64,000 nt of DNA, from positions 1-64,000 of the forward strand of contig CANFXC010000001.1 in the NCBI GenBank assembly GCA_947450765.1, written 5' to 3'. The stretch is from Comamonadaceae bacterium. GTDB lineage: Bacteria > Pseudomonadota > Gammaproteobacteria > Burkholderiales > Burkholderiaceae_C. Both the position numbers and the translations under genes were made by a program. The stretch's first letter is position 1. Every line of letters starts with the position of its first letter. Shown piece after piece: positions 1-64,000 of the stretch. Below the pieces are notes generated by a model. That model saw only the letters and a list, made by a program, of their open reading frames with translations, did not search any database and had not been told where the DNA came from.

Positions 1-13
1 CACCAGAAACGAA

Positions 14-40
14 AAAGCCTGCAACTTTCGTTGCAGGCTT
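14..40. terminator. Hairpin aagcctgcaa-ctttcg-ttgcaggctt downstream of tRNA-Arg, likely terminator
   Basis: Near-perfect inverted repeat directly 3' of the minus-strand tRNA. Confidence 0.55.
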
Positions 41-46
41 TACGTT

Positions 47-123
47 TGGTGCGGCTGGCAGGAATTGAACCCACGACCCCTTGGTTCGTAGCCAAGTACT
101 CTATCCAACTGAGCTACAGCCGC
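47..123 (-). tRNA. tRNA-Arg(ACG)
   Basis: Reverse complement GCGGCTGTAGCTCAGTTGGATAGAGTACTTGGCTACGAACCAAGGGGTCGTGGGTTCAATTCCTGCCAGCCGCACCA folds as a cloverleaf; loop CTACGAA gives anticodon ACG; CCA encoded. Confidence 0.95.
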
Positions 124-359
124 TAAGCCTCGTATTCTAGCCTAAATAATGCGCTATCCGAGAGAATTGAACAAATCAAACGCAAACCCTGCATCGAAGA
201 AGCTTCCAGACATAGACGCCTTTATATTGCCAATAGAAGAAAAACCATCTTCCATCAAGTGACAATCGAGTGCAATAGCCCGTCACTATAATTTCAGCCA
301 AATCAAGCAGTGGTCAGGTCTCTGAAGTACGGCCGTTCTTGCAACTCAGAACTTTTCAG

Positions 360-1172
360 ATGAAAAAACTGGTCTTATGTGCCGACGATTTTGCATTGCA
401 TGGCCCTGCCTCGAAGGGCATTGCGAGGCTTGCGCAAAAAGGCTGCATCACCGCGACCAGTGTCATGGTCTTGTCCCCGCGCTGGCCCTCGGATGTCAGC
501 TTGATCGAGCCCCTCAGAGGGCATATCGACGTTGGGCTGCACTTGGACTGGACCAGCGAATTTGCAGTCAGCGCCGGCCACGGCATGCGTCTGTCGCGGA
601 CCATGTTGTCAGCTTGCTTGAGGCAAATCAAGCCCGCACAGGCCATGCCAGTGATTGATCGCCAGCTGAATGACTTTGAGAAAGTCTGGCAAGCGCCACC
701 CGACTTCGTCGATGGGCACCAGCATGTGCAGCAATTTCAGGGCATACGCGAAGCGTTGGTCCAGGCACTTGCCGAGCGCTATGGCAGCGCCAGCACACGG
801 CCCTATCTGCGAATTTCCAAGTTACCCGCATTGCAAGCTGACTTCAAGGCCCGCGTTATTGCAGCGATGGGGGCCGAATCGCTGCGCCGCCTGGCGGGCG
901 TGAGCGGCGTACCTTGCGCCCCGGCTTTGTCCGGTGTTTATGACTTCAGCGACAGACCTCTCAGCTACGGCCAACGGATGAGCGGCTGGCTGAGAACCAG
1001 CCCAGAAGGATCCATAGTGATGTGCCACCCCGCAGAAGGCGTGGACGACCATGACGAGATTGGTCGCGCCCGGCTGAACGAATACCACTACCTGGCTGGC
1101 GCCGAATTTCAGAAACAACTCAAAGCACGCGGCATCCAACTGGTTCGCGGTTCACGCCTGTACGAAAAATAA
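360..1172 (+). CDS. ChbG/HpnK (YdjC-like) family deacetylase
   Basis: LCADDFALHGPASKGI and DGHQHVQQF motifs; likely start is the internal ATG at 360 rather than 339. Confidence 0.8.
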   Translation: MKKLVLCADDFALHGPASKGIARLAQKGCITATSVMVLSPRWPSDVSLIEPLRGHIDVGLHLDWTSEFAVSAGHGMRLSRTMLSACLRQIKPAQAMPVIDRQLNDFEKVWQAPPDFVDGHQHVQQFQGIREALVQALAERYGSASTRPYLRISKLPALQADFKARVIAAMGAESLRRLAGVSGVPCAPALSGVYDFSDRPLSYGQRMSGWLRTSPEGSIVMCHPAEGVDDHDEIGRARLNEYHYLAGAEFQKQLKARGIQLVRGSRLYEK

Positions 1173-1177
1173 ATCAC

Positions 1178-2743
1178 GTGGAAAAACCAACCGCATCTTC
1201 GACTTCTCTGGCCGCCTCACACGCCGCATCGACGTCCTGGTTTCTGCTTGCCGTGCTGTGGTGCGTTTTGCTGCTACTGGCAGCTTGGCGTCCTTTGGCG
1301 CTACCCGATGAAGGTCGCTACGCCGAGGTTGGCCGCTGGATGCTGGTCTCCGGCGATTGGCTCACGCCACGCCTGAACGGCATTCCTTTTTTTCACAAGC
1401 CGCCGCTACTCTACTGGCTTGAAGCCATATCCATGGGCATCTTCGGCGTTCATGCTTGGGCTGCGCGGTTGGTGCCGGCACTGCATGCCGGCTTGATGTT
1501 GACCACCCTGTATATCGCTTCACGAAACATCGGCGATGAACTCTTGGCGCGACGTGCCACGTTGATGCTCGGAACCAGCTTGTCATTTTTGATCGGCGGG
1601 CAATACATCAACCACGACATGTTGGTAGCCTGCTGGATCGGTGTCGCCATCTGGTCGTTTGCTGCGGCATTCATGCAGGGCGAACGGCCCGACGTGCGCT
1701 TGGCGCTGATCGGTTTTGCGGCCTGCGCCTTGGGCGTCCTCAGCAAAGGCATGATCGGCTTTGCTCTGCCCGGCTTGGTCTTGTTGATCTGGCTGTTCTG
1801 GACGCGTCAACTGCGCAAGATCCCGCGACTACCTTGGCTGCGCGGACTGACGGTGTTTGGCGTGCTGGCGCTGCCGTGGTTTGTGCTGGTACATCAACAA
1901 TTCCCAGACGTACTGAACTATATGTTCGGCACGCAGCAGTTCAGTCGCTTCACTGGGACAACATTCAACAACGGCAGAGCTTGGTGGTTTTACCTCTTGT
2001 GCTTGTTACTGCTGCTGTTTCCTTGGGTCTTATTTGTTCGCCCAACGCGCTTTGCAGCGCTAGAGGCCCGTGAGAAAGCCTGGCTTTCTTTGCTGTGGAT
2101 TTGGACAATAGCCATCGTCGGATTTTTCTCCATTCCAACCTCTAAGATCATCGGTTATGTGTTGCCGGTCATGCCTGCGTTGGCCTTGCTATCAGCCATC
2201 GGCTACGGTGAATGGTTAAAAAACAAACCGCACATCAGCCGCCGATTGCTGCCCAGCTTGGCGTTGTTGGCCACGCTCACGGCGGTGGGTGCGACAGTGG
2301 TTGCCGGGCACTTCAGCCAGAAGCAAACGAGCGCCGACGTGGCCCAGACCTTGGCCTGCGAAGCGTCCCCGCAAGACAGGGTCTATGCGCTGGACGGATT
2401 TCCGTACGACTTGCCGTTTTATACCGGTGCGACAAAACCCATGATCATCATTCAGGACTGGGATAAAGTCCGCCGCAGCGCAGGCGACAACTGGCAGCGC
2501 GAACTCTTCGAAGGTGCCCATTTCGATGCGACAGCTGGCAGCATCTTGCAAGGGTCAGAGGTGCTGGCAGCAGCGAGCCAAGGCGCCGGCAACTGGTTGC
2601 TGTTGCCAAGTGCCACGCCAAGCCAAGGTCGCCCTCCGGGCTGGACGTCCGTGCAGGAAGGCCTCAACTGGGCGCTACTACGCTCAGCGGGCAAAAGCCC
2701 AGAAGCGGCTCAACAAAAAGGTTTGGCCGGCTGCAAGCACTAA
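1178..2743 (+). CDS. Glycosyltransferase family 39 / ArnT-like membrane protein
   Basis: Multi-TM protein with PDEGRYAEVGRWMLVSGDWLTPRLNGIPFFHKPPLLYW, typical GT39/ArnT N-terminus; GTG start. Confidence 0.85.
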   Translation: MEKPTASSTSLAASHAASTSWFLLAVLWCVLLLLAAWRPLALPDEGRYAEVGRWMLVSGDWLTPRLNGIPFFHKPPLLYWLEAISMGIFGVHAWAARLVPALHAGLMLTTLYIASRNIGDELLARRATLMLGTSLSFLIGGQYINHDMLVACWIGVAIWSFAAAFMQGERPDVRLALIGFAACALGVLSKGMIGFALPGLVLLIWLFWTRQLRKIPRLPWLRGLTVFGVLALPWFVLVHQQFPDVLNYMFGTQQFSRFTGTTFNNGRAWWFYLLCLLLLLFPWVLFVRPTRFAALEAREKAWLSLLWIWTIAIVGFFSIPTSKIIGYVLPVMPALALLSAIGYGEWLKNKPHISRRLLPSLALLATLTAVGATVVAGHFSQKQTSADVAQTLACEASPQDRVYALDGFPYDLPFYTGATKPMIIIQDWDKVRRSAGDNWQRELFEGAHFDATAGSILQGSEVLAAASQGAGNWLLLPSATPSQGRPPGWTSVQEGLNWALLRSAGKSPEAAQQKGLAGCKH

Positions 2744-3058
2744 GGCCAACAACAGGGCCGGCATGTCTGACCAGCCAAAACCACGCAGCATCAGCATGAA
2801 GATCAGCTCATTGCAGACAAAACCGGCCACAGCAGTCACAGAGAAGCGTCGCAGACTTTGCAGTAAGGTGATCGTCGTATCCTGAAAACTCAGGCGACGA
2901 TGCCCGACAAAGCTGACGCAAAAAGCGACCGCAAAACCAACGGCATTGGCCAGCTCTGGCAGCATCAGGGCCTTGGTCAAAGCAAACACCAGTACATGCG
3001 TCAGTGCCGCACTGGCACCCACCAACAAGAACCACACACCGACAAGACGCGACGCCAT
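2684..3058 (-). CDS. GtrA family protein
   Basis: About 124 aa, four TM segments, GtrA-like; next to a family 2 glycosyltransferase. Confidence 0.8.
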   Translation of the reverse strand: MASRLVGVWFLLVGASAALTHVLVFALTKALMLPELANAVGFAVAFCVSFVGHRRLSFQDTTITLLQSLRRFSVTAVAGFVCNELIFMLMLRGFGWSDMPALLLALVLAAGQTFLLSRFWAFAR

Positions 3059-3067
3059 AAGCCGGCT

Positions 3068-4060
3068 TTAGAGCAAGGGCGCGTCGGTCTGCTGAGTGCG
3101 TTGCACTGGCAGACCGGCACCGTCACGTTGGCGCACCAGAAAGGTCGGCCGCTGTTTCACCTCTTCATAAATGCGCCCGACATATTCGGCCACGATGCCA
3201 AGGCCCAACATTTGAACGCCGCTCAAAAACATCGTGCTCACCATGATGGTGGCGTAGCCTGGCACCTCAATACCCCAAGCGAAATAATCAATCGTTATCC
3301 AAAAACCGTAAGCAATAGACAACACAGCCATCGCCAGCCCCAGCAAAGCTAACAAGCGCAAGGGCGCAATTGAAAATGCGGTGAAGCCGGTCAAGGCCAA
3401 TTTCACGGACCCTATCAGCCCGAAATTACTCTTTCCTTCTTGACGCAACAATGGTTCGTAGTCAATCGCTATGCTCGGAAAACCAACCCATGCATACAAA
3501 CCCTTCATGAAACGATTGCGCTCAGGCAAGGCATTCAGCGCACTCACCACCGCGCGGTCCATCAGCCGAAAATCTCCGGCATGGGCTGGAATCTGCACGC
3601 GATTGCCGAAGTTCACCAGTTCATAAAACAAGCCGGTGAGATGACGCTGCAAAGGTGACTGATCAAGGCGCGAGCGCCGTACAGCGTAAACCACATCCAT
3701 GCCGTTCTGCCACTGCACCAGCATCTCAGGCAACAGCGACACCGGATGCTGACCATCGGCATCCATCAATACAACCACATCACCCCGCGCAGCTTGCAAA
3801 CCAGCCGTCAAGGCAGATTCCTTGCCGAAATTTCGTGACAACTCCAAGACCACAACCTCAGGGTGAATCTCGCTCAAACGGCGTGCAACCTTCAGCGTGT
3901 TGTCACGACTGCCATCGTCAATAATGATCAGTTCAATGGCCGTGAAAAGTCCGTGCAAGGCCTTCAAAATGTCGGGGACAACATTGGGTAGATTGCCAGC
4001 CTCATTGAAGGCGGGCAACACGCAGGAAACAGTGGGTTGTCGTAGTTGTCGAAAAGTCAT
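3068..4060 (-). CDS. Glycosyltransferase family 2 (GtrB/DPM1-like)
   Basis: CVLPAFNEAGNLP, DDGSRDNT, LMDADGQHP motifs plus C-terminal TM segments. Confidence 0.88.
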   Translation of the reverse strand: MTFRQLRQPTVSCVLPAFNEAGNLPNVVPDILKALHGLFTAIELIIIDDGSRDNTLKVARRLSEIHPEVVVLELSRNFGKESALTAGLQAARGDVVVLMDADGQHPVSLLPEMLVQWQNGMDVVYAVRRSRLDQSPLQRHLTGLFYELVNFGNRVQIPAHAGDFRLMDRAVVSALNALPERNRFMKGLYAWVGFPSIAIDYEPLLRQEGKSNFGLIGSVKLALTGFTAFSIAPLRLLALLGLAMAVLSIAYGFWITIDYFAWGIEVPGYATIMVSTMFLSGVQMLGLGIVAEYVGRIYEEVKQRPTFLVRQRDGAGLPVQRTQQTDAPLL

Positions 4061-4207
4061 AGGTCGATATCATGCCAAATAAATTTATCGTCATTGAATA
4101 AATCTGTTGAGACTCGTCAGATCGTGCCACCTAACCCAAACAGCGCTGGGAGCATCTGCATTAAATTTGCATGAACACCGATGCAGGATCGGTATAGCCG
4201 GCATAGC

Positions 4208-4232
4208 GCGCTATCAGCGCTATCAGCGCTAT
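4208..4232. repeat. Short tandem repeat, 9-bp unit GCGCTATCA, about 2.8 copies
   Basis: gcgctatca gcgctatca gcgctat read directly. Confidence 0.8.
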
Positions 4233-4283
4233 CGCTGAAAGAATCGATGCTACATTGAACGATTGAATAGATTTGAAGGATTT

Positions 4284-4631
4284 ATGAAGAAAATTATTCT
4301 GTTATTACTATTAACGATTACTTTCGCGTCTAGTGCGTTTGCCGACAGAGATCGCGGTGAGCGCAGGGATGAATTCGACCGTCGTCCTCATCCGGACGCT
4401 CGTTGGAACAACGATGCCGGCTGGTTGTTACCGGCGATCATTGGTGGTGCATTGGTCTATGGCGCGATCAACAGCCAACCACGACCGCCCGTCATTTTGC
4501 AACAACAGCCACAACAACAGTATTACCCTGTCGAGCCCAGCAGACCCCAACAAGCGCCTATGGGCTTTCACTGGGAGCAAATCTTAGATGCCAACTGCAA
4601 CTGCTATCGCGTCGTCATGGTCAGGAACTGA
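4284..4631 (+). CDS. Small secreted hypothetical protein (signal peptide, Pro/Gln-rich)
   Basis: MKKIILLLLLTITFASSAFA signal peptide; internal ATG at 4284 more likely than 4263. Confidence 0.6.
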   Translation: MKKIILLLLLTITFASSAFADRDRGERRDEFDRRPHPDARWNNDAGWLLPAIIGGALVYGAINSQPRPPVILQQQPQQQYYPVEPSRPQQAPMGFHWEQILDANCNCYRVVMVRN

Positions 4632-4681
4632 CAGGCTGCCTGCTAGCGCAATGTCAATCTAGGTGAGAGGCCCTACCAAAG

Positions 4682-4714
4682 AAAAAGCGACTGTCTTTTG
4701 AACAGTCGCTTTTA
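4682..4714 (-). terminator. Intrinsic terminator for the intron-containing tRNA
   Basis: Minus strand aaaagcgactgt-tcaaaag-acagtcgcttttt. Confidence 0.75.
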
Positions 4715-4718
4715 TAAG

Positions 4719-4998
4719 TGGTAGGGCGTGAGTGACTTGAACACTCGACCAAAGGATTCTGGTTTGTGTAGCTTTCACTACTCCCTGGACTATGCCTTCA
4801 TCGTAGCTTTCGCCTTAGACGGGCGCCGTCTAGTCTCTACACCTTCAAAGTGATTTCTCACTGAGCTTGGCTCGGCATTGGCGTATGCATGACTGCACTT
4901 AGCTTTCACCGAATTTGACGCCATTCACACGAAGAGTTTCCTACCTCGGTGCACAATTTTCATGAGTCCTCTGCTCTAACCAACTGAGCTAACGCCCC
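4719..4998 (-). tRNA. tRNA-Ile(CAU), interrupted by a group I intron (exons 4962..4998 and 4719..4758)
   Basis: Joined exons GGGGCGTTAGCTCAGTTGGTTAGAGCAGAGGACTCAT|AATCCTTTGGTCGAGTGTTCAAGTCACTCACGCCCTACCA form a full 77-nt cloverleaf. Anticodon CAT; body resembles tRNA-Ile2 (GACTCATAATC, TTGGTCG, GTTCAAGTC); CCA encoded. Confidence 0.93.
4759..4961 (-). ncRNA. Self-splicing group I intron, 203 nt, ORF-less, Azoarcus-like (IC3-type)
   Basis: 5' exon ends CAT, with candidate guide GTG downstream in the intron giving a terminal U.G pair. Core CAAATTCGGTGAAAGCTAAG, GAAGGTGTAGAGACTAGACGGC and GAAGGCATAGTCCAGGGAG; P3 GGCGTC/GGCGCC; P7 AGACTA/TAGTC; P9 GTAG-TGAAAG-CTAC; final G. Confidence 0.93.
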
Positions 4999-5039
4999 AT
5001 ACCAAGATGGATTGTAAGGGACAGACGCAGGCAGGACGC

Positions 5040-5744
5040 TTAAGTCCAACTCTCCAGTTGCCAACGGAAGTGGTCTTCGCGACCGACCCAGCCGCCTCTT
5101 CTGCCCGATAGTCTGAATTCACCGTTTGTTTCTCTTGCCACCCAACGACCCATCTCGGGGGCGAGCCAAAGTGTTTCGCGTCGCACAGTTTCAAGTCTGC
5201 TGAAGTCATGATGGTTCAACCGTATGAACTTTTCAATACGCACCGTTTCAAAAGTTCCACTTGGAAGCTGAACCTTTTCCCACCCCGTCACCGTTGTTTT
5301 TGCACTGATCCAATAGCGAAACGACGACGTCCCAGATTGATAATATGTATAGTTCGCCTGAGCGTTGCCGACTGAAAAATTATCCAACCACAAAGGCATG
5401 GGCGCTTCGTAAGTTTGCAACAAATCCCAATACGGATCTTGTTTAACTTGGCCCCACACAGGCTGAAACTCATCACCCAAATCCAGATTTTTCTGTGACC
5501 GCCGGCTGATCAGAATGCCGTTAGCCACGCTGACAACTTCTTCTTTGACGGTGTCAAGCCGTTGGCTGTTATAGAAGTTGAATTGGCTGTAGGTCCAACT
5601 TTGTCCAATCGCTGGCTTTCGGACCGACCCGGCTGGTCCACCGCTGGTCAAGCTGGATGTTGCCAGCGGCGGAAGGTATTGAATCGCGCAGCCCGTGGGA
5701 AGCGCCAACAGCGCAAGCAGTGATCTACGTTTAAAGATGTCCAT
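5040..5744 (-). CDS. Hypothetical lipoprotein-like protein
   Basis: N-terminal signal with LALPTGC lipobox-like site. Confidence 0.6.
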   Translation of the reverse strand: MDIFKRRSLLALLALPTGCAIQYLPPLATSSLTSGGPAGSVRKPAIGQSWTYSQFNFYNSQRLDTVKEEVVSVANGILISRRSQKNLDLGDEFQPVWGQVKQDPYWDLLQTYEAPMPLWLDNFSVGNAQANYTYYQSGTSSFRYWISAKTTVTGWEKVQLPSGTFETVRIEKFIRLNHHDFSRLETVRRETLWLAPEMGRWVARETNGEFRLSGRRGGWVGREDHFRWQLESWT

Positions 5745-5782
5745 ACGTCCCCCTAAACGGTCAGCTCACACCGACATACCGC

Positions 5783-6730
5783 TTAGCTATCCCAGTCACC
5801 ACCACCCACGTCTGCGCAGCCGCCATCATCCCAAGAGCCGTTGTCCGTGACGCCAAAATTTTGGCCCCCCATGTTGCTGTTGTTGTCGGCAATCGGTTCG
5901 TAGTTGTTGCTGTTGTTATTGGCCAGACGGGACGATGTATCGTGACTGGCTTCGTTATTACCCATCAGACTTTTGCCGATAGCTTGGGCGGCCATCATGC
6001 CCGCTCCCACCGCCAAACCTGTGGCTAAACCACCGGCAATATTGCTACCCAGTCCGCTGGCAGGCGGCTGACCGTAGACGGGAGCAGCAGGCGCGCCACC
6101 CATGCCAAATGTTTGTGGACCACTCAAACCGCCAGACGTCGGCGCCGCGTTGCCCATCGGTGTCTGATTGGCCTGATTGGCATAAGGGGGTTGCGGATGG
6201 AACTCGACGGCAGAATCTTTACGGCGAAACATGAAGTAACCGATCAGCATCACGCCACCAGCCAACAACAAAGGCATGCCCCAAGAAAAAGTGGATGCGG
6301 ACGCAGCCGGAATGACTGAGTTGCTGAAGTGGCCGGACGCTGAATTTCCACTTCCATTACCGCCATTATTTCCTGACGCCTGCTGAACAGGCCGGGCCGA
6401 AATCTTGGCCCGCAAGCTCTGGACCGCTTCCGCCTTGGCAAATGGCAAGCCGGGTGCCAGCTTTTCTGCGGTGGCTAGCATGTCGCTGGCACGCCCGTTC
6501 AGACCCTGCTTAGCAAACAGCTCCGCCTGTACAAAGTGCGCTTTAGCACTGTTCGGGTGAGCCACCAGAACTTGCTGAATCATGGTCTGCGCCTGGTCCA
6601 TCTTTCCTGATTGGGCAGCCTCGTAGACCTGATTCAAGGTCGGTTCTGACTGGGCGAAAGCCAAGCCGAAGCTCAGCATGGCGGCAATGGCAAACCACTT
6701 GCCTAAGCGTTGCGTGAAAGCATTGAACAT
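5783..6730 (-). CDS. TPR-containing secreted/membrane protein with Gly/Asp-rich C-terminus
   Basis: Signal peptide, TPR-like repeat (AKAHFVQAELFAKQG), TM segment, tail DDGGCADVGGGDWDS. Confidence 0.6.
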   Translation of the reverse strand: MFNAFTQRLGKWFAIAAMLSFGLAFAQSEPTLNQVYEAAQSGKMDQAQTMIQQVLVAHPNSAKAHFVQAELFAKQGLNGRASDMLATAEKLAPGLPFAKAEAVQSLRAKISARPVQQASGNNGGNGSGNSASGHFSNSVIPAASASTFSWGMPLLLAGGVMLIGYFMFRRKDSAVEFHPQPPYANQANQTPMGNAAPTSGGLSGPQTFGMGGAPAAPVYGQPPASGLGSNIAGGLATGLAVGAGMMAAQAIGKSLMGNNEASHDTSSRLANNNSNNYEPIADNNSNMGGQNFGVTDNGSWDDGGCADVGGGDWDS

Positions 6731-6814
6731 GACATGACCTTTGAAGAGTTGAAACCAGACCGTTGCAAGGTGGAGGCATTCAAAGCCGATGCAAGACCTC
6801 CTAGAAGCCGAATT

Positions 6815-7831
6815 CTATTTGCTATGGCTCAGAGCCGTGCTGACTAATTTAGACGTGATATCGACGATTTGAATCATTTTTTCGTAAGGCATGCGCATCG
6901 GGCCGATGACGCCCAGCGTACCGACGACTTGACCATCAACCTCATAAGGCGCGGTCACCACGGACAGCTCTTGGTAGGGGATGACTTGGCTCTCGCCGCC
7001 AATGTAAATACGCACGCCTTCGGCTCGGCTGGAAACATCCAGCAGCCGCATGAGTTGCGCTTTTTGCTCAAACAAGTCAAACAGTTTGCGCAGGCTGCTC
7101 ATGTCGCCAGAAAAGTCACTGACAGCCAGCAGGTTGCGCTCACCCGAGACCACCACCTCTTCGCTGGACTCGATCACTTCAGCGCTGACTTTGACGGCAG
7201 CCTGCATCAGGCTGGCAATTTCGCCACGCAGGGCTTCGACCTCATTTTTAAGCCGCTCGCGCACGACTTCCATGGCCATGCCGGCGTAGTGCGAATTCAA
7301 AAAATTGGCGGCTTCAATCAGCTGGCTTTGCGAAAAATCGGTTTCCGTGAAGATCACGCGGTTTTGCACATCGCCGTCGGGCGACACGATGATCACCAAC
7401 ACCCGCCGGTCTGAGAGCCGAAGGAATTCAATGTGCCGAAACACCGACGTGCGCTTGGGCGCCATCACCACGCCAACGAACTGCGACAGGTTGGAAAGCA
7501 TGTGGGCGGCGTTGGTCAGTACTTTTTGCGGCTGGTCCGGCGCCAACTGATGGCCACCCATCAAGCCCGAGCCAAGCGGCCCCGGTTGCAGCGTGAGCAT
7601 GGTGTCGACAAACAGCCGGTAACCTCTGGCCGTGGGCACCCGACCTGCGGAAGTGTGCGGGCTGATGATCAGCCCTTGCTCTTCCAAGTCACTCATCACG
7701 TTGCGGATAGTGGCGGGCGAGAGTTCCACTCCCGACGCCTTGGACAGCGTGCGCGAGCCCACCGGCTGGCCGTCGGCAATGTAGCGCTCAACCAGCGCCT
7801 TCAGCAATAACTTCGCACGATCATCAAGCAT
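6815..7831 (-). CDS. hrcA: Heat-inducible transcription repressor HrcA
   Basis: [31 protein letters not shown]...[19 protein letters not shown]; start placed at 7831 because the longer ORF overlaps nadK antisense. Confidence 0.95.
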
Positions 7832-7880
7832 GCTGGCGATTCTACGGAGCCAAGCTGTCCGGTTGTGATGTAATTTAAAA

Positions 7881-8756
7881 ATGAAGTCAAAATTTCGCCA
7901 CGTTGCCCTGATTGGCAAGTACCACGCCCAAGGCTCGCGGTCGGCGCTTGAAGGCATCGCGCAGTATTTGGGCGCGCAGGGTTGCGAGGTGGCGATTGAA
8001 GAAGACACCGCCAGCAACGCCGGCATCACCAGCTATCCCATCCTCAATGTCGCGCAAATTGGCGCTCAATGCGACTTGGGCTTGGTGGTCGGCGGCGACG
8101 GCACCATGCTCGGGATTGGTCGGCTACTGGCGCAGTTTGGCGTGCCCTTGGTCGGCATCAACCAAGGCCGGCTGGGATTCATCACCGACATCGCTTTTGA
8201 GGAATACCAAACCACGCTGGCGCCCATTTTGCAGGGCCATTACGACGAAGACCCACGCTGGATGATGCAGGCCAAAGTTGTGCGCGACGGGCACTGTGTC
8301 TTCAATGCCACCGCCATGAACGACGTGGTGGTGAACCGCGGTGCCTCGGCCGGCATGGTGGAGTTGCGCGTTGAAGTCGACGGCCGCTTTGTGGCCAACC
8401 AGCGCGCTGACGGTTTGATCATCGCGTCCCCCACCGGTTCCACGGCTTACTCTTTATCGGCGGGTGGGCCTTTGCTACACCCGTCGATTGGCGGCTGGAT
8501 TTTGGTGCCCATCGCGCCACACAACTTGTCGAACCGACCCATCGTGTTGTCAGACCAAGGCGAAGTGGCCGTTGAAATTGTGGCCGGCCGCGACGCCAGC
8601 GCCAACTTCGACATGCAAACCCTGACCAGCCTGTTGCATGGCGACCGCATCATCGTTCGGCGCTCTGAGCATCAGGTGCGCTTTTTGCACCCGGTCGGCT
8701 GGAGCTACTTTGACACCTTGCGCAAAAAACTGCACTGGAATGAAGGCCTCGCCTGA
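7881..8756 (+). CDS. nadK: NAD kinase
   Basis: [36 protein letters not shown] motifs. Confidence 0.95.
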
Positions 8757-8759
8757 GCC

Positions 8760-10403
8760 ATGAGCCTGAAACGCATTTACCTCCGGGACTTTGTCATCGT
8801 TCGCGAGCTGGAGCTCGAACTCGCCAGCGGCTTCACCGTGCTCACGGGTGAAACCGGCGCCGGCAAGTCGATCTTGATTGACGCCTTACAACTCGCACTG
8901 GGTGCCCGCGCAGACGCCGCCGTGGTGCGGGAAGGTGCTGAGCGCTGTGAGATCAGCGTGACCTTCAACTGCACTGCGCAACTGCTGACGTGGCTTGAGG
9001 ACAAAGGTCTGCCAATTGAAGATGACTTGTTACTACGGCGCACGATTGACGTGCAGGGCAAGAGCCGCGCATGGATCAATGGCAGCCCGGCTACCGCAAC
9101 GCAACTCAAAGAAATTGCCGACCAGCTGGTCGACATCCACGGCCAGCACGCATGGCAAAGCCTAACCCGGCCCGATTCAGTCCGCGGCCTGCTGGACGCC
9201 TACGCGGGCGTCTCGCTGAACAAACTAAACCCCTGTTGGCAAGCTTGGCGCGCCGCCAAAAAAACACTCGACGAAGCCCGCAGCGCACAAGACAGCCTGC
9301 AACGCGAACAAGAGCGGCTGGCCTGGCAAATTGGCGAGCTGGACAAACTGGCGCCGGCTGCCGACGAGTGGGATGAGCTCAACACGCAGCACAGCCGCCT
9401 GTCAAACGCGCAGGCCTTGCGAGACGCCGTTGAATCAGCGCTAAATGCCTTGCAAGATGCCGATGACAACGCGACCAGCCAGCTGGGCCGGGCTATTTCG
9501 GCATTGCAAGCGCAAGCGCACATTGAGCCGCAATTTTCCGGCCCACTGGAAGTTCTGCAGAGCGCCTTGGCACAAGCTGAAGACGCCGTGCATTCCCTGA
9601 ATGGCTACGCCCGACATTCCGAATTAGAGCCGCAGCGCCTCAATGAGTTAGATGAACGACTCGCCAGTTGGGTCAGCTTGGCGCGCCGCTACAAACGCCC
9701 GCCCGCCGAGTTGCCCGAATTACTGGTCAGCTGGCGGCAAGAACTGAAAAAGCTGGACGCAGCCACCGATTTGGCGGCATTGGAGCGAGCTGTCAGCAGC
9801 GCTCAATCAGCGTATCTGGCGGAGGCTAAGACCATCACCGTTGCGCGCACCAAAGCTGCGCCGGCGCTGGGCAAAGCCATCACCGCCGCCATGCAAGGTT
9901 TGGGCATGCAGGGCGGCCAATTTCAAGTCACGCTCAACAAGCTGGAGCAAGCTGCAGCGCACGGTCTGGAGCAAGCCGAATTTTTAGTTGCGGGCCACAG
10001 TGGCAGCACGCCAAGACCGGTAGGCAAAGTGGCTTCGGGCGGTGAGCTGTCGCGCATCGCGCTGGCCATTGCTGTGACCACCAGTCAACTCGGCCAAGCA
10101 GAAACACTGATTTTTGACGAGGTGGATTCTGGCGTCGGCGGTGCAGTCGCCGAAACGGTTGGCAGGCTCATGAAGCAACTCGGCAAAGACAGGCAAGTGA
10201 TGGCTGTGACCCACCTGCCGCAAGTCGCCGCCTGTGCCGACCAGCATTTGGTCGTGGCCAAACGCAGCGATAAAACTGGTACCGCCAGCACCGTGAGTGC
10301 TGTCGACAGCGAGCAACGTATCGCCGAAATCGCCCGCATGCTGGGCGGCGAAAAACTCTCCGGCACCACACTGGCGCACGCCAAAGAAATGCTCGGCCAA
10401 TGA
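8760..10403 (+). CDS. recN: DNA repair protein RecN
   Basis: SMC-like, [45 protein letters not shown]. Confidence 0.95.
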
Positions 10404-11314
10404 ACGCCAACATGAGGCCCGAAGCAAGCAACCCTGATAGCAAGGCGCAAGCCATGGAAATGGTGCTGATCACCGGCATGTCTGGCTCCGGCAAATCTGT
10501 CGCACTGAACGCACTCGAAGACGCCGGCTACTACTGCGTCGACAACCTGCCGCCAGAATTGCTGAACAGCTTTGTCGAGCTTGAGCTGAAGCATGGCGCG
10601 AGCCGAGTGGCGATCGCCATGGACGTTCGCAGCGCCGCCTCGCTGCCACAAGTGCCGCAGCAGCTGCGTGCGCTGCGCGAGCAAGGCATTGCCGTCAAAT
10701 CTATTTTTCTGGATGCCAGCACCGACACGCTGGTACGCCGGTTTTCAGAGACGCGGCGCATGCATCCGCTGTCACGCGTCGGCGTTGCGGACCAGCACCG
10801 AGCGCTGGTCGAGGCGATTGAACTCGAACGCGAATTGCTGGGTGACATGCGTGAACAAGCGCTGGTGCTGGACACCAGCATCATCCGTTCGTCGCAGCTG
10901 CAGGCTTATGTCAAGACGCTGATTTCAGCGCCGGCAGACCGCCTCACGCTGGTGTTTGAATCCTTCGCCTTCAAACGCGGCGTGCCGCTGGACGCAGACT
11001 TTGTCTTTGACGTCCGGATGCTGCCGAATCCGCATTACGAAAGCGAGTTGCGCGACCTCACGGGCCGCGATCAGCCAGTGGCCGACTACCTTTTGTTGCA
11101 CGCTGAAGTAGCTGAAATGTTCACCAGCATTGAGCAGTTCATCCAACGCTGGTTGCAAGCGCTGGTGCGCGACCACCGGAGCTATGTCACGGTGGCCATT
11201 GGCTGCACGGGTGGCCAACACCGGTCGGTCTACTTGGTGGAAGCGCTGACGCTGGCGTTCAGTCAGCAATGGCAAACACTCAAGCGACACCGCGAACTCG
11301 ACGCCTTGCGTTAG
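10400..11314 (+). CDS. rapZ: RNase adapter protein RapZ
   Basis: [43 protein letters not shown]. Confidence 0.95.
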
Positions 11315-11324
11315 CCGATAGTCT

Positions 11325-12050
11325 TCAGCGCCAAGCCGCCCACAGCAGCGACAGGCCCGAAAAAAGCATCAGCGCATCCAGAATCCAGGCAAACGCGCTG
11401 GGATGTAGCCGCAGCACCATCACTTTCCCTGCGTAGGTTCCCAGCATCAAAGATGCGCCTACGATCAGGCCCTGCAACAGGGTACTGAAAGGCATCGCGC
11501 CCAGCTGCCAAAAAGTCGCCACTTTGCTGACGTAAAGCGCCAAGGAACTGGCTGCCTCGGTCGACAGAAAGGCACCTCCGGTCAGGCCATAGGAGGTAAA
11601 AACGGGGACGCTGAGCGGCCCCGTTGAAAGTACAAGGCCGGTGAGGAAACCAATAAAAGCCCCCGCAACTGAAACCGCCCATAAGTTCAAGCGTCGACCG
11701 CTACGGACATGCCAGCGTCTGATAGGAATCATGGCCAAGAAGAACAAGCCAAGCACCGCCTCGATGGCACTGGGCGGCAAGGCGAGTAGCGTGCGCGCGC
11801 CGAGGGCTGCAGCTGGAACGCCGGGGACCGTATAGGCCGCAACCGCTTTCCAATCGACGAGCCGCCACCAAGCGGCCACGCGCGCCATGTTGCCCATGAC
11901 GGCGGCGACGGCCATGATGGGCACGGCCTGTTTGGGTCCATAGGTGTAAACAAGAACAGGCAGCAACATCAAGGACGACCCCGTCCCGACGATGCCGCTC
12001 AGGCAACCCGCGGCAAGCCCAACGGCCAATACAAAAAGATAGGACATCAT
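11325..12050 (-). CDS. TauE/SafE (TSUP) family membrane protein
   Basis: Start at MMSYLFVLAVGLAAGCLSGIVGTGSSLMLLPVL; multi-TM. Confidence 0.8.
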   Translation of the reverse strand: MMSYLFVLAVGLAAGCLSGIVGTGSSLMLLPVLVYTYGPKQAVPIMAVAAVMGNMARVAAWWRLVDWKAVAAYTVPGVPAAALGARTLLALPPSAIEAVLGLFFLAMIPIRRWHVRSGRRLNLWAVSVAGAFIGFLTGLVLSTGPLSVPVFTSYGLTGGAFLSTEAASSLALYVSKVATFWQLGAMPFSTLLQGLIVGASLMLGTYAGKVMVLRLHPSAFAWILDALMLFSGLSLLWAAWR

Positions 12051-12081
12051 CTCATCGGAGGCATTCACTCGTGCCGGATGT

Positions 12082-13200
12082 TTACAGAGGACGTCCGGTT
12101 GCAGCGCCAGCTTCAAGCAGTTTTCGCACTGGCGCTGGCAACCCAAGTGCCGGCCAAGCAGACGGGTCAAACCAAGCACCTCCGCGATCTTGTGTAGTCA
12201 GTTCATCGGCCAGTGTCTGGCGTGCAGTCAGCTGGCTGACGAACGGTTTCAGGTGCAAATCCTTGTGCGTCAGCACATGCACAAAAGGCGTTTGCGGCAA
12301 CAGTTTGGCACGTGCAGCCGCGGGCACGGCATCGCTCAAGGCCTCTTCACTGTCAAACACCGGCAAGCAGTACAAGCCGCCCCAAATGCCGCGCGTCGGA
12401 CGTCGCTCTAACCACACAGCACCATCGGTGCGCTGCGCCCACAGCAGCCACAACGCGTGCGAGCTGCGTTTGAGTTTTCGCGTCTTGACTGGGTAACTTT
12501 CGGGCCGGCCTTCGCGGTGCGCAGCGCACAAGCTTTGCACTGGGCAAGTCAGGCATTGAGGTTGCCGCGTGGAACAGACCGACGCGCCTAAGTCCATCAC
12601 GCCCTGCGTGTATGCCGGCATGTGCTCGGCTGGCGGCAGCAACTCACCCGCCAAGTCCCACAGAGTGCGTTCGGCAGACGCTTGAGCCAGATCAGCCGAG
12701 TACGCCAGCAAGCGCGTCAGCACGCGTTTGACATTGCCGTCCAAAATAGCCACGCGTTCGCTGAAACAAAACGAGGCAACAGCCGCAGCGGTCGATCGGC
12801 CGATGCCGGGCAAGGTTTGCAGCGTCAACGCTGACGCCGGAAAAATACCCCCGTGCTCGCTTACCACTTGCTGTGCGCAACGGTGCAAATTACGTGCGCG
12901 GCTGTAATAACCCAAGCCGCTCCAGAACCCCAGCACCTCGTCAAGCTCGGCTGCAGCCAAGGTGAGGACGTCTGGAAAGCGCTGCAAAAACCGCTCGTAA
13001 TAGTCAAGCACCGTGCTCACTTGCGTTTGCTGCAACATGATTTCAGACAACCAGACGCGGTAAGGATCGCGCGTGTTTTGCCAAGGCAGGCTGCTGCGCC
13101 CGTGCTGCTTTTGCCAGGCCACTAAATCAGTGGCGAAGCGCAGCGGCAAAGCACGAGGTGGTGTTGCAGCCGAAGGTTCGGCGGAAAGTGTTTTGGTCAT
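12082..13200 (-). CDS. mutY: A/G-specific adenine glycosylase MutY
   Basis: LPWQNTRDPYRVWLSEIMLQQTQV, LPGIGRSTAAAVASF, Fe-S cysteines; start placed at MTKTLS. Confidence 0.95.
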   Translation of the reverse strand: MTKTLSAEPSAATPPRALPLRFATDLVAWQKQHGRSSLPWQNTRDPYRVWLSEIMLQQTQVSTVLDYYERFLQRFPDVLTLAAAELDEVLGFWSGLGYYSRARNLHRCAQQVVSEHGGIFPASALTLQTLPGIGRSTAAAVASFCFSERVAILDGNVKRVLTRLLAYSADLAQASAERTLWDLAGELLPPAEHMPAYTQGVMDLGASVCSTRQPQCLTCPVQSLCAAHREGRPESYPVKTRKLKRSSHALWLLWAQRTDGAVWLERRPTRGIWGGLYCLPVFDSEEALSDAVPAAARAKLLPQTPFVHVLTHKDLHLKPFVSQLTARQTLADELTTQDRGGAWFDPSAWPALGLPAPVRKLLEAGAATGRPL

Positions 13201-13219
13201 GTGCAAGGAATCAGAGGGT

Positions 13220-14035
13220 TCAGGGTTTTTGGCAGTTGGCGCAAAAAAAGGTGGAGCGCTGCCCTTGCACGATGCGGCGGATGAGCGCTTCGCAGCGCCT
13301 GCAGGGCAAGCCCGCTCGGTCGTAAACCATGGCCTCCAACTGGAAGTGGCCTTGCTCACCGTGTGCATTTGAAAAATCACGCAACGTGCTGCCACCTTTG
13401 GCAACAGCGTCAGCCAGCACCTGCCGGATAGCGGTGTGCAACAACGCGGCGCGCGGTTTGCTGATGTTGGCCGCCCGGACTGTGGGCCGGATACCCGCCA
13501 AAAACAAGGCTTCAGATGCATAAATATTGCCCACACCCACTACGATCTCGCCACCTAGCAGCACTTGTTTGATGGCCGTTTGACGGGCCTTGAGTGCGAG
13601 ATGAAACGCGGTGAAATCAAACCCGTCGCCGAGAGGCTCCACACCCAAGTGCCCCAACAGCTTTTGCGCTAGCGGGTCTGACTCACTGGGCGCATAAACC
13701 ACCGCCCCAAAGCGGCGTGGATCGTTCAAACGCAAGGTACCCAGTGTGGTTTGCATCTCAAAATGGTCGTGCTTGCCGAGCGCCGGCAAATGCTCTGCGA
13801 AGACCACGCTGCCCGACATGCCCAGATGTACCAGCAGCAAGCCGTTGCTAAGGTCAAGTAACAGATATTTACCGCGCCGGCGCACCTGTAATACCTGACG
13901 CCCGCACAAACTCTCCGGAGAACAACCCAGCGCCCAACGCAAGGGCTTACCCATCGTTATAGAGACGATCGTTGCCCCTGCAATGCGATCGGCAAAGCTC
14001 AGGCGGGTGACTTCAACTTCGGGGAGTTCTGGCAT
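13220..14035 (-). CDS. mutM: Formamidopyrimidine-DNA glycosylase MutM
   Basis: [10 protein letters not shown]-terminus, C-terminal zinc finger [25 protein letters not shown]. Confidence 0.97.
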
Positions 14036-14057
14036 GGTCATCAATTATCATGGCTTG

Positions 14058-15851
14058 ATGAAACAACTTCTTTGCACTCTCGCTGGATTGTGGCTGGCGC
14101 TGGCACCGGCGGCAGGTCAAACAGCACCTGCCGCGCCGACATCGACGAAAAGCACGGCCACCAGCCCAGCAGCGACACTGCAAGAACATCAAGCCAAAGA
14201 AACCGAGAACCCGTCTTCGTCGCTGGATGCTCAACTCTTTTATCAGCTGCTGATTGGCGAAATCAGTGCCAATGCTGGCGAACCGGCACCGGCTGTTTCG
14301 TTGATTCTTGACGCGGCCCAAAAAACCAACGATTCCCAGCTCTACCAGCGCGCGACCGAACTCGCCCTGCAGTCGCGCTCAGGCGAGGCCGCTCTGCAAG
14401 CAGCACGTGCTTGGAAGCAGGCGCACCCTACCTCGATCGAGGCCAGTCGCTACATGCTGCAAATTTTGCTGGCATTGAACCGCGTGACAGAGTCTGTAGA
14501 ACCACTCAAAGCGTTGGTCGAATTGACACCCATCATGGAGCGCCCTCAAACATTCGCCGCAGTGCCTCGTCTGTATGCCCGCGCTGGCGACAAAAAACTC
14601 GCTGCAACATTAGTGGAACAAGCTTTAGCGCCTTACTTCTCACAGCCTGGCACAGCCGCACCAGCCTGGTCGATGGCCGGACGGCTTCGACTGGCCGCAG
14701 GTGACATGGCCGGCGCCATGGAAGCAGCACGCCGCGGTCATGCGGCTGACGTTCAGGCGGAGGGGCCGATCCTCATCGCGCTCGACTTGATGGACCCGAA
14801 ACGTCCGCAAGCCGAATCACTGGTCCGCCAATACTTCACCGGTGCGACGGCTGGTTCGCCCGAACTCCGCATGGCTTATGTGCGTAGTTTGCTCAGTGCC
14901 GAACGCTATACAAACGCATTGGCTCAAATCGAAATCCTGCTGAAGGAAAAACCTGATTTCGCCCAAGGCTGGTTGGTCTTGGGCTCACTGCAGTTGCAGG
15001 AGAATCAGGCCACAGTGGCCGAAACCTCACTGAAGCGTTACGTTGAATTGGCGGAGCAGCAAACCCCAAGCGATGAAAGCTCACGCGGCTTGGCCCAGGC
15101 TTTTTTTGCGCTCGCACAAATCGCCGAAAAGCGCAAAGACTTAGCCGGTGCTGAAACTTGGCTCAAGCGGATTGAAAATCCAGACATGCTCATGCAAGCC
15201 CAAATGCGCAGGGCCAGCCTGCTGGGCCAACAGGGTAAATTACAAGACGGACTTCAACTCATTCGCGACCTACCGGAACTCAAGGAAGGCGATGAGCGCA
15301 GTAAATTGCTGGCCCAGGTCGCACTGCTCAAAGAATTTAAGCAATACCTGCCAGCCTATGAGGTGGTGGCTCAAGCCATCACCCAATCCCCCACCGATAT
15401 CGAGCTCATTTATGAGCAAGCCATGACCGCAGAAAAGCTCAACAGGCTTGACGCGATGGAGCAACTGCTACGCCGCGTGATCACCCTCAAACCCGACTAC
15501 CATGCGGCGTACAACGCCCTTGGCTATTCGCTAGCCGATCGCAATCTGCGCTTGACCGAGGCCAAAGAACTAATACAAAAAGCAGTTGCTTTAGCCCCTA
15601 CAGACCCGTTCATCAAGGACAGCTTGGGATGGGTCGAATTTCGATTGGGTAATCAACCGGAAGCCTTGCGTATTCTCGAAGCCGCCTTCAAGACCCGACC
15701 CGACCCTGAAATTGCGGCTCACTTGGGTGAAGTGCTTTGGAGCATGGGCCATCACGAACGTGCACAAGCGATTTGGAAAGAAGGCCGATCGCTGAACCCA
15801 GAAAACGAAACGCTGCTGGAAACGCTCAAGCGCCTGCGCGTCAAAATCTGA
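14058..15851 (+). CDS. Tetratricopeptide repeat protein, exported
   Basis: MKQLLCTLAGLWLALAPAAG signal, repeated TPR motifs. Confidence 0.85.
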   Translation: MKQLLCTLAGLWLALAPAAGQTAPAAPTSTKSTATSPAATLQEHQAKETENPSSSLDAQLFYQLLIGEISANAGEPAPAVSLILDAAQKTNDSQLYQRATELALQSRSGEAALQAARAWKQAHPTSIEASRYMLQILLALNRVTESVEPLKALVELTPIMERPQTFAAVPRLYARAGDKKLAATLVEQALAPYFSQPGTAAPAWSMAGRLRLAAGDMAGAMEAARRGHAADVQAEGPILIALDLMDPKRPQAESLVRQYFTGATAGSPELRMAYVRSLLSAERYTNALAQIEILLKEKPDFAQGWLVLGSLQLQENQATVAETSLKRYVELAEQQTPSDESSRGLAQAFFALAQIAEKRKDLAGAETWLKRIENPDMLMQAQMRRASLLGQQGKLQDGLQLIRDLPELKEGDERSKLLAQVALLKEFKQYLPAYEVVAQAITQSPTDIELIYEQAMTAEKLNRLDAMEQLLRRVITLKPDYHAAYNALGYSLADRNLRLTEAKELIQKAVALAPTDPFIKDSLGWVEFRLGNQPEALRILEAAFKTRPDPEIAAHLGEVLWSMGHHERAQAIWKEGRSLNPENETLLETLKRLRVKI

Positions 15852-15855
15852 CCGC

Positions 15856-16425
15856 ATGCGATCAGCGCTTCTTTTGCTCAGCAGTCCCGCCACACTCGCG
15901 TCCAATACGACGCCGATACGGACGGTATTGCGTTCCGGATTTTTAGGGTTCGCAGCTGCGGGCCTGATGGTGCTTGGAGGCTGCGTTCAGATGCCGCGCA
16001 TGCCTACTGACGCGGTCATGCCAGAAGTCTGGTCCGGGCGGCTGAGCCTTCAAGTGCAATCTGAGCCGCCTCAATCTTTTTCTGGCGGCTTTGAAATCAA
16101 AGGCAGCCCGAGTCAAGGAGAACTGATGCTGAACAGTCCACTCGGAAATACCGTGCTGGCGGCCAGATGGTCGCAGCAGCAAGCAACGCTCTACTCTGGC
16201 AGCGAAACGCGCCATTACACCTCTATTGACGCACTGATCGAGCAATCCACGGGGGCCGCACTGCCAATCGCAGCCCTGTTCGACTGGCTCGCCGGCAAAG
16301 ACACCCAGTCGAACGGCTGGACGGCAGACCTCACACGCCAGCCAGAAGGTCGTATCCAAGCCCGCCGCATCGTTCCACTGCCCCAATCGGAACTGCGAAT
16401 CGTGCTGGACGCGCCACGGCATTAA
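15856..16425 (+). CDS. lolB: Outer membrane lipoprotein LolB
   Basis: Lipobox VLGGC, WSGRLSLQVQSEPPQSFSGGFEIKG; lies upstream of ispE. Confidence 0.85.
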   Translation: MRSALLLLSSPATLASNTTPIRTVLRSGFLGFAAAGLMVLGGCVQMPRMPTDAVMPEVWSGRLSLQVQSEPPQSFSGGFEIKGSPSQGELMLNSPLGNTVLAARWSQQQATLYSGSETRHYTSIDALIEQSTGAALPIAALFDWLAGKDTQSNGWTADLTRQPEGRIQARRIVPLPQSELRIVLDAPRH

Positions 16426-16436
16426 AGTATCTTGCG

Positions 16437-17348
16437 ATGAGCCTGATGACATTTTCTGAATCCTCTCCACCCGCCGTTTACAGAGCCGCCCCGCTGAAGG
16501 CTATCTATGACGTACTGGCACCGGCCAAACTGAATTTATTTCTGCACATCACCGGACGCCGCCCTGACGGCTTCCACTTGCTGCAGTCTGTTTTCATGCT
16601 CATTGACTGGTGCGACACGCTGCATTTCGAGTTGCGTCACGACGGTATTATTTCGCGCACCGACTTGGGGTCAACATCACCTGACTTGCTGCCTGCAGAA
16701 GATCTGACCGTCCGTGCCGCTCGCGCCTTGCAAGCCGCCACCGGAACCTCACTCGGCGTGAACATCAGCCTTGAAAAACGCATTCCATCGCAGGCCGGCA
16801 TGGGCGGTGGATCGTCAGACGCAGCGAGTTGCCTGCGCGCGCTGCAACGGCTCTGGGGGGTTCATTTGCCCCCAAAAGAAATACAGGCCATTGCCTTGAC
16901 CTTGGGTGCCGATGTGCCGTTTTTCCTTGGTGCGGGCCATGCTTGGGTCGAGGGTATCGGCGAAGTACTGACGCCAATTCAATTGCCGCCAGCTCAATTT
17001 TTGGTGGTTAAACCACCTGTCGGACTCTCAACACCCGCAATTTTTGGCGCGTCGGAGCTAAAACGGGACACGCAAACTGCTACAATGCTAGGCTTCGCTG
17101 CAAATGACAACGGCCGTATTTACGGATTTGGCCGGAACGACTTGCAGCCGGTTGCCGAGAAGCTCTGTGCGCCGCTTGTTCAGTCTCTTGATTGGCTCGC
17201 AACACACGGACTACAAGGCAGAATGACCGGCTCTGGTAGTGCTGTTTTTGCGCAAATTTTGCAAGACTCGATGATTCCGTTAGCGCCAAGCGGCTGGATC
17301 GTTAAAAAATGCAAAAATTTAGAGGTTCATCCTCTAGCCGGTTGGTAG
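16437..17348 (+). CDS. ispE: 4-diphosphocytidyl-2-C-methyl-D-erythritol kinase
   Basis: APAKLNLFLHITGRRPDGFH, GHMP kinase motif PSQAGMGGGSSDAA. Confidence 0.95.
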   Translation: MSLMTFSESSPPAVYRAAPLKAIYDVLAPAKLNLFLHITGRRPDGFHLLQSVFMLIDWCDTLHFELRHDGIISRTDLGSTSPDLLPAEDLTVRAARALQAATGTSLGVNISLEKRIPSQAGMGGGSSDAASCLRALQRLWGVHLPPKEIQAIALTLGADVPFFLGAGHAWVEGIGEVLTPIQLPPAQFLVVKPPVGLSTPAIFGASELKRDTQTATMLGFAANDNGRIYGFGRNDLQPVAEKLCAPLVQSLDWLATHGLQGRMTGSGSAVFAQILQDSMIPLAPSGWIVKKCKNLEVHPLAGW

Positions 17349-17458
17349 AATGCCGGTTTTAGGACAGGTTTTCTAGAAGCGATTAGTTAAGTTTATAGGT
17401 TGATTGCTGAAGTTAAGGGTTGCCGAAAGGCAGCCACATTTCAACAGTGGACCTGTGT

Positions 17459-17535
17459 AGGGGTGTCGCCAAGTTGGTTAAGGCACTGGATTTTGATTCC
17501 AGCATTCGCAGGTTCGACTCCTTCCACCCCTGCCA
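17459..17535 (+). tRNA. tRNA-Gln(TTG)
   Basis: AGGGGTGTCGCCAAGTTGGTTAAGGCACTGGATTTTGATTCCAGCATTCGCAGGTTCGACTCCTTCCACCCCTGCCA; anticodon TTG. Confidence 0.95.
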
Positions 17536-17703
17536 AATTTATGGGCCTTTGCCGCGGACTTTGAATCAAAGTCCGGGCATCGGCTTTTTGCTTAGTGTGT
17601 TCGATTGATGGTGAAATAGCACCGCGTGAACACTAAGCACCCAGTGTTTTAGTGCGTCTTCTGCCTCTTCATCGTTTCACTGCCAAACACCGCTGGACTC
17701 CAC

Positions 17704-18678
17704 ATGCTTCCGCACAACCCTGAATTCATGGTTTTTACTGGCAATGCCAATCCGGGCTTAGCCCAGGAAATTGCCCAGAACCTCGGTATTGCATTGGGTG
17801 CAGCCCATGTTGGACGATTCTCTGATGGTGAAGTCACCGTTGAGATACAACAAAACGTACGGGCCCGCGAAGTCTTTGTGGTGCAGTCAACCTGCGCACC
17901 CACCAACGACAACCTGATGGAACTGCTGATCATGGTCGACGCACTGAAGCGTGCCTCTGCCGAGCGCATTTCCGCTGTCATCCCCTACTTTGGTTACGCC
18001 CGTCAAGACCGCCGTCCGCGTTCAGCACGTGTGCCCATCACGGCCAAAGTGGTGGCCAATATGCTGCAAGCTGTCGGCGTCTCACGGGTTCTGACGATGG
18101 ACTTGCACGCTGACCAGATTCAAGGATTCTTCGATATTCCTGTCGACAATATTTACGCCTCACCGGTCTTGTTGGGTGACCTGCGCCAGCAAAACTACAA
18201 CGACCTGATGGTTGTCTCGCCAGACGTCGGCGGCGTGGTCCGCGCCCGTGCGCTGGCCAAGCAACTGGGTTGCGACATGGCCATCATTGACAAGCGCCGT
18301 CCGAAGGCCAATGTGTCTGAAGTCATGCACGTGATCGGTGATATTGATGGCCGCAACTGCGTCATCATGGACGACATGATTGACACCGCTGGCACCTTGC
18401 TCAAAGCCGCCGAAGTACTGAAAGAACGCGGTGCCAAAAAAGTTTACGCCTACTGCACGCACCCTATTTTTTCCGGCCCCGCCATCGACCGCATTGCAAA
18501 AAGTGATGCCCTCGACGAAGTCGTGGTGACCAACACCATCGCGCTGACTGACAGCGCCTTGGCCTGCAAAAAAATTCGCCAACTCTCTGTTGCACCGCTG
18601 ATTGCCGAAACAATTCAGCGTATTGCCAAGGGTGAGTCGGTCATGAGTTTGTTCTCGGATCAAGACAACCTGTTCTGA
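17704..18678 (+). CDS. prs: Ribose-phosphate pyrophosphokinase
   Basis: [41 protein letters not shown] motif [12 protein letters not shown]. Confidence 0.96.
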
Positions 18679-18692
18679 TCCAGGACAAAAAG

Positions 18693-18720
18693 TGGGCGGC
18701 CCTTTCAGCGGCCGTCTTTT
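18693..18720 (+). terminator. Possible attenuator/terminator between prs and rplY
   Basis: cggccctttcagcggccgtctttt hairpin plus T tract. Confidence 0.45.
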
Positions 18721-18768
18721 ACGTTACGAGGCGAGCTGGTCGCGGCCTGCCTCTTCAGGAGAAATAGT

Positions 18769-19422
18769 ATGAAATTCACCGCTTTTGAGCGCGCATTGCA
18801 GGGTACGGGTGCGAGCCGCCGTCTCCGCATCACCGGCCGCACGCCCGGTATTGTTTATGGTGGCACTGGCGCTGCAACAATGATCGAGCTCGATCACAAC
18901 GCACTCTTCCACGCCATCAAAAAAGAAGCTTTCCACGCATCTATCCTCGAGATGGAATTGGCCGGAAATGTCCACAAGGTTTTGCTGCGCAATTTGCAAA
19001 TGCACCCTTTCAAACAGCAAATTCTGCACATTGACTTTCAGCGCGTTGAAGCTACGACCCGCATGACGATCAAAGTGCCAGTGCATTACAGCGGTGAAGA
19101 GAATTCTCCAGCTGTCAAAGCCGAAAACTGCTTGGTCAACCACGTTGTGACCGAGCTGACTGTTTCCTGCTTCCCAGCTGACATCCCTGAATTCATCGCC
19201 GTCGATTTGAGCGCGATGAAAAAAGGTTCGCCACTGCACGTCAAAGACATCACGCTGCCAAAAGGCGTGAAGTTTGTGGCCAAGGGCCAAGTCAACCCAG
19301 TGCTGGCTTCGGTCACGGCTATCGTTGAAGAAGCCCCGGCTGAAGAAGCACCAGCAGCTGATGCCAAAGACGCCAAAGGCGGCAAAGGCAAGCCTGCAGC
19401 CAAGCCAGCAGCCAAGAAGTAA
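18769..19422 (+). CDS. rplY: 50S ribosomal protein L25 (Ctc-type)
   Basis: L25 N-terminal domain plus Ctc C-terminal extension; Ala/Lys tail. Confidence 0.93.
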
Positions 19423-19450
19423 ACTCTTCACCGAGTCCTGCCTCACGGCT

Positions 19451-19488
19451 ACGGCCCATATCCTCGCAAGAGGGTATGGGCCGTTTTC
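19451..19488 (+). terminator. Intrinsic terminator after rplY
   Basis: acggcccatatcctc-gcaa-gagggtatgggccgt followed by tttt. Confidence 0.85.
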
Positions 19489-19551
19489 ATGGAGCCTAGG
19501 CGCGTTACAGTCGTGCCAAGCACCATCCGCACACAGCATATCTATCACGAC

Positions 19552-20217
19552 ATGATCAAACTCTTTGTTGGCTTAGGCAACCCAGGTCCTGAATACGAAG
19601 CCACGCGGCACAACGCAGGTTTCTGGTGGATCGACGCTTTGGCGCGCGAACTGAAAGTCAGTCTTGTGCTCGTCAAAAGCTATCACGGCGTGGTGGCAAG
19701 AACAACTGTGAAAGGCCAGACGCTTTGGCTGCTGGAGCCGCGCACGTTCATGAACCTCTCTGGTAAATCAGTCGGCGCCCTCGCCCGCTTTTTCAAGATC
19801 AAGCCCGAGGAAATATTGGTCGCGCATGACGAACTCGACATCGTGCCGGGCCAACTCAAACTGAAGTTTGGTGGTAGCCATGCGGGGCACAACGGCCTGC
19901 GCGACATCCACGCGCAACTTGGCAGCGCAGACTATTGGCGCCTGCGCATCGGCGTCGGCCATCCGGGCGTCAAGTCAGAGGTCATCAACTGGGTGCTGCA
20001 AAAGCCGTCACAAGAGCATCGCTTTGCGATTGAAGAAGCTGTGACGCGCAGCTTGAAGGCGGTGCCGATGCTGATAGACGGCGAGATGGAAAAAGCCACC
20101 ATGGTGATTCACACGCACGCGCTTGTTCGGCCAAAACCGCCGCGCAAGCCAGAAGCGGAAAAAACGGCTGCAGACAAGATGGCTGACAAAGCAGCCGACG
20201 AAGGCGTCAAAGAATAA
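19552..20217 (+). CDS. pth: Peptidyl-tRNA hydrolase
   Basis: [24 protein letters not shown]; start at 19552. Confidence 0.96.
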
Positions 20218-20245
20218 GCGGAGAGATTAAGCCGTCAAGGCAGCG

Positions 20246-21060
<815 letters not shown>

Positions 21061-21109
21061 ATCCAGAATTATGCCCCCGGTGTCCAAGGCCTTGACGACG
21101 AGAGTGACA

Positions 21110-21769
21110 TCAAGCCGTGAAGGCCCCTAAGCGCGCCAGCAAATGGAAATGCACCGCCCCAGCCTTGCTGCTGCGGTAAATCTCCAGCCCCAACGGGGTC
21201 AGCTCGTCGGCGGTCCAAGTGCGCGGTGCTTCAAGGTAGACCAGACCTTTGTCTGAAATCACCTCGGCAGCCGCCTTCAACGCTGGCTCAAACAAGATTG
21301 AATCGAATGGCGGATCGATGAAGACCAGCTGAATTGAACCGGGGCTTTGGCGCCTGAGCAAGCCGACGCCATCACCGCGCTCGACTCGCACTACATCGGC
21401 CTTCAGGCGTTCTTGCAAGGCCTTGAGCTTAAGCACCAACTGGGCATCCTGTTCGCACAAGACCACCTCCGCCGCACCGCGCGAAGCTGCTTCAAAACCG
21501 AGCACACCAGTACCGGCAAAAATATCCATGCAACGCCAGCCGGTCAGGTCTTGGCCCAGCCAGTTGAACAAGGTTTCCCGCACACGGTCTGGCGTCGGGC
21601 GCAGGCCGGGCTTGTCGGACACCGGCAGCTTGGTGCGCTTGTAAAGGCCGCCAATGATGCGGACCTCGCCTGGCAGCGGCTTGTTGTGGCGCGGGCCGGG
21701 CTTGCCCTTGGCTTTGCTTTGTGGCTTGGCCGCTGGCGCCGCTTTGGCCTGTTCGGAACGCGGCCTCAT
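21110..21769 (-). CDS. rsmD: 16S rRNA (guanine(966)-N(2))-methyltransferase RsmD
   Basis: VRIIGGLYKRTKLPV, RPTPDRVRETLFNWL, FIDPPFD. Confidence 0.93.
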   Translation of the reverse strand: MRPRSEQAKAAPAAKPQSKAKGKPGPRHNKPLPGEVRIIGGLYKRTKLPVSDKPGLRPTPDRVRETLFNWLGQDLTGWRCMDIFAGTGVLGFEAASRGAAEVVLCEQDAQLVLKLKALQERLKADVVRVERGDGVGLLRRQSPGSIQLVFIDPPFDSILFEPALKAAAEVISDKGLVYLEAPRTWTADELTPLGLEIYRSSKAGAVHFHLLARLGAFTA

Positions 21770-23139
21770 GCGCCGGCTCCCAGCACCACGGTGACCATGC
21801 GGTCTGGCTGCAGCTTGCGGGCAAATGCTGCCCTGATGTCGGCCGCAGTGATTTTTTCAACCTGGGCGGTCCAGGTGTCTAGGTAATTGAGTGGCAAGTT
21901 ATTCCAGGCGATGTTGGCGACGTTGGTGATGAGTTTCGCATTGCTGTCAATGAGCAGCGGGAAGCCACCCATCAGGTTGTCCTTGGCGGCCTTGAGTTCG
22001 GCTTCGCTAGGACCTTCAGTGACGAATTTTGCCAGCACCTCGCGTGCGACTTGAACAGCCAGTGCGGCTTGGTCAGGTCGGGTCTGCAAACCGATGGTGA
22101 AAGCACCCGCGTGAAGGCCCGGCGAGAAGTAGCTGTAGACGCCGTACGTGAGGCCGCGTTTTTCACGCACTTCATGGGTCAGGCGCGACACAAAACCGCC
22201 GCCGCCAAGGGTGTAGTTGCCCACCGTGAGCGCAAAAAAATCAGGGTCTGAGCGTTTGTAGCCGGGCTGGCCGATCAAGACATGCGCCTGCGCCGATTCA
22301 AAGGCAATGTTTTCGGTGACAGGCGCGGTCAGCGCTGCCACTTCGGCCACTGGCGGCAAAGCTTCGCAACGCGCTGCATCGCTCTGCGGCAAACGTGCCA
22401 GCAAAGCTTTCACCAACACATCCGCTTGGGCCCGCGTGACGTCACCGACGACGCTGACTTTGGCCCGACACGGCTGGATAAAACGCGTGTAAAACTGACG
22501 CATATCGGCCACGGAGATGCGTGCCAGCGTCTCCTCAGTGACATCAAAACCATAGGGGTGATTGCCATACACTGCAGCCGCAAAAGCTTTGGCAGCCAGC
22601 GTGGCGGGGCGGGTATTGGCCTCGCGAATCGAAGCACCGATGCGCTCGCGTTCGCGCAGCCAGATCGCCTCTGGAAAAGCCGGCTCACCGATCTCGCGTG
22701 AAGCCAGCGCGACGGCTTTGGGCAAAAGATCAGGGTAGCTCAAAGTGCGCAGCGCAAAGCTCATGCGGTCTCTGCCCGAGCCAGCGGAAAAAGCAGCACC
22801 CAGATCAGCCCAAGCTTCGCTGAGTTGGTTTTCGTCCAATGCTGGTGAGCCGCTCTTTGCTGCAATGCCCTTCGCGCTCATGGCCGCGACCATGGTCGCC
22901 AAGCCAGCGTTGTCAGCCGGGTCACGACGGTCGCCGGCGTCAAAGTCAATCTGCACATCGAGCATCGGAATGCCGTGGCTTTCAACCAGATAAACCTTGG
23001 CACCGCTGGCTTGCGTCCAGTGCTGAATCGGCAAGGCAGCCAGCGCAGTCTGGCTCTGCAGCAACGCTGCCAGTCCGACGAAGACGGCCAAGACAACACG
23101 CGTCGCCGGGCCGCTGAATTTTGAAATCAACATGTTCAC
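21766..23139 (-). CDS. M16 family peptidase (pitrilysin-like, non-catalytic-type partner)
   Basis: Processing-peptidase-like; no clear HxxEH; downstream of the HALEH paralogue. Confidence 0.85.
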   Translation of the reverse strand: MNMLISKFSGPATRVVLAVFVGLAALLQSQTALAALPIQHWTQASGAKVYLVESHGIPMLDVQIDFDAGDRRDPADNAGLATMVAAMSAKGIAAKSGSPALDENQLSEAWADLGAAFSAGSGRDRMSFALRTLSYPDLLPKAVALASREIGEPAFPEAIWLRERERIGASIREANTRPATLAAKAFAAAVYGNHPYGFDVTEETLARISVADMRQFYTRFIQPCRAKVSVVGDVTRAQADVLVKALLARLPQSDAARCEALPPVAEVAALTAPVTENIAFESAQAHVLIGQPGYKRSDPDFFALTVGNYTLGGGGFVSRLTHEVREKRGLTYGVYSYFSPGLHAGAFTIGLQTRPDQAALAVQVAREVLAKFVTEGPSEAELKAAKDNLMGGFPLLIDSNAKLITNVANIAWNNLPLNYLDTWTAQVEKITAADIRAAFARKLQPDRMVTVVLGAGA

Positions 23140-23156
23140 TCTTTCGATGTCGGGGT

Positions 23157-24726
23157 TCAGTGACGTGCGCCTGCAGCTGGCACGCGGGGTTTGCGGTTCG
23201 GGTCTAGCGGCTGCGGCACCAGCACCGCTTGCGTCATCTGGTCATCGCCAAAATAACGCGCAGCCACGGACTGCACTTCAGCGGCGCTGATGTTGCGCAA
23301 CTGCGCCACCAAGCGGGCACTCGCGTCCAACGGCAAACCATTCAGCCAGTTGCTGCCCAGTTCACGGGCTTGGCTGAAGATGGCGTCCAGTTTGTAAATT
23401 TCGGACGCCACCCACTGCGTTTTGACACGGTTGAGTTCAGCCTCGTTGACGCCCTCAAGGGCGATCTTTGTGACCTGCTGGCGCAGCGCATCAATCACCT
23501 GCTGTGCAGTTTTTTCTTTGGCCGGCACGCCGTCCAGCGTAAAAACCTGCGGTCCACGGCCGAGCAAGCCGTTGTGCGCACCGGCACTGTCTGCCACGCG
23601 GCCTTCGCCCTGGGTCAATGCTCGGTCGAGGCGAGCGCCGCTGTAGCCATCGAGCACGGCCGACAACACCGTCAGCGCCAGCGCGTCTTGACTGGCGCTT
23701 GGCCCTGACGTGCCGGGGGACACATTGGTCAATCCACTGGCGTCCAGTTGCGGCACCTTGAACATCAGGCTGACATACGCTTGGCTGGCGCTGGCCTTGT
23801 GATCAAGGCGTCTGACGCCGGCTTGAACCGGTTCAAGGCGCGGTTTGCGCAACGGTGTGGCCCCACCGGGTATCACGCCGTAATATTTTTCGGCCAGCGC
23901 TTTGACCTGCGCGACATCCACGTCACCAGCGATGACCACAGCAGCATTGCTGGGCACATACCACTTGCGGTAAAAACTGCGCACATCATCCGGCGTCAGG
24001 GCGTCGAGGTCACTCATCCAACCGATGATGGGACGGCGGTACGGTGCGGCCGCGAAGGTGACTGCATTCGCGACTTCATAGAGTTGGGCGCGCGGCGAAT
24101 CTTCAGTGCGCATCCGGCGCTCTTCTTTGACCACTTCAATTTCGCGCTTGAACTCGTCATCATCCCATTGCGTGTTGGCAAAACGGTCAGCTTCGAGTTG
24201 CATCACCTCTTCGAGCCGGTTGGCGGGAATCTGCTGGTGATAGGCCGTGGCGTCGCGGCTGGTGAAGGCGTTGTCGCGGCCGCCCAGAGCGGCGATGCGG
24301 CGAGAGAACTCCCCTGGTTTGAGGGTGGGCGTGCCTTTGAACATCATGTGCTCCAGCGCGTGCGCTACACCCGAGGTGCCGTCGACCTCGTCCATCGAAC
24401 CAACACGCACCCACAGCATGTGCGCCACGGTCGGGGCGCGGTGGTCTGGCTTGACGATGAGCGTCAGGCCGTTGGCCAGCGTGAACTGTTGCGCTTGTTC
24501 TGCGGAGGCCGCAGGGCTGAGTGCATTGGCTGGCGTTGATGGATGGGTCGTCGACAGCGTGTCGGCTGAAGCACTGCTGAAGGCGCAAAAAGCCGACAAG
24601 GCGCTGACCGCGAGCATCACCCGCCATGCCAGCAGCGAAGGATCTGACTTGAGAGAAAGTAAGGGCATAGGCAGGCGGTGCATCATCATGGTTGGAACAA
24701 ATTTACCTAGCTGAGTGTGTTTCATA
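23157..24726 (-). CDS. M16 family zinc peptidase
   Basis: GVAHALEHMMFKGT (HxxEH inverted zinc motif); start near MKHTQLGKF. Confidence 0.88.
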
Positions 24727-24752
24727 GAATACCCTGACTCCAAAGACCACTC

Positions 24753-25907
24753 ATGTTCAGCTTCTTCAAGAAAATCCTCAAGCCTTCTGCACCAGCCACC
24801 GAGCCAACGCCGGCACCGCCAACACCCGCAGCGCCAGTCAGCTTGCCTGCCAGCACCAGCCAGTCCGGCGGCCTCATTGGCAGCGCGCTGGTCACGCCCA
24901 TCGACATTCCGGCCCCCGGCGCTGTCGCGCCAGAGCGGCAACGCTGGCTGAGCAAACTCTCCGACGGCCTGCGAAAGACCGGCAGCAGCATTTCAAGCGT
25001 CTTCACAGGCACACAAATCAACGAGGCGCTTTACGAAGACCTGGAGTCTGCTTTGTTGATGGCTGATGCCGGCGTGGGCGCAACGCAATACCTGCTGGAC
25101 GACGTCAAGCGCCGCGTCAAAGAAGGTGGCGTGACGCACCCGATCGCGGTCAAGAACGTGCTAATCGAATCCATCACGCTGCTGCTCAAACCGCTTGAAA
25201 AGCCGCTGGTCATCGGCGAATTTTTGCCCACGGTGATCATGGTCGCCGGGGTCAATGGCGCAGGCAAGACAACCTCCATTGGCAAACTCACGCGGCATCT
25301 GGCTGAGCACGGCGCCTCTGTGCTGCTGGCCGCCGCCGACACCTTCCGGGCCGCGGCGCGTGAGCAGCTCACGGTCTGGGCCGACCGCAACACGGTCGAG
25401 ATCATCAGTCAGGAAGGCGGCGACCCGGCGTCTGTGAGCTTTGACGCCGTCACTGCCGGCAAGGCGCGCGGCCGTGATGTGGTGCTGGTCGACACCGCCG
25501 GACGGCTGCCGACCCAGCTGCATTTGATGGAAGAGCTGAAAAAAATCAAGCGCACCATCGCCAAAGCCGGCACCGGAGCTGAGTCCATCGGCACGGCTAA
25601 CGGCCCTGGCATTGGCATGCCGCCGCATGAAATCTTGCTGGTCATCGACGGCAACACCGGGCAAAACGCACTGTCGCAGGTCAAATCTTTCGACGAGGCC
25701 TTGCAACTCACCGGCCTCATCGTCACCAAGCTCGACGGCACTGCCAAGGGCGGCGTGCTAGCCGCCATTGCGTTGTGGGCGCGAGAGCGGGCCAAAGCCC
25801 ATCCCACTTGGCGCACAGTGCCGGTTTACTTCATCGGTGTGGGCGAGCAAGTTAATGACCTTGAAACCTTCAACGCACGCGAGTTTGCTCAAGCTTTGCT
25901 AAGCTAG
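24753..25907 (+). CDS. ftsY: Signal recognition particle receptor FtsY
   Basis: VNGAGKTTSIGKLTRHL, DTFRAAAREQL, DTAGRLPTQ, TKLDGTAKGG. Confidence 0.95.
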   Translation: MFSFFKKILKPSAPATEPTPAPPTPAAPVSLPASTSQSGGLIGSALVTPIDIPAPGAVAPERQRWLSKLSDGLRKTGSSISSVFTGTQINEALYEDLESALLMADAGVGATQYLLDDVKRRVKEGGVTHPIAVKNVLIESITLLLKPLEKPLVIGEFLPTVIMVAGVNGAGKTTSIGKLTRHLAEHGASVLLAAADTFRAAAREQLTVWADRNTVEIISQEGGDPASVSFDAVTAGKARGRDVVLVDTAGRLPTQLHLMEELKKIKRTIAKAGTGAESIGTANGPGIGMPPHEILLVIDGNTGQNALSQVKSFDEALQLTGLIVTKLDGTAKGGVLAAIALWARERAKAHPTWRTVPVYFIGVGEQVNDLETFNAREFAQALLS

Positions 25908-25912
25908 TCGGC

Positions 25913-26365
25913 TTGTGGTTTCTCTTACACGTCGATCAAGGAATTCGTTTGCCTGCTTTCATGACCCGTCTTTTTCAGCTCGTGATGCGCATCGTGTTCT
26001 GGCTGTTTGCCGCTATCGCACTGGCCAGCTTGCTGGCTGTGGCCTTGGTGCTGGTGGTGCTGAGCCTGTTGCGGGCATTGATCACCGGCAAGCGTCCTAC
26101 GGGGCCGATGGTCTTTGGGCGTTTTCAGCAGTTTTCCAGCAAGGGCATGCAGGGCATCTGGCCGGGCGCCAAACCGCCGCCAGCCCCCAACAGCCCACCA
26201 GCCAGTCCTCTGGCTGAGCGCGGCCGCCACCCTGACGAGCGTCCCCGCGTCGCCAGTGGCGATGTGGTGGACGTTGAAGTCCGCGACATCACGCCCGACA
26301 CCCCCCCCCCACCTGAGCGCGCGCCTGCACCCTTGAGATTTCCCGCTGACAAACTAAGCGGCTAA
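25913..26365 (+). CDS. Hypothetical membrane protein
   Basis: One TM region, Pro-rich C-terminus; start may be the ATG encoding MTRLFQLVMRIV. Confidence 0.5.
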   Translation: MWFLLHVDQGIRLPAFMTRLFQLVMRIVFWLFAAIALASLLAVALVLVVLSLLRALITGKRPTGPMVFGRFQQFSSKGMQGIWPGAKPPPAPNSPPASPLAERGRHPDERPRVASGDVVDVEVRDITPDTPPPPERAPAPLRFPADKLSG

Positions 26366-26427
26366 GCGTTTACCCTCCCATTGAACTCGGTATTTTTCGT
26401 ATACGATATATCTTCTACGGAATAACC

Positions 26428-27135
26428 ATGCTCCCTTGGCTCACTGAACCCTCTGCTGATCGCTTCAACGATGTGCGCGACACGTCCTTGGCAAAGCTCG
26501 TGCGTGACGACATGCTCGGATTGATTTTAAAAGGCGTGCTGATCCCCGGTCAACGCATCAACGAGCCCGATGTGGCGGCTCGTCTGGGCGTGTCACGGGT
26601 GCCGGTGCGTGAAGCCCTGCGCGAGCTTGAAAGCTCCGGGCTGGTGGTGGCGCGCAAACACGCCGGCGTCTTCGTACGGCAACTGGCCGCACCGGAAATT
26701 CGTGACCTGTACCAAATGCGCGCCCTGCTGGATGGCTTTGCCGGCCGCCAAGTCGCCCAGCACACCAGCCTAGATAACGTCGCGCTGCTGCGCCTGCTCG
26801 ACGACTCCATTGCCGCCATGCAAGACGCCGCCAGCCAGCATGACGTGCAACGCTATTACGGTGAAAACCTGCGCTTTCACTGGGCCATAGTGGAGGCCGC
26901 AGGAAACCAATCTTTGACCGAGACCTACCGCGGTATCGTGCAAAAACTGCATCTGTCTCGTCTGAAAAACTTAGCCCACGACATCGGTATGCAAGCATCC
27001 ATCAACGAACACATGGATATCGCCAGCGCCCTACGCCAAGGTGACCCCGAACGCTGTAACCAATTGCTGGCTGAGCACGTGGACGATGCGCACAGTCGAT
27101 TGACAACCACATCGCCGCCAGCGGCCTTAAGCTGA
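26428..27135 (+). CDS. GntR family transcriptional regulator (FCD/FadR subfamily)
   Basis: INEPDVAARLGVSRVPVREALRELESSGLV. Confidence 0.93.
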   Translation: MLPWLTEPSADRFNDVRDTSLAKLVRDDMLGLILKGVLIPGQRINEPDVAARLGVSRVPVREALRELESSGLVVARKHAGVFVRQLAAPEIRDLYQMRALLDGFAGRQVAQHTSLDNVALLRLLDDSIAAMQDAASQHDVQRYYGENLRFHWAIVEAAGNQSLTETYRGIVQKLHLSRLKNLAHDIGMQASINEHMDIASALRQGDPERCNQLLAEHVDDAHSRLTTTSPPAALS

Positions 27136-27190
27136 ACATTGCCGTTAGCTGGGCTCATTTAAAACGCCCAGACTTTTTAGAAGATAAAAA

Positions 27191-28183
27191 ATGACATCAC
27201 CGGAGACATTCATGAAACGACGCAACCTCATCCTCGCCACACCTGCCCTGCTGGGCGCTCCCGCCCTGAGCTGGGCGCAACCGGCTTTTCCAGCCAAACC
27301 GATTCGCTACATCGTGCCGGTGGCCGCCGGCGGCGGCAGCGACATGGTTGGCCGCACCGTTTCCGAACGCTGGGGTAACTTGCTCAAACAACCCTTCATC
27401 GTTGACAACCAGGCCGGCGGTGGCGGTGTGATCGCCAGCCAAACCACCGCACGCGCCGCACCAGACGGCTACACACTGATGCAAGGCTACGTCGCCACGC
27501 ACGGCACCAGCCCGGCCACACGCAAGCTACCCTACGACGCCATCAAAGACTTCACACCGATTGGCATGATCGGCGGCACGCCCAACGTGCTGGTGGTCAA
27601 CGCCGCGTTGCCAGTGAAAAACATCAAAGAGTTCATTGCCTACTTGAAGAAAAATCCTGGCAAGGTCAGCTACGGCTCGGCCGGCGCCGGCTCGCTGACG
27701 CACATGACCATGGAGCTGTTCAAGCAACAAGTGGACTCCTTCATGGTGCACATTCCCTACCGCGGCATTGCACCGGCCTTCAACGACTTGATCGGTGGCC
27801 AGACGCAAGCCATGTTCCCTGGTTTGGCCGCCGCTATTCCACATATTCGTTCTGGCCGCGTGCGTCCGCTGGCGGTCACTGGCATGAAACGCCACCCGCT
27901 GTTCAAGGACGTCCCGACCCTGGACGAGTCCGGCTTCAAAGGCTTTGACGCACAGCAGTGGTACGGCGTGGTCGGCCCGGCAGGCATGCCAGCCCCCATT
28001 GTGAAGCTGCTCAACGAATCCTTGGCAACCGTCTTGCGAGCGCCCGACATGCGGGAAAAGCTCTCGGTTGAAGCGATCGAACCGACCGTCATGTCGCCCG
28101 AACAGTTCGGTGAGTACATCCGCACGGACATCGCTCGCTGGACCAAGTTGGCCAAAGAACGCGGTATTCAGCTCGACAATTAA
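27191..28183 (+). CDS. Bug/TctC family tripartite tricarboxylate transporter substrate-binding protein
   Basis: PAKPIRYIVPVAAGGGSDMVGRTV...VDNQAGGGGVIASQ. Confidence 0.93.
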   Translation: MTSPETFMKRRNLILATPALLGAPALSWAQPAFPAKPIRYIVPVAAGGGSDMVGRTVSERWGNLLKQPFIVDNQAGGGGVIASQTTARAAPDGYTLMQGYVATHGTSPATRKLPYDAIKDFTPIGMIGGTPNVLVVNAALPVKNIKEFIAYLKKNPGKVSYGSAGAGSLTHMTMELFKQQVDSFMVHIPYRGIAPAFNDLIGGQTQAMFPGLAAAIPHIRSGRVRPLAVTGMKRHPLFKDVPTLDESGFKGFDAQQWYGVVGPAGMPAPIVKLLNESLATVLRAPDMREKLSVEAIEPTVMSPEQFGEYIRTDIARWTKLAKERGIQLDN

Positions 28184-28219
28184 GATTCCTTCTAATTCCT
28201 TTAAATAACCCAATACCGT

Positions 28220-28284
28220 CGTCACTGCGAGCGCAGCGCGGCAGTCCATAACCCCTAGATTGCCGCGCTGCGCTCGCAATGACG
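28220..28284. repeat. 65-bp inverted repeat element (27-bp arms, 11-bp loop), REP/MITE-like
   Basis: CGTCACTGCGAGCGCAGCGCGGCAGTC vs reverse complement of GATTGCCGCGCTGCGCTCGCAATGACG: 25/27 identical. Confidence 0.85.
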
Positions 28285-28357
28285 GAGGTGGCCTACTCAC
28301 CCGCGCTGACAAGCAACCTTTTTTCACAACCTCTGGCAGCTTCTGCCGAAAGACACC

Positions 28358-29734
28358 ATGGCCCGTAATACCCAGGTCGCCGCCGACCACAACGCCCCTC
28401 CTATCACGCAAATTTTGGCTAAATTTGTCGCCACCCATCCGTCCCGCGGCTGGAGCGATGCCGTCGACCATGACGCGCACCGGACCTTCACCAACTGGCT
28501 CGGCTGCGCTGTCGGCGCCGCTCACCACGAAGCCGCTGACGCTGCGCTGGCCGCTGCACAAATGTTCCAGCCCGCAGCGCAAGCCAGCGTGCTGGGCCGC
28601 AGCGAAAAAGTCGACATGGGCAGCGCAGCGCTGATCAACGGCATCACCTCACACACCTTTGACTTTGACGACACGCACCTGAAAACCATCATCCACCCGG
28701 CCGGCCCGGTGGCCTCGGCCATTTTGGCGCTGGCGGAACACATTCGCTCCACGGGCCGCGAATGCATCGACGCACTGGTCATCGGCATCGATGTCTCTTG
28801 CCGCGTTGGCAACGCCATGTACCCCGACCATTACGACCGCGGCTGGCACATCACCGGCTCGACCGGCACGCTGGGTGCAGCTGCCGCTTGCGCCCGCCTG
28901 CTCAAGCTGGACACCCAACAAACCGCCATGGCGCTGGGCATTGCAGCGTCGCAACCAGTCGGCATGCGCGAGCAGTTCGGCACCATGACCAAGCCTTTCC
29001 ATCCAGGCGGTGCAGCCCGCGCCGGCATGATGTCAGCGCTGCTGGCCAGCAAAGGTTTCACCGCCAGCCCGAAAGCTATAGAAGCACCGCGCGGCATGAT
29101 GCAAACCGTGTCAACCAAGAACGACTGGAACGAAATCACCGGCGAACTCGGCGAGCGCTTTGAAATCTCCTTCAACTCCTTCAAGCCCTTCGCTTGCGGC
29201 ATCGTGATCCACCCCAGCATCGACGCCTGCTCTCAGCTGCGCGCCCAAGGCGTCACGCCCGACCAAGTGCAAAGCATCGAACTCAAAGTGCATTCGCTGG
29301 TGCTGGAGCTGACCGGCAAAAAAGAACCTGCTGACGGCCTGCAAGCCAAGTTCAGCGTCTACCACGGCTGCGCCGCCGGCCTGACCTTTGGCTACGCCGC
29401 TGAAGACGAGTTCTCCGACGAGATCGTCAACCGCGCCGACATGGTGGCTTTGCGCCGCAAGGTCATCGCCACGGTGGATGATTCGATCGATGAAGCCAGT
29501 GCCGATGTCACCGCCGTGTTGAACGATGGCCGCCGCGTGCATGTGTTTGTGGAGCACGCCATCGGCTCGCTGCAAAACCCGATGACTGACAGCCTTCTGG
29601 AAGCCAAGTTTCACGGCCTGTCGGACGCAGTGTTGGGCGCTGAGCAAACCGCCGCCTTGCTGAAAGCCAGCTGGGCCATCGGACAAGCGGCCAATGTGTC
29701 GGCCTTGATCAAGCTTGCCACGACCGCAGCATGA
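28358..29734 (+). CDS. MmgE/PrpD family protein
   Basis: SHTFDFDDTHLKTIIHP, GWHITGSTGTLGAAAACARLL. Confidence 0.9.
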   Translation: MARNTQVAADHNAPPITQILAKFVATHPSRGWSDAVDHDAHRTFTNWLGCAVGAAHHEAADAALAAAQMFQPAAQASVLGRSEKVDMGSAALINGITSHTFDFDDTHLKTIIHPAGPVASAILALAEHIRSTGRECIDALVIGIDVSCRVGNAMYPDHYDRGWHITGSTGTLGAAAACARLLKLDTQQTAMALGIAASQPVGMREQFGTMTKPFHPGGAARAGMMSALLASKGFTASPKAIEAPRGMMQTVSTKNDWNEITGELGERFEISFNSFKPFACGIVIHPSIDACSQLRAQGVTPDQVQSIELKVHSLVLELTGKKEPADGLQAKFSVYHGCAAGLTFGYAAEDEFSDEIVNRADMVALRRKVIATVDDSIDEASADVTAVLNDGRRVHVFVEHAIGSLQNPMTDSLLEAKFHGLSDAVLGAEQTAALLKASWAIGQAANVSALIKLATTAA

Positions 29735-30729
29735 GCCTGAGCACATCACACGGCGGCGTGCCGCGCATTGTGGTGGTTGGCGACACCGAGCAGGCGCTGC
29801 GCCGGCTCGGCCATTGGGAAACCATTGAAGGCCAAGCACAGGTCAGCATGCACACTGGGCCCTTGAGTGGCCAGCCCTTGGTCGATGCATTGGAAGACGC
29901 TGACGCCGTGGTGCTGCTGCGCGACCGCACGCCGTTTGACGCGGCGCTGCTGGCGCAGTTGCCTAATTTGCGTTACGTCATCTTCACCGGCTCACGGAAC
30001 AACACGATTGACCTGCCCGCCTTGGCCGCCCGCGGCATTCCGGTGAGTTACACCGAGTGGGGGCCATCCAAAGACAGCACGTGTGAGATGACCTGGGCGC
30101 TGATTCTGGGCGCCGCCCGTCAGCTCGAACAGCAAACCGCCTTGCTGCGCCAGGGTCAATGGCGCGCTGGCACCGCCGAGCCTTTGGCCCGCGTGCTGCA
30201 CGGCCAAACACTCGGTTTGATTGGTCTGGGTGAGATCGGTGGTCGGGTCGCCAAAGTCGGACAAGCACTGGGCATGGACGTTATCACCTGGAGCCCACGC
30301 ATGACCGCCGAGCGGGCTGCCGCACAAGGCGTCACGGCGGTCTCGCTGGAAGACCTGCTGACGCGCTCGCAGGTGGTCAGTTTGCATCTGGTGGTCATCC
30401 CGGCCACGCGCCACTTGCTGAACGCTGAACGGCTGGCGCTGATGCGACCCGACAGCCTGCTCGTCAACACCTCACGCTCGGCACTGATTGACAGCGCAGC
30501 CTTGGTCAAAGCGCTGGAAAAAGGCCGTCCGGGGTTTGCAGCGCTGGACGTCTTTGACGTCGAGCCCCTGCCCCTGAACGACCCGCTGCGTGAGTTGCCC
30601 AATGTGCTGCTGACGCCGCACCTTGGCTTTGTTGCTGAGCCGGTGTTTCAACGCTTTGCAGACGGCGTCACCGAGTGCCTAGAAGCTTGGCTGGCCGAGA
30701 AACCGCTGGTGCGTGTGCTAACGGCCTGA
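29731..30729 (+). CDS. D-isomer-specific 2-hydroxyacid dehydrogenase family protein
   Basis: GQTLGLIGLGEIGGRVAKVGQALGMDVITWSP, LVNTSRSALIDSAALVKAL. Confidence 0.9.
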   Translation: MSLSTSHGGVPRIVVVGDTEQALRRLGHWETIEGQAQVSMHTGPLSGQPLVDALEDADAVVLLRDRTPFDAALLAQLPNLRYVIFTGSRNNTIDLPALAARGIPVSYTEWGPSKDSTCEMTWALILGAARQLEQQTALLRQGQWRAGTAEPLARVLHGQTLGLIGLGEIGGRVAKVGQALGMDVITWSPRMTAERAAAQGVTAVSLEDLLTRSQVVSLHLVVIPATRHLLNAERLALMRPDSLLVNTSRSALIDSAALVKALEKGRPGFAALDVFDVEPLPLNDPLRELPNVLLTPHLGFVAEPVFQRFADGVTECLEAWLAEKPLVRVLTA

Positions 30730-30747
30730 TGAGCAGAAGGCAGATGT

Positions 30748-31122
30748 TTACAAAGCGGATGGGTTAGCGCCCATCCGGTCAAACTTTTTGAAATACTCAC
30801 GCGCCAAACTCACCAACTGCGGGTCTGTCGGATGGTCGCTGGCGACACTGCCCACGATGAGCGTACCGATGCTGGGCTGCTGCTGCAAACACCATTCCCG
30901 AAACTGGCCATGCGTCAGACCGGGGCCGGTCAGCAAGACCTCGTGCACGCCCTGCAGAGCCTTCGCGACGTCCGCGAACAAGCCCGACAAATCGGTGGCC
31001 TTGCCTTGGTGTTGATGGTGGCTGCGTGACTTGATGCGTTGGCTTTCAACGTGCTCCCGGTCAAACATCAGCACATGCGCTTCCTGCTGGTCAATCCAAA
31101 CTACGGCGTGAAAAGTTGTCAT
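30748..31122 (-). CDS. eRF1-like/'translational machinery' family small protein
   Basis: MTTFHAVVWIDQQEAHVLMF...EVLLTGPGLTHGQFREWC. Confidence 0.6.
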   Translation of the reverse strand: MTTFHAVVWIDQQEAHVLMFDREHVESQRIKSRSHHQHQGKATDLSGLFADVAKALQGVHEVLLTGPGLTHGQFREWCLQQQPSIGTLIVGSVASDHPTDPQLVSLAREYFKKFDRMGANPSAL

Positions 31123-31133
31123 TTATCGAGTCC

Positions 31134-31532
31134 TTAAAGATGAATGTGTTCAATTTTTTCTTGGCATGGCAAGCAACGCTGAACTTCAGGCTTGGCCTTG
31201 AGTCGGGCCTCTGGAATAACCGCTGCGCAATCAATGCAGACACCGTACGTGCCGGCGTCCAAGCGCAGCAACGCCAATTCGAGTTCGGCGAGTTCGGCCG
31301 TTTCATGCTCGTTGATGGCGAACTCCAAGTCACGCGCCGAGGTGACTTGCGCGTGTGAATCTTCCGCACTCATGAAATGATCGGCCGCCACATCAGCACG
31401 GCTTCGACTGCCACCGCGTTGGTCTGCGATTTGTGCCAGCAAAGCAGAGCGCAGCGCCTGCAACTGCTGGCGGTAAGCCTGAAGGTCTTGTTGAGATTTC
31501 AAAGAACTGCTCCTCATGTTGAATGAGGACAA
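31134..31532 (-). CDS. TraR/DksA family zinc-finger protein
   Basis: C4 finger YGVCIDCAAVIPEARLKAKPEVQRCLPCQ. Confidence 0.88.
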   Translation of the reverse strand: MSSFNMRSSSLKSQQDLQAYRQQLQALRSALLAQIADQRGGSRSRADVAADHFMSAEDSHAQVTSARDLEFAINEHETAELAELELALLRLDAGTYGVCIDCAAVIPEARLKAKPEVQRCLPCQEKIEHIHL

Positions 31533-31772
31533 TCCTAGGCCGATGCCTTGCCGCCAATTAGATCTACATCAAGAAAAGGCCATATCACCAGGCGGACTGC
31601 GGCCAGCACTGACCCAGCTCTTCCATCCTGTCTTATTCACGTGGAAGGTGATGAACATCAAAGTCTTCGGGCATTTTTTACTTGAAACTGCTTAAAAACG
31701 CCTACAGGCATGTTCAGGGCCCAGAGCCGCATGATGATGGCGTGAACACACAAGGGTCATACCCGCTGATCT

Positions 31773-31799
31773 TTAGCACTCCGCTATAGAGAGTGCTAA
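31773..31799. promoter_or_regulatory. CIRCE element (HrcA operator) upstream of rpoH
   Basis: TTAGCACTC-cgctataga-GAGTGCTAA, exact 9-9-9 consensus. Confidence 0.95.
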
Positions 31800-31827
31800 C
31801 ATTTATGCTTGACGAAAGGAGTCTCTG

Positions 31828-32781
31828 ATGACACTCGCAACCGGTCAAACTGACACCAGTACAAGCGCCATGGCGCTGACCACCCCTTGGGCCAGCGCTT
31901 CAAGCCTGCTGCCCCCGCTTGGCAATTTGGATGCTTATATTTCGGCGGTGAACCGCCTGCCCATGCTGACTTTGGCAGAAGAGCAGGAATTTGGCCGCAA
32001 GCTCAAGGAAGAGAACGACCTTGAGTCCGCCAGTAAGTTAGTGCTCTCTCACTTACGCCTTGTGGTGTCTGTGTCGCGCAAATACTTGGGTTACGGCCTG
32101 CCCCACGGCGACCTGATTCAAGAGGGCAACATCGGCCTGATGAAAGCCGTCAAACGCTTTGACCCAGACCAAAATGTCCGGCTGGTGAGCTACGCTTTGC
32201 ACTGGATCAGAGCCGAGATCCATGAGTACATTCTGAAGAATTGGCGCATGGTCAAAATGGCCACGACCAAGGCGCAGCGCAAGCTGTTTTTCAATTTGCG
32301 CTCCATGAAGCAAGGTTTCAAAGACGATGCCGGCACGGCCACGCACCGCGATACTTTGACCTCGGCGCAGATTGATTCGATGGCCAAGACGCTGAACGTC
32401 AAGCGTGAAGAAGTCATTGAAATGGAGCAGCGCATGTCGGGCGGCGACACGCTGCTAGACCCTAGCCCGAGCGATGACGGTGAGGACGCCTTCGGCCCTA
32501 TCGCCTATCTGTCTGACGCCAGCCATGAACCGACGGCCTTGATCGAGTCATATCAGCGCGACGTACTGGCCACCGACGGCATCACGGCGGCGCTGCAAGA
32601 GCTCGACCCCCGCTCACGCCGAATTGTCGAAGAGCGGTGGTTGAATGTGAACGACGATGGCTCAGGCGGCATGACGCTGCATGATCTGGCGTCTGAATAC
32701 CAAGTCAGCGCTGAGCGTATTCGCCAGATTGAAGTGGCCGCCATGAAGAAGATGAAAAAAGTCTTGGCGGTTTACGCTTGA
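31828..32781 (+). CDS. rpoH: RNA polymerase sigma-32 factor RpoH
   Basis: RpoH box QRKLFFNLR; LVSYALHWIRAEIHEYILKNWRMVKMATT. Confidence 0.96.
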   Translation: MTLATGQTDTSTSAMALTTPWASASSLLPPLGNLDAYISAVNRLPMLTLAEEQEFGRKLKEENDLESASKLVLSHLRLVVSVSRKYLGYGLPHGDLIQEGNIGLMKAVKRFDPDQNVRLVSYALHWIRAEIHEYILKNWRMVKMATTKAQRKLFFNLRSMKQGFKDDAGTATHRDTLTSAQIDSMAKTLNVKREEVIEMEQRMSGGDTLLDPSPSDDGEDAFGPIAYLSDASHEPTALIESYQRDVLATDGITAALQELDPRSRRIVEERWLNVNDDGSGGMTLHDLASEYQVSAERIRQIEVAAMKKMKKVLAVYA

Positions 32782-32792
32782 GACCCCACGCT

Positions 32793-33410
32793 TTACTTCA
32801 GCAGCAGCGCGACGTCTGAAGCCAGCGCCTCGGCACCCGATCCGTAGCGCGTGTAAAGCCGCACACGGCCTTCCGGGTCAAAAACGTAGCTGCCCGCTGA
32901 GTGGTCCATGGTGTAACTGCCAGCGGTCTTGCCTTCGCTCTTCTTGTAGTAAATCTTGAATGCTTTGGCGACCTCGGGTAATTGTTCCAGCGTTGGCCGC
33001 AGGGCGACAAAAGTCGGGTCGAAATTAGCCATGTAGGCCTTGAGCACTTCTTCGGTGTCACGCTCGGGGTCGACCGTGATGAAGATGCCCTGCAAGCGAT
33101 CACCTTGGCTGCCAAGTTTGCGCTTCACTTCCGCCAATTCGGTCAATGCAGTCGGGCACACATCTGGGCATTGGGTGAACCCGAAGAACACCACCACGAC
33201 CTTGCCCTTGAAGTCTTGCAAGCTGCGCTGCACGCCGTTGTGATCACTTAAGCTGAAGCCACTGGCGTAGTCGGCACCGGTGATGTCGATGCTTTTGAAC
33301 TGCGGTTTGTCAGGGCTGCAGGCGCTCAGCGCTGCAACTGCCAACACGGCGGTCACAGATTTCAGAAGCGTCCGACGGCGGCTCAAAGTAGCCAAGTTGA
33401 TGATGGTCAT
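32793..33410 (-). CDS. SCO1/SenC family copper chaperone
   Basis: [15 protein letters not shown] (CxxxC) in thioredoxin-like fold; conserved His region. Confidence 0.9.
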
Positions 33411-34378
33411 ATGAGGTAGTGGTCTACCAGCAAGGCGGCAAACAGCAAGGACAAATGGATCAGGGAAAACCGGAAGGTTTTGCGCGCCAACGCGTCAGAA
33501 TATTCGCGTAAGAGCCGCCAGGCATACCAGCTGAAGCCGATGCTCAGAATCACTGCGGCTGCCAGATAAAACCAGCCGCTCATCTGAAACACAAAGGGCA
33601 TCAAGCAGGCCGCGAACAGCACCAGCGTGTAGAGAAAAATTTGCAATCGTGTGAACTCATTGCCATGCGTCACCGGCAACATCGGCAGTCCCGACTTGCG
33701 GTATTCCTCGACGCGGTACAGTGCCAGCGCCCAAAAATGCGGCGGCGTCCACAAAAAGATGATGAGGAACAAAATCAGCGCTTCAGGCCCGACATTGCCG
33801 GTCATGGCCGACCAACCCAGCACCGGCGGCATGGCACCAGAAGCACCGCCAATGACGATGTTTTGTGGCGTCAGCGGCTTCAAGATGACGGTGTACACCA
33901 CGGCATAGCCGACAAAGGTGGCAAACGTCAGCCACATGGTCAAGGGGTTCACCCAGACATACAAAATCCATGAGCCAACCGCACACAGCAGCGCCGAAAA
34001 ACCCAGCGTCAAGGCGTTGTTCAGCTGCCCCTGAGCGGTAGGACGCCATGCAGTGCGCCGCATCTTCGAGTCAATTTGTTGCTCAACCAGACAGTTGAAC
34101 GCTGCCGCCGCACCGGCCACCAGCCAGATTCCGGCACAGGCGATCAGGGCCAGCTGCACGTCGGCCAAGCTCGGCACCCCCGGCACGGCCAAGACCATGC
34201 CGATGAGCGCGCAAAACACAATCAGCTGCACCACACGTGGTTTGGTCAGCGCATAAAACTGCGCCCAGCGGGAGACTAGAAAAGGGAGCGGTGCACTCGG
34301 AGCAGGGGAAGGTTCAGTAGGATTCATGCGGACAATCGTGAAGCATTCAATTTTCGCGCATAACTGGCCGCGCGGCAC
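33407..34378 (-). CDS. ctaB: Heme o synthase (protoheme IX farnesyltransferase)
   Basis: UbiA-type: [31 protein letters not shown]. Confidence 0.94.
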
Positions 34379-35525
34379 GGCGGCAAGAAAACAAAGCGCC
34401 GGTCATCACCACCACCAAGGCCGCAGCGCCACCGGTGTGCGAGACAGCGGCCATCAAGGGCCAGCCAAGCACCACATTGCTGACGCCAGTCACCAGTTGC
34501 CACAACACCAACGCCACCATCCAATGGGCATGCATGCGCATACCGGGCGCGCGGTACAACTGACGCGCCAGCAGCAACAGCGCCGCAAACACCAAGTAAG
34601 CCGACAGCCGGTGCACGTAGTGAATAGCGGTCAACGCCTCAAAAGTGAAGTTAGCATCGCCATGGCCCGCGCCGAGTTCACGCCAGAGCGTGAAGCCCAG
34701 CCGGAAATCCATGGCCGGCCAGAAGGAACCTTGGCAAGACGGAAATTCAGTGCAGGCCAGAACAGCGTAATTAGTGCTGACCCAGCCGCCCAAAGCGATC
34801 TGTAGCCACAGCAGTGCAAAACCCACGACCAACCACCACCACGTGCTGCGCGGCACAGTCACCACCGGCACATCGCCAGCGGCCACTGCAAAGCGTGCCG
34901 ACTGCGCGCGCAACAAAGCCAGCAAGACCATGCCGCCAAGCAAATGCAGCGTGACGATGGCTGGAAAGAGTTTCATGGTGACTGTCAGCGCGCCAAAAGC
35001 GCCCTGCAGACAAACCCAAACCAAAGTCAGCGTCGGCCACCACGGTTGCAACACATCGGACGCGCTAGACCCGGCAGACGAGGCCACCGGTTCGCGCTGC
35101 AAACGAGCTTGCCGACGTGCCATCCAAGTGACGGCGGTCAACGTCAATATCAGCACGCCAACGCCAGTCGCCAAGTAGCGGTGAATCATCTCGATCCAGG
35201 CTTTCGGATGCGTCACCGGCCCTGTCGGCATGGCCGCTTGTGCTTGCGTGATGTCGGCGTGTGCGCCCAGCGGACTGGCATTGCCGTAACAACCCGGCCA
35301 GTCCGGACACCCAAGACCAGAATCAGTCAGCCGGGTGAAGGCGCCAAACAGCACCAAGTCAAAGGTCAAAAACAGGGTCACCAGCGTCAGCATGCGCAAC
35401 CGATGCGGCAACGGTGCGTTGCGGCTGCGCAGCCAGACCCAAGCCAGCGGGCCGAGCGCCACTGTCAGGCCCATCAGCATCAGGCGAATGGCCGGGCTGA
35501 GGTCGTAAAGTGCTTGTTCCGTCAT
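34347..35525 (-). CDS. ctaA: Heme A synthase COX15/CtaA
   Basis: [34 protein letters not shown]. Confidence 0.94.
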
Positions 35526-35560
35526 GGTTGCGGCTAAGAATGTGTCATTGGGTAGGGCGT

Positions 35561-36307
35561 TCAGGGTTTGGCTGCTTGGCTGCTGGCTTGAACAGCCGTT
35601 GGGCGACCTTCATTGTCCCAACTACTGGAAGCACGCAGCAGGCGTTCAAGATCGGTCTTGGCTTTGGCCGCGCCGCCAGCATCCATCGCCGCCGGAAAAC
35701 GCATCATCCAATTGCCCATCGGATCGACCAGGTACAAATGGTCGGCCAGGCCTTGGCCGGGCGCGGCTTCTAACCATTGCGCCAGATCAGCGGGGCTCAC
35801 GCGCAGCACCGTAGCACCTTTGAGTGCCGGCTCGAGTGCAAGCGGAATCGGCGCGTCGTCACTGACCAGCCAGACCCAATCAAGCCGGTCTTTTTCACGT
35901 CCTAAAGACTCACGCAACTGCCTTTGAAAGTACAAATTCTGTTGACACAGCGCATCACAGGCACCACTGGCCACGCTGATCAACAACCATTGGTCTTTGA
36001 GCGCACTCAAAGGCACACTTGATCCGTCTGGTGATGTGACATTGAATGACGGCAAGGACCGCTGAGGCGTGATGAGCTCACCATAATTGCGCCGGCCTTC
36101 AGGCCGCACCACGTAATACATGAAGTAAGAGGCAATCACAGGAGCGGCGCAGACCAGCAAGATGATCAGCATCTTCAGGCGCCCGTTGGTATTGACTTGG
36201 GCGGTTGGGTCGACTCGCGGCAGTTCGTGCACCGTGAGCCCCAGCGGCTGGTCCTGATCGGGGCGATTCTGCTCTGTGGTTCGTGGTGAAGGCGGCTCAA
36301 TGGACAT
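35561..36307 (-). CDS. Membrane-anchored protein of the cytochrome oxidase assembly locus
   Basis: One N-terminal TM, thioredoxin/SCO-like SGACDALCQQNLYFQRQLR; locus context. Confidence 0.65.
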   Translation of the reverse strand: MSIEPPSPRTTEQNRPDQDQPLGLTVHELPRVDPTAQVNTNGRLKMLIILLVCAAPVIASYFMYYVVRPEGRRNYGELITPQRSLPSFNVTSPDGSSVPLSALKDQWLLISVASGACDALCQQNLYFQRQLRESLGREKDRLDWVWLVSDDAPIPLALEPALKGATVLRVSPADLAQWLEAAPGQGLADHLYLVDPMGNWMMRFPAAMDAGGAAKAKTDLERLLRASSSWDNEGRPTAVQASSQAAKP

Positions 36308-36316
36308 GGCGGATCA

Positions 36317-37092
36317 TCAGACTTTGTTGTTGAATTGAAGCGTCGACCGGCTTTGCCGGTAGGGCAAAATCAGTTGAAACCAGGCGTACAGACCGACAAC
36401 CAAAAGACATAGCCCAAACCATTGAAAAGCGTAGCCGTAGTGCTTGTCGACACCTGTATTGGGAGCGGCCCAATCACGCTGCAGCCCTTCACTGGCAGGG
36501 TCCAGTTGAATCACCAGCGCATGGATCAACGGCAAGCCGGTTTCTGCAGTGAAAAAAGGAATGTCTAGATTTTGCCGGATGCTGCCGGTATCAGCACCCT
36601 TGAATGCATATAACTTGGCGGGAGCGGGGGCCATTCGCCCCAGCAGCGTGACAGTTTGTGTCGGCGTTTCAATCGGCGCTAAAACTGTTCGGTCCTGAAA
36701 GTTTCGGGGAATCCAACCGCGCTGAACCAACACAACCTTGTCCGATCCGGTCAGTAGCAAGGGAGTCACGACCCAAAAACCAGGCTTGGCATTCATCGGG
36801 CGGTTGTCAAGGTAGATCGACTTCCCTGCCAACCAGCGTCCAGAGAGCTCAATTCGTCGATCCACCCATGGGCCGACATCATTGGCAACGGCAACAATGT
36901 CTGCATTGACCAGAGGCGGTAAGGTTTTTTTCTGGTCGAGTGAGGCTTGCAGCGCTAGCTTCTGCGCAGCGCGGCCGAGCTGCCACTGGCCGAGCGAAAA
37001 GGTCAGTGCCGCCGTCATCAACGCGGCTGCTGTGACGACCCAGAACCGGCCTGAATGTATGGATGCTCTCATGGACGGATAATCAGACATAT
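36317..37092 (-). CDS. SURF1 family cytochrome oxidase biogenesis protein
   Basis: GQWQLGRAAQKLALQ, PGFWVVTPLLLTGSDKVVLVQRGWIPR; start approximate. Confidence 0.88.
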
Positions 37093-37312
37093 GTCGTATC
37101 TCATTGCATTCGCTTTTCTCGCTATTTTGGGCAGCTTGGCTTGCGCCCTTTACTTCATGATGAAGGACGGTACAGACGGCAAAGCCAAGACCAGCCACAT
37201 GGCGCGCGCATTGGCCATTCGTGTCGGCTTGTCAGTTTTACTGTTTGTCTGCATCCTGCTCGCATGGAAACTTGGCTTTATCCAACCGACGGGGCTCCCG
37301 TCGGGCGGATGA
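37091..37312 (+). CDS. DUF2909-type twin transmembrane protein
   Basis: MSYLIAFAFLAILGSLACALYFMMKD...; divergent from SURF1. Confidence 0.7.
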   Translation: MSYLIAFAFLAILGSLACALYFMMKDGTDGKAKTSHMARALAIRVGLSVLLFVCILLAWKLGFIQPTGLPSGG

Positions 37313-37346
37313 ATTAAACCCGAATCAGAAACAACCCTGAGTGCAT

Positions 37347-37374
37347 AAAAAAAGGCCGCTGATGCGGCCTTTTT
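37347..37374. terminator. Bidirectional intrinsic terminator
   Basis: aaaaaggccgc-tgat-gcggccttttt. Confidence 0.9.
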
Positions 37375-37440
37375 GATGACTTATGACATGCCAAGCTCGC
37401 CTGCACTAACGCTGCTTCGCAACGCCTTGCAGACGACTCC

Positions 37441-38322
37441 TCAGAGCCAGTAAACCAAGATGTAAAGACCGAGCCACACCACGTCCACAAAGTGCCAGTA
37501 CCAAGCGGCACCTTCAAAACCGAAGTGACTTTCAGCTGTGAAATGGCCCTTGCCAAGACGCAGCGTGATGAACAGCAACATCAACATACCAACAAACACA
37601 TGGAAACCGTGAAAACCAGTCAGCATGTAGAAAGTTGAGCCGTAAATGCCAGAGGTCATCTTGAGGTTGAGGTCGTTGTAGAGATGAGCATATTCATAGC
37701 CCTGCACGAACAGGAAGACAAGACCCAACAGCACAGTTGCCCACATGAAGCCAATGGTGCGCGCACGGTTACCGTCACGCAGCGCATGGTGGGCAATCGT
37801 CAAGGTCACACCGGAGCTGAGCAACAAAGCCGTGTTGATGGTCGGCAACCAGAAGGGGCCGACGGTGCTGAAGGGCTCAATGATGCCGGCGGGGGATGCC
37901 GTGATGCCTGCAGCCATACTGGGCCAAACCGCTTTGAAGTCTGGCCAGAGCAGTGCATTTTCCAAACTACCCAAGGTCGGGACAGAATGCGAGCGGGCCC
38001 ACCACAGTGCGGTGAAAAAGGCACCAAAAAACATCACTTCAGAAAAAATGAACCAGCTCATGCTCCAGCGAAAAGACATGTCAATCTTGCGACCATACAT
38101 GCCGCCTTCACTTTCGCTGACAGCTTCACTGAACCACTGGTACAGCACACCGAGCCAAACGATCAAACCAAAGGTCAGCGCGTAAGCGCCCCAACCCACA
38201 CCATTGACCCACTGCCCGGCACCCAGGATCACAAAAAACAGGCCCAAAGCAGCCATGGCAGGATGACGGGATGGACCCGGCACGAAGTAATAAGGGGTGG
38301 ACCCGTGTGTAGCTGAAGACAT
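37441..38322 (-). CDS. ctaE: Cytochrome c oxidase subunit III
   Basis: YYFVPGPSRHPAM, SEVMFFGAFFTALWWAR, GFHGFHVFVGMLMLL. Confidence 0.95.
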   Translation of the reverse strand: MSSATHGSTPYYFVPGPSRHPAMAALGLFFVILGAGQWVNGVGWGAYALTFGLIVWLGVLYQWFSEAVSESEGGMYGRKIDMSFRWSMSWFIFSEVMFFGAFFTALWWARSHSVPTLGSLENALLWPDFKAVWPSMAAGITASPAGIIEPFSTVGPFWLPTINTALLLSSGVTLTIAHHALRDGNRARTIGFMWATVLLGLVFLFVQGYEYAHLYNDLNLKMTSGIYGSTFYMLTGFHGFHVFVGMLMLLFITLRLGKGHFTAESHFGFEGAAWYWHFVDVVWLGLYILVYWL

Positions 38323-38424
38323 CTCTATTCCTCTGTTCTCTCTAAATTCTCTAATTTTCGAAAAATCTTGTGGCACCGCCACTGTTTGTCAGTAGGGTCC
38401 CTTTCAAATACCGGCCATCTTGGC

Positions 38425-38628
38425 TTATTTCGGCACAACCCAATTCACCAACAAAACCAACGCACCAACAAACATGAATATAAACACCAGCGCAACCGCA
38501 ACGACATGCAAGGGGTTGAGCTTCTTGGCATTTTGCTCAGAATCCTTACTTCCACGCAAGCCGATAAAAGACCAAGCGACTGCCTTGACAGTATTCAAGA
38601 TGGTTAGCGCTGTCGAATGTGCGCTCAT
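38425..38628 (-). CDS. DUF2970-type small membrane protein
   Basis: 67 aa, VKAVAWSFIGLRGSKDSEQNAKKLNPLHVV; between cox genes. Confidence 0.7.
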   Translation of the reverse strand: MSAHSTALTILNTVKAVAWSFIGLRGSKDSEQNAKKLNPLHVVAVALVFIFMFVGALVLLVNWVVPK

Positions 38629-39257
38629 AAGCCGAGAACCTCAGGCTTCGTAACAGTGGCAGCGGCGACAGGTTTCAAAGCTGATTTATCCTTAAAACCC
38701 GCTGGTGCTGATGGTGTTTTGCCACCGACTTCAAAGAAGGTGTACGACAGCGTGATCGTGGTCACGTCTTTTGGCAGCTTGGTGTCAATCACAAAGGCCA
38801 CTGGCCATTCTTTTTTCTCACCTGGCTCCAACGTGTACTGGTTAAAGCAAAAACACTCTAACTTATTGAAATGTGCAGCAGACTGCCGCGGCGCGTAGCT
38901 CGGAATAGCCTGCGCCGACATCGTCCGGTTTTGAACGTTTTGAAACTCGTACATGACCGTGGTGAGTTCGCCCGGATGCACCTGCACGCTGCGCATGGCC
39001 GGCTTGAAGTGCCAAGGGCCACGCGAGTTGGCATCAAACTCGACGGTGATACTGCGTGTTTTGTCGACTTGCGTGTTGGCGGCTTGCGATGACGTTGCGC
39101 CAGGAATCTGCTTATCACTCAAGGCCAGGATGTTGATCCCGGTCATTTCGCAGATGGCGTTGTACAGCGGCACCAACGCATAACCGAAAGCGAACATGCC
39201 GAGCACGATGACGCCCAGCTTGCCCAACATTTTCGAGTTTTCGCGTGTGTTCGCCAT
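38625..39257 (-). CDS. ctaG: Cytochrome c oxidase assembly protein CtaG/Cox11
   Basis: ALVPLYNAICEMTGIN, FNKLECFCFNQYTLEPGEKKEWPV. Confidence 0.95.
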   Translation of the reverse strand: MANTRENSKMLGKLGVIVLGMFAFGYALVPLYNAICEMTGINILALSDKQIPGATSSQAANTQVDKTRSITVEFDANSRGPWHFKPAMRSVQVHPGELTTVMYEFQNVQNRTMSAQAIPSYAPRQSAAHFNKLECFCFNQYTLEPGEKKEWPVAFVIDTKLPKDVTTITLSYTFFEVGGKTPSAPAGFKDKSALKPVAAATVTKPEVLGL

Positions 39258-39268
39258 GGCTTTCGACC

Positions 39269-39382
39269 TTAAACGCGACCGAACAGGATCGAGCGCGCCA
39301 TGAAGCCGACGAAAAACACGATAGCGACCGTCGCCAGGATCAGACCCAAACGGCGGTTGTTCTTTTTTTGTTCCGGTGTCAT
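39269..39382 (-). CDS. 37-aa cytochrome oxidase small assembly-type membrane protein
   Basis: Short ORF missing from the track: MTPEQKKNNRRLGLILATVAIVFFVGFMARSILFGRV*, located between ctaG and ctaD. Confidence 0.75.
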   Translation of the reverse strand: MTPEQKKNNRRLGLILATVAIVFFVGFMARSILFGRV

Positions 39383-39411
39383 GAAGTCTTTACGGCTGGG
39401 TGAGTCATCGA

Positions 39412-41028
39412 TCAGCCGATCACCTTGTTGGCAGCTGCGTTCAGCTTAGGGGGTGTCTCGAAAGTATGGAAAGGTGCTGGTGATGGCACTTCCCACTCGA
39501 GGCCCTCTGCGCCTTCCCATGGGCTGGCGACGGCCTTAGGACCGATGCCGCGCATGGCAGGGATCGCAACAAACAAGAAGAAGTAAACCTGTGCCAAACC
39601 GAAGAACAAAGCGCCCACGCTGGCCAAGGCATTGAAGTCAGCGAACTGCATTGGGTAGTCTGCGTAGCGACGTGGCATACCAGCCAAACCCAAGAAGTGC
39701 ATCGGGAAGAACGTCACATTGAAAGAGATCAGCGACCACCAAAAGTGGATCTTGCCGCGGGACTCGTTGTACATCACACCCGTCCACTTAGGGCACCAGT
39801 AGTAAAAGCCAGCAAACATGGCGTACAGGGACCCCGCCACCAGCACGTAGTGGAAGTGAGCCACCACGTAGTAGGTGTCTTGCAGCTGAATGTCAATTGG
39901 AGCGACAGAAAGGATCAGGCCGGTGAAACCGCCCATCGTGAAGACGAATAGAAAACCGACAGCAAACAACATCGGCGTCTCAAAGGTCATGGATCCCTTC
40001 CACATGGTGGCGATCCAGTTGAAAACCTTCACGCCCGTAGGTATAGCGATCAACATGGTCGAGTACATGAAGAACAACTGACCTGTCACCGGCATGCCGG
40101 TGGTGAACATGTGGTGAGCCCAAACGACAAAGCTCAAGATTGCGATAGAACCCGTGGCGTAAACCATCGAGGCGTAACCAAACAGGCGCTTGCGCGAGAA
40201 AGCAGGAATGATGTGACTGACGATGCCGAAAGCCGGCAAGATCATGATGTACACCTCGGGGTGACCAAAGAACCAGAAAATGTGCTGGTACATCACTGGG
40301 TCGCCGCCGCCAGCCGGGTTAAAAAAGCTGGTGCCGAAATGGCGATCCGTCAACGTCATCGTGATGGCACCGGCCAAAACAGGCATGACAGCGATCAACA
40401 GGTAAGCAGTGATCAACCAAGTCCAGCAGAACATCGGCATCTTCATCAGTGTCATGCCGGGGGCGCGCATGTTCAAGATGGTGACGATGATGTTGATCGA
40501 GCCCATGATGGAAGACGCACCCAGCAGGTGCATGGCAAAAATGCCAGCGTCCATCGACGGACCCATCTGCAAGGTCAGTGGTGCATACAACGTCCAGCCA
40601 GCGGCAGGAGCGCCACCGGGCATGAAGAATGACAACATCAGCGTCACGCCAGCCGGAATCATCAGCCAAAAGCTGAAGTTGTTCATGCGGGCAAAAGCCA
40701 TGTCAGAAGCACCGATTTGCAATGGAATCATCCAGTTTGCAAAGCCAACGAAAGCCGGCATGATGGCGCCGAACACCATGATCAAACCATGCATGGTGGT
40801 GAGCTGATTGAAAAGTTCCGGGTTCACCAGTTGCAGACCCGGCTGGTACAACTCGGCCCGAATGGCCATTGCCAACAAGCCACCGACCATCAACATCGTG
40901 AAAGCGAACAGCAGGTACAGCGTCCCGATGTCCTTGTGATTGGTCGCATAGACCCAGCGGCGCCAGCCCGTAGGGGCGTGATGCTCGTGGTCATGAGCAT
41001 GATCGTGATGGTCTAGAACTGCACTCAT
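39412..41028 (-). CDS. ctaD: Cytochrome c oxidase subunit I
   Basis: WVYATNHKDIGTLYLLFA, IFWFFGHPEVYI, VVAHFHYVL. Confidence 0.97.
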   Translation of the reverse strand: MSAVLDHHDHAHDHEHHAPTGWRRWVYATNHKDIGTLYLLFAFTMLMVGGLLAMAIRAELYQPGLQLVNPELFNQLTTMHGLIMVFGAIMPAFVGFANWMIPLQIGASDMAFARMNNFSFWLMIPAGVTLMLSFFMPGGAPAAGWTLYAPLTLQMGPSMDAGIFAMHLLGASSIMGSINIIVTILNMRAPGMTLMKMPMFCWTWLITAYLLIAVMPVLAGAITMTLTDRHFGTSFFNPAGGGDPVMYQHIFWFFGHPEVYIMILPAFGIVSHIIPAFSRKRLFGYASMVYATGSIAILSFVVWAHHMFTTGMPVTGQLFFMYSTMLIAIPTGVKVFNWIATMWKGSMTFETPMLFAVGFLFVFTMGGFTGLILSVAPIDIQLQDTYYVVAHFHYVLVAGSLYAMFAGFYYWCPKWTGVMYNESRGKIHFWWSLISFNVTFFPMHFLGLAGMPRRYADYPMQFADFNALASVGALFFGLAQVYFFLFVAIPAMRGIGPKAVASPWEGAEGLEWEVPSPAPFHTFETPPKLNAAANKVIG

Positions 41029-41102
41029 CTGACTTCCTTTGATAGCTTAACTTGGCATGAGCCGGATGACCCGACTACTGATGATTGAGAGCGGATAACG
41101 GA

Positions 41103-42365
41103 TTACTTACGAGCAGCCACAACCTCTGACGGCTGGACGATTTGACCGGTCTTGTTAGACCAATTGTTCTTGGTGTAAGTCGCGACAGCGGCGAGCTCGG
41201 TGTCGCTGAGCGCTTTCCACGATGGCATGGCACCGTTGTTCGCACCATTGAGCAAAATGTTGATTTGCTTGAGGTGATCTGCATCCAACACGATGGCCGA
41301 GCCATCCAGAGGCTTGACCGGGCCTGCGCCCTTACCATTGGCCTGATGGCAAGCGGCGCAATTGGCTGCGTACACTTTTTCGCCACGGGCGATCAGATCA
41401 GTCTGGGTCCAGACTTTCGTCGGATCATCCGCCTTGGCTGCGACTTCTTTCAGCTTGACACCCACCCATTCCGAGTATTGCTCGGCCGTGACCACCTTGA
41501 CGTGAATCGGCATGTACGCATGCTCTTTACCGCAGAGCTCTTGGCACTGACCATAAAAATCACCCGTTTTTTCAGCACGAAACCAAGTGTCCCGCACAAA
41601 ACCAGGAATCGCATCCTGCTTGATACCGAAAGCAGGCACTGCAAAAGCGTGAATTACGTCGTTAGCGGTGGTGATGATACGGATTTTCTGATTGACAGGC
41701 ACAACCAGCGGGTTGTCCACCTTTAGCAAGTAATTGTCAATTTCTTCGCCCTTTTTAGGGCCGCCGTCATTGGACATTTGGCGCTGGGTAGAGTCGAGCG
41801 TGGAGACAAAACCAATACCAGCGCCTTCGCCGTTGATGTATTCATAGCCCCATTTCCACTGAATGCCGGTGGCCTTGATGGTCAAATCGGCATTGGTGGT
41901 GTCTTTGGAAGCGACCAGCACTTTCGTGGCCGGCAGGGCCATGCCGATGACGATCAGGAATGGGATCACGGTCCAAGCGATCTCTACAGCGGTGGACTCG
42001 TGGAAGTTAGCGGCCTTGTGACCGACTGACTTGCGGTGCTTCCAAATGGAATAGAACATGACACCGAACACCGCCACAAAGATCACCGTGCAGATAATCA
42101 TCATGAACCAGTGCAGCCAAATTTGCTCGGCGGCGATACGGGTGGCCGGCATCGGCAGATTGAGCTGATTGACCCCAGGACCGCCGGGCAAGTCTTGCAC
42201 GCGAGCTAACGCGGCACTGCTCAAAGTGGCTGAAGAGGTCAGCACGGCGACCGTGGTGACTGCCTTGCAGTACACAGCCAAAGGAGCCTTTTTCAATGAC
42301 TCCAAAATCGCCCCTGCGTGTGTCATGCCAGACCTTGTGGTTTTGCTTGCGTTCATCGTCATCAC
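41103..42365 (-). CDS. ctaC: Cytochrome c oxidase subunit II with C-terminal cytochrome c domain
   Basis: CuA motif GQCQELCGKEHAYM plus CAACH heme site. Confidence 0.95.
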   Translation of the reverse strand: MMTMNASKTTRSGMTHAGAILESLKKAPLAVYCKAVTTVAVLTSSATLSSAALARVQDLPGGPGVNQLNLPMPATRIAAEQIWLHWFMMIICTVIFVAVFGVMFYSIWKHRKSVGHKAANFHESTAVEIAWTVIPFLIVIGMALPATKVLVASKDTTNADLTIKATGIQWKWGYEYINGEGAGIGFVSTLDSTQRQMSNDGGPKKGEEIDNYLLKVDNPLVVPVNQKIRIITTANDVIHAFAVPAFGIKQDAIPGFVRDTWFRAEKTGDFYGQCQELCGKEHAYMPIHVKVVTAEQYSEWVGVKLKEVAAKADDPTKVWTQTDLIARGEKVYAANCAACHQANGKGAGPVKPLDGSAIVLDADHLKQINILLNGANNGAMPSWKALSDTELAAVATYTKNNWSNKTGQIVQPSEVVAARK

Positions 42366-42766
42366 TTTTATGGATTCAATTACGGACTAATTTAACTCGG
42401 TGATTATAAAGTTAGCTCAGCCAGCTAATTTCAACAGATCACCCCGAGGCAGGAATTCAATGATATTTATCGGCGTTTCCGCTGGGGAAAACAAATTTCA
42501 CAGGCCATTGCACAACGCATTTCCGAACGTGAATACAGCCCTGTGACCACCGGTCGCCCCAGAGCCGACACCTCGTTCGGTGAATCATCAGCGCTATTTG
42601 GCTTGGCTCTCGCCCCAATGCATGCCCTGTCGACAACGCAAAAAAGCGCGGAAACTTGCCTAAAACTCGCTGGTAATTGTAGACACAAGCCTTCAGCTGA
42701 GCTCCTATTTTTCCGGCAATGACCATTGAAACCGTCCTGTGTGAGCAGGTGCTGCGCGCGGCAAGC

Positions 42767-43690
42767 TCAAGCCTTGCCGGACGACCCGCGTGGATCTTGC
42801 AACATGCGGCGCATGTCTTCGACAGAAACCGCACTCAACGCCGACATTTTGACTTTAGGTCGCGCTTTCAAAGCGTGACCGTAAATCACCTCAAAGGTCA
42901 GCGACAGGCGTCCATCCGGTCCGCGCGGTAAACGCTCACTGATCAATTGCTCTAGTTTTGCCTTCCACTGCCGTCCGCGCAAGGCACCGAAACGCTGGGG
43001 ATGAAAATTGCGCCCCAGCTCGGTCAGCTCTTGCAACAGGCGAGCCGGTGTTTCATAGGTCAGCGTGATGCGCTCCATGTCCATCACGGGTTCGGCAAAG
43101 CCGGTCTGCACCAGCATGTCCCCCCAGTCGTGCATGTCGGTCAGCTGATGGCCGGCTGGCGGCCAGCCCAAGGCCTCATATAAATCGCGGACTTCACGCG
43201 CCGTATCGGGGCCGAGACTGGAAAACATGACAAAGCCGTCGACCGCCAACAAACGGTGCCACATCCCCAACAACGCTTGCGGATCAGCCGCTTCATGCAG
43301 CGCCATGTTGGCCCAAAGCATGTCGACACTGCCTGGCACAGGGGGGGCAAAGTGCGTGACCGATCCACCACCAAACCATCGCCGTCCCATTTTTTTCCAC
43401 CAAGGTGGTACCAGCGCTTCACGGGCCAATGCCTTTCGCCGTTCTGAGGATTCAATGACGAAGCTTTGGGATCCGGCATATTGCTTCAGGAGCGCTGCAT
43501 GCACTTGCAGACCACCGCGAACGGCGCCCCAATGCGCCCAGACGGCAGGCTGCAGCTTGATCCACTGCAGACGGTCTAGCATGCGTTGCGCCACCTCAGC
43601 GTGCAGCCACGGCGTGACCCCGGGCGCCATGCGGTGCCAGCGCTCAACGGCGATGGGGTCTAGCGTTGGAGGACGTTCGTTCGGGCTCAT
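42767..43690 (-). CDS. SAM-dependent methyltransferase (BioC-like)
   Basis: VDMLWANMALHEAADPQALLGMWHRLLAVDGFVMFSSLGPDT. Confidence 0.8.
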   Translation of the reverse strand: MSPNERPPTLDPIAVERWHRMAPGVTPWLHAEVAQRMLDRLQWIKLQPAVWAHWGAVRGGLQVHAALLKQYAGSQSFVIESSERRKALAREALVPPWWKKMGRRWFGGGSVTHFAPPVPGSVDMLWANMALHEAADPQALLGMWHRLLAVDGFVMFSSLGPDTAREVRDLYEALGWPPAGHQLTDMHDWGDMLVQTGFAEPVMDMERITLTYETPARLLQELTELGRNFHPQRFGALRGRQWKAKLEQLISERLPRGPDGRLSLTFEVIYGHALKARPKVKMSALSAVSVEDMRRMLQDPRGSSGKA

Positions 43691-43758
43691 AGGGACGTTG
43701 AAGGTGAAGACAATGAAGAGTTGATGCTCTTTTAGCAAGTGACGAGTATATTGACCCG

Positions 43759-44493
43759 ATGAATTTCAGCACCCTGCACGGTCTGCTCACGAACCACATC
43801 CCAAGCCAGTGCGCGGTTTGCCGTCGCTGGCCGAGTGCCCCGGTATGTCAAGCCTGTATGGTGCGTTTCGGCCAGCCAGTCAGACGCTGCCGCACATGCG
43901 CGCTCGAGTTGCCTGCGGAGCACCCGCGCACGCAATGCAACAGATGCGCACATGAACCTTTTGGACTCGACGCCTGCTTTGCCGCGCTGCCCTACGCCTT
44001 TCCATGGTCAGAGCTGGTGTCACGCTACAAGTTTGACAGTCAGACCGGCTGGGCCACTTTCATGGCCAGCACGCTCGTGGGTCAGACGGCCATGCGAGAT
44101 TTTCTAGGTCAGTTAACGCCCGAAGATTGGCTGCTACCGCTGCCACTGTCAACCGAACGGCTGGCTTGGCGCGGCTTCAACCAGGCCTGGGAACTGACCC
44201 GTGCACTACAGCGCCAAAGCACTTGCCGCGCCACCGCAGACGCATCACTGCTGCTGCGCATTCGCCACACTCGGCCGCAAAGCGAGCTCAAGCGCAGCGC
44301 TCGACTAGACAACTTAAAAGGCGCCTTTGCGGTAGAGCCGCTGCGCGCCGCCGAGGTCAAAGGCCGGCGCGTGGTGCTGGTCGACGATGTGATGACCAGC
44401 GGCGCCTCGCTGCTGACCGCGGCGAGCGTTCTCCGCCAAGCCGGCGCCAGTCAGGTCAGCGCTGTGGTGCTGACGCGCACAGCCCCGACATAA
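43759..44493 (+). CDS. ComF family phosphoribosyltransferase
   Basis: Zn-cysteine N-terminus; VVLVDDVMTSGASLLTAASVLRQAGA. Confidence 0.92.
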   Translation: MNFSTLHGLLTNHIPSQCAVCRRWPSAPVCQACMVRFGQPVRRCRTCALELPAEHPRTQCNRCAHEPFGLDACFAALPYAFPWSELVSRYKFDSQTGWATFMASTLVGQTAMRDFLGQLTPEDWLLPLPLSTERLAWRGFNQAWELTRALQRQSTCRATADASLLLRIRHTRPQSELKRSARLDNLKGAFAVEPLRAAEVKGRRVVLVDDVMTSGASLLTAASVLRQAGASQVSAVVLTRTAPT

Positions 44494-44996
44494 TGGCGCG
44501 CATGTTTCATATTGTTCTGGTCGCCCCCGAAATTCCACCCAACACGGGCAACGTCATCCGCCTCGCGGCCAACACCGGCTGCACGCTGCATTTAGTCGAG
44601 CCGCTGGGTTTCTCGATGGAGGACAAGCACATGCGCCGCGCCGGACTGGACTACCACGAGTACACCCGCGTCCTGATCCACGCCAACTGGCAGGCGCTAT
44701 TAGACAGCGAAAAACCGCGGCCCGAGCGCATGTTTGCCATGACCACGCGCGGCAGCGGCAGTGTCTACGACGCGCATTTTGAAGCCGGTGACTGGTTGGT
44801 TTTTGGCTCAGAAACCCAAGGGCTTCAGCCCGCGTTACGCGACACCTTCGCACCAACGCAACGACTGCGCCTGCCGATGCTAGCCGGTCAACGCAGCCTG
44901 AACTTGTCCAATGCCGTGGCCGTGACGGTGTTTGAAGCTTGGCGACAAAACGGCTTTGCCACAACCATCAGCGACACGCCAGTGGCGCCAGTCTAA
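44493..44996 (+). CDS. trmL: tRNA (cytidine(34)-2'-O)-methyltransferase TrmL
   Basis: FHIVLVAPEIPPNTGNVIRLAANTGCTLHLVEPLGF SPOUT motif; true start overlaps the comF stop. Confidence 0.93.
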   Translation: MARMFHIVLVAPEIPPNTGNVIRLAANTGCTLHLVEPLGFSMEDKHMRRAGLDYHEYTRVLIHANWQALLDSEKPRPERMFAMTTRGSGSVYDAHFEAGDWLVFGSETQGLQPALRDTFAPTQRLRLPMLAGQRSLNLSNAVAVTVFEAWRQNGFATTISDTPVAPV

Positions 44997-45012
44997 GCGC
45001 CCACAAACATCC

Positions 45013-46176
45013 TCAAGCCAACGCGCGCATCACCTCATAGAGGGCATGCTGCCCCTCAAAGCCGATGCCCGGTCGATCCGAAAGCTTGATCATGCCGTCA
45101 GCGACCCGTGAGTCATCGTTGAAGCCGGCAAAGATGCCAAACACATCCGGGTAGGCTTCGCATCCGCCCAAGCCAAAACCAGCGACTACCGCCAGCGTCA
45201 TGAGGTTGCCGCCGTGCGGAAAAATAGACCTCCGTTGCCATCCTTGCGCTTCAAGCATCTCCAGCGTGCGAGAGAACTGAACAATGCCGTAGGACTGCGG
45301 AATGTCCATTTGCAAAATATCGCGATCAGGCCGCAGGCGTCCAAAGCGCACCAGATTAGAGATGTCCTGCGTCGAGAAAAGATTTTCACCTGTCGCCATC
45401 GGCGGCGCATAAGTTTCCGTCAGCTCCGCCAGTAAGGCAAAGTCCAGTGGATCGGTCGGCTCTTCAAGCCAACGCAGTGCATAGGGCGCCAGTGCGTTCG
45501 CATAGGTCATGGCACGGCTTCTGTCAAAAGTGGCATTGGCGTCAACGGCCAGATGTTGGCCGCCCCCCACCAGACGCAGAGCCGCCTCCAGACGCGTCAG
45601 GTCATCCGTCAGACTGGCGCCACCGACCTTGATCTTCATGGTCGTATAACCTTCAGCCAAGCGCGCACGAATTTCGTCCTCCAGCTGAAAAATGCCTTTG
45701 CCAGGCGCATACCAGCCGCCACCGACGTAGCAAGCCACCTTCTTAGCCAACAGTCCTTGACTGAAGCGTTCAGCCAGCACCACATGCAAGGGCTTGTCGT
45801 CAATCTTGGCAACAGCATCCCAGACCGCCACCTCAATGGTGCCAACGGCAACGGAGCGCTCGGTGTGACCACCCGGTTTTTCGCGCTGCATCATGCAGGC
45901 GAGAAACTTCTCGGGTGCAAAGTTACTGCCGTTGGCATCCAGCAAAGTCTCAGGCGCGGCATTCATGATGCGCGAAATCAGCCGGTCGCGCATCTGTGCA
46001 CCGCAGGCGTAACGGCCGGTGGAGTTAAAGGCATAACCCACCACCGGCTTGCCGCCCCTCATTACATCCGTCACCACCGCGACGACGGACGTCGTCATTT
46101 CGCTGAAGTCGAAGGCCGAATTACGCAGGCTTGAGCGAAGCGGTATGGCGACTTCCCTGATGGCCGCTATTTTCAA
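45013..46176 (-). CDS. Mandelate racemase/muconate lactonizing enzyme family protein
   Basis: TMKIKVGG, LAVDANATFDR, WLEEPTDPLD metal/catalytic motifs. Confidence 0.9.
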   Translation of the reverse strand: MKIAAIREVAIPLRSSLRNSAFDFSEMTTSVVAVVTDVMRGGKPVVGYAFNSTGRYACGAQMRDRLISRIMNAAPETLLDANGSNFAPEKFLACMMQREKPGGHTERSVAVGTIEVAVWDAVAKIDDKPLHVVLAERFSQGLLAKKVACYVGGGWYAPGKGIFQLEDEIRARLAEGYTTMKIKVGGASLTDDLTRLEAALRLVGGGQHLAVDANATFDRSRAMTYANALAPYALRWLEEPTDPLDFALLAELTETYAPPMATGENLFSTQDISNLVRFGRLRPDRDILQMDIPQSYGIVQFSRTLEMLEAQGWQRRSIFPHGGNLMTLAVVAGFGLGGCEAYPDVFGIFAGFNDDSRVADGMIKLSDRPGIGFEGQHALYEVMRALA

Positions 46177-46189
46177 GATTTATCTCTCC

Positions 46190-47161
46190 TTACTCTGCTT
46201 TGGCGCCAGTCATCTTGACAACCTGGCTCCAACGCTTGACCTCGGACGCAATGTAGGCGGCAGTTTCCTGCTGTGTACCGCCGACCGGAATCAGGCCGCC
46301 TTTGTCGAGCTTTTCTTTGAACTCTGGCATCAACAAAATTTGATTGACCGCATGATTCATCTTTTGAACAATAGCTGCGGGTGTTCCTGCAGGCGCAAAG
46401 ATAGTGGTCCAGGTGTAATCATTGATATCGGGGTAGCCCAGTTCGGCAAAGGTCGGCACATCTGGCAAGCTTGGCAGTCGCTTGTCGCTCGAGATTCCGA
46501 GGATCTTCACACGCCCTTGCCTGTGAAACTGCAGCACTCCAAACGCCGCAGTACAAGCCACCGGTGTGTCGCCGGCAACCACAGCGAGTGACGCCGGACC
46601 CGCGCCCTTATAGGGGATGTGAACGATGTCTGACTTCCAGTTCACCCGGAAAATATTTTCACAAGTCAGGTGTGGCGTAGTACCACTGCCAGGTGATGAG
46701 AAAGACAGTTTTCCGGTCTTTGCCAACTCCTTCAGTTCAGCGAAATTTTTCACCGGAACCTTATCGTTCACTGAGATGACGTTGGGTTGCGTCGACACCA
46801 CAACCACGGGAATAAAGTCCTTGATCGGGTCGTAGCCGGCCTTACCAGCGTACATGCTCGGGTTGACCGCAAAGGCGGACGAAGAAGCCAAAAAAGTGTA
46901 GCCATCCGGCTCAGCGCGTGCCGCCAACTGCGTTCCCACGTTGCCGCCCGCGCCGGCTTTGTTGTCAATGTAGACCGTCTGCTTCATCAGTTCACTCAGC
47001 TTTTCCGAGATGATCCGGATGCTGCTGTCGGTCGGTCCGCCCGGCGGAAATGAAATGATTACCTTGATAGGTTTGACGGGGTAGTCGCCCGGTGCGGCAT
47101 GGGCAGCACCCAAGCCGCAGGCCAGTACCAAAAGGGGAATGAGTTTTTGCGTGATAGTCAT
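46190..47161 (-). CDS. Bug/TctC family substrate-binding protein
   Basis: YPVKPIKVIISFPPGGPTDSSIRII...VDNKAGAGG-like region. Confidence 0.92.
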   Translation of the reverse strand: MTITQKLIPLLVLACGLGAAHAAPGDYPVKPIKVIISFPPGGPTDSSIRIISEKLSELMKQTVYIDNKAGAGGNVGTQLAARAEPDGYTFLASSSAFAVNPSMYAGKAGYDPIKDFIPVVVVSTQPNVISVNDKVPVKNFAELKELAKTGKLSFSSPGSGTTPHLTCENIFRVNWKSDIVHIPYKGAGPASLAVVAGDTPVACTAAFGVLQFHRQGRVKILGISSDKRLPSLPDVPTFAELGYPDINDYTWTTIFAPAGTPAAIVQKMNHAVNQILLMPEFKEKLDKGGLIPVGGTQQETAAYIASEVKRWSQVVKMTGAKAE

Positions 47162-47245
47162 CGTGTCTCCTTTAGTTATTGAATGCAGCAGATCGGCGAC
47201 GATCCGCTCTTGACTCTCTTTATGCAAAGCATCCAAGCTGGTGCG

Positions 47246-48013
47246 TCAAAGACTGCGCCCGCCGTCAATGACAAAGCGGGCACCAGTCGCAAAACGCAAG
47301 GTGGTCGCGCAGGCCTCGATGGCTGACGCAATGTCTTCGACCTGACCGACGCGTCCGAGCGGAATGGTGGCGGCGGCCTTCGCATTGAAATCAGCGCCAC
47401 GGCCCGGCACAAAGCCCGAGTCAACTACGCCCGGCGACACCGCCAATACCCGCACCTCAGGGGCTAGGGATTTGGCCAACGACTTGGTCAGCACATCCAA
47501 GCCGGCTTTGGCCGCAACATAAGCTAGATTGCTACCGGTGCCCGTGAAGGCGGCAATGGAGGACACGTTGACGATCAGACCGTCGCCACTGGCTTTGAGC
47601 AAAGGCGAAAAACTGCGGATGGTTGAGTACACGCCGCGCAGCGTGGTCACCATGATGCTGTCGAACAATTCGTCGTTCAGCACCTCCATGTCTTTCGGCG
47701 CAATGGATTGAGTGAAACCCGCGCTGTTGATCAGGATGTCGCAGCGTCCAGCGCGCGTTTTGACCTGCTCAGCCGCCACCATCAGAGAAGCTGAATCAGT
47801 GATTGATGCGGTCAGGGCGTAATGCTTGGCTGTGGCCGCATTCGGCAGGGTGTCAAGCCGTAACTGCACCGCTTCCTGCCCCTGGCGGTCCAGCGAAACA
47901 ATGCGTGCGCCCAACGCGGCCAGCCGCAGGGCCGTGGCAAAACCAATCGCCCCTTTGCCGCCGGTGATGACCACGACCTTTCCGTCAAGTCGAGATTGAG
48001 GTTGAAAACTCAT
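47246..48013 (-). CDS. Short-chain dehydrogenase/reductase
   Basis: VVVITGGKGAIGFATALRLAALGA, NVSSIAAFTGTGSNLAYVAAKAG. Confidence 0.9.
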   Translation of the reverse strand: MSFQPQSRLDGKVVVITGGKGAIGFATALRLAALGARIVSLDRQGQEAVQLRLDTLPNAATAKHYALTASITDSASLMVAAEQVKTRAGRCDILINSAGFTQSIAPKDMEVLNDELFDSIMVTTLRGVYSTIRSFSPLLKASGDGLIVNVSSIAAFTGTGSNLAYVAAKAGLDVLTKSLAKSLAPEVRVLAVSPGVVDSGFVPGRGADFNAKAAATIPLGRVGQVEDIASAIEACATTLRFATGARFVIDGGRSL

Positions 48014-48038
48014 GATTACCTCTTTTGTTTTTGTTTTG

Positions 48039-48896
48039 TTATGCCGGCGTGTTGTCCAACACGTAGCGCGCCATTTCCGCGCGGGTGCAGATCCAGACAT
48101 CCGGTGCCGCTTTGACCAGCCCCATGATCTCGTCATAGACCCAAGCGCCAGCGGGACGACCCAGCACATGCGTGTGCGCCGTGACATCGAGCATCAGCGG
48201 CACGCTCTCGTGTTCGCGCATGGCGGCAAAGGTGTCCTTGAACGCTTCCAGCATGTGGCGTGGTCCGTGTCCGTAGCGAATACAGGTCGGCAGATCATTG
48301 ACATCCATGGTCAGAGGGATCCCCACAATGCGCTGGCCGTCGAACTCCATCACATAAGGCCGGTCGTCATCATTCACGTCACCGTGGTGTGTGTAACCGG
48401 CTTCGGCCAGCAGGCGTGAAGTGATCTGACTGCCCGTGCCGCGCGGGCTGATCCAGCCGGTCGGTGTGACGCCAGCCGTACGTACCAGCAGGTCGTGGTT
48501 GCGCTGGAGATTGGCACGCTCGGCGGCTTCATCAAAGTAGACTGGAATCACATCCATGCCCCACGAATGGTTGATGATCTCGTGGCCCAGATCAGCCAAG
48601 CGCCGCACAGTATCCGGGTCACGCTCGCAAAGCACACCGTTGACCATGATGCTGGTTTTGATCTGATGTTTTTCGGCAATGTTCAAGAGCCGATGTATGC
48701 CGCGCACCATCCCGAAGCTGGCCCACGAATGGGCGTTGGTGTCAAAAAATCCCGGCTTCAACACGTTACCCATAGGACCAATTCCCGGCGCCTGACCATC
48801 AGACCAAGCCTCGTAAGCAATGTTAAAAATCACGGCGACGCGCTTGCCGCCCGGCCATCTGAAACTGTCAGGCAAACGTTTGATCTGGTTGAACAT
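48039..48896 (-). CDS. Polysaccharide deacetylase/PuuE-like family protein
   Basis: RVAVIFNIAYEAWSDG, DLGHEIINHSWGMDVIP, GWISPRGTGS. Confidence 0.85.
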   Translation of the reverse strand: MFNQIKRLPDSFRWPGGKRVAVIFNIAYEAWSDGQAPGIGPMGNVLKPGFFDTNAHSWASFGMVRGIHRLLNIAEKHQIKTSIMVNGVLCERDPDTVRRLADLGHEIINHSWGMDVIPVYFDEAAERANLQRNHDLLVRTAGVTPTGWISPRGTGSQITSRLLAEAGYTHHGDVNDDDRPYVMEFDGQRIVGIPLTMDVNDLPTCIRYGHGPRHMLEAFKDTFAAMREHESVPLMLDVTAHTHVLGRPAGAWVYDEIMGLVKAAPDVWICTRAEMARYVLDNTPA

Positions 48897-48957
48897 GGCG
48901 GCGGTGCTTTAAAAGATTAAATAGAGCGACTTGCGGATGGTTTGAGCATTGATAGCT

Positions 48958-50022
48958 TCACTGCGGCTGGATGTTGGCCAGCTTGAACAGCTGGGCCTGA
49001 AAGACCATGTCGTCAACGACGAATTTAGAGAACTCCATCGAGCTTGACCCGACCGTGATCAAGCCCAGGCGATCCAACTGCACCTTCAGGTCGGGTTGTT
49101 GTATGGCCTGCTGAACCACCTGTTGAATTCGATCAACCTTGTCTTGAGGCGTACCCGCTGGGAACCACAAACCGCCCCAGCCATAGACTTTCTCCATGCC
49201 TTGGATCCCCTGCTCCGCGTAAGTCGGAACATCGGGCAAGATCGGTGCGCGCTGTGTCCCGCTGATGGCCAAAGCACGAACTCGCCCATCCTTGATGCCA
49301 GCAGCAGAACCAGCTGTTGAAGCGAATGTCATGTCAATCTGCTTAGCGACCACTTCATTGAAGGCCGGACCTGCGCCCTTGTAGGGCACATGAAGGATTT
49401 TGGTTTGTGCCAGTGAATTGAACAGTTCACCGTTCAAGTGATTCAAGTTGCCGTAACCAGCAGAACTGAAACTCATTTTCTCGGGTTTGGCTTGTGCCAG
49501 CGTGATCAACTCTTTAAGCGATTTTGCCGGCACATCAGGGTTGACCACCAAGACATTGCCGTATGTCCGGTAAATTTGCGTGATTGGAGCGAAGTCCTTG
49601 AGCGGGTCATGTGGCAGCTTTTTGTAAAGCACGCTATTGGCCGCAAACGATCCCGTTGTGATCAACATCGTGTAGCCGTCAGGTGGTGCCTTGGCCACGG
49701 CGTCAATGCCGATGATGCCGTTGGCGCCTGCCCGGTTGTCGTAGACGATGGTGGTGTTGAGTGCTTCAGCCATCTTTTGCCCGAGCTGGCGTCCCACCAC
49801 ATCAATCGGGCCACCGGCCGTGAACGGAATGACCATGCGAATCGGACGTGATGGCCACTTGTCTTTGTCGCCACCTGTGCTTTGTGCAAAGGCAGTACTC
49901 AAGCCCGCCAGCAACAAAGGTGCGGCTAGCGCCACACACCAATAAGTATTTCGTCGCTTCGCTGCCATGCTCACAGACCATCTTTGATCCGCGTTTATAA
50001 AAGCAGGCGGTACGTTCAGCAT
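48958..50022 (-). CDS. Bug/TctC family substrate-binding protein
   Basis: WPSRPIRMVIPFTAGGPIDVVGRQLGQ...YDNRAGANGIIG. Confidence 0.92.
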   Translation of the reverse strand: MLNVPPAFINADQRWSVSMAAKRRNTYWCVALAAPLLLAGLSTAFAQSTGGDKDKWPSRPIRMVIPFTAGGPIDVVGRQLGQKMAEALNTTIVYDNRAGANGIIGIDAVAKAPPDGYTMLITTGSFAANSVLYKKLPHDPLKDFAPITQIYRTYGNVLVVNPDVPAKSLKELITLAQAKPEKMSFSSAGYGNLNHLNGELFNSLAQTKILHVPYKGAGPAFNEVVAKQIDMTFASTAGSAAGIKDGRVRALAISGTQRAPILPDVPTYAEQGIQGMEKVYGWGGLWFPAGTPQDKVDRIQQVVQQAIQQPDLKVQLDRLGLITVGSSSMEFSKFVVDDMVFQAQLFKLANIQPQ

Positions 50023-50049
50023 GTGTGGCTCCAGTGAGTGGGCTAGAAC

Positions 50050-50070
50050 GCCCCTGCGCCAGGCAGGGGC
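50050..50070. terminator. Intergenic stem-loop
   Basis: gcccctgc-gccag-gcaggggc, 8-bp perfect stem; no clear T tract. Confidence 0.4.
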
Positions 50071-50081
50071 AAGACTTATCC

Positions 50082-50969
50082 TTAGCGTGGTGCGCGCTTT
50101 TTCAGTCCGAGAATTTCTCTAGCCTGCGCCGGCGTTGCAATCTGCGCATCCATCTCGGTCAACAGACCCACGGCCTTTTTCACCAACGCCGCGTTGTCCG
50201 GTGCCAAAACGCCCTTGCGGATGTAAATGTTGTCTTCCAAGCCGACACGCACATGACCGCCCATCAACCAAGCCTGCATCAACATCGGGAACTCCCAACG
50301 GCCCGTACCAAAGGCGGCCCAGTTGGAACCGGCTGGCAAGATCGAGCGCAAATAAGCCAAGGTGGCCGGTGTCGCATTGGCGCCATATTTAACGCCCAGC
50401 ACGATCTGAAACAGCGAAGGCGAAGGCAGAGTGCCGTCAGCAATCAGGTCGGTCGCCAAGTGAATGTCACCGCTGTCGAAGACTTCGAGCTCAGGCAAGG
50501 TACCGGCCTCTTGCGCCAGGTTTGCCATGATGCGAACGTTGCGAGGTGTATTGATCACCACCGACGAACCCGAAAACATGGTGTTCAGGTCCAAACTGCA
50601 AATCTCCGGACGCAAAGCCACCACATGTTCCATGCGCCGCTCTGGTGTGGTCAGGGTGGTGCCAGGGGCTGCCACTTTCGGGTCGTCTTCGCTGGGGATA
50701 AAGCGTTGCCCAGGGCCGGTTGTCAAGTTGATGATGACGTCGGTGTCGCTGGCGCGAACGCGTTCCACCACCTCGCGGTAATGCTCTAGCTCCATGCTCG
50801 GGCGACCGTCAGGGAAGCGCACATGAATGTGGGCGATGGCTGCGCCAGCTTGCGCTGCGCTGATGCAGGCATTGGCTATTTGTTCCGGCGAGCATGGCAG
50901 GCCGGGGTACTGCTTGATGTTGGTGATGTTGCCGGTAACTGCGCAGCTGATGATGGTCGGGTTACTCAT
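50082..50969 (-). CDS. BKACE (DUF849) beta-keto acid cleavage family protein
   Basis: AAQAGAAIAHIHVRFPDGRPSMELEHYREVVERVRA. Confidence 0.9.
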   Translation of the reverse strand: MSNPTIISCAVTGNITNIKQYPGLPCSPEQIANACISAAQAGAAIAHIHVRFPDGRPSMELEHYREVVERVRASDTDVIINLTTGPGQRFIPSEDDPKVAAPGTTLTTPERRMEHVVALRPEICSLDLNTMFSGSSVVINTPRNVRIMANLAQEAGTLPELEVFDSGDIHLATDLIADGTLPSPSLFQIVLGVKYGANATPATLAYLRSILPAGSNWAAFGTGRWEFPMLMQAWLMGGHVRVGLEDNIYIRKGVLAPDNAALVKKAVGLLTEMDAQIATPAQAREILGLKKRAPR

Positions 50970-51015
50970 GTTATTCCTTGATATGGGTTTGAATCAACGC
51001 TTCAACAGCGCCGAA

Positions 51016-52002
51016 TTATTTGATGGCCAATGGATTGGCGGGTGAACCCACGGCACCAGTGACAGGCAAAGCTGGCGCAACGAACATGAACTCATAAACA
51101 TGGTCTTCGTCGCAATCCTTGGCGAGTTCTTTCAAGAAGAAAATTTCGCCCATGGTCAGCCCGAGTATCGGAATACACAGCCAGTGCCATGGCTGGTTCA
51201 CGCCTGCCGCTTCCGATTGGTTGGGCCGCACCTCGACACCCCAGGTATCCGTGGCGACGGCAGCAACCTGCTTGGCGTGCAGCCAATCCAACGTGTCGAA
51301 AGCCAGACCTGGCGCATCGCCACCGGAGTAAAAATCCCAGTTTCCTTCGGCCATCTTGGCCTCCATCTGTCCGGTGCGAATCAAGAGGTAATCACCCCGC
51401 CCAACTTTGACGCCTTGGGCTTTTTCTACTTCATCCAAGATGGCCGCAGTGATACCAAAACCATCGGGCAGCGTGTCAACTTTGTAATGGCGAGCGATGT
51501 CCAGCAAAACACCACGGCCAACCATTTTTTCGCGCGTTTTTTCAATGCCGCACTTGGCTGCACCAAATGAGCTGACGAGGCGGCAGTCATAGCCGTTCCA
51601 CATGTAGTTGTCGAAAAAGATGTGGCCCAGTCCGTCCCACTGCGTGCCGCACTGCATCGGCATGATGACGATGTCGTCAGCCGAACGAATGCCACGTTTA
51701 TCGAGTACGCCGGAGTACGCATCGGTTCCGGTTCGCAGCATCAGGTGAATTGGGTTGAAGCGACCCACTGGCGGAAACTTGGTCTTGCCGCCTTGGGGGC
51801 CGGTGTTGTCAAAAGCCAAGGCCAAAGACATCACGCGACCCTTTTTAACCAAACTCGCCGCCTTGACGATGTCATCGGGGCTGGTGAAGTTCAGCGTCCC
51901 GATTTCGTCATCCGGGCCCCAACGACCCCAGTTCTTTAACCGTGCGGCAGCGTCATCAACATCTTGGCGGGTCACTGGGGGGAGCTTGCTAACGAGGGTC
52001 AT
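51016..52002 (-). CDS. Cyclase (kynurenine formamidase-like) family protein
   Basis: MPMQCGTQWDGLGHIFFDNYMWNG; start placed at MDMTLVSK. Confidence 0.88.
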   Translation of the reverse strand: MTLVSKLPPVTRQDVDDAAARLKNWGRWGPDDEIGTLNFTSPDDIVKAASLVKKGRVMSLALAFDNTGPQGGKTKFPPVGRFNPIHLMLRTGTDAYSGVLDKRGIRSADDIVIMPMQCGTQWDGLGHIFFDNYMWNGYDCRLVSSFGAAKCGIEKTREKMVGRGVLLDIARHYKVDTLPDGFGITAAILDEVEKAQGVKVGRGDYLLIRTGQMEAKMAEGNWDFYSGGDAPGLAFDTLDWLHAKQVAAVATDTWGVEVRPNQSEAAGVNQPWHWLCIPILGLTMGEIFFLKELAKDCDEDHVYEFMFVAPALPVTGAVGSPANPLAIK

Positions 52003-52067
52003 GTCCATCTTTCTTGAATTAATAACGCATACACATCGGCTGGAATTACTTGCCTTGTTGAACTTTA

Positions 52068-52100
52068 AATCAAACACTTGATTGAATCAATCGTTTGATT
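52068..52100. promoter_or_regulatory. 33-bp dyad, candidate TetR operator
   Basis: AATCAAAC-ac-TTGATT-g-AATCAA-tc-GTTTGATT; 14 of 16 pairs complementary; between divergent cyclase and tetR genes. Confidence 0.8.
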
Positions 52101-52133
52101 AAAATAAATCCCTCGATTTATGATCAAGGCCAC

Positions 52134-52787
52134 ATGAACGATTTAAAGACTCCCGAGCTCACGGTCAGCACGCGTGAACGCATCCTGCAAACGGCTGAGC
52201 AGCTGTTCGCCGAAAAAGGCATAGATGCCGTCAGCCTGCGTGAAATCACCGCCGCTGCCGGCGTCAACATCGCCGCAGTCCACTACCACTTCGGCTCCAA
52301 AAAAGTCGTTCTGGAAGAACTCTTTGCCATCCGGGGCAGGCCCATAGCAGACCGCCGACTGCAGTTGCTCAGCCAGATCCGACGCGATCCACACGGCAAA
52401 CCCGTTCTTGAAGATGTTTTGCGGGCGTTCTTAAAGCCGGCCCTTGAAGCGCCGGCAGATCCGGGCGGCGCTTCATTTGTGTTGTTGCGCGCCCGCTTGG
52501 CGTTTGAGCAAGCTGAGGTCCGGCGAGCGGTCATTGGCAAAGCTTTCGATGTCTCGAATCGCGAGTTTCTGCGCACCCTGCGTGAAGCCTTACCAGAGCT
52601 CAGTGCCGACGACCTGCACTGGCGCTTTCACTTTCTGCTGGGGGCGATGGTCTACACGATGGCGGCGCCGGGCCGGATTGAGTCGATCACGGACGGAGCG
52701 CTCGACACCTCGGACAGCGCGGCAGCGCTGACCAAGCTCGTGTCATTTGCGGCAGCTGGATTCAGAGACACTGCGATCACGGCGTGA
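52134..52787 (+). CDS. TetR family transcriptional regulator
   Basis: RERILQTAEQLFAEKGIDAVSLREITAAAGVNIAAVHYHFGSK. Confidence 0.93.
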   Translation: MNDLKTPELTVSTRERILQTAEQLFAEKGIDAVSLREITAAAGVNIAAVHYHFGSKKVVLEELFAIRGRPIADRRLQLLSQIRRDPHGKPVLEDVLRAFLKPALEAPADPGGASFVLLRARLAFEQAEVRRAVIGKAFDVSNREFLRTLREALPELSADDLHWRFHFLLGAMVYTMAAPGRIESITDGALDTSDSAAALTKLVSFAAAGFRDTAITA

Positions 52788-52820
52788 AACTGTAAGCGCT
52801 GGCTCAACGCTGGGCTGTTT

Positions 52821-53576
52821 CTAGCGCAAGGCATCCCAAAGCAACTTGCTTCCGGTCAGCCCCATGCCCCAGTAGATCAAGCGGTTGAACAACAGTGGAC
52901 TGATGCGTTTGGCCAGGTTAAAGCCCACAAAAACCCCCACGGGCACCAAAGGCAGCAGCACCAATGATGTCGCCATGTTCCGCCCGTCCAACAATCCCAA
53001 ATAAGCGAACGGGAGCCACTTGGACAGATTGATCGCGAAGAAAAAATAAGCCATGGTAGCGGCAAAGTTCAGCGGACTCAAGCGCAAGGGAATCACGTAA
53101 ACGCTGAGCGGCGGCCCCCCTGAGTGCGCGATAAAACTCGTGAAACCTGAGACGGTGGTCAGAATCCGACCGACCCAACGCGCTGGCGGCAAGCTGTCGG
53201 CGCGCGGCGGGAAAACCAAGCGTTGCGCCAGAAAAAGAAGCGTCAAGCCCCCCACAATGCCGGCCACCAGCTGGGCGTCCAGCGACTTGAACAACAGCGC
53301 GCCCAACAGCGTTCCGAGCAGACCGAAAGGAATCAAAAACCGCAGCAGCTTGACGTCGATATTTTTTCGAAAAGCGGCCAGCCCAAGTAAATCAACGAAC
53401 AGCAGCACCGGCATCATGATCGCAGCGGCTTGCGGCACCGACACTGTTAAGGCCATCAGCGGCACCGCCAACGAGCCAATGCCAATACCAAAACCGCTCT
53501 TGCTGATGCCCAACAAGAGCACGGCCGGGACAGCGCACAGGTAAAAAAACGGATCGGTGATGAGGGGCAAGTTCAA
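52821..53576 (-). CDS. TauE/SafE (TSUP) family permease
   Basis: LLGISKSGFGIGIGSLAVPLMAL; multi-TM. Confidence 0.88.
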   Translation of the reverse strand: MNLPLITDPFFYLCAVPAVLLLGISKSGFGIGIGSLAVPLMALTVSVPQAAAIMMPVLLFVDLLGLAAFRKNIDVKLLRFLIPFGLLGTLLGALLFKSLDAQLVAGIVGGLTLLFLAQRLVFPPRADSLPPARWVGRILTTVSGFTSFIAHSGGPPLSVYVIPLRLSPLNFAATMAYFFFAINLSKWLPFAYLGLLDGRNMATSLVLLPLVPVGVFVGFNLAKRISPLLFNRLIYWGMGLTGSKLLWDALR

Positions 53577-53641
53577 AGCTAATAAAGGAACGCAACAATC
53601 AAGCGCCCGATTATCAACCTACCAGCTGTGCCCTGCGTTGT

Positions 53642-54358
53642 TCAAACCGGTACATCCAGACCCAGATAGGCTTTCTGGATTTCAGGCCGCGTCAGCAACT
53701 CACTGGCCAAGCCTTCTGCCACGATGCGCCCTTCCTCCATCACATAAGCACGGTGCGCCAGCGCCATCGCCATGGCGACGTTTTGCTCGACCAGCAGCAC
53801 CGACGTTCCCTGCGCATTGATCTGGCGAATGGCGCCAAACATGTCCAGCACAATGGCCGGTGCCAAGCCTAGTGAAGGCTCGTCCATCAACAGCAAACCG
53901 GGCCTAGCCATCAAGGCGCGACCAATCGCCACCATCTGTTGCTGGCCGCCAGAGAGCGCACCTGCCGGACTTTGCAGCTTGACCTTGAGAGCCGGAAACA
54001 GCGACAAGACGTACTCGAGCGACTCTTGCCGTTTGGCTTTGGCCGGCGCGATGAAACTACCCAATTCCAAGTTGTCATAAACCGTCATCTGTGTAAACAA
54101 ACGTCGACCTTCGGGAACGATGGCGATACCGGCCTCGCAAAATCGGTGGCTCTCTAACTGCGTGATGTCGCGACCATTGAAACTCAGCGTGCCACCACGC
54201 ACGCGATGCATACCTGCAATCGCGTTGATCAGCGTGGTTTTACCTGCCCCGTTGGGGCCGACCACGCAGACCATCTCGCCCGTTTTCACTTCAAGGCTGA
54301 CGCCCCACAAAGCCGGGGCTGCGCCGTAATTGACCAAAATATTGTTGACTTCAAGCAT
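53642..54358 (-). CDS. LivF-type ABC transporter ATP-binding protein
   Basis: VGPNGAGKTTLINAI, LSGGQQQMVAIGRALM, LLMDEPSLGLAP. Confidence 0.93.
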   Translation of the reverse strand: MLEVNNILVNYGAAPALWGVSLEVKTGEMVCVVGPNGAGKTTLINAIAGMHRVRGGTLSFNGRDITQLESHRFCEAGIAIVPEGRRLFTQMTVYDNLELGSFIAPAKAKRQESLEYVLSLFPALKVKLQSPAGALSGGQQQMVAIGRALMARPGLLLMDEPSLGLAPAIVLDMFGAIRQINAQGTSVLLVEQNVAMAMALAHRAYVMEEGRIVAEGLASELLTRPEIQKAYLGLDVPV

Positions 54359-56117
54359 GTGGCGTTCCCAGGTAAGCGCTGACGACTTCAGGATTGCGCA
54401 TGACATCGTGGGCTGATCCAATGGCGATCAACTGGCCATGGTTAAGCACCGCCACGCGGTCGGCCAGCGCCATCACCGCACGCATCACATGCTCGACAAA
54501 AACGATGGTTGCGCCACGGTTACGGATCTTGCGAATCAATTCAATCGCCTCATTGATCTCGCCCGGCGTCAGGCCCGACAGCACCTCGTCGAGCAAGACC
54601 AGACGCGGTCTGGAAGCCAGTGCACGCGTCAACTCCAAAAACTTGCGCTGATGCAAATTCAGGTCATCGGGCAAAGCATTCGCCTTGTCCTTGAGGCCGG
54701 TGAATTCCAACCAGGTCCAGGCCTCATGTGTGGCTTGACGCTGATCCAATGCAGCACCGCCAAACATGGCGACCAGCGCCACGTTTTGCAACACGCTCAT
54801 GTGCGCAAAGGGCCGAGGGATTTGGTAGGTGCGCGCGATGCCAGCTTGCGCGATACGGTGTGCAGGCAAGCCCGCGAGTTGCTGACCTGCAAAGAAAATA
54901 CGACCGCCGCTGGTCGGGTAATGACCACTCACCACATTGATGAAGGTCGACTTGCCAGAGCCGTTGGGGCCGAGCAGTCCGAGAATTTCCCCTTCGTGAA
55001 CCTGCAAACTGACCCTGTCGAGCGCCTGCACACCTTTGAACGCTTTAGACAGATCGCGCACGTCCAGCAAGATCTTGGGGGCGGCAGCCGGTTCGCTGAC
55101 TTTGGGGGTCGCTTGAGCTGAAACATCCGTTGGCAGCTCGGGCAAAGTATCCCTTGGAGGGGTGACCTCGGCCAGACCTTGCTTTGCCGCACGGCGCTTG
55201 AAAAAGTAACCCAAGATACCGTTCGGCATGAAGAGAATCACCACGATCAAAATCACACCCACGGCGGCCTTGCCTGCCAACGGATGGTTGCCGGCGGTGA
55301 AGAAATACAGCAGGCAAGTGATGACCGTCGCACCGACCGCCGGACCGGCCCAATGCCGCGTACCACCCAACACACTCATCAGCACCACGGTCAGTGGCAC
55401 GACGATGGTGAAGGTCTCGCCAGCCGTCACATAAGACACAAAAAGCGCGTGAATGCCGCCGGCCAATCCCGCCAGCGCAGACGACAAACCAAAAGCCAAT
55501 AGCTTGTAGCGAAAGGTCGGTACGCCCATGACTTCGGCCGCATCTTCGTCGTCATGAATGGCAAACAGACCGACACCCAGTTTGGACGACTGCACCTTGT
55601 AAGCGATCAACAGCGTCAACACCGCAGCGACCAGCGCCATCAAATAAATGGACGCCGAAGCCGTTGGACCGATGGCCGGCACCGGCGTCGCATTCAGGGA
55701 AATGCCGGGTCCGCCATCGATGCGGGTATTCAACACAATCGTGCCTACCACAAAAGTGATAGCCAGCGTCAGCAGCGCAAACAACTCACCCCGCACTGCT
55801 TTCACCCGGAACACCACGGCCCCCAAAGCCAGTCCGAGCAGCGCAGCCAACAGGGCCGCAGCAGGCAAGGTCCACAAAAATGGCCAGTTCAGATTGGCCG
55901 CCAGACCGGCAGAGGTGTACATGCCCACGCCAAAAAAGGCACCATGACCAAATGAAAAATAACCCGAGTAGCCCGACAGAATGTTCCAAGACAAAGCCAG
56001 GATCATCCAGTGACAGATCAGGTAAAGAAAGGATTCATAGAAAGCGGGCAAACCGAGCCAAGGCACGCTCGCAAGCGTCGCTCCGGCAGCCAAAATGCCG
56101 ATGACTGTTTTATTCAT
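54351..56117 (-). CDS. Fused LivM-type permease / LivG-type ATP-binding protein
   Basis: 588 aa: N-terminal multi-TM permease (SGYSGYFSFGHGAFFGVG) then ATPase (LLGPNGSGKSTFINVVSGHY). Confidence 0.93.
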   Translation of the reverse strand: MNKTVIGILAAGATLASVPWLGLPAFYESFLYLICHWMILALSWNILSGYSGYFSFGHGAFFGVGMYTSAGLAANLNWPFLWTLPAAALLAALLGLALGAVVFRVKAVRGELFALLTLAITFVVGTIVLNTRIDGGPGISLNATPVPAIGPTASASIYLMALVAAVLTLLIAYKVQSSKLGVGLFAIHDDEDAAEVMGVPTFRYKLLAFGLSSALAGLAGGIHALFVSYVTAGETFTIVVPLTVVLMSVLGGTRHWAGPAVGATVITCLLYFFTAGNHPLAGKAAVGVILIVVILFMPNGILGYFFKRRAAKQGLAEVTPPRDTLPELPTDVSAQATPKVSEPAAAPKILLDVRDLSKAFKGVQALDRVSLQVHEGEILGLLGPNGSGKSTFINVVSGHYPTSGGRIFFAGQQLAGLPAHRIAQAGIARTYQIPRPFAHMSVLQNVALVAMFGGAALDQRQATHEAWTWLEFTGLKDKANALPDDLNLHQRKFLELTRALASRPRLVLLDEVLSGLTPGEINEAIELIRKIRNRGATIVFVEHVMRAVMALADRVAVLNHGQLIAIGSAHDVMRNPEVVSAYLGTPHA

Positions 56118-56120
56118 TTT

Positions 56121-56978
56121 TCAGATCTTTCCGGGGCGCAGCAACAGCATCAAGATCAGCAACGAAAAAGACACGATAGGCGCCCACGAAGGCGAAGCCA
56201 CAGCCATGGTGATGGCCTCACTGACACCAATGATGATGCCCGCCACCAAGGGACCGATGGCACTGCCCAGACCACCCAACATCACCGCAGCGAAGATCAC
56301 ACCGATCCATGCAAAAATTTGCGAAGGCGTCAGTGTGAAAGTCAGCGCCAGACAAATGCCAGCGACTGCCGCCAATGCGGCACAAACGCCGGCCAGCATC
56401 AGCGACATGCCCTTTTGGTTGATGCCAAAAGCAGCGGCAATCTGGCCGTCTTCAGCCATCGCCCGCAGCGCCTTGCCGATGTCCGTGTAGCGCATGCCCG
56501 CCCAAATCATGAACGCGATAGAGACAGACAACACCAGCGTGACCAGTTCGGGCACCGGAATATAAAGCGATCCGACGGTGAATTTCATATCGTTGTAATG
56601 CGTTTCAAGCCGCCGGTAATCGGCCGTCCACACCGCCTGAATACCGCTTTCAATCACCACCGCAATACCGAAGGTCACCAGCAGTGAATTAAAAGGCGAT
56701 ATCTGAAATCGGGCCAACATCCACTGCATACCCACACCGATCAGAAAAAACAGTGGCGGCAATATCAGCAGCCCCAACAAGGGATCCACATGCCACACCG
56801 TGGCCATGTGAAAGCTCAAGTAAGCCGCCAGAAACACCAGCCCAAAATGGGACAGGTTGATCTGCCGCAGCAGACCCCAAGTCAGACCCAAGCCGAGCCC
56901 GATCAGACCGTAGAGACCGCCGATGAAAATCCCCGAGAGGATAGATTGCGCCAATAAATTAAAACTCGGGAAACTCAT
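56121..56978 (-). CDS. LivH-type ABC transporter permease
   Basis: GLYGLIGLGLGLTWGLLRQINLSHFGLVFLAAYLS. Confidence 0.92.
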   Translation of the reverse strand: MSFPSFNLLAQSILSGIFIGGLYGLIGLGLGLTWGLLRQINLSHFGLVFLAAYLSFHMATVWHVDPLLGLLILPPLFFLIGVGMQWMLARFQISPFNSLLVTFGIAVVIESGIQAVWTADYRRLETHYNDMKFTVGSLYIPVPELVTLVLSVSIAFMIWAGMRYTDIGKALRAMAEDGQIAAAFGINQKGMSLMLAGVCAALAAVAGICLALTFTLTPSQIFAWIGVIFAAVMLGGLGSAIGPLVAGIIIGVSEAITMAVASPSWAPIVSFSLLILMLLLRPGKI

Positions 56979-56996
56979 CTGCAGCCCCTTTCCTGA

Positions 56997-58199
56997 TTAC
57001 TTGATTTGGAGCTTGACGCCGGGCGGTGCGAACTGCGGCGGGTAGACCACAGCCCACTTGCCGTTTTGCACCTGCTTGATCTTCATCAGGTCGTCACCGT
57101 AATTGCCGGGGCCGTCAAAACGCAGACGACCATGAATGGTGTCCACGCGGTTCTTGCGCAGCCACGCCGCAATGGCTTTGTCGTCAAGGCTGTTGGCACC
57201 GCGCACACCAGCTTCCAGAATTTGCCACGCTGAGTACGATGCGGCGGCTTGAACCTCAACGCTGGTGTCAGGCAGGTTCAATTTGGCCGCACGCTCGTTG
57301 AAGACCTTGACGAACTGGGCGGCCGTCGGGTTGTTGGTGAACGGCGCGTGTTCTTCAAAAATCGTCACGGCCAGCGCGTTGTTGCCGTCCGCAGCTTTGC
57401 TCATCGGACCTGGCGCCGGGTAGAGGTGAAAGTGCAGCGGCGGGGTGTAATCAATTTTCTTCATGGCATCGAGCAGCATGTTGCCTTCAAGGCCGATGTC
57501 ACCCATCCAGACCAGATCAGGCTTAGCGTCTTTCACGCGTGCAGCAATGGGTCCGAAATCCCGGTTACCAAAGTCCCATTCCAAAAACAGAACTTCGGTC
57601 AGACCGCGTTTTTTAGCCACTTCACGACCGCCCAGCGACATGAAGTGAATTGAAGGGAACTTACTGGTGACGATGGCGATTGTCTTAGGAGGCTTTGGCG
57701 ATGCCGCCAGCGCATCAAACAGCGTGTTGGGCACGGTAGTGCCAGGGTCAGCACCAATCGACCAGGCCGGAAACTGCATGTCGTACTTGGCCAAAGAAGG
57801 AATGCCGAAGGTGTGGTGGACCAGCACCTTGTTGTAGCGTTGAGCCACACCCATGGCCGACAAAATGGCACCCGTGGCGTAAGGTCCCATCAACAAGTCG
57901 ACTTTGTCAGACGTCACCAACTGCTCATACAGCGTACGCGCCAACTCAGGCTTGGACTGATCGTCCTTCACCGTCCATTCGACCTTGCGGCCGAGCAAAC
58001 CACCGCGGGCGTTGAGCTGCTCGATATAAATTTCGCCCACCAGCTTGTGCGTCAAGGCGGTTGATGACAAAGGGCCGGTCAGCGCCAGCGTGCTGCCAAT
58101 CCGTATCGGACCAGGCGCCTGCGCTTGCGCGGCACCCGCCCATGCCAACGCTGCACCCACCGCCGTCACGGCGGACAATTTTCTTCTTGTCATTTTCAT
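56997..58199 (-). CDS. ABC transporter substrate-binding protein (LivK-like)
   Basis: PIRIGSTLALTGPLSSTALTHKLVGEIYIEQLNARGGLLGRKVEWTVKDDQS. Confidence 0.92.
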   Translation of the reverse strand: MKMTRRKLSAVTAVGAALAWAGAAQAQAPGPIRIGSTLALTGPLSSTALTHKLVGEIYIEQLNARGGLLGRKVEWTVKDDQSKPELARTLYEQLVTSDKVDLLMGPYATGAILSAMGVAQRYNKVLVHHTFGIPSLAKYDMQFPAWSIGADPGTTVPNTLFDALAASPKPPKTIAIVTSKFPSIHFMSLGGREVAKKRGLTEVLFLEWDFGNRDFGPIAARVKDAKPDLVWMGDIGLEGNMLLDAMKKIDYTPPLHFHLYPAPGPMSKAADGNNALAVTIFEEHAPFTNNPTAAQFVKVFNERAAKLNLPDTSVEVQAAASYSAWQILEAGVRGANSLDDKAIAAWLRKNRVDTIHGRLRFDGPGNYGDDLMKIKQVQNGKWAVVYPPQFAPPGVKLQIK

Positions 58200-58256
58200 G
58201 GTTTGTCTCCTGTTTATTTATAAGTTGGAACGCGGAAAAACGAATTCGAAAAAATC

Positions 58257-59246
58257 TCAGTCGACCTGCGCACCAGAGCGCTTGACCAAGTCGGCCCATT
58301 TGGTGATTTCAGTCCGCCCGAAGCTGACCAGTTCGTCGGACTTCATATTGCGCAATTCAAGGCCTTGAGCACCGAGTTTGGAGGTGACCTCCGGGCTGGC
58401 CATAGCCTGTGCAGCGGCCTCTCTGAGGCGAGCCAACACCGGCGCTGGTGTCGCGGCAGGGGCATACATCATGAACCAAGCCACCAAGTCAAAGTCGGTC
58501 ACGCCTTGCTCCAACAAAGTCGGCACATCAGGGGCGGCAGTACTGCGTTTGGCGCTGGACGCACCGAGCGCACGCAGCTTGCCCGACTTGATGTGCGGCA
58601 GCACGGCCGCCGGGTGATAGAACATGAATTGCACCTGCCCGCCCATCACATCGGTCAAGGCCAGACCGCCTTCTTTGTAGGGGGCATGAACCATGTCACC
58701 GCCAATGCGGGCTTTCAACAGTTCGCCCGCCAGATGCCCTGACGTGCCGTTGCCCGCAGATGCATAGCTCACCTTGCTGCCTGGACGGTTCGCCAGCACG
58801 GCCAAATCTTTCACCGTCTTCAGCTGCGAATTGGCGGCGACCACCAGCAAGGTCGGCGTGTAACCGGCAAACGCCACTGGTGCAAAGTCCTTCAGCGGGT
58901 CGTAGGGCAGCTTCTTGAACAGCGTGGCGTTGATCGCGTGCGTACCAACCGTTCCCATGACGATGGTGTAGCCATCTGCCGGCCCTTTGGCCACCAGGTC
59001 TGAGCCAATGACACCACCAGCACCCGCACGGTTTTCAACCACCACAGGCTGCCCCAGTGGTTTGCTCAAACCTTCTGCGATCACGCGCGAAATGATGTCG
59101 GTGGTCGTACCGGCGCCGAAAGGAACAATCAGCTTGATAGGGCGCAGCGGGTAGTCTTGCGCTTGCGCAAGAAGCACACTAAAACCTAGGCTGACAGCGG
59201 TTAAAAGTCTGGCGGCCAGTGCACGGCCGTTGGCGCTTGAACTCAT
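58257..59246 (-). CDS. Bug/TctC family substrate-binding protein
   Basis: YPLRPIKLIVPFGAGTTTDIISRVIAEGLSKPLGQPVVVENRAGAGGVIG. Confidence 0.93.
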   Translation of the reverse strand: MSSSANGRALAARLLTAVSLGFSVLLAQAQDYPLRPIKLIVPFGAGTTTDIISRVIAEGLSKPLGQPVVVENRAGAGGVIGSDLVAKGPADGYTIVMGTVGTHAINATLFKKLPYDPLKDFAPVAFAGYTPTLLVVAANSQLKTVKDLAVLANRPGSKVSYASAGNGTSGHLAGELLKARIGGDMVHAPYKEGGLALTDVMGGQVQFMFYHPAAVLPHIKSGKLRALGASSAKRSTAAPDVPTLLEQGVTDFDLVAWFMMYAPAATPAPVLARLREAAAQAMASPEVTSKLGAQGLELRNMKSDELVSFGRTEITKWADLVKRSGAQVD

Positions 59247-60421
59247 GCTTTGCTTTCGTTGGCAGTAGGCGTTTTCTGGTAAGCCGCGCGAGCAGCCCAG
59301 CCGCGCGCAAACTCGGCGTTGTGCTGACCTAGCAGCGGCGGTGCGGTGACGTCGAGTGCACGCTCGCCGTCAAAGGACACCGGCGAGCGCACAGTCTTGA
59401 AGGTGCCGGCCACCGGGTGCGGCGCCTCGACAAACAACTGCAGGTGCTCTGCCTGCGGGTCTTGCGGCACCTCGGCGGTGGTGTAGACCGGTGCATGCGG
59501 CACATCTTCGGCCGCCAGACGGGCGCACCACTCAGCCCGCGTCCGCAGCTTGAAGATGGCGGCCAACACATGCATCAGTGCTTCCTGATTCTCGATACGC
59601 GCTTGCCGCGTGGCAAAGCGCGGGTCTTCGAAAATATCGTGACGCTCCATCACGGTGGCCAGACCTTGCCAGAATTTTGGCGGCGAAGACATGTGCAGCG
59701 CCAACCACAGGTTGTCGCTGCACTGCATCACATACGACTGCGACACGCTGGGCCGGCTGAACGGGCCCATGACTTCATCGGCTGAAAACAAATGCGTGAA
59801 CGCGTCCAGGTTGAAGTGGGTCATGGCCTCCATCATGGACACCTCGACCTTGCGGCCGATGCCGGTGGCATGTCTTTCGTGCAAAGCGCCCAGCACACCG
59901 TAGGCCGCGTAAAACCCGGTCAATGCATCGGCCAGCGCCGGGCCCACCACGCGCGGATTTTCCGGGTTGATCAACAGCCCCAGAAATCCGCTAACAGCTT
60001 GCGCCACGGTGTCATAACTCGGCCGCCCCGCATACGGACCGGTCGGCCCAAAACCGCTGATAGCGCAATAAATCAAACGCGGATTGATCTTTTGCAAGCG
60101 CTCTTGTCCCGCCCCAATCTGCTCGGCCACGCCAGGCCGAAAGTTCTGGATGTAGACATCGGCTTCACGGATCAAATCATCAAAACGCGCCAAGTCTGCC
60201 GCGTCTTTGGTGTTCAGCGTGATGCTGCGTTTGTTGCGGTTGTAGGTCTGAAAGTGCGGGCTGTACAACTCGCCTTTGAAGGCCCGGAACGGGTCGCCCG
60301 TGACCGGCAGTTCAACCTTGACGACATCAGCACCCAAGTCAGCCAGCAGCATAGAGGCCGCGGGCCCCGTGATGAAGGTGCCGTGCTCGACCACCTTGAC
60401 GTTGGCGAGAACATTGGCCAT
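59243..60421 (-). CDS. CaiB/BaiF family CoA-transferase
   Basis: LANVKVVEHGTFITGPAASMLLADLGADVVKVE; RSITLNTKD. Confidence 0.93.
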   Translation of the reverse strand: MANVLANVKVVEHGTFITGPAASMLLADLGADVVKVELPVTGDPFRAFKGELYSPHFQTYNRNKRSITLNTKDAADLARFDDLIREADVYIQNFRPGVAEQIGAGQERLQKINPRLIYCAISGFGPTGPYAGRPSYDTVAQAVSGFLGLLINPENPRVVGPALADALTGFYAAYGVLGALHERHATGIGRKVEVSMMEAMTHFNLDAFTHLFSADEVMGPFSRPSVSQSYVMQCSDNLWLALHMSSPPKFWQGLATVMERHDIFEDPRFATRQARIENQEALMHVLAAIFKLRTRAEWCARLAAEDVPHAPVYTTAEVPQDPQAEHLQLFVEAPHPVAGTFKTVRSPVSFDGERALDVTAPPLLGQHNAEFARGWAARAAYQKTPTANESKA

Positions 60422-60427
60422 AACTCG

Positions 60428-61225
60428 TCAGCCCGCTGTCGGCATGTCGCCGGTGTACTGCAGGCCTTGCGTGGCTTGGTACGACAACGCAAAGCCAATC
60501 GGGTCTTCCAACTCTTCATTCAGGTGTGCGATCAGACTGGCCGTGCGCGCCAGCATTGGCACGCCTTTGAGTGCATTGACCGGAAAACCCACGCCCAGCA
60601 GTACAGCCGGAATCGCACCGGAAACATTCAGCTTGAGTTCTTTTCCAACGACCTCGGGAATGACGGCCTCCACTATTTTTGCAATTTCAACATAGCGCTG
60701 GCCCGCACCGGCCTCGGCTGAAACTTCAAACAACCGGCCGACGCGCGGATCGCGTTGCTTGTGTTCGGGATGACCGTAACCTGCAATTGGCAATTTACGG
60801 GAGCGCAAATCAGCCACCACCGCACGTGCCGCTGCATGCAAATCACCAGCGTGCTTTTCAGCTTCTTTTTCTACCGCCAAATACAAGCGTCCAGCCGTTT
60901 CCGAAGCGCCCAAGATCACCGAACCGGAACCCAGCAGACCCGCAGCCACAGCGCCCTGCATCGCATCAGGTGCAGCCGCTAGCGTCATACGGGCCGCTTG
61001 CACGCTGGGCACCAAACCGTGCTCGGCAATCGCCACCAAGGTGGCATTCAGCACCGCACTGGTGGCAGCGTCAGCGCGGCGACCCGTGACCAACAAGAAG
61101 AAGTAATCACCAAAATTAATGTGCCCGATCAGGTCCCGGGACAAGTCCGCGCCGCGCACCACGATGGTGTCGGCGTTCGAGGTGCAAATAGCGGAGCGGG
61201 GCTGTGTGGCCTTGCCAATTTTCAA
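60428..61225 (-). CDS. Citryl-CoA lyase-like protein (citrate synthase fold)
   Basis: GYGHPEHKQRDPRVGRLFEVS; citrate-synthase-like C-terminus. Probable TTG start at 61225 after CAGGAG. Confidence 0.82.
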   Translation of the reverse strand: MKIGKATQPRSAICTSNADTIVVRGADLSRDLIGHINFGDYFFLLVTGRRADAATSAVLNATLVAIAEHGLVPSVQAARMTLAAAPDAMQGAVAAGLLGSGSVILGASETAGRLYLAVEKEAEKHAGDLHAAARAVVADLRSRKLPIAGYGHPEHKQRDPRVGRLFEVSAEAGAGQRYVEIAKIVEAVIPEVVGKELKLNVSGAIPAVLLGVGFPVNALKGVPMLARTASLIAHLNEELEDPIGFALSYQATQGLQYTGDMPTAG

Positions 61226-61256
61226 AATGAAACTCCTGAGATGGAATGGAAAATGC

Positions 61257-62153
61257 TCAAGCCGAGGGCACGAGCTTGAAGTCGTAATACGCCGTATGAA
61301 AAGGCGTGCCCATGACGCGACCATCCGGCGCCGTGCCAGCCGGATGCGCTTGAAAGTCAACGATCAGGCTGTTGCGCACGCCGAAGACCGCATCAGAATC
61401 TAGGAACGGGCTGTCAGACACAAACAGGTGCGTGATCAGACGTTCATAGCCGGGAGCGCTGAGCATGGTGTGCATGTGGCCGGGCCGGTTCGGGTGACGA
61501 CCCATACGGCGCAACATGCCGCCGACCGGACCGTCGTCCGGCACCGGGTAGTAAGCTGGCTTGATTGACCAAAAGCGGTAGTTGCCGTCCGCATCGGTGT
61601 GAAAGCGCGCGCGCAGGGCCATCGGCGCATCAGGCCCTTTTTGCAAATCGTAAAAGCCATCACCGTCACCTGACCAGACGTCAAGCGTGCAATTGGCGAT
61701 CGGCTGGCCAGCAGTGTCGGTGACACGGCCGTGGTAATAAGCCGGTGTGCCCGAGCTAACGCCGGTGATGTCAGAACCCAAAGCCAGTTCGGGTGCACCT
61801 TCCCAGAAAAACGGGCCGAGCACTGTGGCTTCAGTGGCCTTCAGCGCGGTCGGCTTGGCCTTTAGCGCGGCAGCCGCACCCTTGGCTTGCTCGATGCCGA
61901 CCACCGCCATGGAGACACCCAGCGTATCTGACAGCAAGATGAATTCTTGGCGTTTCTCGTCGCACATCTGACCAGCGGCCGTCAAAAATTCAATCGTCCC
62001 CATCCATTCGTCAGGCGTCAGCTGGACCTCCTGCACGAAAGAGTGGACGTGTTTGACAAGCGATGTCATGACCTGCTTGAAGCGCGGGTCCTTGCACTCC
62101 GTCATGCGCTCAATCACCGCTTGCGCCAAGTCTTTAACTTCAAGTTCAGCCAT
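61257..62153 (-). CDS. Intradiol ring-cleavage dioxygenase (hydroxyquinol 1,2-dioxygenase-like)
   Basis: ATVLGPFFWEGAPE, YYHGRVTDTAGQPIANCTLDVWSGDGDGFYD, PNRPGHMHTMLSAPGYERLITHLF. Confidence 0.92.
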   Translation of the reverse strand: MAELEVKDLAQAVIERMTECKDPRFKQVMTSLVKHVHSFVQEVQLTPDEWMGTIEFLTAAGQMCDEKRQEFILLSDTLGVSMAVVGIEQAKGAAAALKAKPTALKATEATVLGPFFWEGAPELALGSDITGVSSGTPAYYHGRVTDTAGQPIANCTLDVWSGDGDGFYDLQKGPDAPMALRARFHTDADGNYRFWSIKPAYYPVPDDGPVGGMLRRMGRHPNRPGHMHTMLSAPGYERLITHLFVSDSPFLDSDAVFGVRNSLIVDFQAHPAGTAPDGRVMGTPFHTAYYDFKLVPSA

Positions 62154-62260
62154 GCCTTGTCTCCGTTTATTAATCGCCTCTTTTTGTTAGGCGTATCTAC
62201 TGCATCAGCCCTGCAGTTTAGGCAGTCATACTCACGACTGGAAGTGATTAATTTTCACCG

Positions 62261-62285
62261 TTATGATCGATGCCATCGATGATAA
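62261..62285. promoter_or_regulatory. 25-bp dyad, candidate LysR operator
   Basis: TTAT-g-ATCGATG-c-CATCGAT-g-ATAA between divergent dioxygenase and lysR genes. Confidence 0.65.
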
Positions 62286-62312
62286 ATTCGACAAATGACC
62301 GAGGGTTTTCCC

Positions 62313-63197
62313 ATGGAACTTCGCCATGTTCGCTACTTTGACGCCATCGCCGAGACACTGAATTTCACGCGTGCGGCTGAGCGGCTGCATGTCACACAAT
62401 CGACGCTCTCGCATCAGATACGTCAGCTCGAAGAAGAGGTTGGCGTGCAGCTGTTTGACCGCAGCGCCAAGAAAGTCCGGATGACGGAGGCTGGTGAAAT
62501 ATTGCGCAGCCACCTGACGCCGGCGCTGGAACATATCGACAGGGGTCTGCAGGCGCTCCGCGCTGACGCCCAAACCTCGACCGGCCACATTCGCCTGGGG
62601 ACCACGCCCAGCTTCAACGCCCGGATGGCACCCCTCTGCGTGAGTACCTTGCTGCAGCATTACCCGGGAGTCCAGGTCACCGTAGAAGAACTGGGTGCCA
62701 GCATGATCGCCAAGCGTCTGGTCTCGGGTCATCTGGACATCGGTGTTTCTTACCGACCCGACAACCGTCCGGAACTTTGGTTTGAACCGCTTTACAACGA
62801 GCAATTGCGACTGGTGGTGGCGGCCAACCACCCGCTGGCAAAACGCAAACGTGTGCGGATGGTCGAGCTGCATCATCTGCGTATGGTGTTGCTGCCGCGG
62901 CAATTTTTCACGCGACAGTTGCTGGAAGACTGCTTTGAAGCGGCGGGCAGCCAACCGCACGTGGTGGCTGAACTCAATACGATTGCATCCAGCATTGAGT
63001 TGATTCGCCAAACTGACCTGGCCGGCATCATCACCGAAACCGCCATCTCACCGGCCGACGATTTGCGCATCGTGCCGCTACAAGACCCGACGCCGATGCG
63101 CACGCCGGGCATGCTCTGGAACAAGGGCAGCAACCGCTCGCCGATGCTCAAACATTTCACCGACATCATCCGGCGGGCTGCAGGCCCAGCCGAATGA
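62313..63197 (+). CDS. LysR family transcriptional regulator
   Basis: MELRHVRYFDAIAETLNFTRAAERLHVTQSTLSHQIRQLEEEVGVQLF. Confidence 0.95.
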   Translation: MELRHVRYFDAIAETLNFTRAAERLHVTQSTLSHQIRQLEEEVGVQLFDRSAKKVRMTEAGEILRSHLTPALEHIDRGLQALRADAQTSTGHIRLGTTPSFNARMAPLCVSTLLQHYPGVQVTVEELGASMIAKRLVSGHLDIGVSYRPDNRPELWFEPLYNEQLRLVVAANHPLAKRKRVRMVELHHLRMVLLPRQFFTRQLLEDCFEAAGSQPHVVAELNTIASSIELIRQTDLAGIITETAISPADDLRIVPLQDPTPMRTPGMLWNKGSNRSPMLKHFTDIIRRAAGPAE

Positions 63198-63206
63198 CGC
63201 GAGGCG

Positions 63207-63791
63207 TCAAAGAACGCTGCAGGCTTGTTCAAAGCTGAGACGCGGATTGCGGTCAAACAGCTTGCTGTTGTCGCCAAAACCCAGGTTGATCAGGAAATTG
63301 GCTTGCAAGCGTCCGTCGGGGAAAAACTCGGCATTGACTTTGGCCAGATCGACACCACTCATCGGACCGCAATCGAGACCGACCGCGCGTGCAGCGATCA
63401 TGAAATAGGCGCCGCCCAGGGTGCCGTTGCGATTGGCCGTGCCATCAGCCAATGGTTTGTTACCTTCAAACATTTCCTTGGCGCCTGGGTTGTGCCAAAC
63501 CACGGGCATGTGCTCGTAAAAACGCGTGTCAGTGGCGACGATGACGGTCACCGGAGCGGTCTTGGTTTTGTCGACATTGCCGGGCGACAGTGCAGGAATC
63601 AGGCGTGCTCGCGACTCTGGCGTGTTCAGGAAAACGTAGCGCGTCGGTTGCGTGTTCATGGATGTCGCGCCCATTTTGGCGATGTCATAGACCTGCTGCA
63701 GCAGTTCCGCAGGCACGGGCTTGTCGATGAAGCCGTTGGCGGTTCGGGCTTTGAAAAAAAGTTGGTCGAGACAAGCGTCGGAAATTCGCAT
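63207..63791 (-). CDS. Nitroreductase family (RutE/HadB-like malonic semialdehyde reductase)
   Basis: ARTANGFIDKPVPAELLQQVYDIAKMGATSMNTQPTRYVFL. Confidence 0.88.
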   Translation of the reverse strand: MRISDACLDQLFFKARTANGFIDKPVPAELLQQVYDIAKMGATSMNTQPTRYVFLNTPESRARLIPALSPGNVDKTKTAPVTVIVATDTRFYEHMPVVWHNPGAKEMFEGNKPLADGTANRNGTLGGAYFMIAARAVGLDCGPMSGVDLAKVNAEFFPDGRLQANFLINLGFGDNSKLFDRNPRLSFEQACSVL

Positions 63792-63835
63792 GGTATTTTT
63801 CTTTAAAAAGTTGAAGAGGGATGAAGCTTACAGAA

Positions 63836-64000
63836 TTACTCGGGCTTGATGTCAAGTTCGCGTGTCAACTTGGTCCAGCGGTCGACGTCGCGTTTGACCA
63901 GCGCCCGCGTGTCGGTCGGGTTCAGCGCCAGCGGCCGACCGCCGGCTTTGCGGAAAATATCGATCACATCGGGGGCTGCAATGACCTTGGCCAATTCAAC
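63836..64000 (-). CDS. Bug/TctC family substrate-binding protein (partial, runs off window)
   Basis: Minus-strand C-terminus VELAKVIAAPDVIDIFRKAGGRPLALNPTDTRALVKRDVDRWTKLTRELDIKPE*. Confidence 0.8.
   Translation of the reverse strand, partial: VELAKVIAAPDVIDIFRKAGGRPLALNPTDTRALVKRDVDRWTKLTRELDIKPE

Follow-up and report, generated by a model that had tools for sequence, protein, structure and literature searches.

Two halves of a tRNA, separated by 203 nt and lying on the minus strand downstream of hrcA in a Comamonadaceae bacterium, raise the question of whether they belong to a working gene interrupted by a self-splicing intron and, if so, how the intron came to be there. The stretch of DNA analysed, referred to here as the window, is 64,000 nt long. 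With high confidence the locus is read as the native site of a working tRNA-Ile(CAU) gene that is interrupted by a self-splicing group I intron of the Azoarcus kind; this reading is built upon the anatomy of the gene, covariation in the intron core, an empty site in a genus-mate, single-copy status and a discordant intron tree.

The interpretation given in the first-pass annotation, a tRNA-Ile(CAU) gene carrying a compact, Azoarcus-like group I intron of 203 nt, is supported. With introns allowed, ARAGORN returned exactly the proposed halves of 37 and 40 nt around the insert on the minus strand (4998-4719), folded the joined halves into a cloverleaf with the loop CT-CAT-AA, and placed the intron directly 3' of the anticodon, between tRNA positions 36 and 37. 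The further hallmarks that had been listed, namely the exon-terminal U, the guide GUG, P3 (GGCGUC/GGCGCC), P7, the P9 hairpin and the terminal G, were all located (Table 1). No open reading frame was found inside the 203-nt intron, which thus has no homing endonuclease. A sigma-70 scan upstream of the split tRNA gave no promoter reaching its threshold; a TTACAAT box just upstream of tRNA-Ile is common to genus-mates. In some relatives the intron placement by ARAGORN was wrong (for example, the tRNA-Gln calls in L239 and L246), and these were read by eye.

Table 1. Coordinates of the split tRNA-Ile(CAU) gene, its intron and its neighbours in the window, and of orphan tRNA-Ile(CAU) halves in relatives
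Feature	Location	Strand	Basis
5' exon of tRNA-Ile(CAU), 37 nt, ends ...GGACTCAT (U36)	4962..4998	-	ARAGORN, intron option; identical to the intronless alleles of genus-mates L184 and L245
Group I intron (203 nt), with guide GUG (nt 8-10) and G as its last base (nt 203)	4759..4961	-	Rfam RF00028; boundaries from ARAGORN and empty site
3' exon of tRNA-Ile(CAU), 40 nt, CCA encoded	4719..4758	-	ARAGORN; intronless genus-mates
Internal guide sequence GUG, intron nt 8-10, P1 with exon CAU	4952..4954	-	GTG here in 41/41 CAT-exon introns
P3 helix, nt 40-45 (4922-4917) with 135-140 (4827-4822)	4822..4922	-	100% of cells paired; compensatory changes in 2/6 pairs
P7 helix, nt 127-131 (4835-4831) with 170-174 (4792-4788)	4788..4835	-	100% paired, 45 introns
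P9 hairpin, intron nt 181-194, GAAA loop	4768..4781	-	98.7% paired; compensatory changes in 4/5 pairs
Intrinsic terminator of tRNA transcript	4683..4713	-	13-bp stem then T-run; also present at the intronless L184 locus
hrcA, conserved upstream neighbour of tRNA-Ile(CAU)	6815..8029	-	Pfam HrcA 3.2e-66; adjoins tRNA-Ile in L245, L244
Orphan tRNA-Ile(CAU) 5' and 3' halves, G384	L238:977-1016 and 11351-11397		
Orphan tRNA-Ile(CAU) 5' half, G190	L237:17926-17886		
Orphan tRNA-Ile(CAU) 5' half, G185	L241:16364-16324		
Orphan tRNA-Ile(CAU) 5' half, G222	L242:882-842		
Orphan tRNA-Ile(CAU) 5' half, L099	L099:270-306		

Thirty-three pairs were named in the intron core, over P3, P4, P5, P6, P6a, P7, P8 and P9. 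All of them form in the window intron, which possesses the P3-P9 core and the P3/P7 pseudoknot of group I introns. Among 45 distinct tRNA-Ile introns these helices are 98.6% paired, as against 26-44% in controls with slid partners, and 15 of the 33 pairs have been altered on both sides by compensatory change; these figures together exclude a chance origin. The covariation score is 0.310, compared with 0.116 in shuffles, none of which reached the observed value (0/500), and at most 0.057 with partners slid. P7, which by homology is presumed to be the guanosine-binding helix, shows a double change from AU to UA at nt 131-170 in five of the 45 introns. RNAalifold independently recovers P2-P6, P8 and P9, together with a covarying P9.0 that adjoins the terminal G, and the GAAA loops on P2 and P9 occupy columns that are invariant or nearly so across the 45 introns. 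Folding of the single intron sequence gives only a modest z of -2.27, and the structural reading does not depend on it.

At the splice sites, the U of the 5' exon lies opposite a G of the guide and the intron ends in G, again as in group I introns. Of 94 introns from different tRNAs (tRNA-Ile, Arg and Leu), 83 have a guide that fits their own 5' exon, whereas 2000 permutations of guide and exon gave a mean of 48.7 matches and a maximum of 63 of 94. CAU exons are accompanied by the guide GUG (41/41) and CCU exons by GGG (18/18). Just before the guide, AUU at intron nt 5-7 can pair with AAU of the 3' exon, forming P10.

Detection of the gene depends on the settings used. Searched with an E-value threshold, the Rfam model Intron_gpI (RF00028) matches the window intron over its full length (model 1-253/253) at 49.1 bits and E 1.3e-11, one bit lower than the gathering cut-off of 50 bits, and the check for a covariance match suggested at the outset thus gave a full-length hit. 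This is the sole Intron_gpI match in the 3.04-Mb genome at that threshold. The expectation that annotation without intron models would overlook the gene was borne out, as the split tRNA-Ile was detected neither by ARAGORN in its default mode (introns off) nor by Rfam at gathering thresholds. Since the score falls just under the cut-off, the lack of a gathering-level hit would wrongly have led to rejection of the intron.

A precise empty site bears on the history of the insertion. In the genus-mate L184 the same locus bears an intronless tRNA that is identical to the window exons at 77/77 positions; the same gene lies upstream, with 76% identity to the window along a 1.57-kb flank, and the downstream flank is 82% identical along 0.52 kb, and the 203-nt insert is the sole difference at the tRNA. 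Introns of Limnohabitans and Rhodoferax share 94-95% identity with that of the window, against about 71-75% for HrcA, yet the intron of the genus-mate G206 shares only about 81%; in the intron tree, the genus-mates G206 and G222 lie in another clade than the window. Four near-identical introns (L099, L081, L134 and L208) reside in host tRNAs with three T arms other than that of the window, indicating that the intron crossed genera without the whole tRNA. Gain of the intron in this lineage was most likely horizontal and precise, leaving the exons unchanged; the intron may have entered by reverse splicing or, the exons being identical, by short-tract recombination. The window copy is a native, single-copy and probably essential intron-split gene, the intron of which was gained recently.

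Relatives of this locus carry what appear to be traces of integrative elements. Of 55 intron-bearing tRNA-Ile loci, 18 are preceded by an orphan 5' half of the host tRNA, compared with 0 of 29 intronless ones, the intronless loci being drawn from the host family only and the intron-bearing loci from a wider set; the corresponding Fisher p of 1.8e-4 ignores relatedness and is descriptive only. When 401 genomes were searched for orphan 5' halves independently of the intron, seven places emerged, and in six of these, G013 being the exception, an intron-bearing tRNA-Ile follows. The orphan halves listed in Table 1 adjoin hrcA, with a complete intron-split tRNA-Ile 150-260 nt later. The host tRNA-Ile of G384 is broken: the 5' half ends in CTCATAA, the 3' half restarts at CTCATAATCC 10.3 kb on, and a complete intron-split tRNA-Ile lies between the two. 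The left end seen in G384 is also present in G190, G185 and G222, and in G190 a second att-like junction is followed by a second split tRNA-Ile. Tyrosine integrases are encoded near the split tRNA in L237 (G190; Phage_integrase), L055 and L032. It is well supported that the split tRNAs of some relatives are located on integrase-bearing elements which disrupt tRNA-Ile in its anticodon loop and bring with them a complete, intron-split replacement. The putative element in L237 also encodes large ORFs, possibly of the restriction-modification kind, and a SMODS (CBASS-type nucleotidyltransferase) gene is located just downstream of the split tRNA-Ile (L237:16043-16825, G190).

A tentative proposal, which we consider possible rather than likely, is that in betaproteobacteria introns of the Azoarcus type have been spread in part by integrase elements that destroy the host tRNA-Ile(CAU) and supply a complete intron-split gene in its place, that the intron shields the carried tRNA, and that isolated copies such as that of the window are offshoots. 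The association with elements is the well-supported part of this proposal, and the protective function is hypothetical: because the intron splits the halves of the attachment site, the element's integrase may use the tRNA that the element carries only poorly. A role of the intron as a full block to integration was rejected, as an element end in G185 is joined to CTCATAAAATTTGTG-intron-3' half (L240, about position 1450, minus strand), so that an intron beginning with AA can still be entered. The element of G185 appears to have entered an already intron-bearing tRNA-Ile at CTCATAA, which is a counter-case to protection.

The window copy itself might have come in such an element together with its intron-split tRNA-Ile, the element ends having been lost later. 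In favour of this, the orphan-half arrangement is found at those 18 of 55 intron-bearing loci; in the nearest relative, Limnohabitans Bal53 (L099, 95%), the locus adjoins hrcA and is preceded, at a distance of 197 nt, by an orphan 5' half of the host tRNA; and tRNA-Ile and tRNA-Arg(ACG) are 4.6 kb apart in the window as against about 28 bp in three relatives. The native order appears to be hrcA, tRNA-Ile(CAU), tRNA-Arg(ACG). Arrival in an element is nevertheless unlikely, since the window contains no orphan 5' half of the host tRNA, no integrase domain was found in the ten ORFs around its tRNA, and its 3' exon is of the local type and not that of L099. The intronless orthologue L184, moreover, has both flanks, and the locus has therefore not been replaced; a present location of the window copy inside an integrative element was likewise rejected on the synteny with L184. 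The interval between tRNA-Ile and tRNA-Arg(ACG) (window 124-4718) contains YdjC-like, mannosyltransferase-like and glycosyltransferase ORFs and is possibly a small island older than the intron.

Ancestry of the intron at this site, followed by loss from the majority of genus-mates, is very improbable. Same-site tRNA-Ile introns are found across betaproteobacteria, as ancestry would predict, but within the genus only three of 61 genomes carry an intron at the window site, and the other two introns belong to a different clade. Besides these, tRNA-Ile(CAU) genes in which a group I intron follows U33, and so precedes the anticodon, were encountered in L189 (G201, of the window's genus), L040, L080, L089, L124, L144 and L240:13487-13164, so that a single genus has introns at two points of this anticodon loop (after U33 and after the anticodon).

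Whether the cell relies on splicing turns on tRNA identity and copy number. The two other CAU tRNAs of the genome are, by inspection, of the initiator and elongator-Met types, the initiator type being marked by C1/A72 and three G-C pairs in the anticodon stem. When the spliced tRNA was compared with E. coli, the best partial matches were annotated tRNA-Ile (87.5% over positions 7-62), and the few full-length matches (77.9%) were tRNA-Lys. In most bacteria, decoding of AUA requires tRNA-Ile(CAU) modified by TilS. A TilS-type ATPase domain is encoded in the genome, and AUA makes up 11 of 281 Ile codons in 13 sampled ORFs; three of these 11 AUA codons are in the glycosyltransferase ORF of window 124-4718. 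An intact tRNA-Ile(CAU) elsewhere, which the first-pass annotation had named as evidence against its interpretation, was looked for and not found in this genome (86.7% complete). The same holds for G325, G185 and G190, each of them called 100% complete and possessing a related split copy, so that at least in these three the split tRNA-Ile must be spliced. G222 and G174 possess an intact tRNA-Ile(CAU) alongside the interrupted one. Judged from sequence, in vivo splicing of the window tRNA-Ile is almost certainly needed, a case that is strong but not closed at 86.7% completeness. That the split copy is instead a silent, degenerate relic that does not splice, with a separate intact tRNA-Ile(CAU) doing the work, can scarcely be credited: the incomplete genome, the Rfam score slightly under the cut-off and the paired copies of G222 and G174 would allow it, but every named core pair is intact, no intact copy was found in the genome itself or in the three called 100% complete, whose split copies are closely related, and the exons equal the intronless allele throughout.

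For the functional, intron-interrupted gene, catalysis and lysidine modification may be predicted as follows. Transcription of the precursor would run through to the terminator, and the folded intron would pair its guide GUG with exon CAU to form P1. A guanosine would be bound in P7, cleavage would take place after U36, and the exons would be ligated at the terminal G of the intron. C34 of the spliced tRNA would presumably be converted by TilS to lysidine, allowing AUA to be read.

A probably essential tRNA gene, the only one found in the genome that can decode AUA, is hidden from default annotation. Its single-copy status and precise empty site would make it a clean natural case for group I splicing in vivo and for an intron gained recently. 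For the Azoarcus ribozyme, a laboratory standard that spreads without a homing endonuclease, the orphan halves beside the split tRNAs of relatives implicate integrative elements as one of the carriers and hint at a possible advantage in having the intron; if this is true, a self-splicing intron would protect an essential gene that travels with the element.

An exact 21-nt word of the core is found in at least 119 places in GTDB genomes of Betaproteobacteria, Omnitrophota, Patescibacteria, Chloroflexota, Rhodothermales and others, in tRNA-Ile, Arg, Leu and more, and Intron_gpI is matched in 22 of 201 genomes of the host family. Novelty was accordingly overstated in the first-pass annotation. 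One review places bacterial tRNA group I introns chiefly in cyanobacteria and lists few from alpha- and betaproteobacteria (PMC4033280), and the many phyla represented among these places make the family wider than stated there. Matches to the core pattern also occur in records titled Nanoarchaeota and Parachlamydia (L108, L135), and a record titled as a Klebsiella pneumoniae MAG (L147), probably a misnamed bin, has a tRNA-Ile intron of betaproteobacterial type.

The group I intron prototype in bacterial pre-tRNA-Ile is documented (PMC3984707; PMC4033280) and classic, and the window intron is a new, well-supported member of this known Azoarcus-type family. A literature search for the intron core sequence gave no match in published papers. 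The likeness of the window intron to the Azoarcus intron is presumed by way of betaproteobacterial homologues such as that of Azonexus (L129), with which the window intron compares at about 80-83%. Like the group I (IC3) intron of Azoarcus sp. BH72 pre-tRNA-Ile, it is hosted by tRNA-Ile(CAU), is inserted in the loop after the anticodon, is about 205 nt long without an ORF, and has the same core and GAAA loops on P2 and P9; the host organism is different and several helix sequences differ. Other bacterial tRNA group I introns (Arg CCU, Leu UAA) have the 21-nt core word too; they likewise interrupt the anticodon loop 3' of a U and have a guide that fits the exon, but the tRNA, the guide and the insertion position differ.

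On group I introns in tRNA-integrating elements, nothing on point was found in the literature searched, which omits most subscription journals. In the usual tyrosine-integrase island, as catalogued by Islander, the tRNA is restored from a fragment in attP (PMC4383910). Like those islands that have the tRNA anticodon loop as attachment site, the elements of the relatives cross over in the anticodon loop of tRNA-Ile(CAU), within CTCATAA; they differ in that the host tRNA stays broken and the tRNA brought by the element is a whole gene split by the intron.
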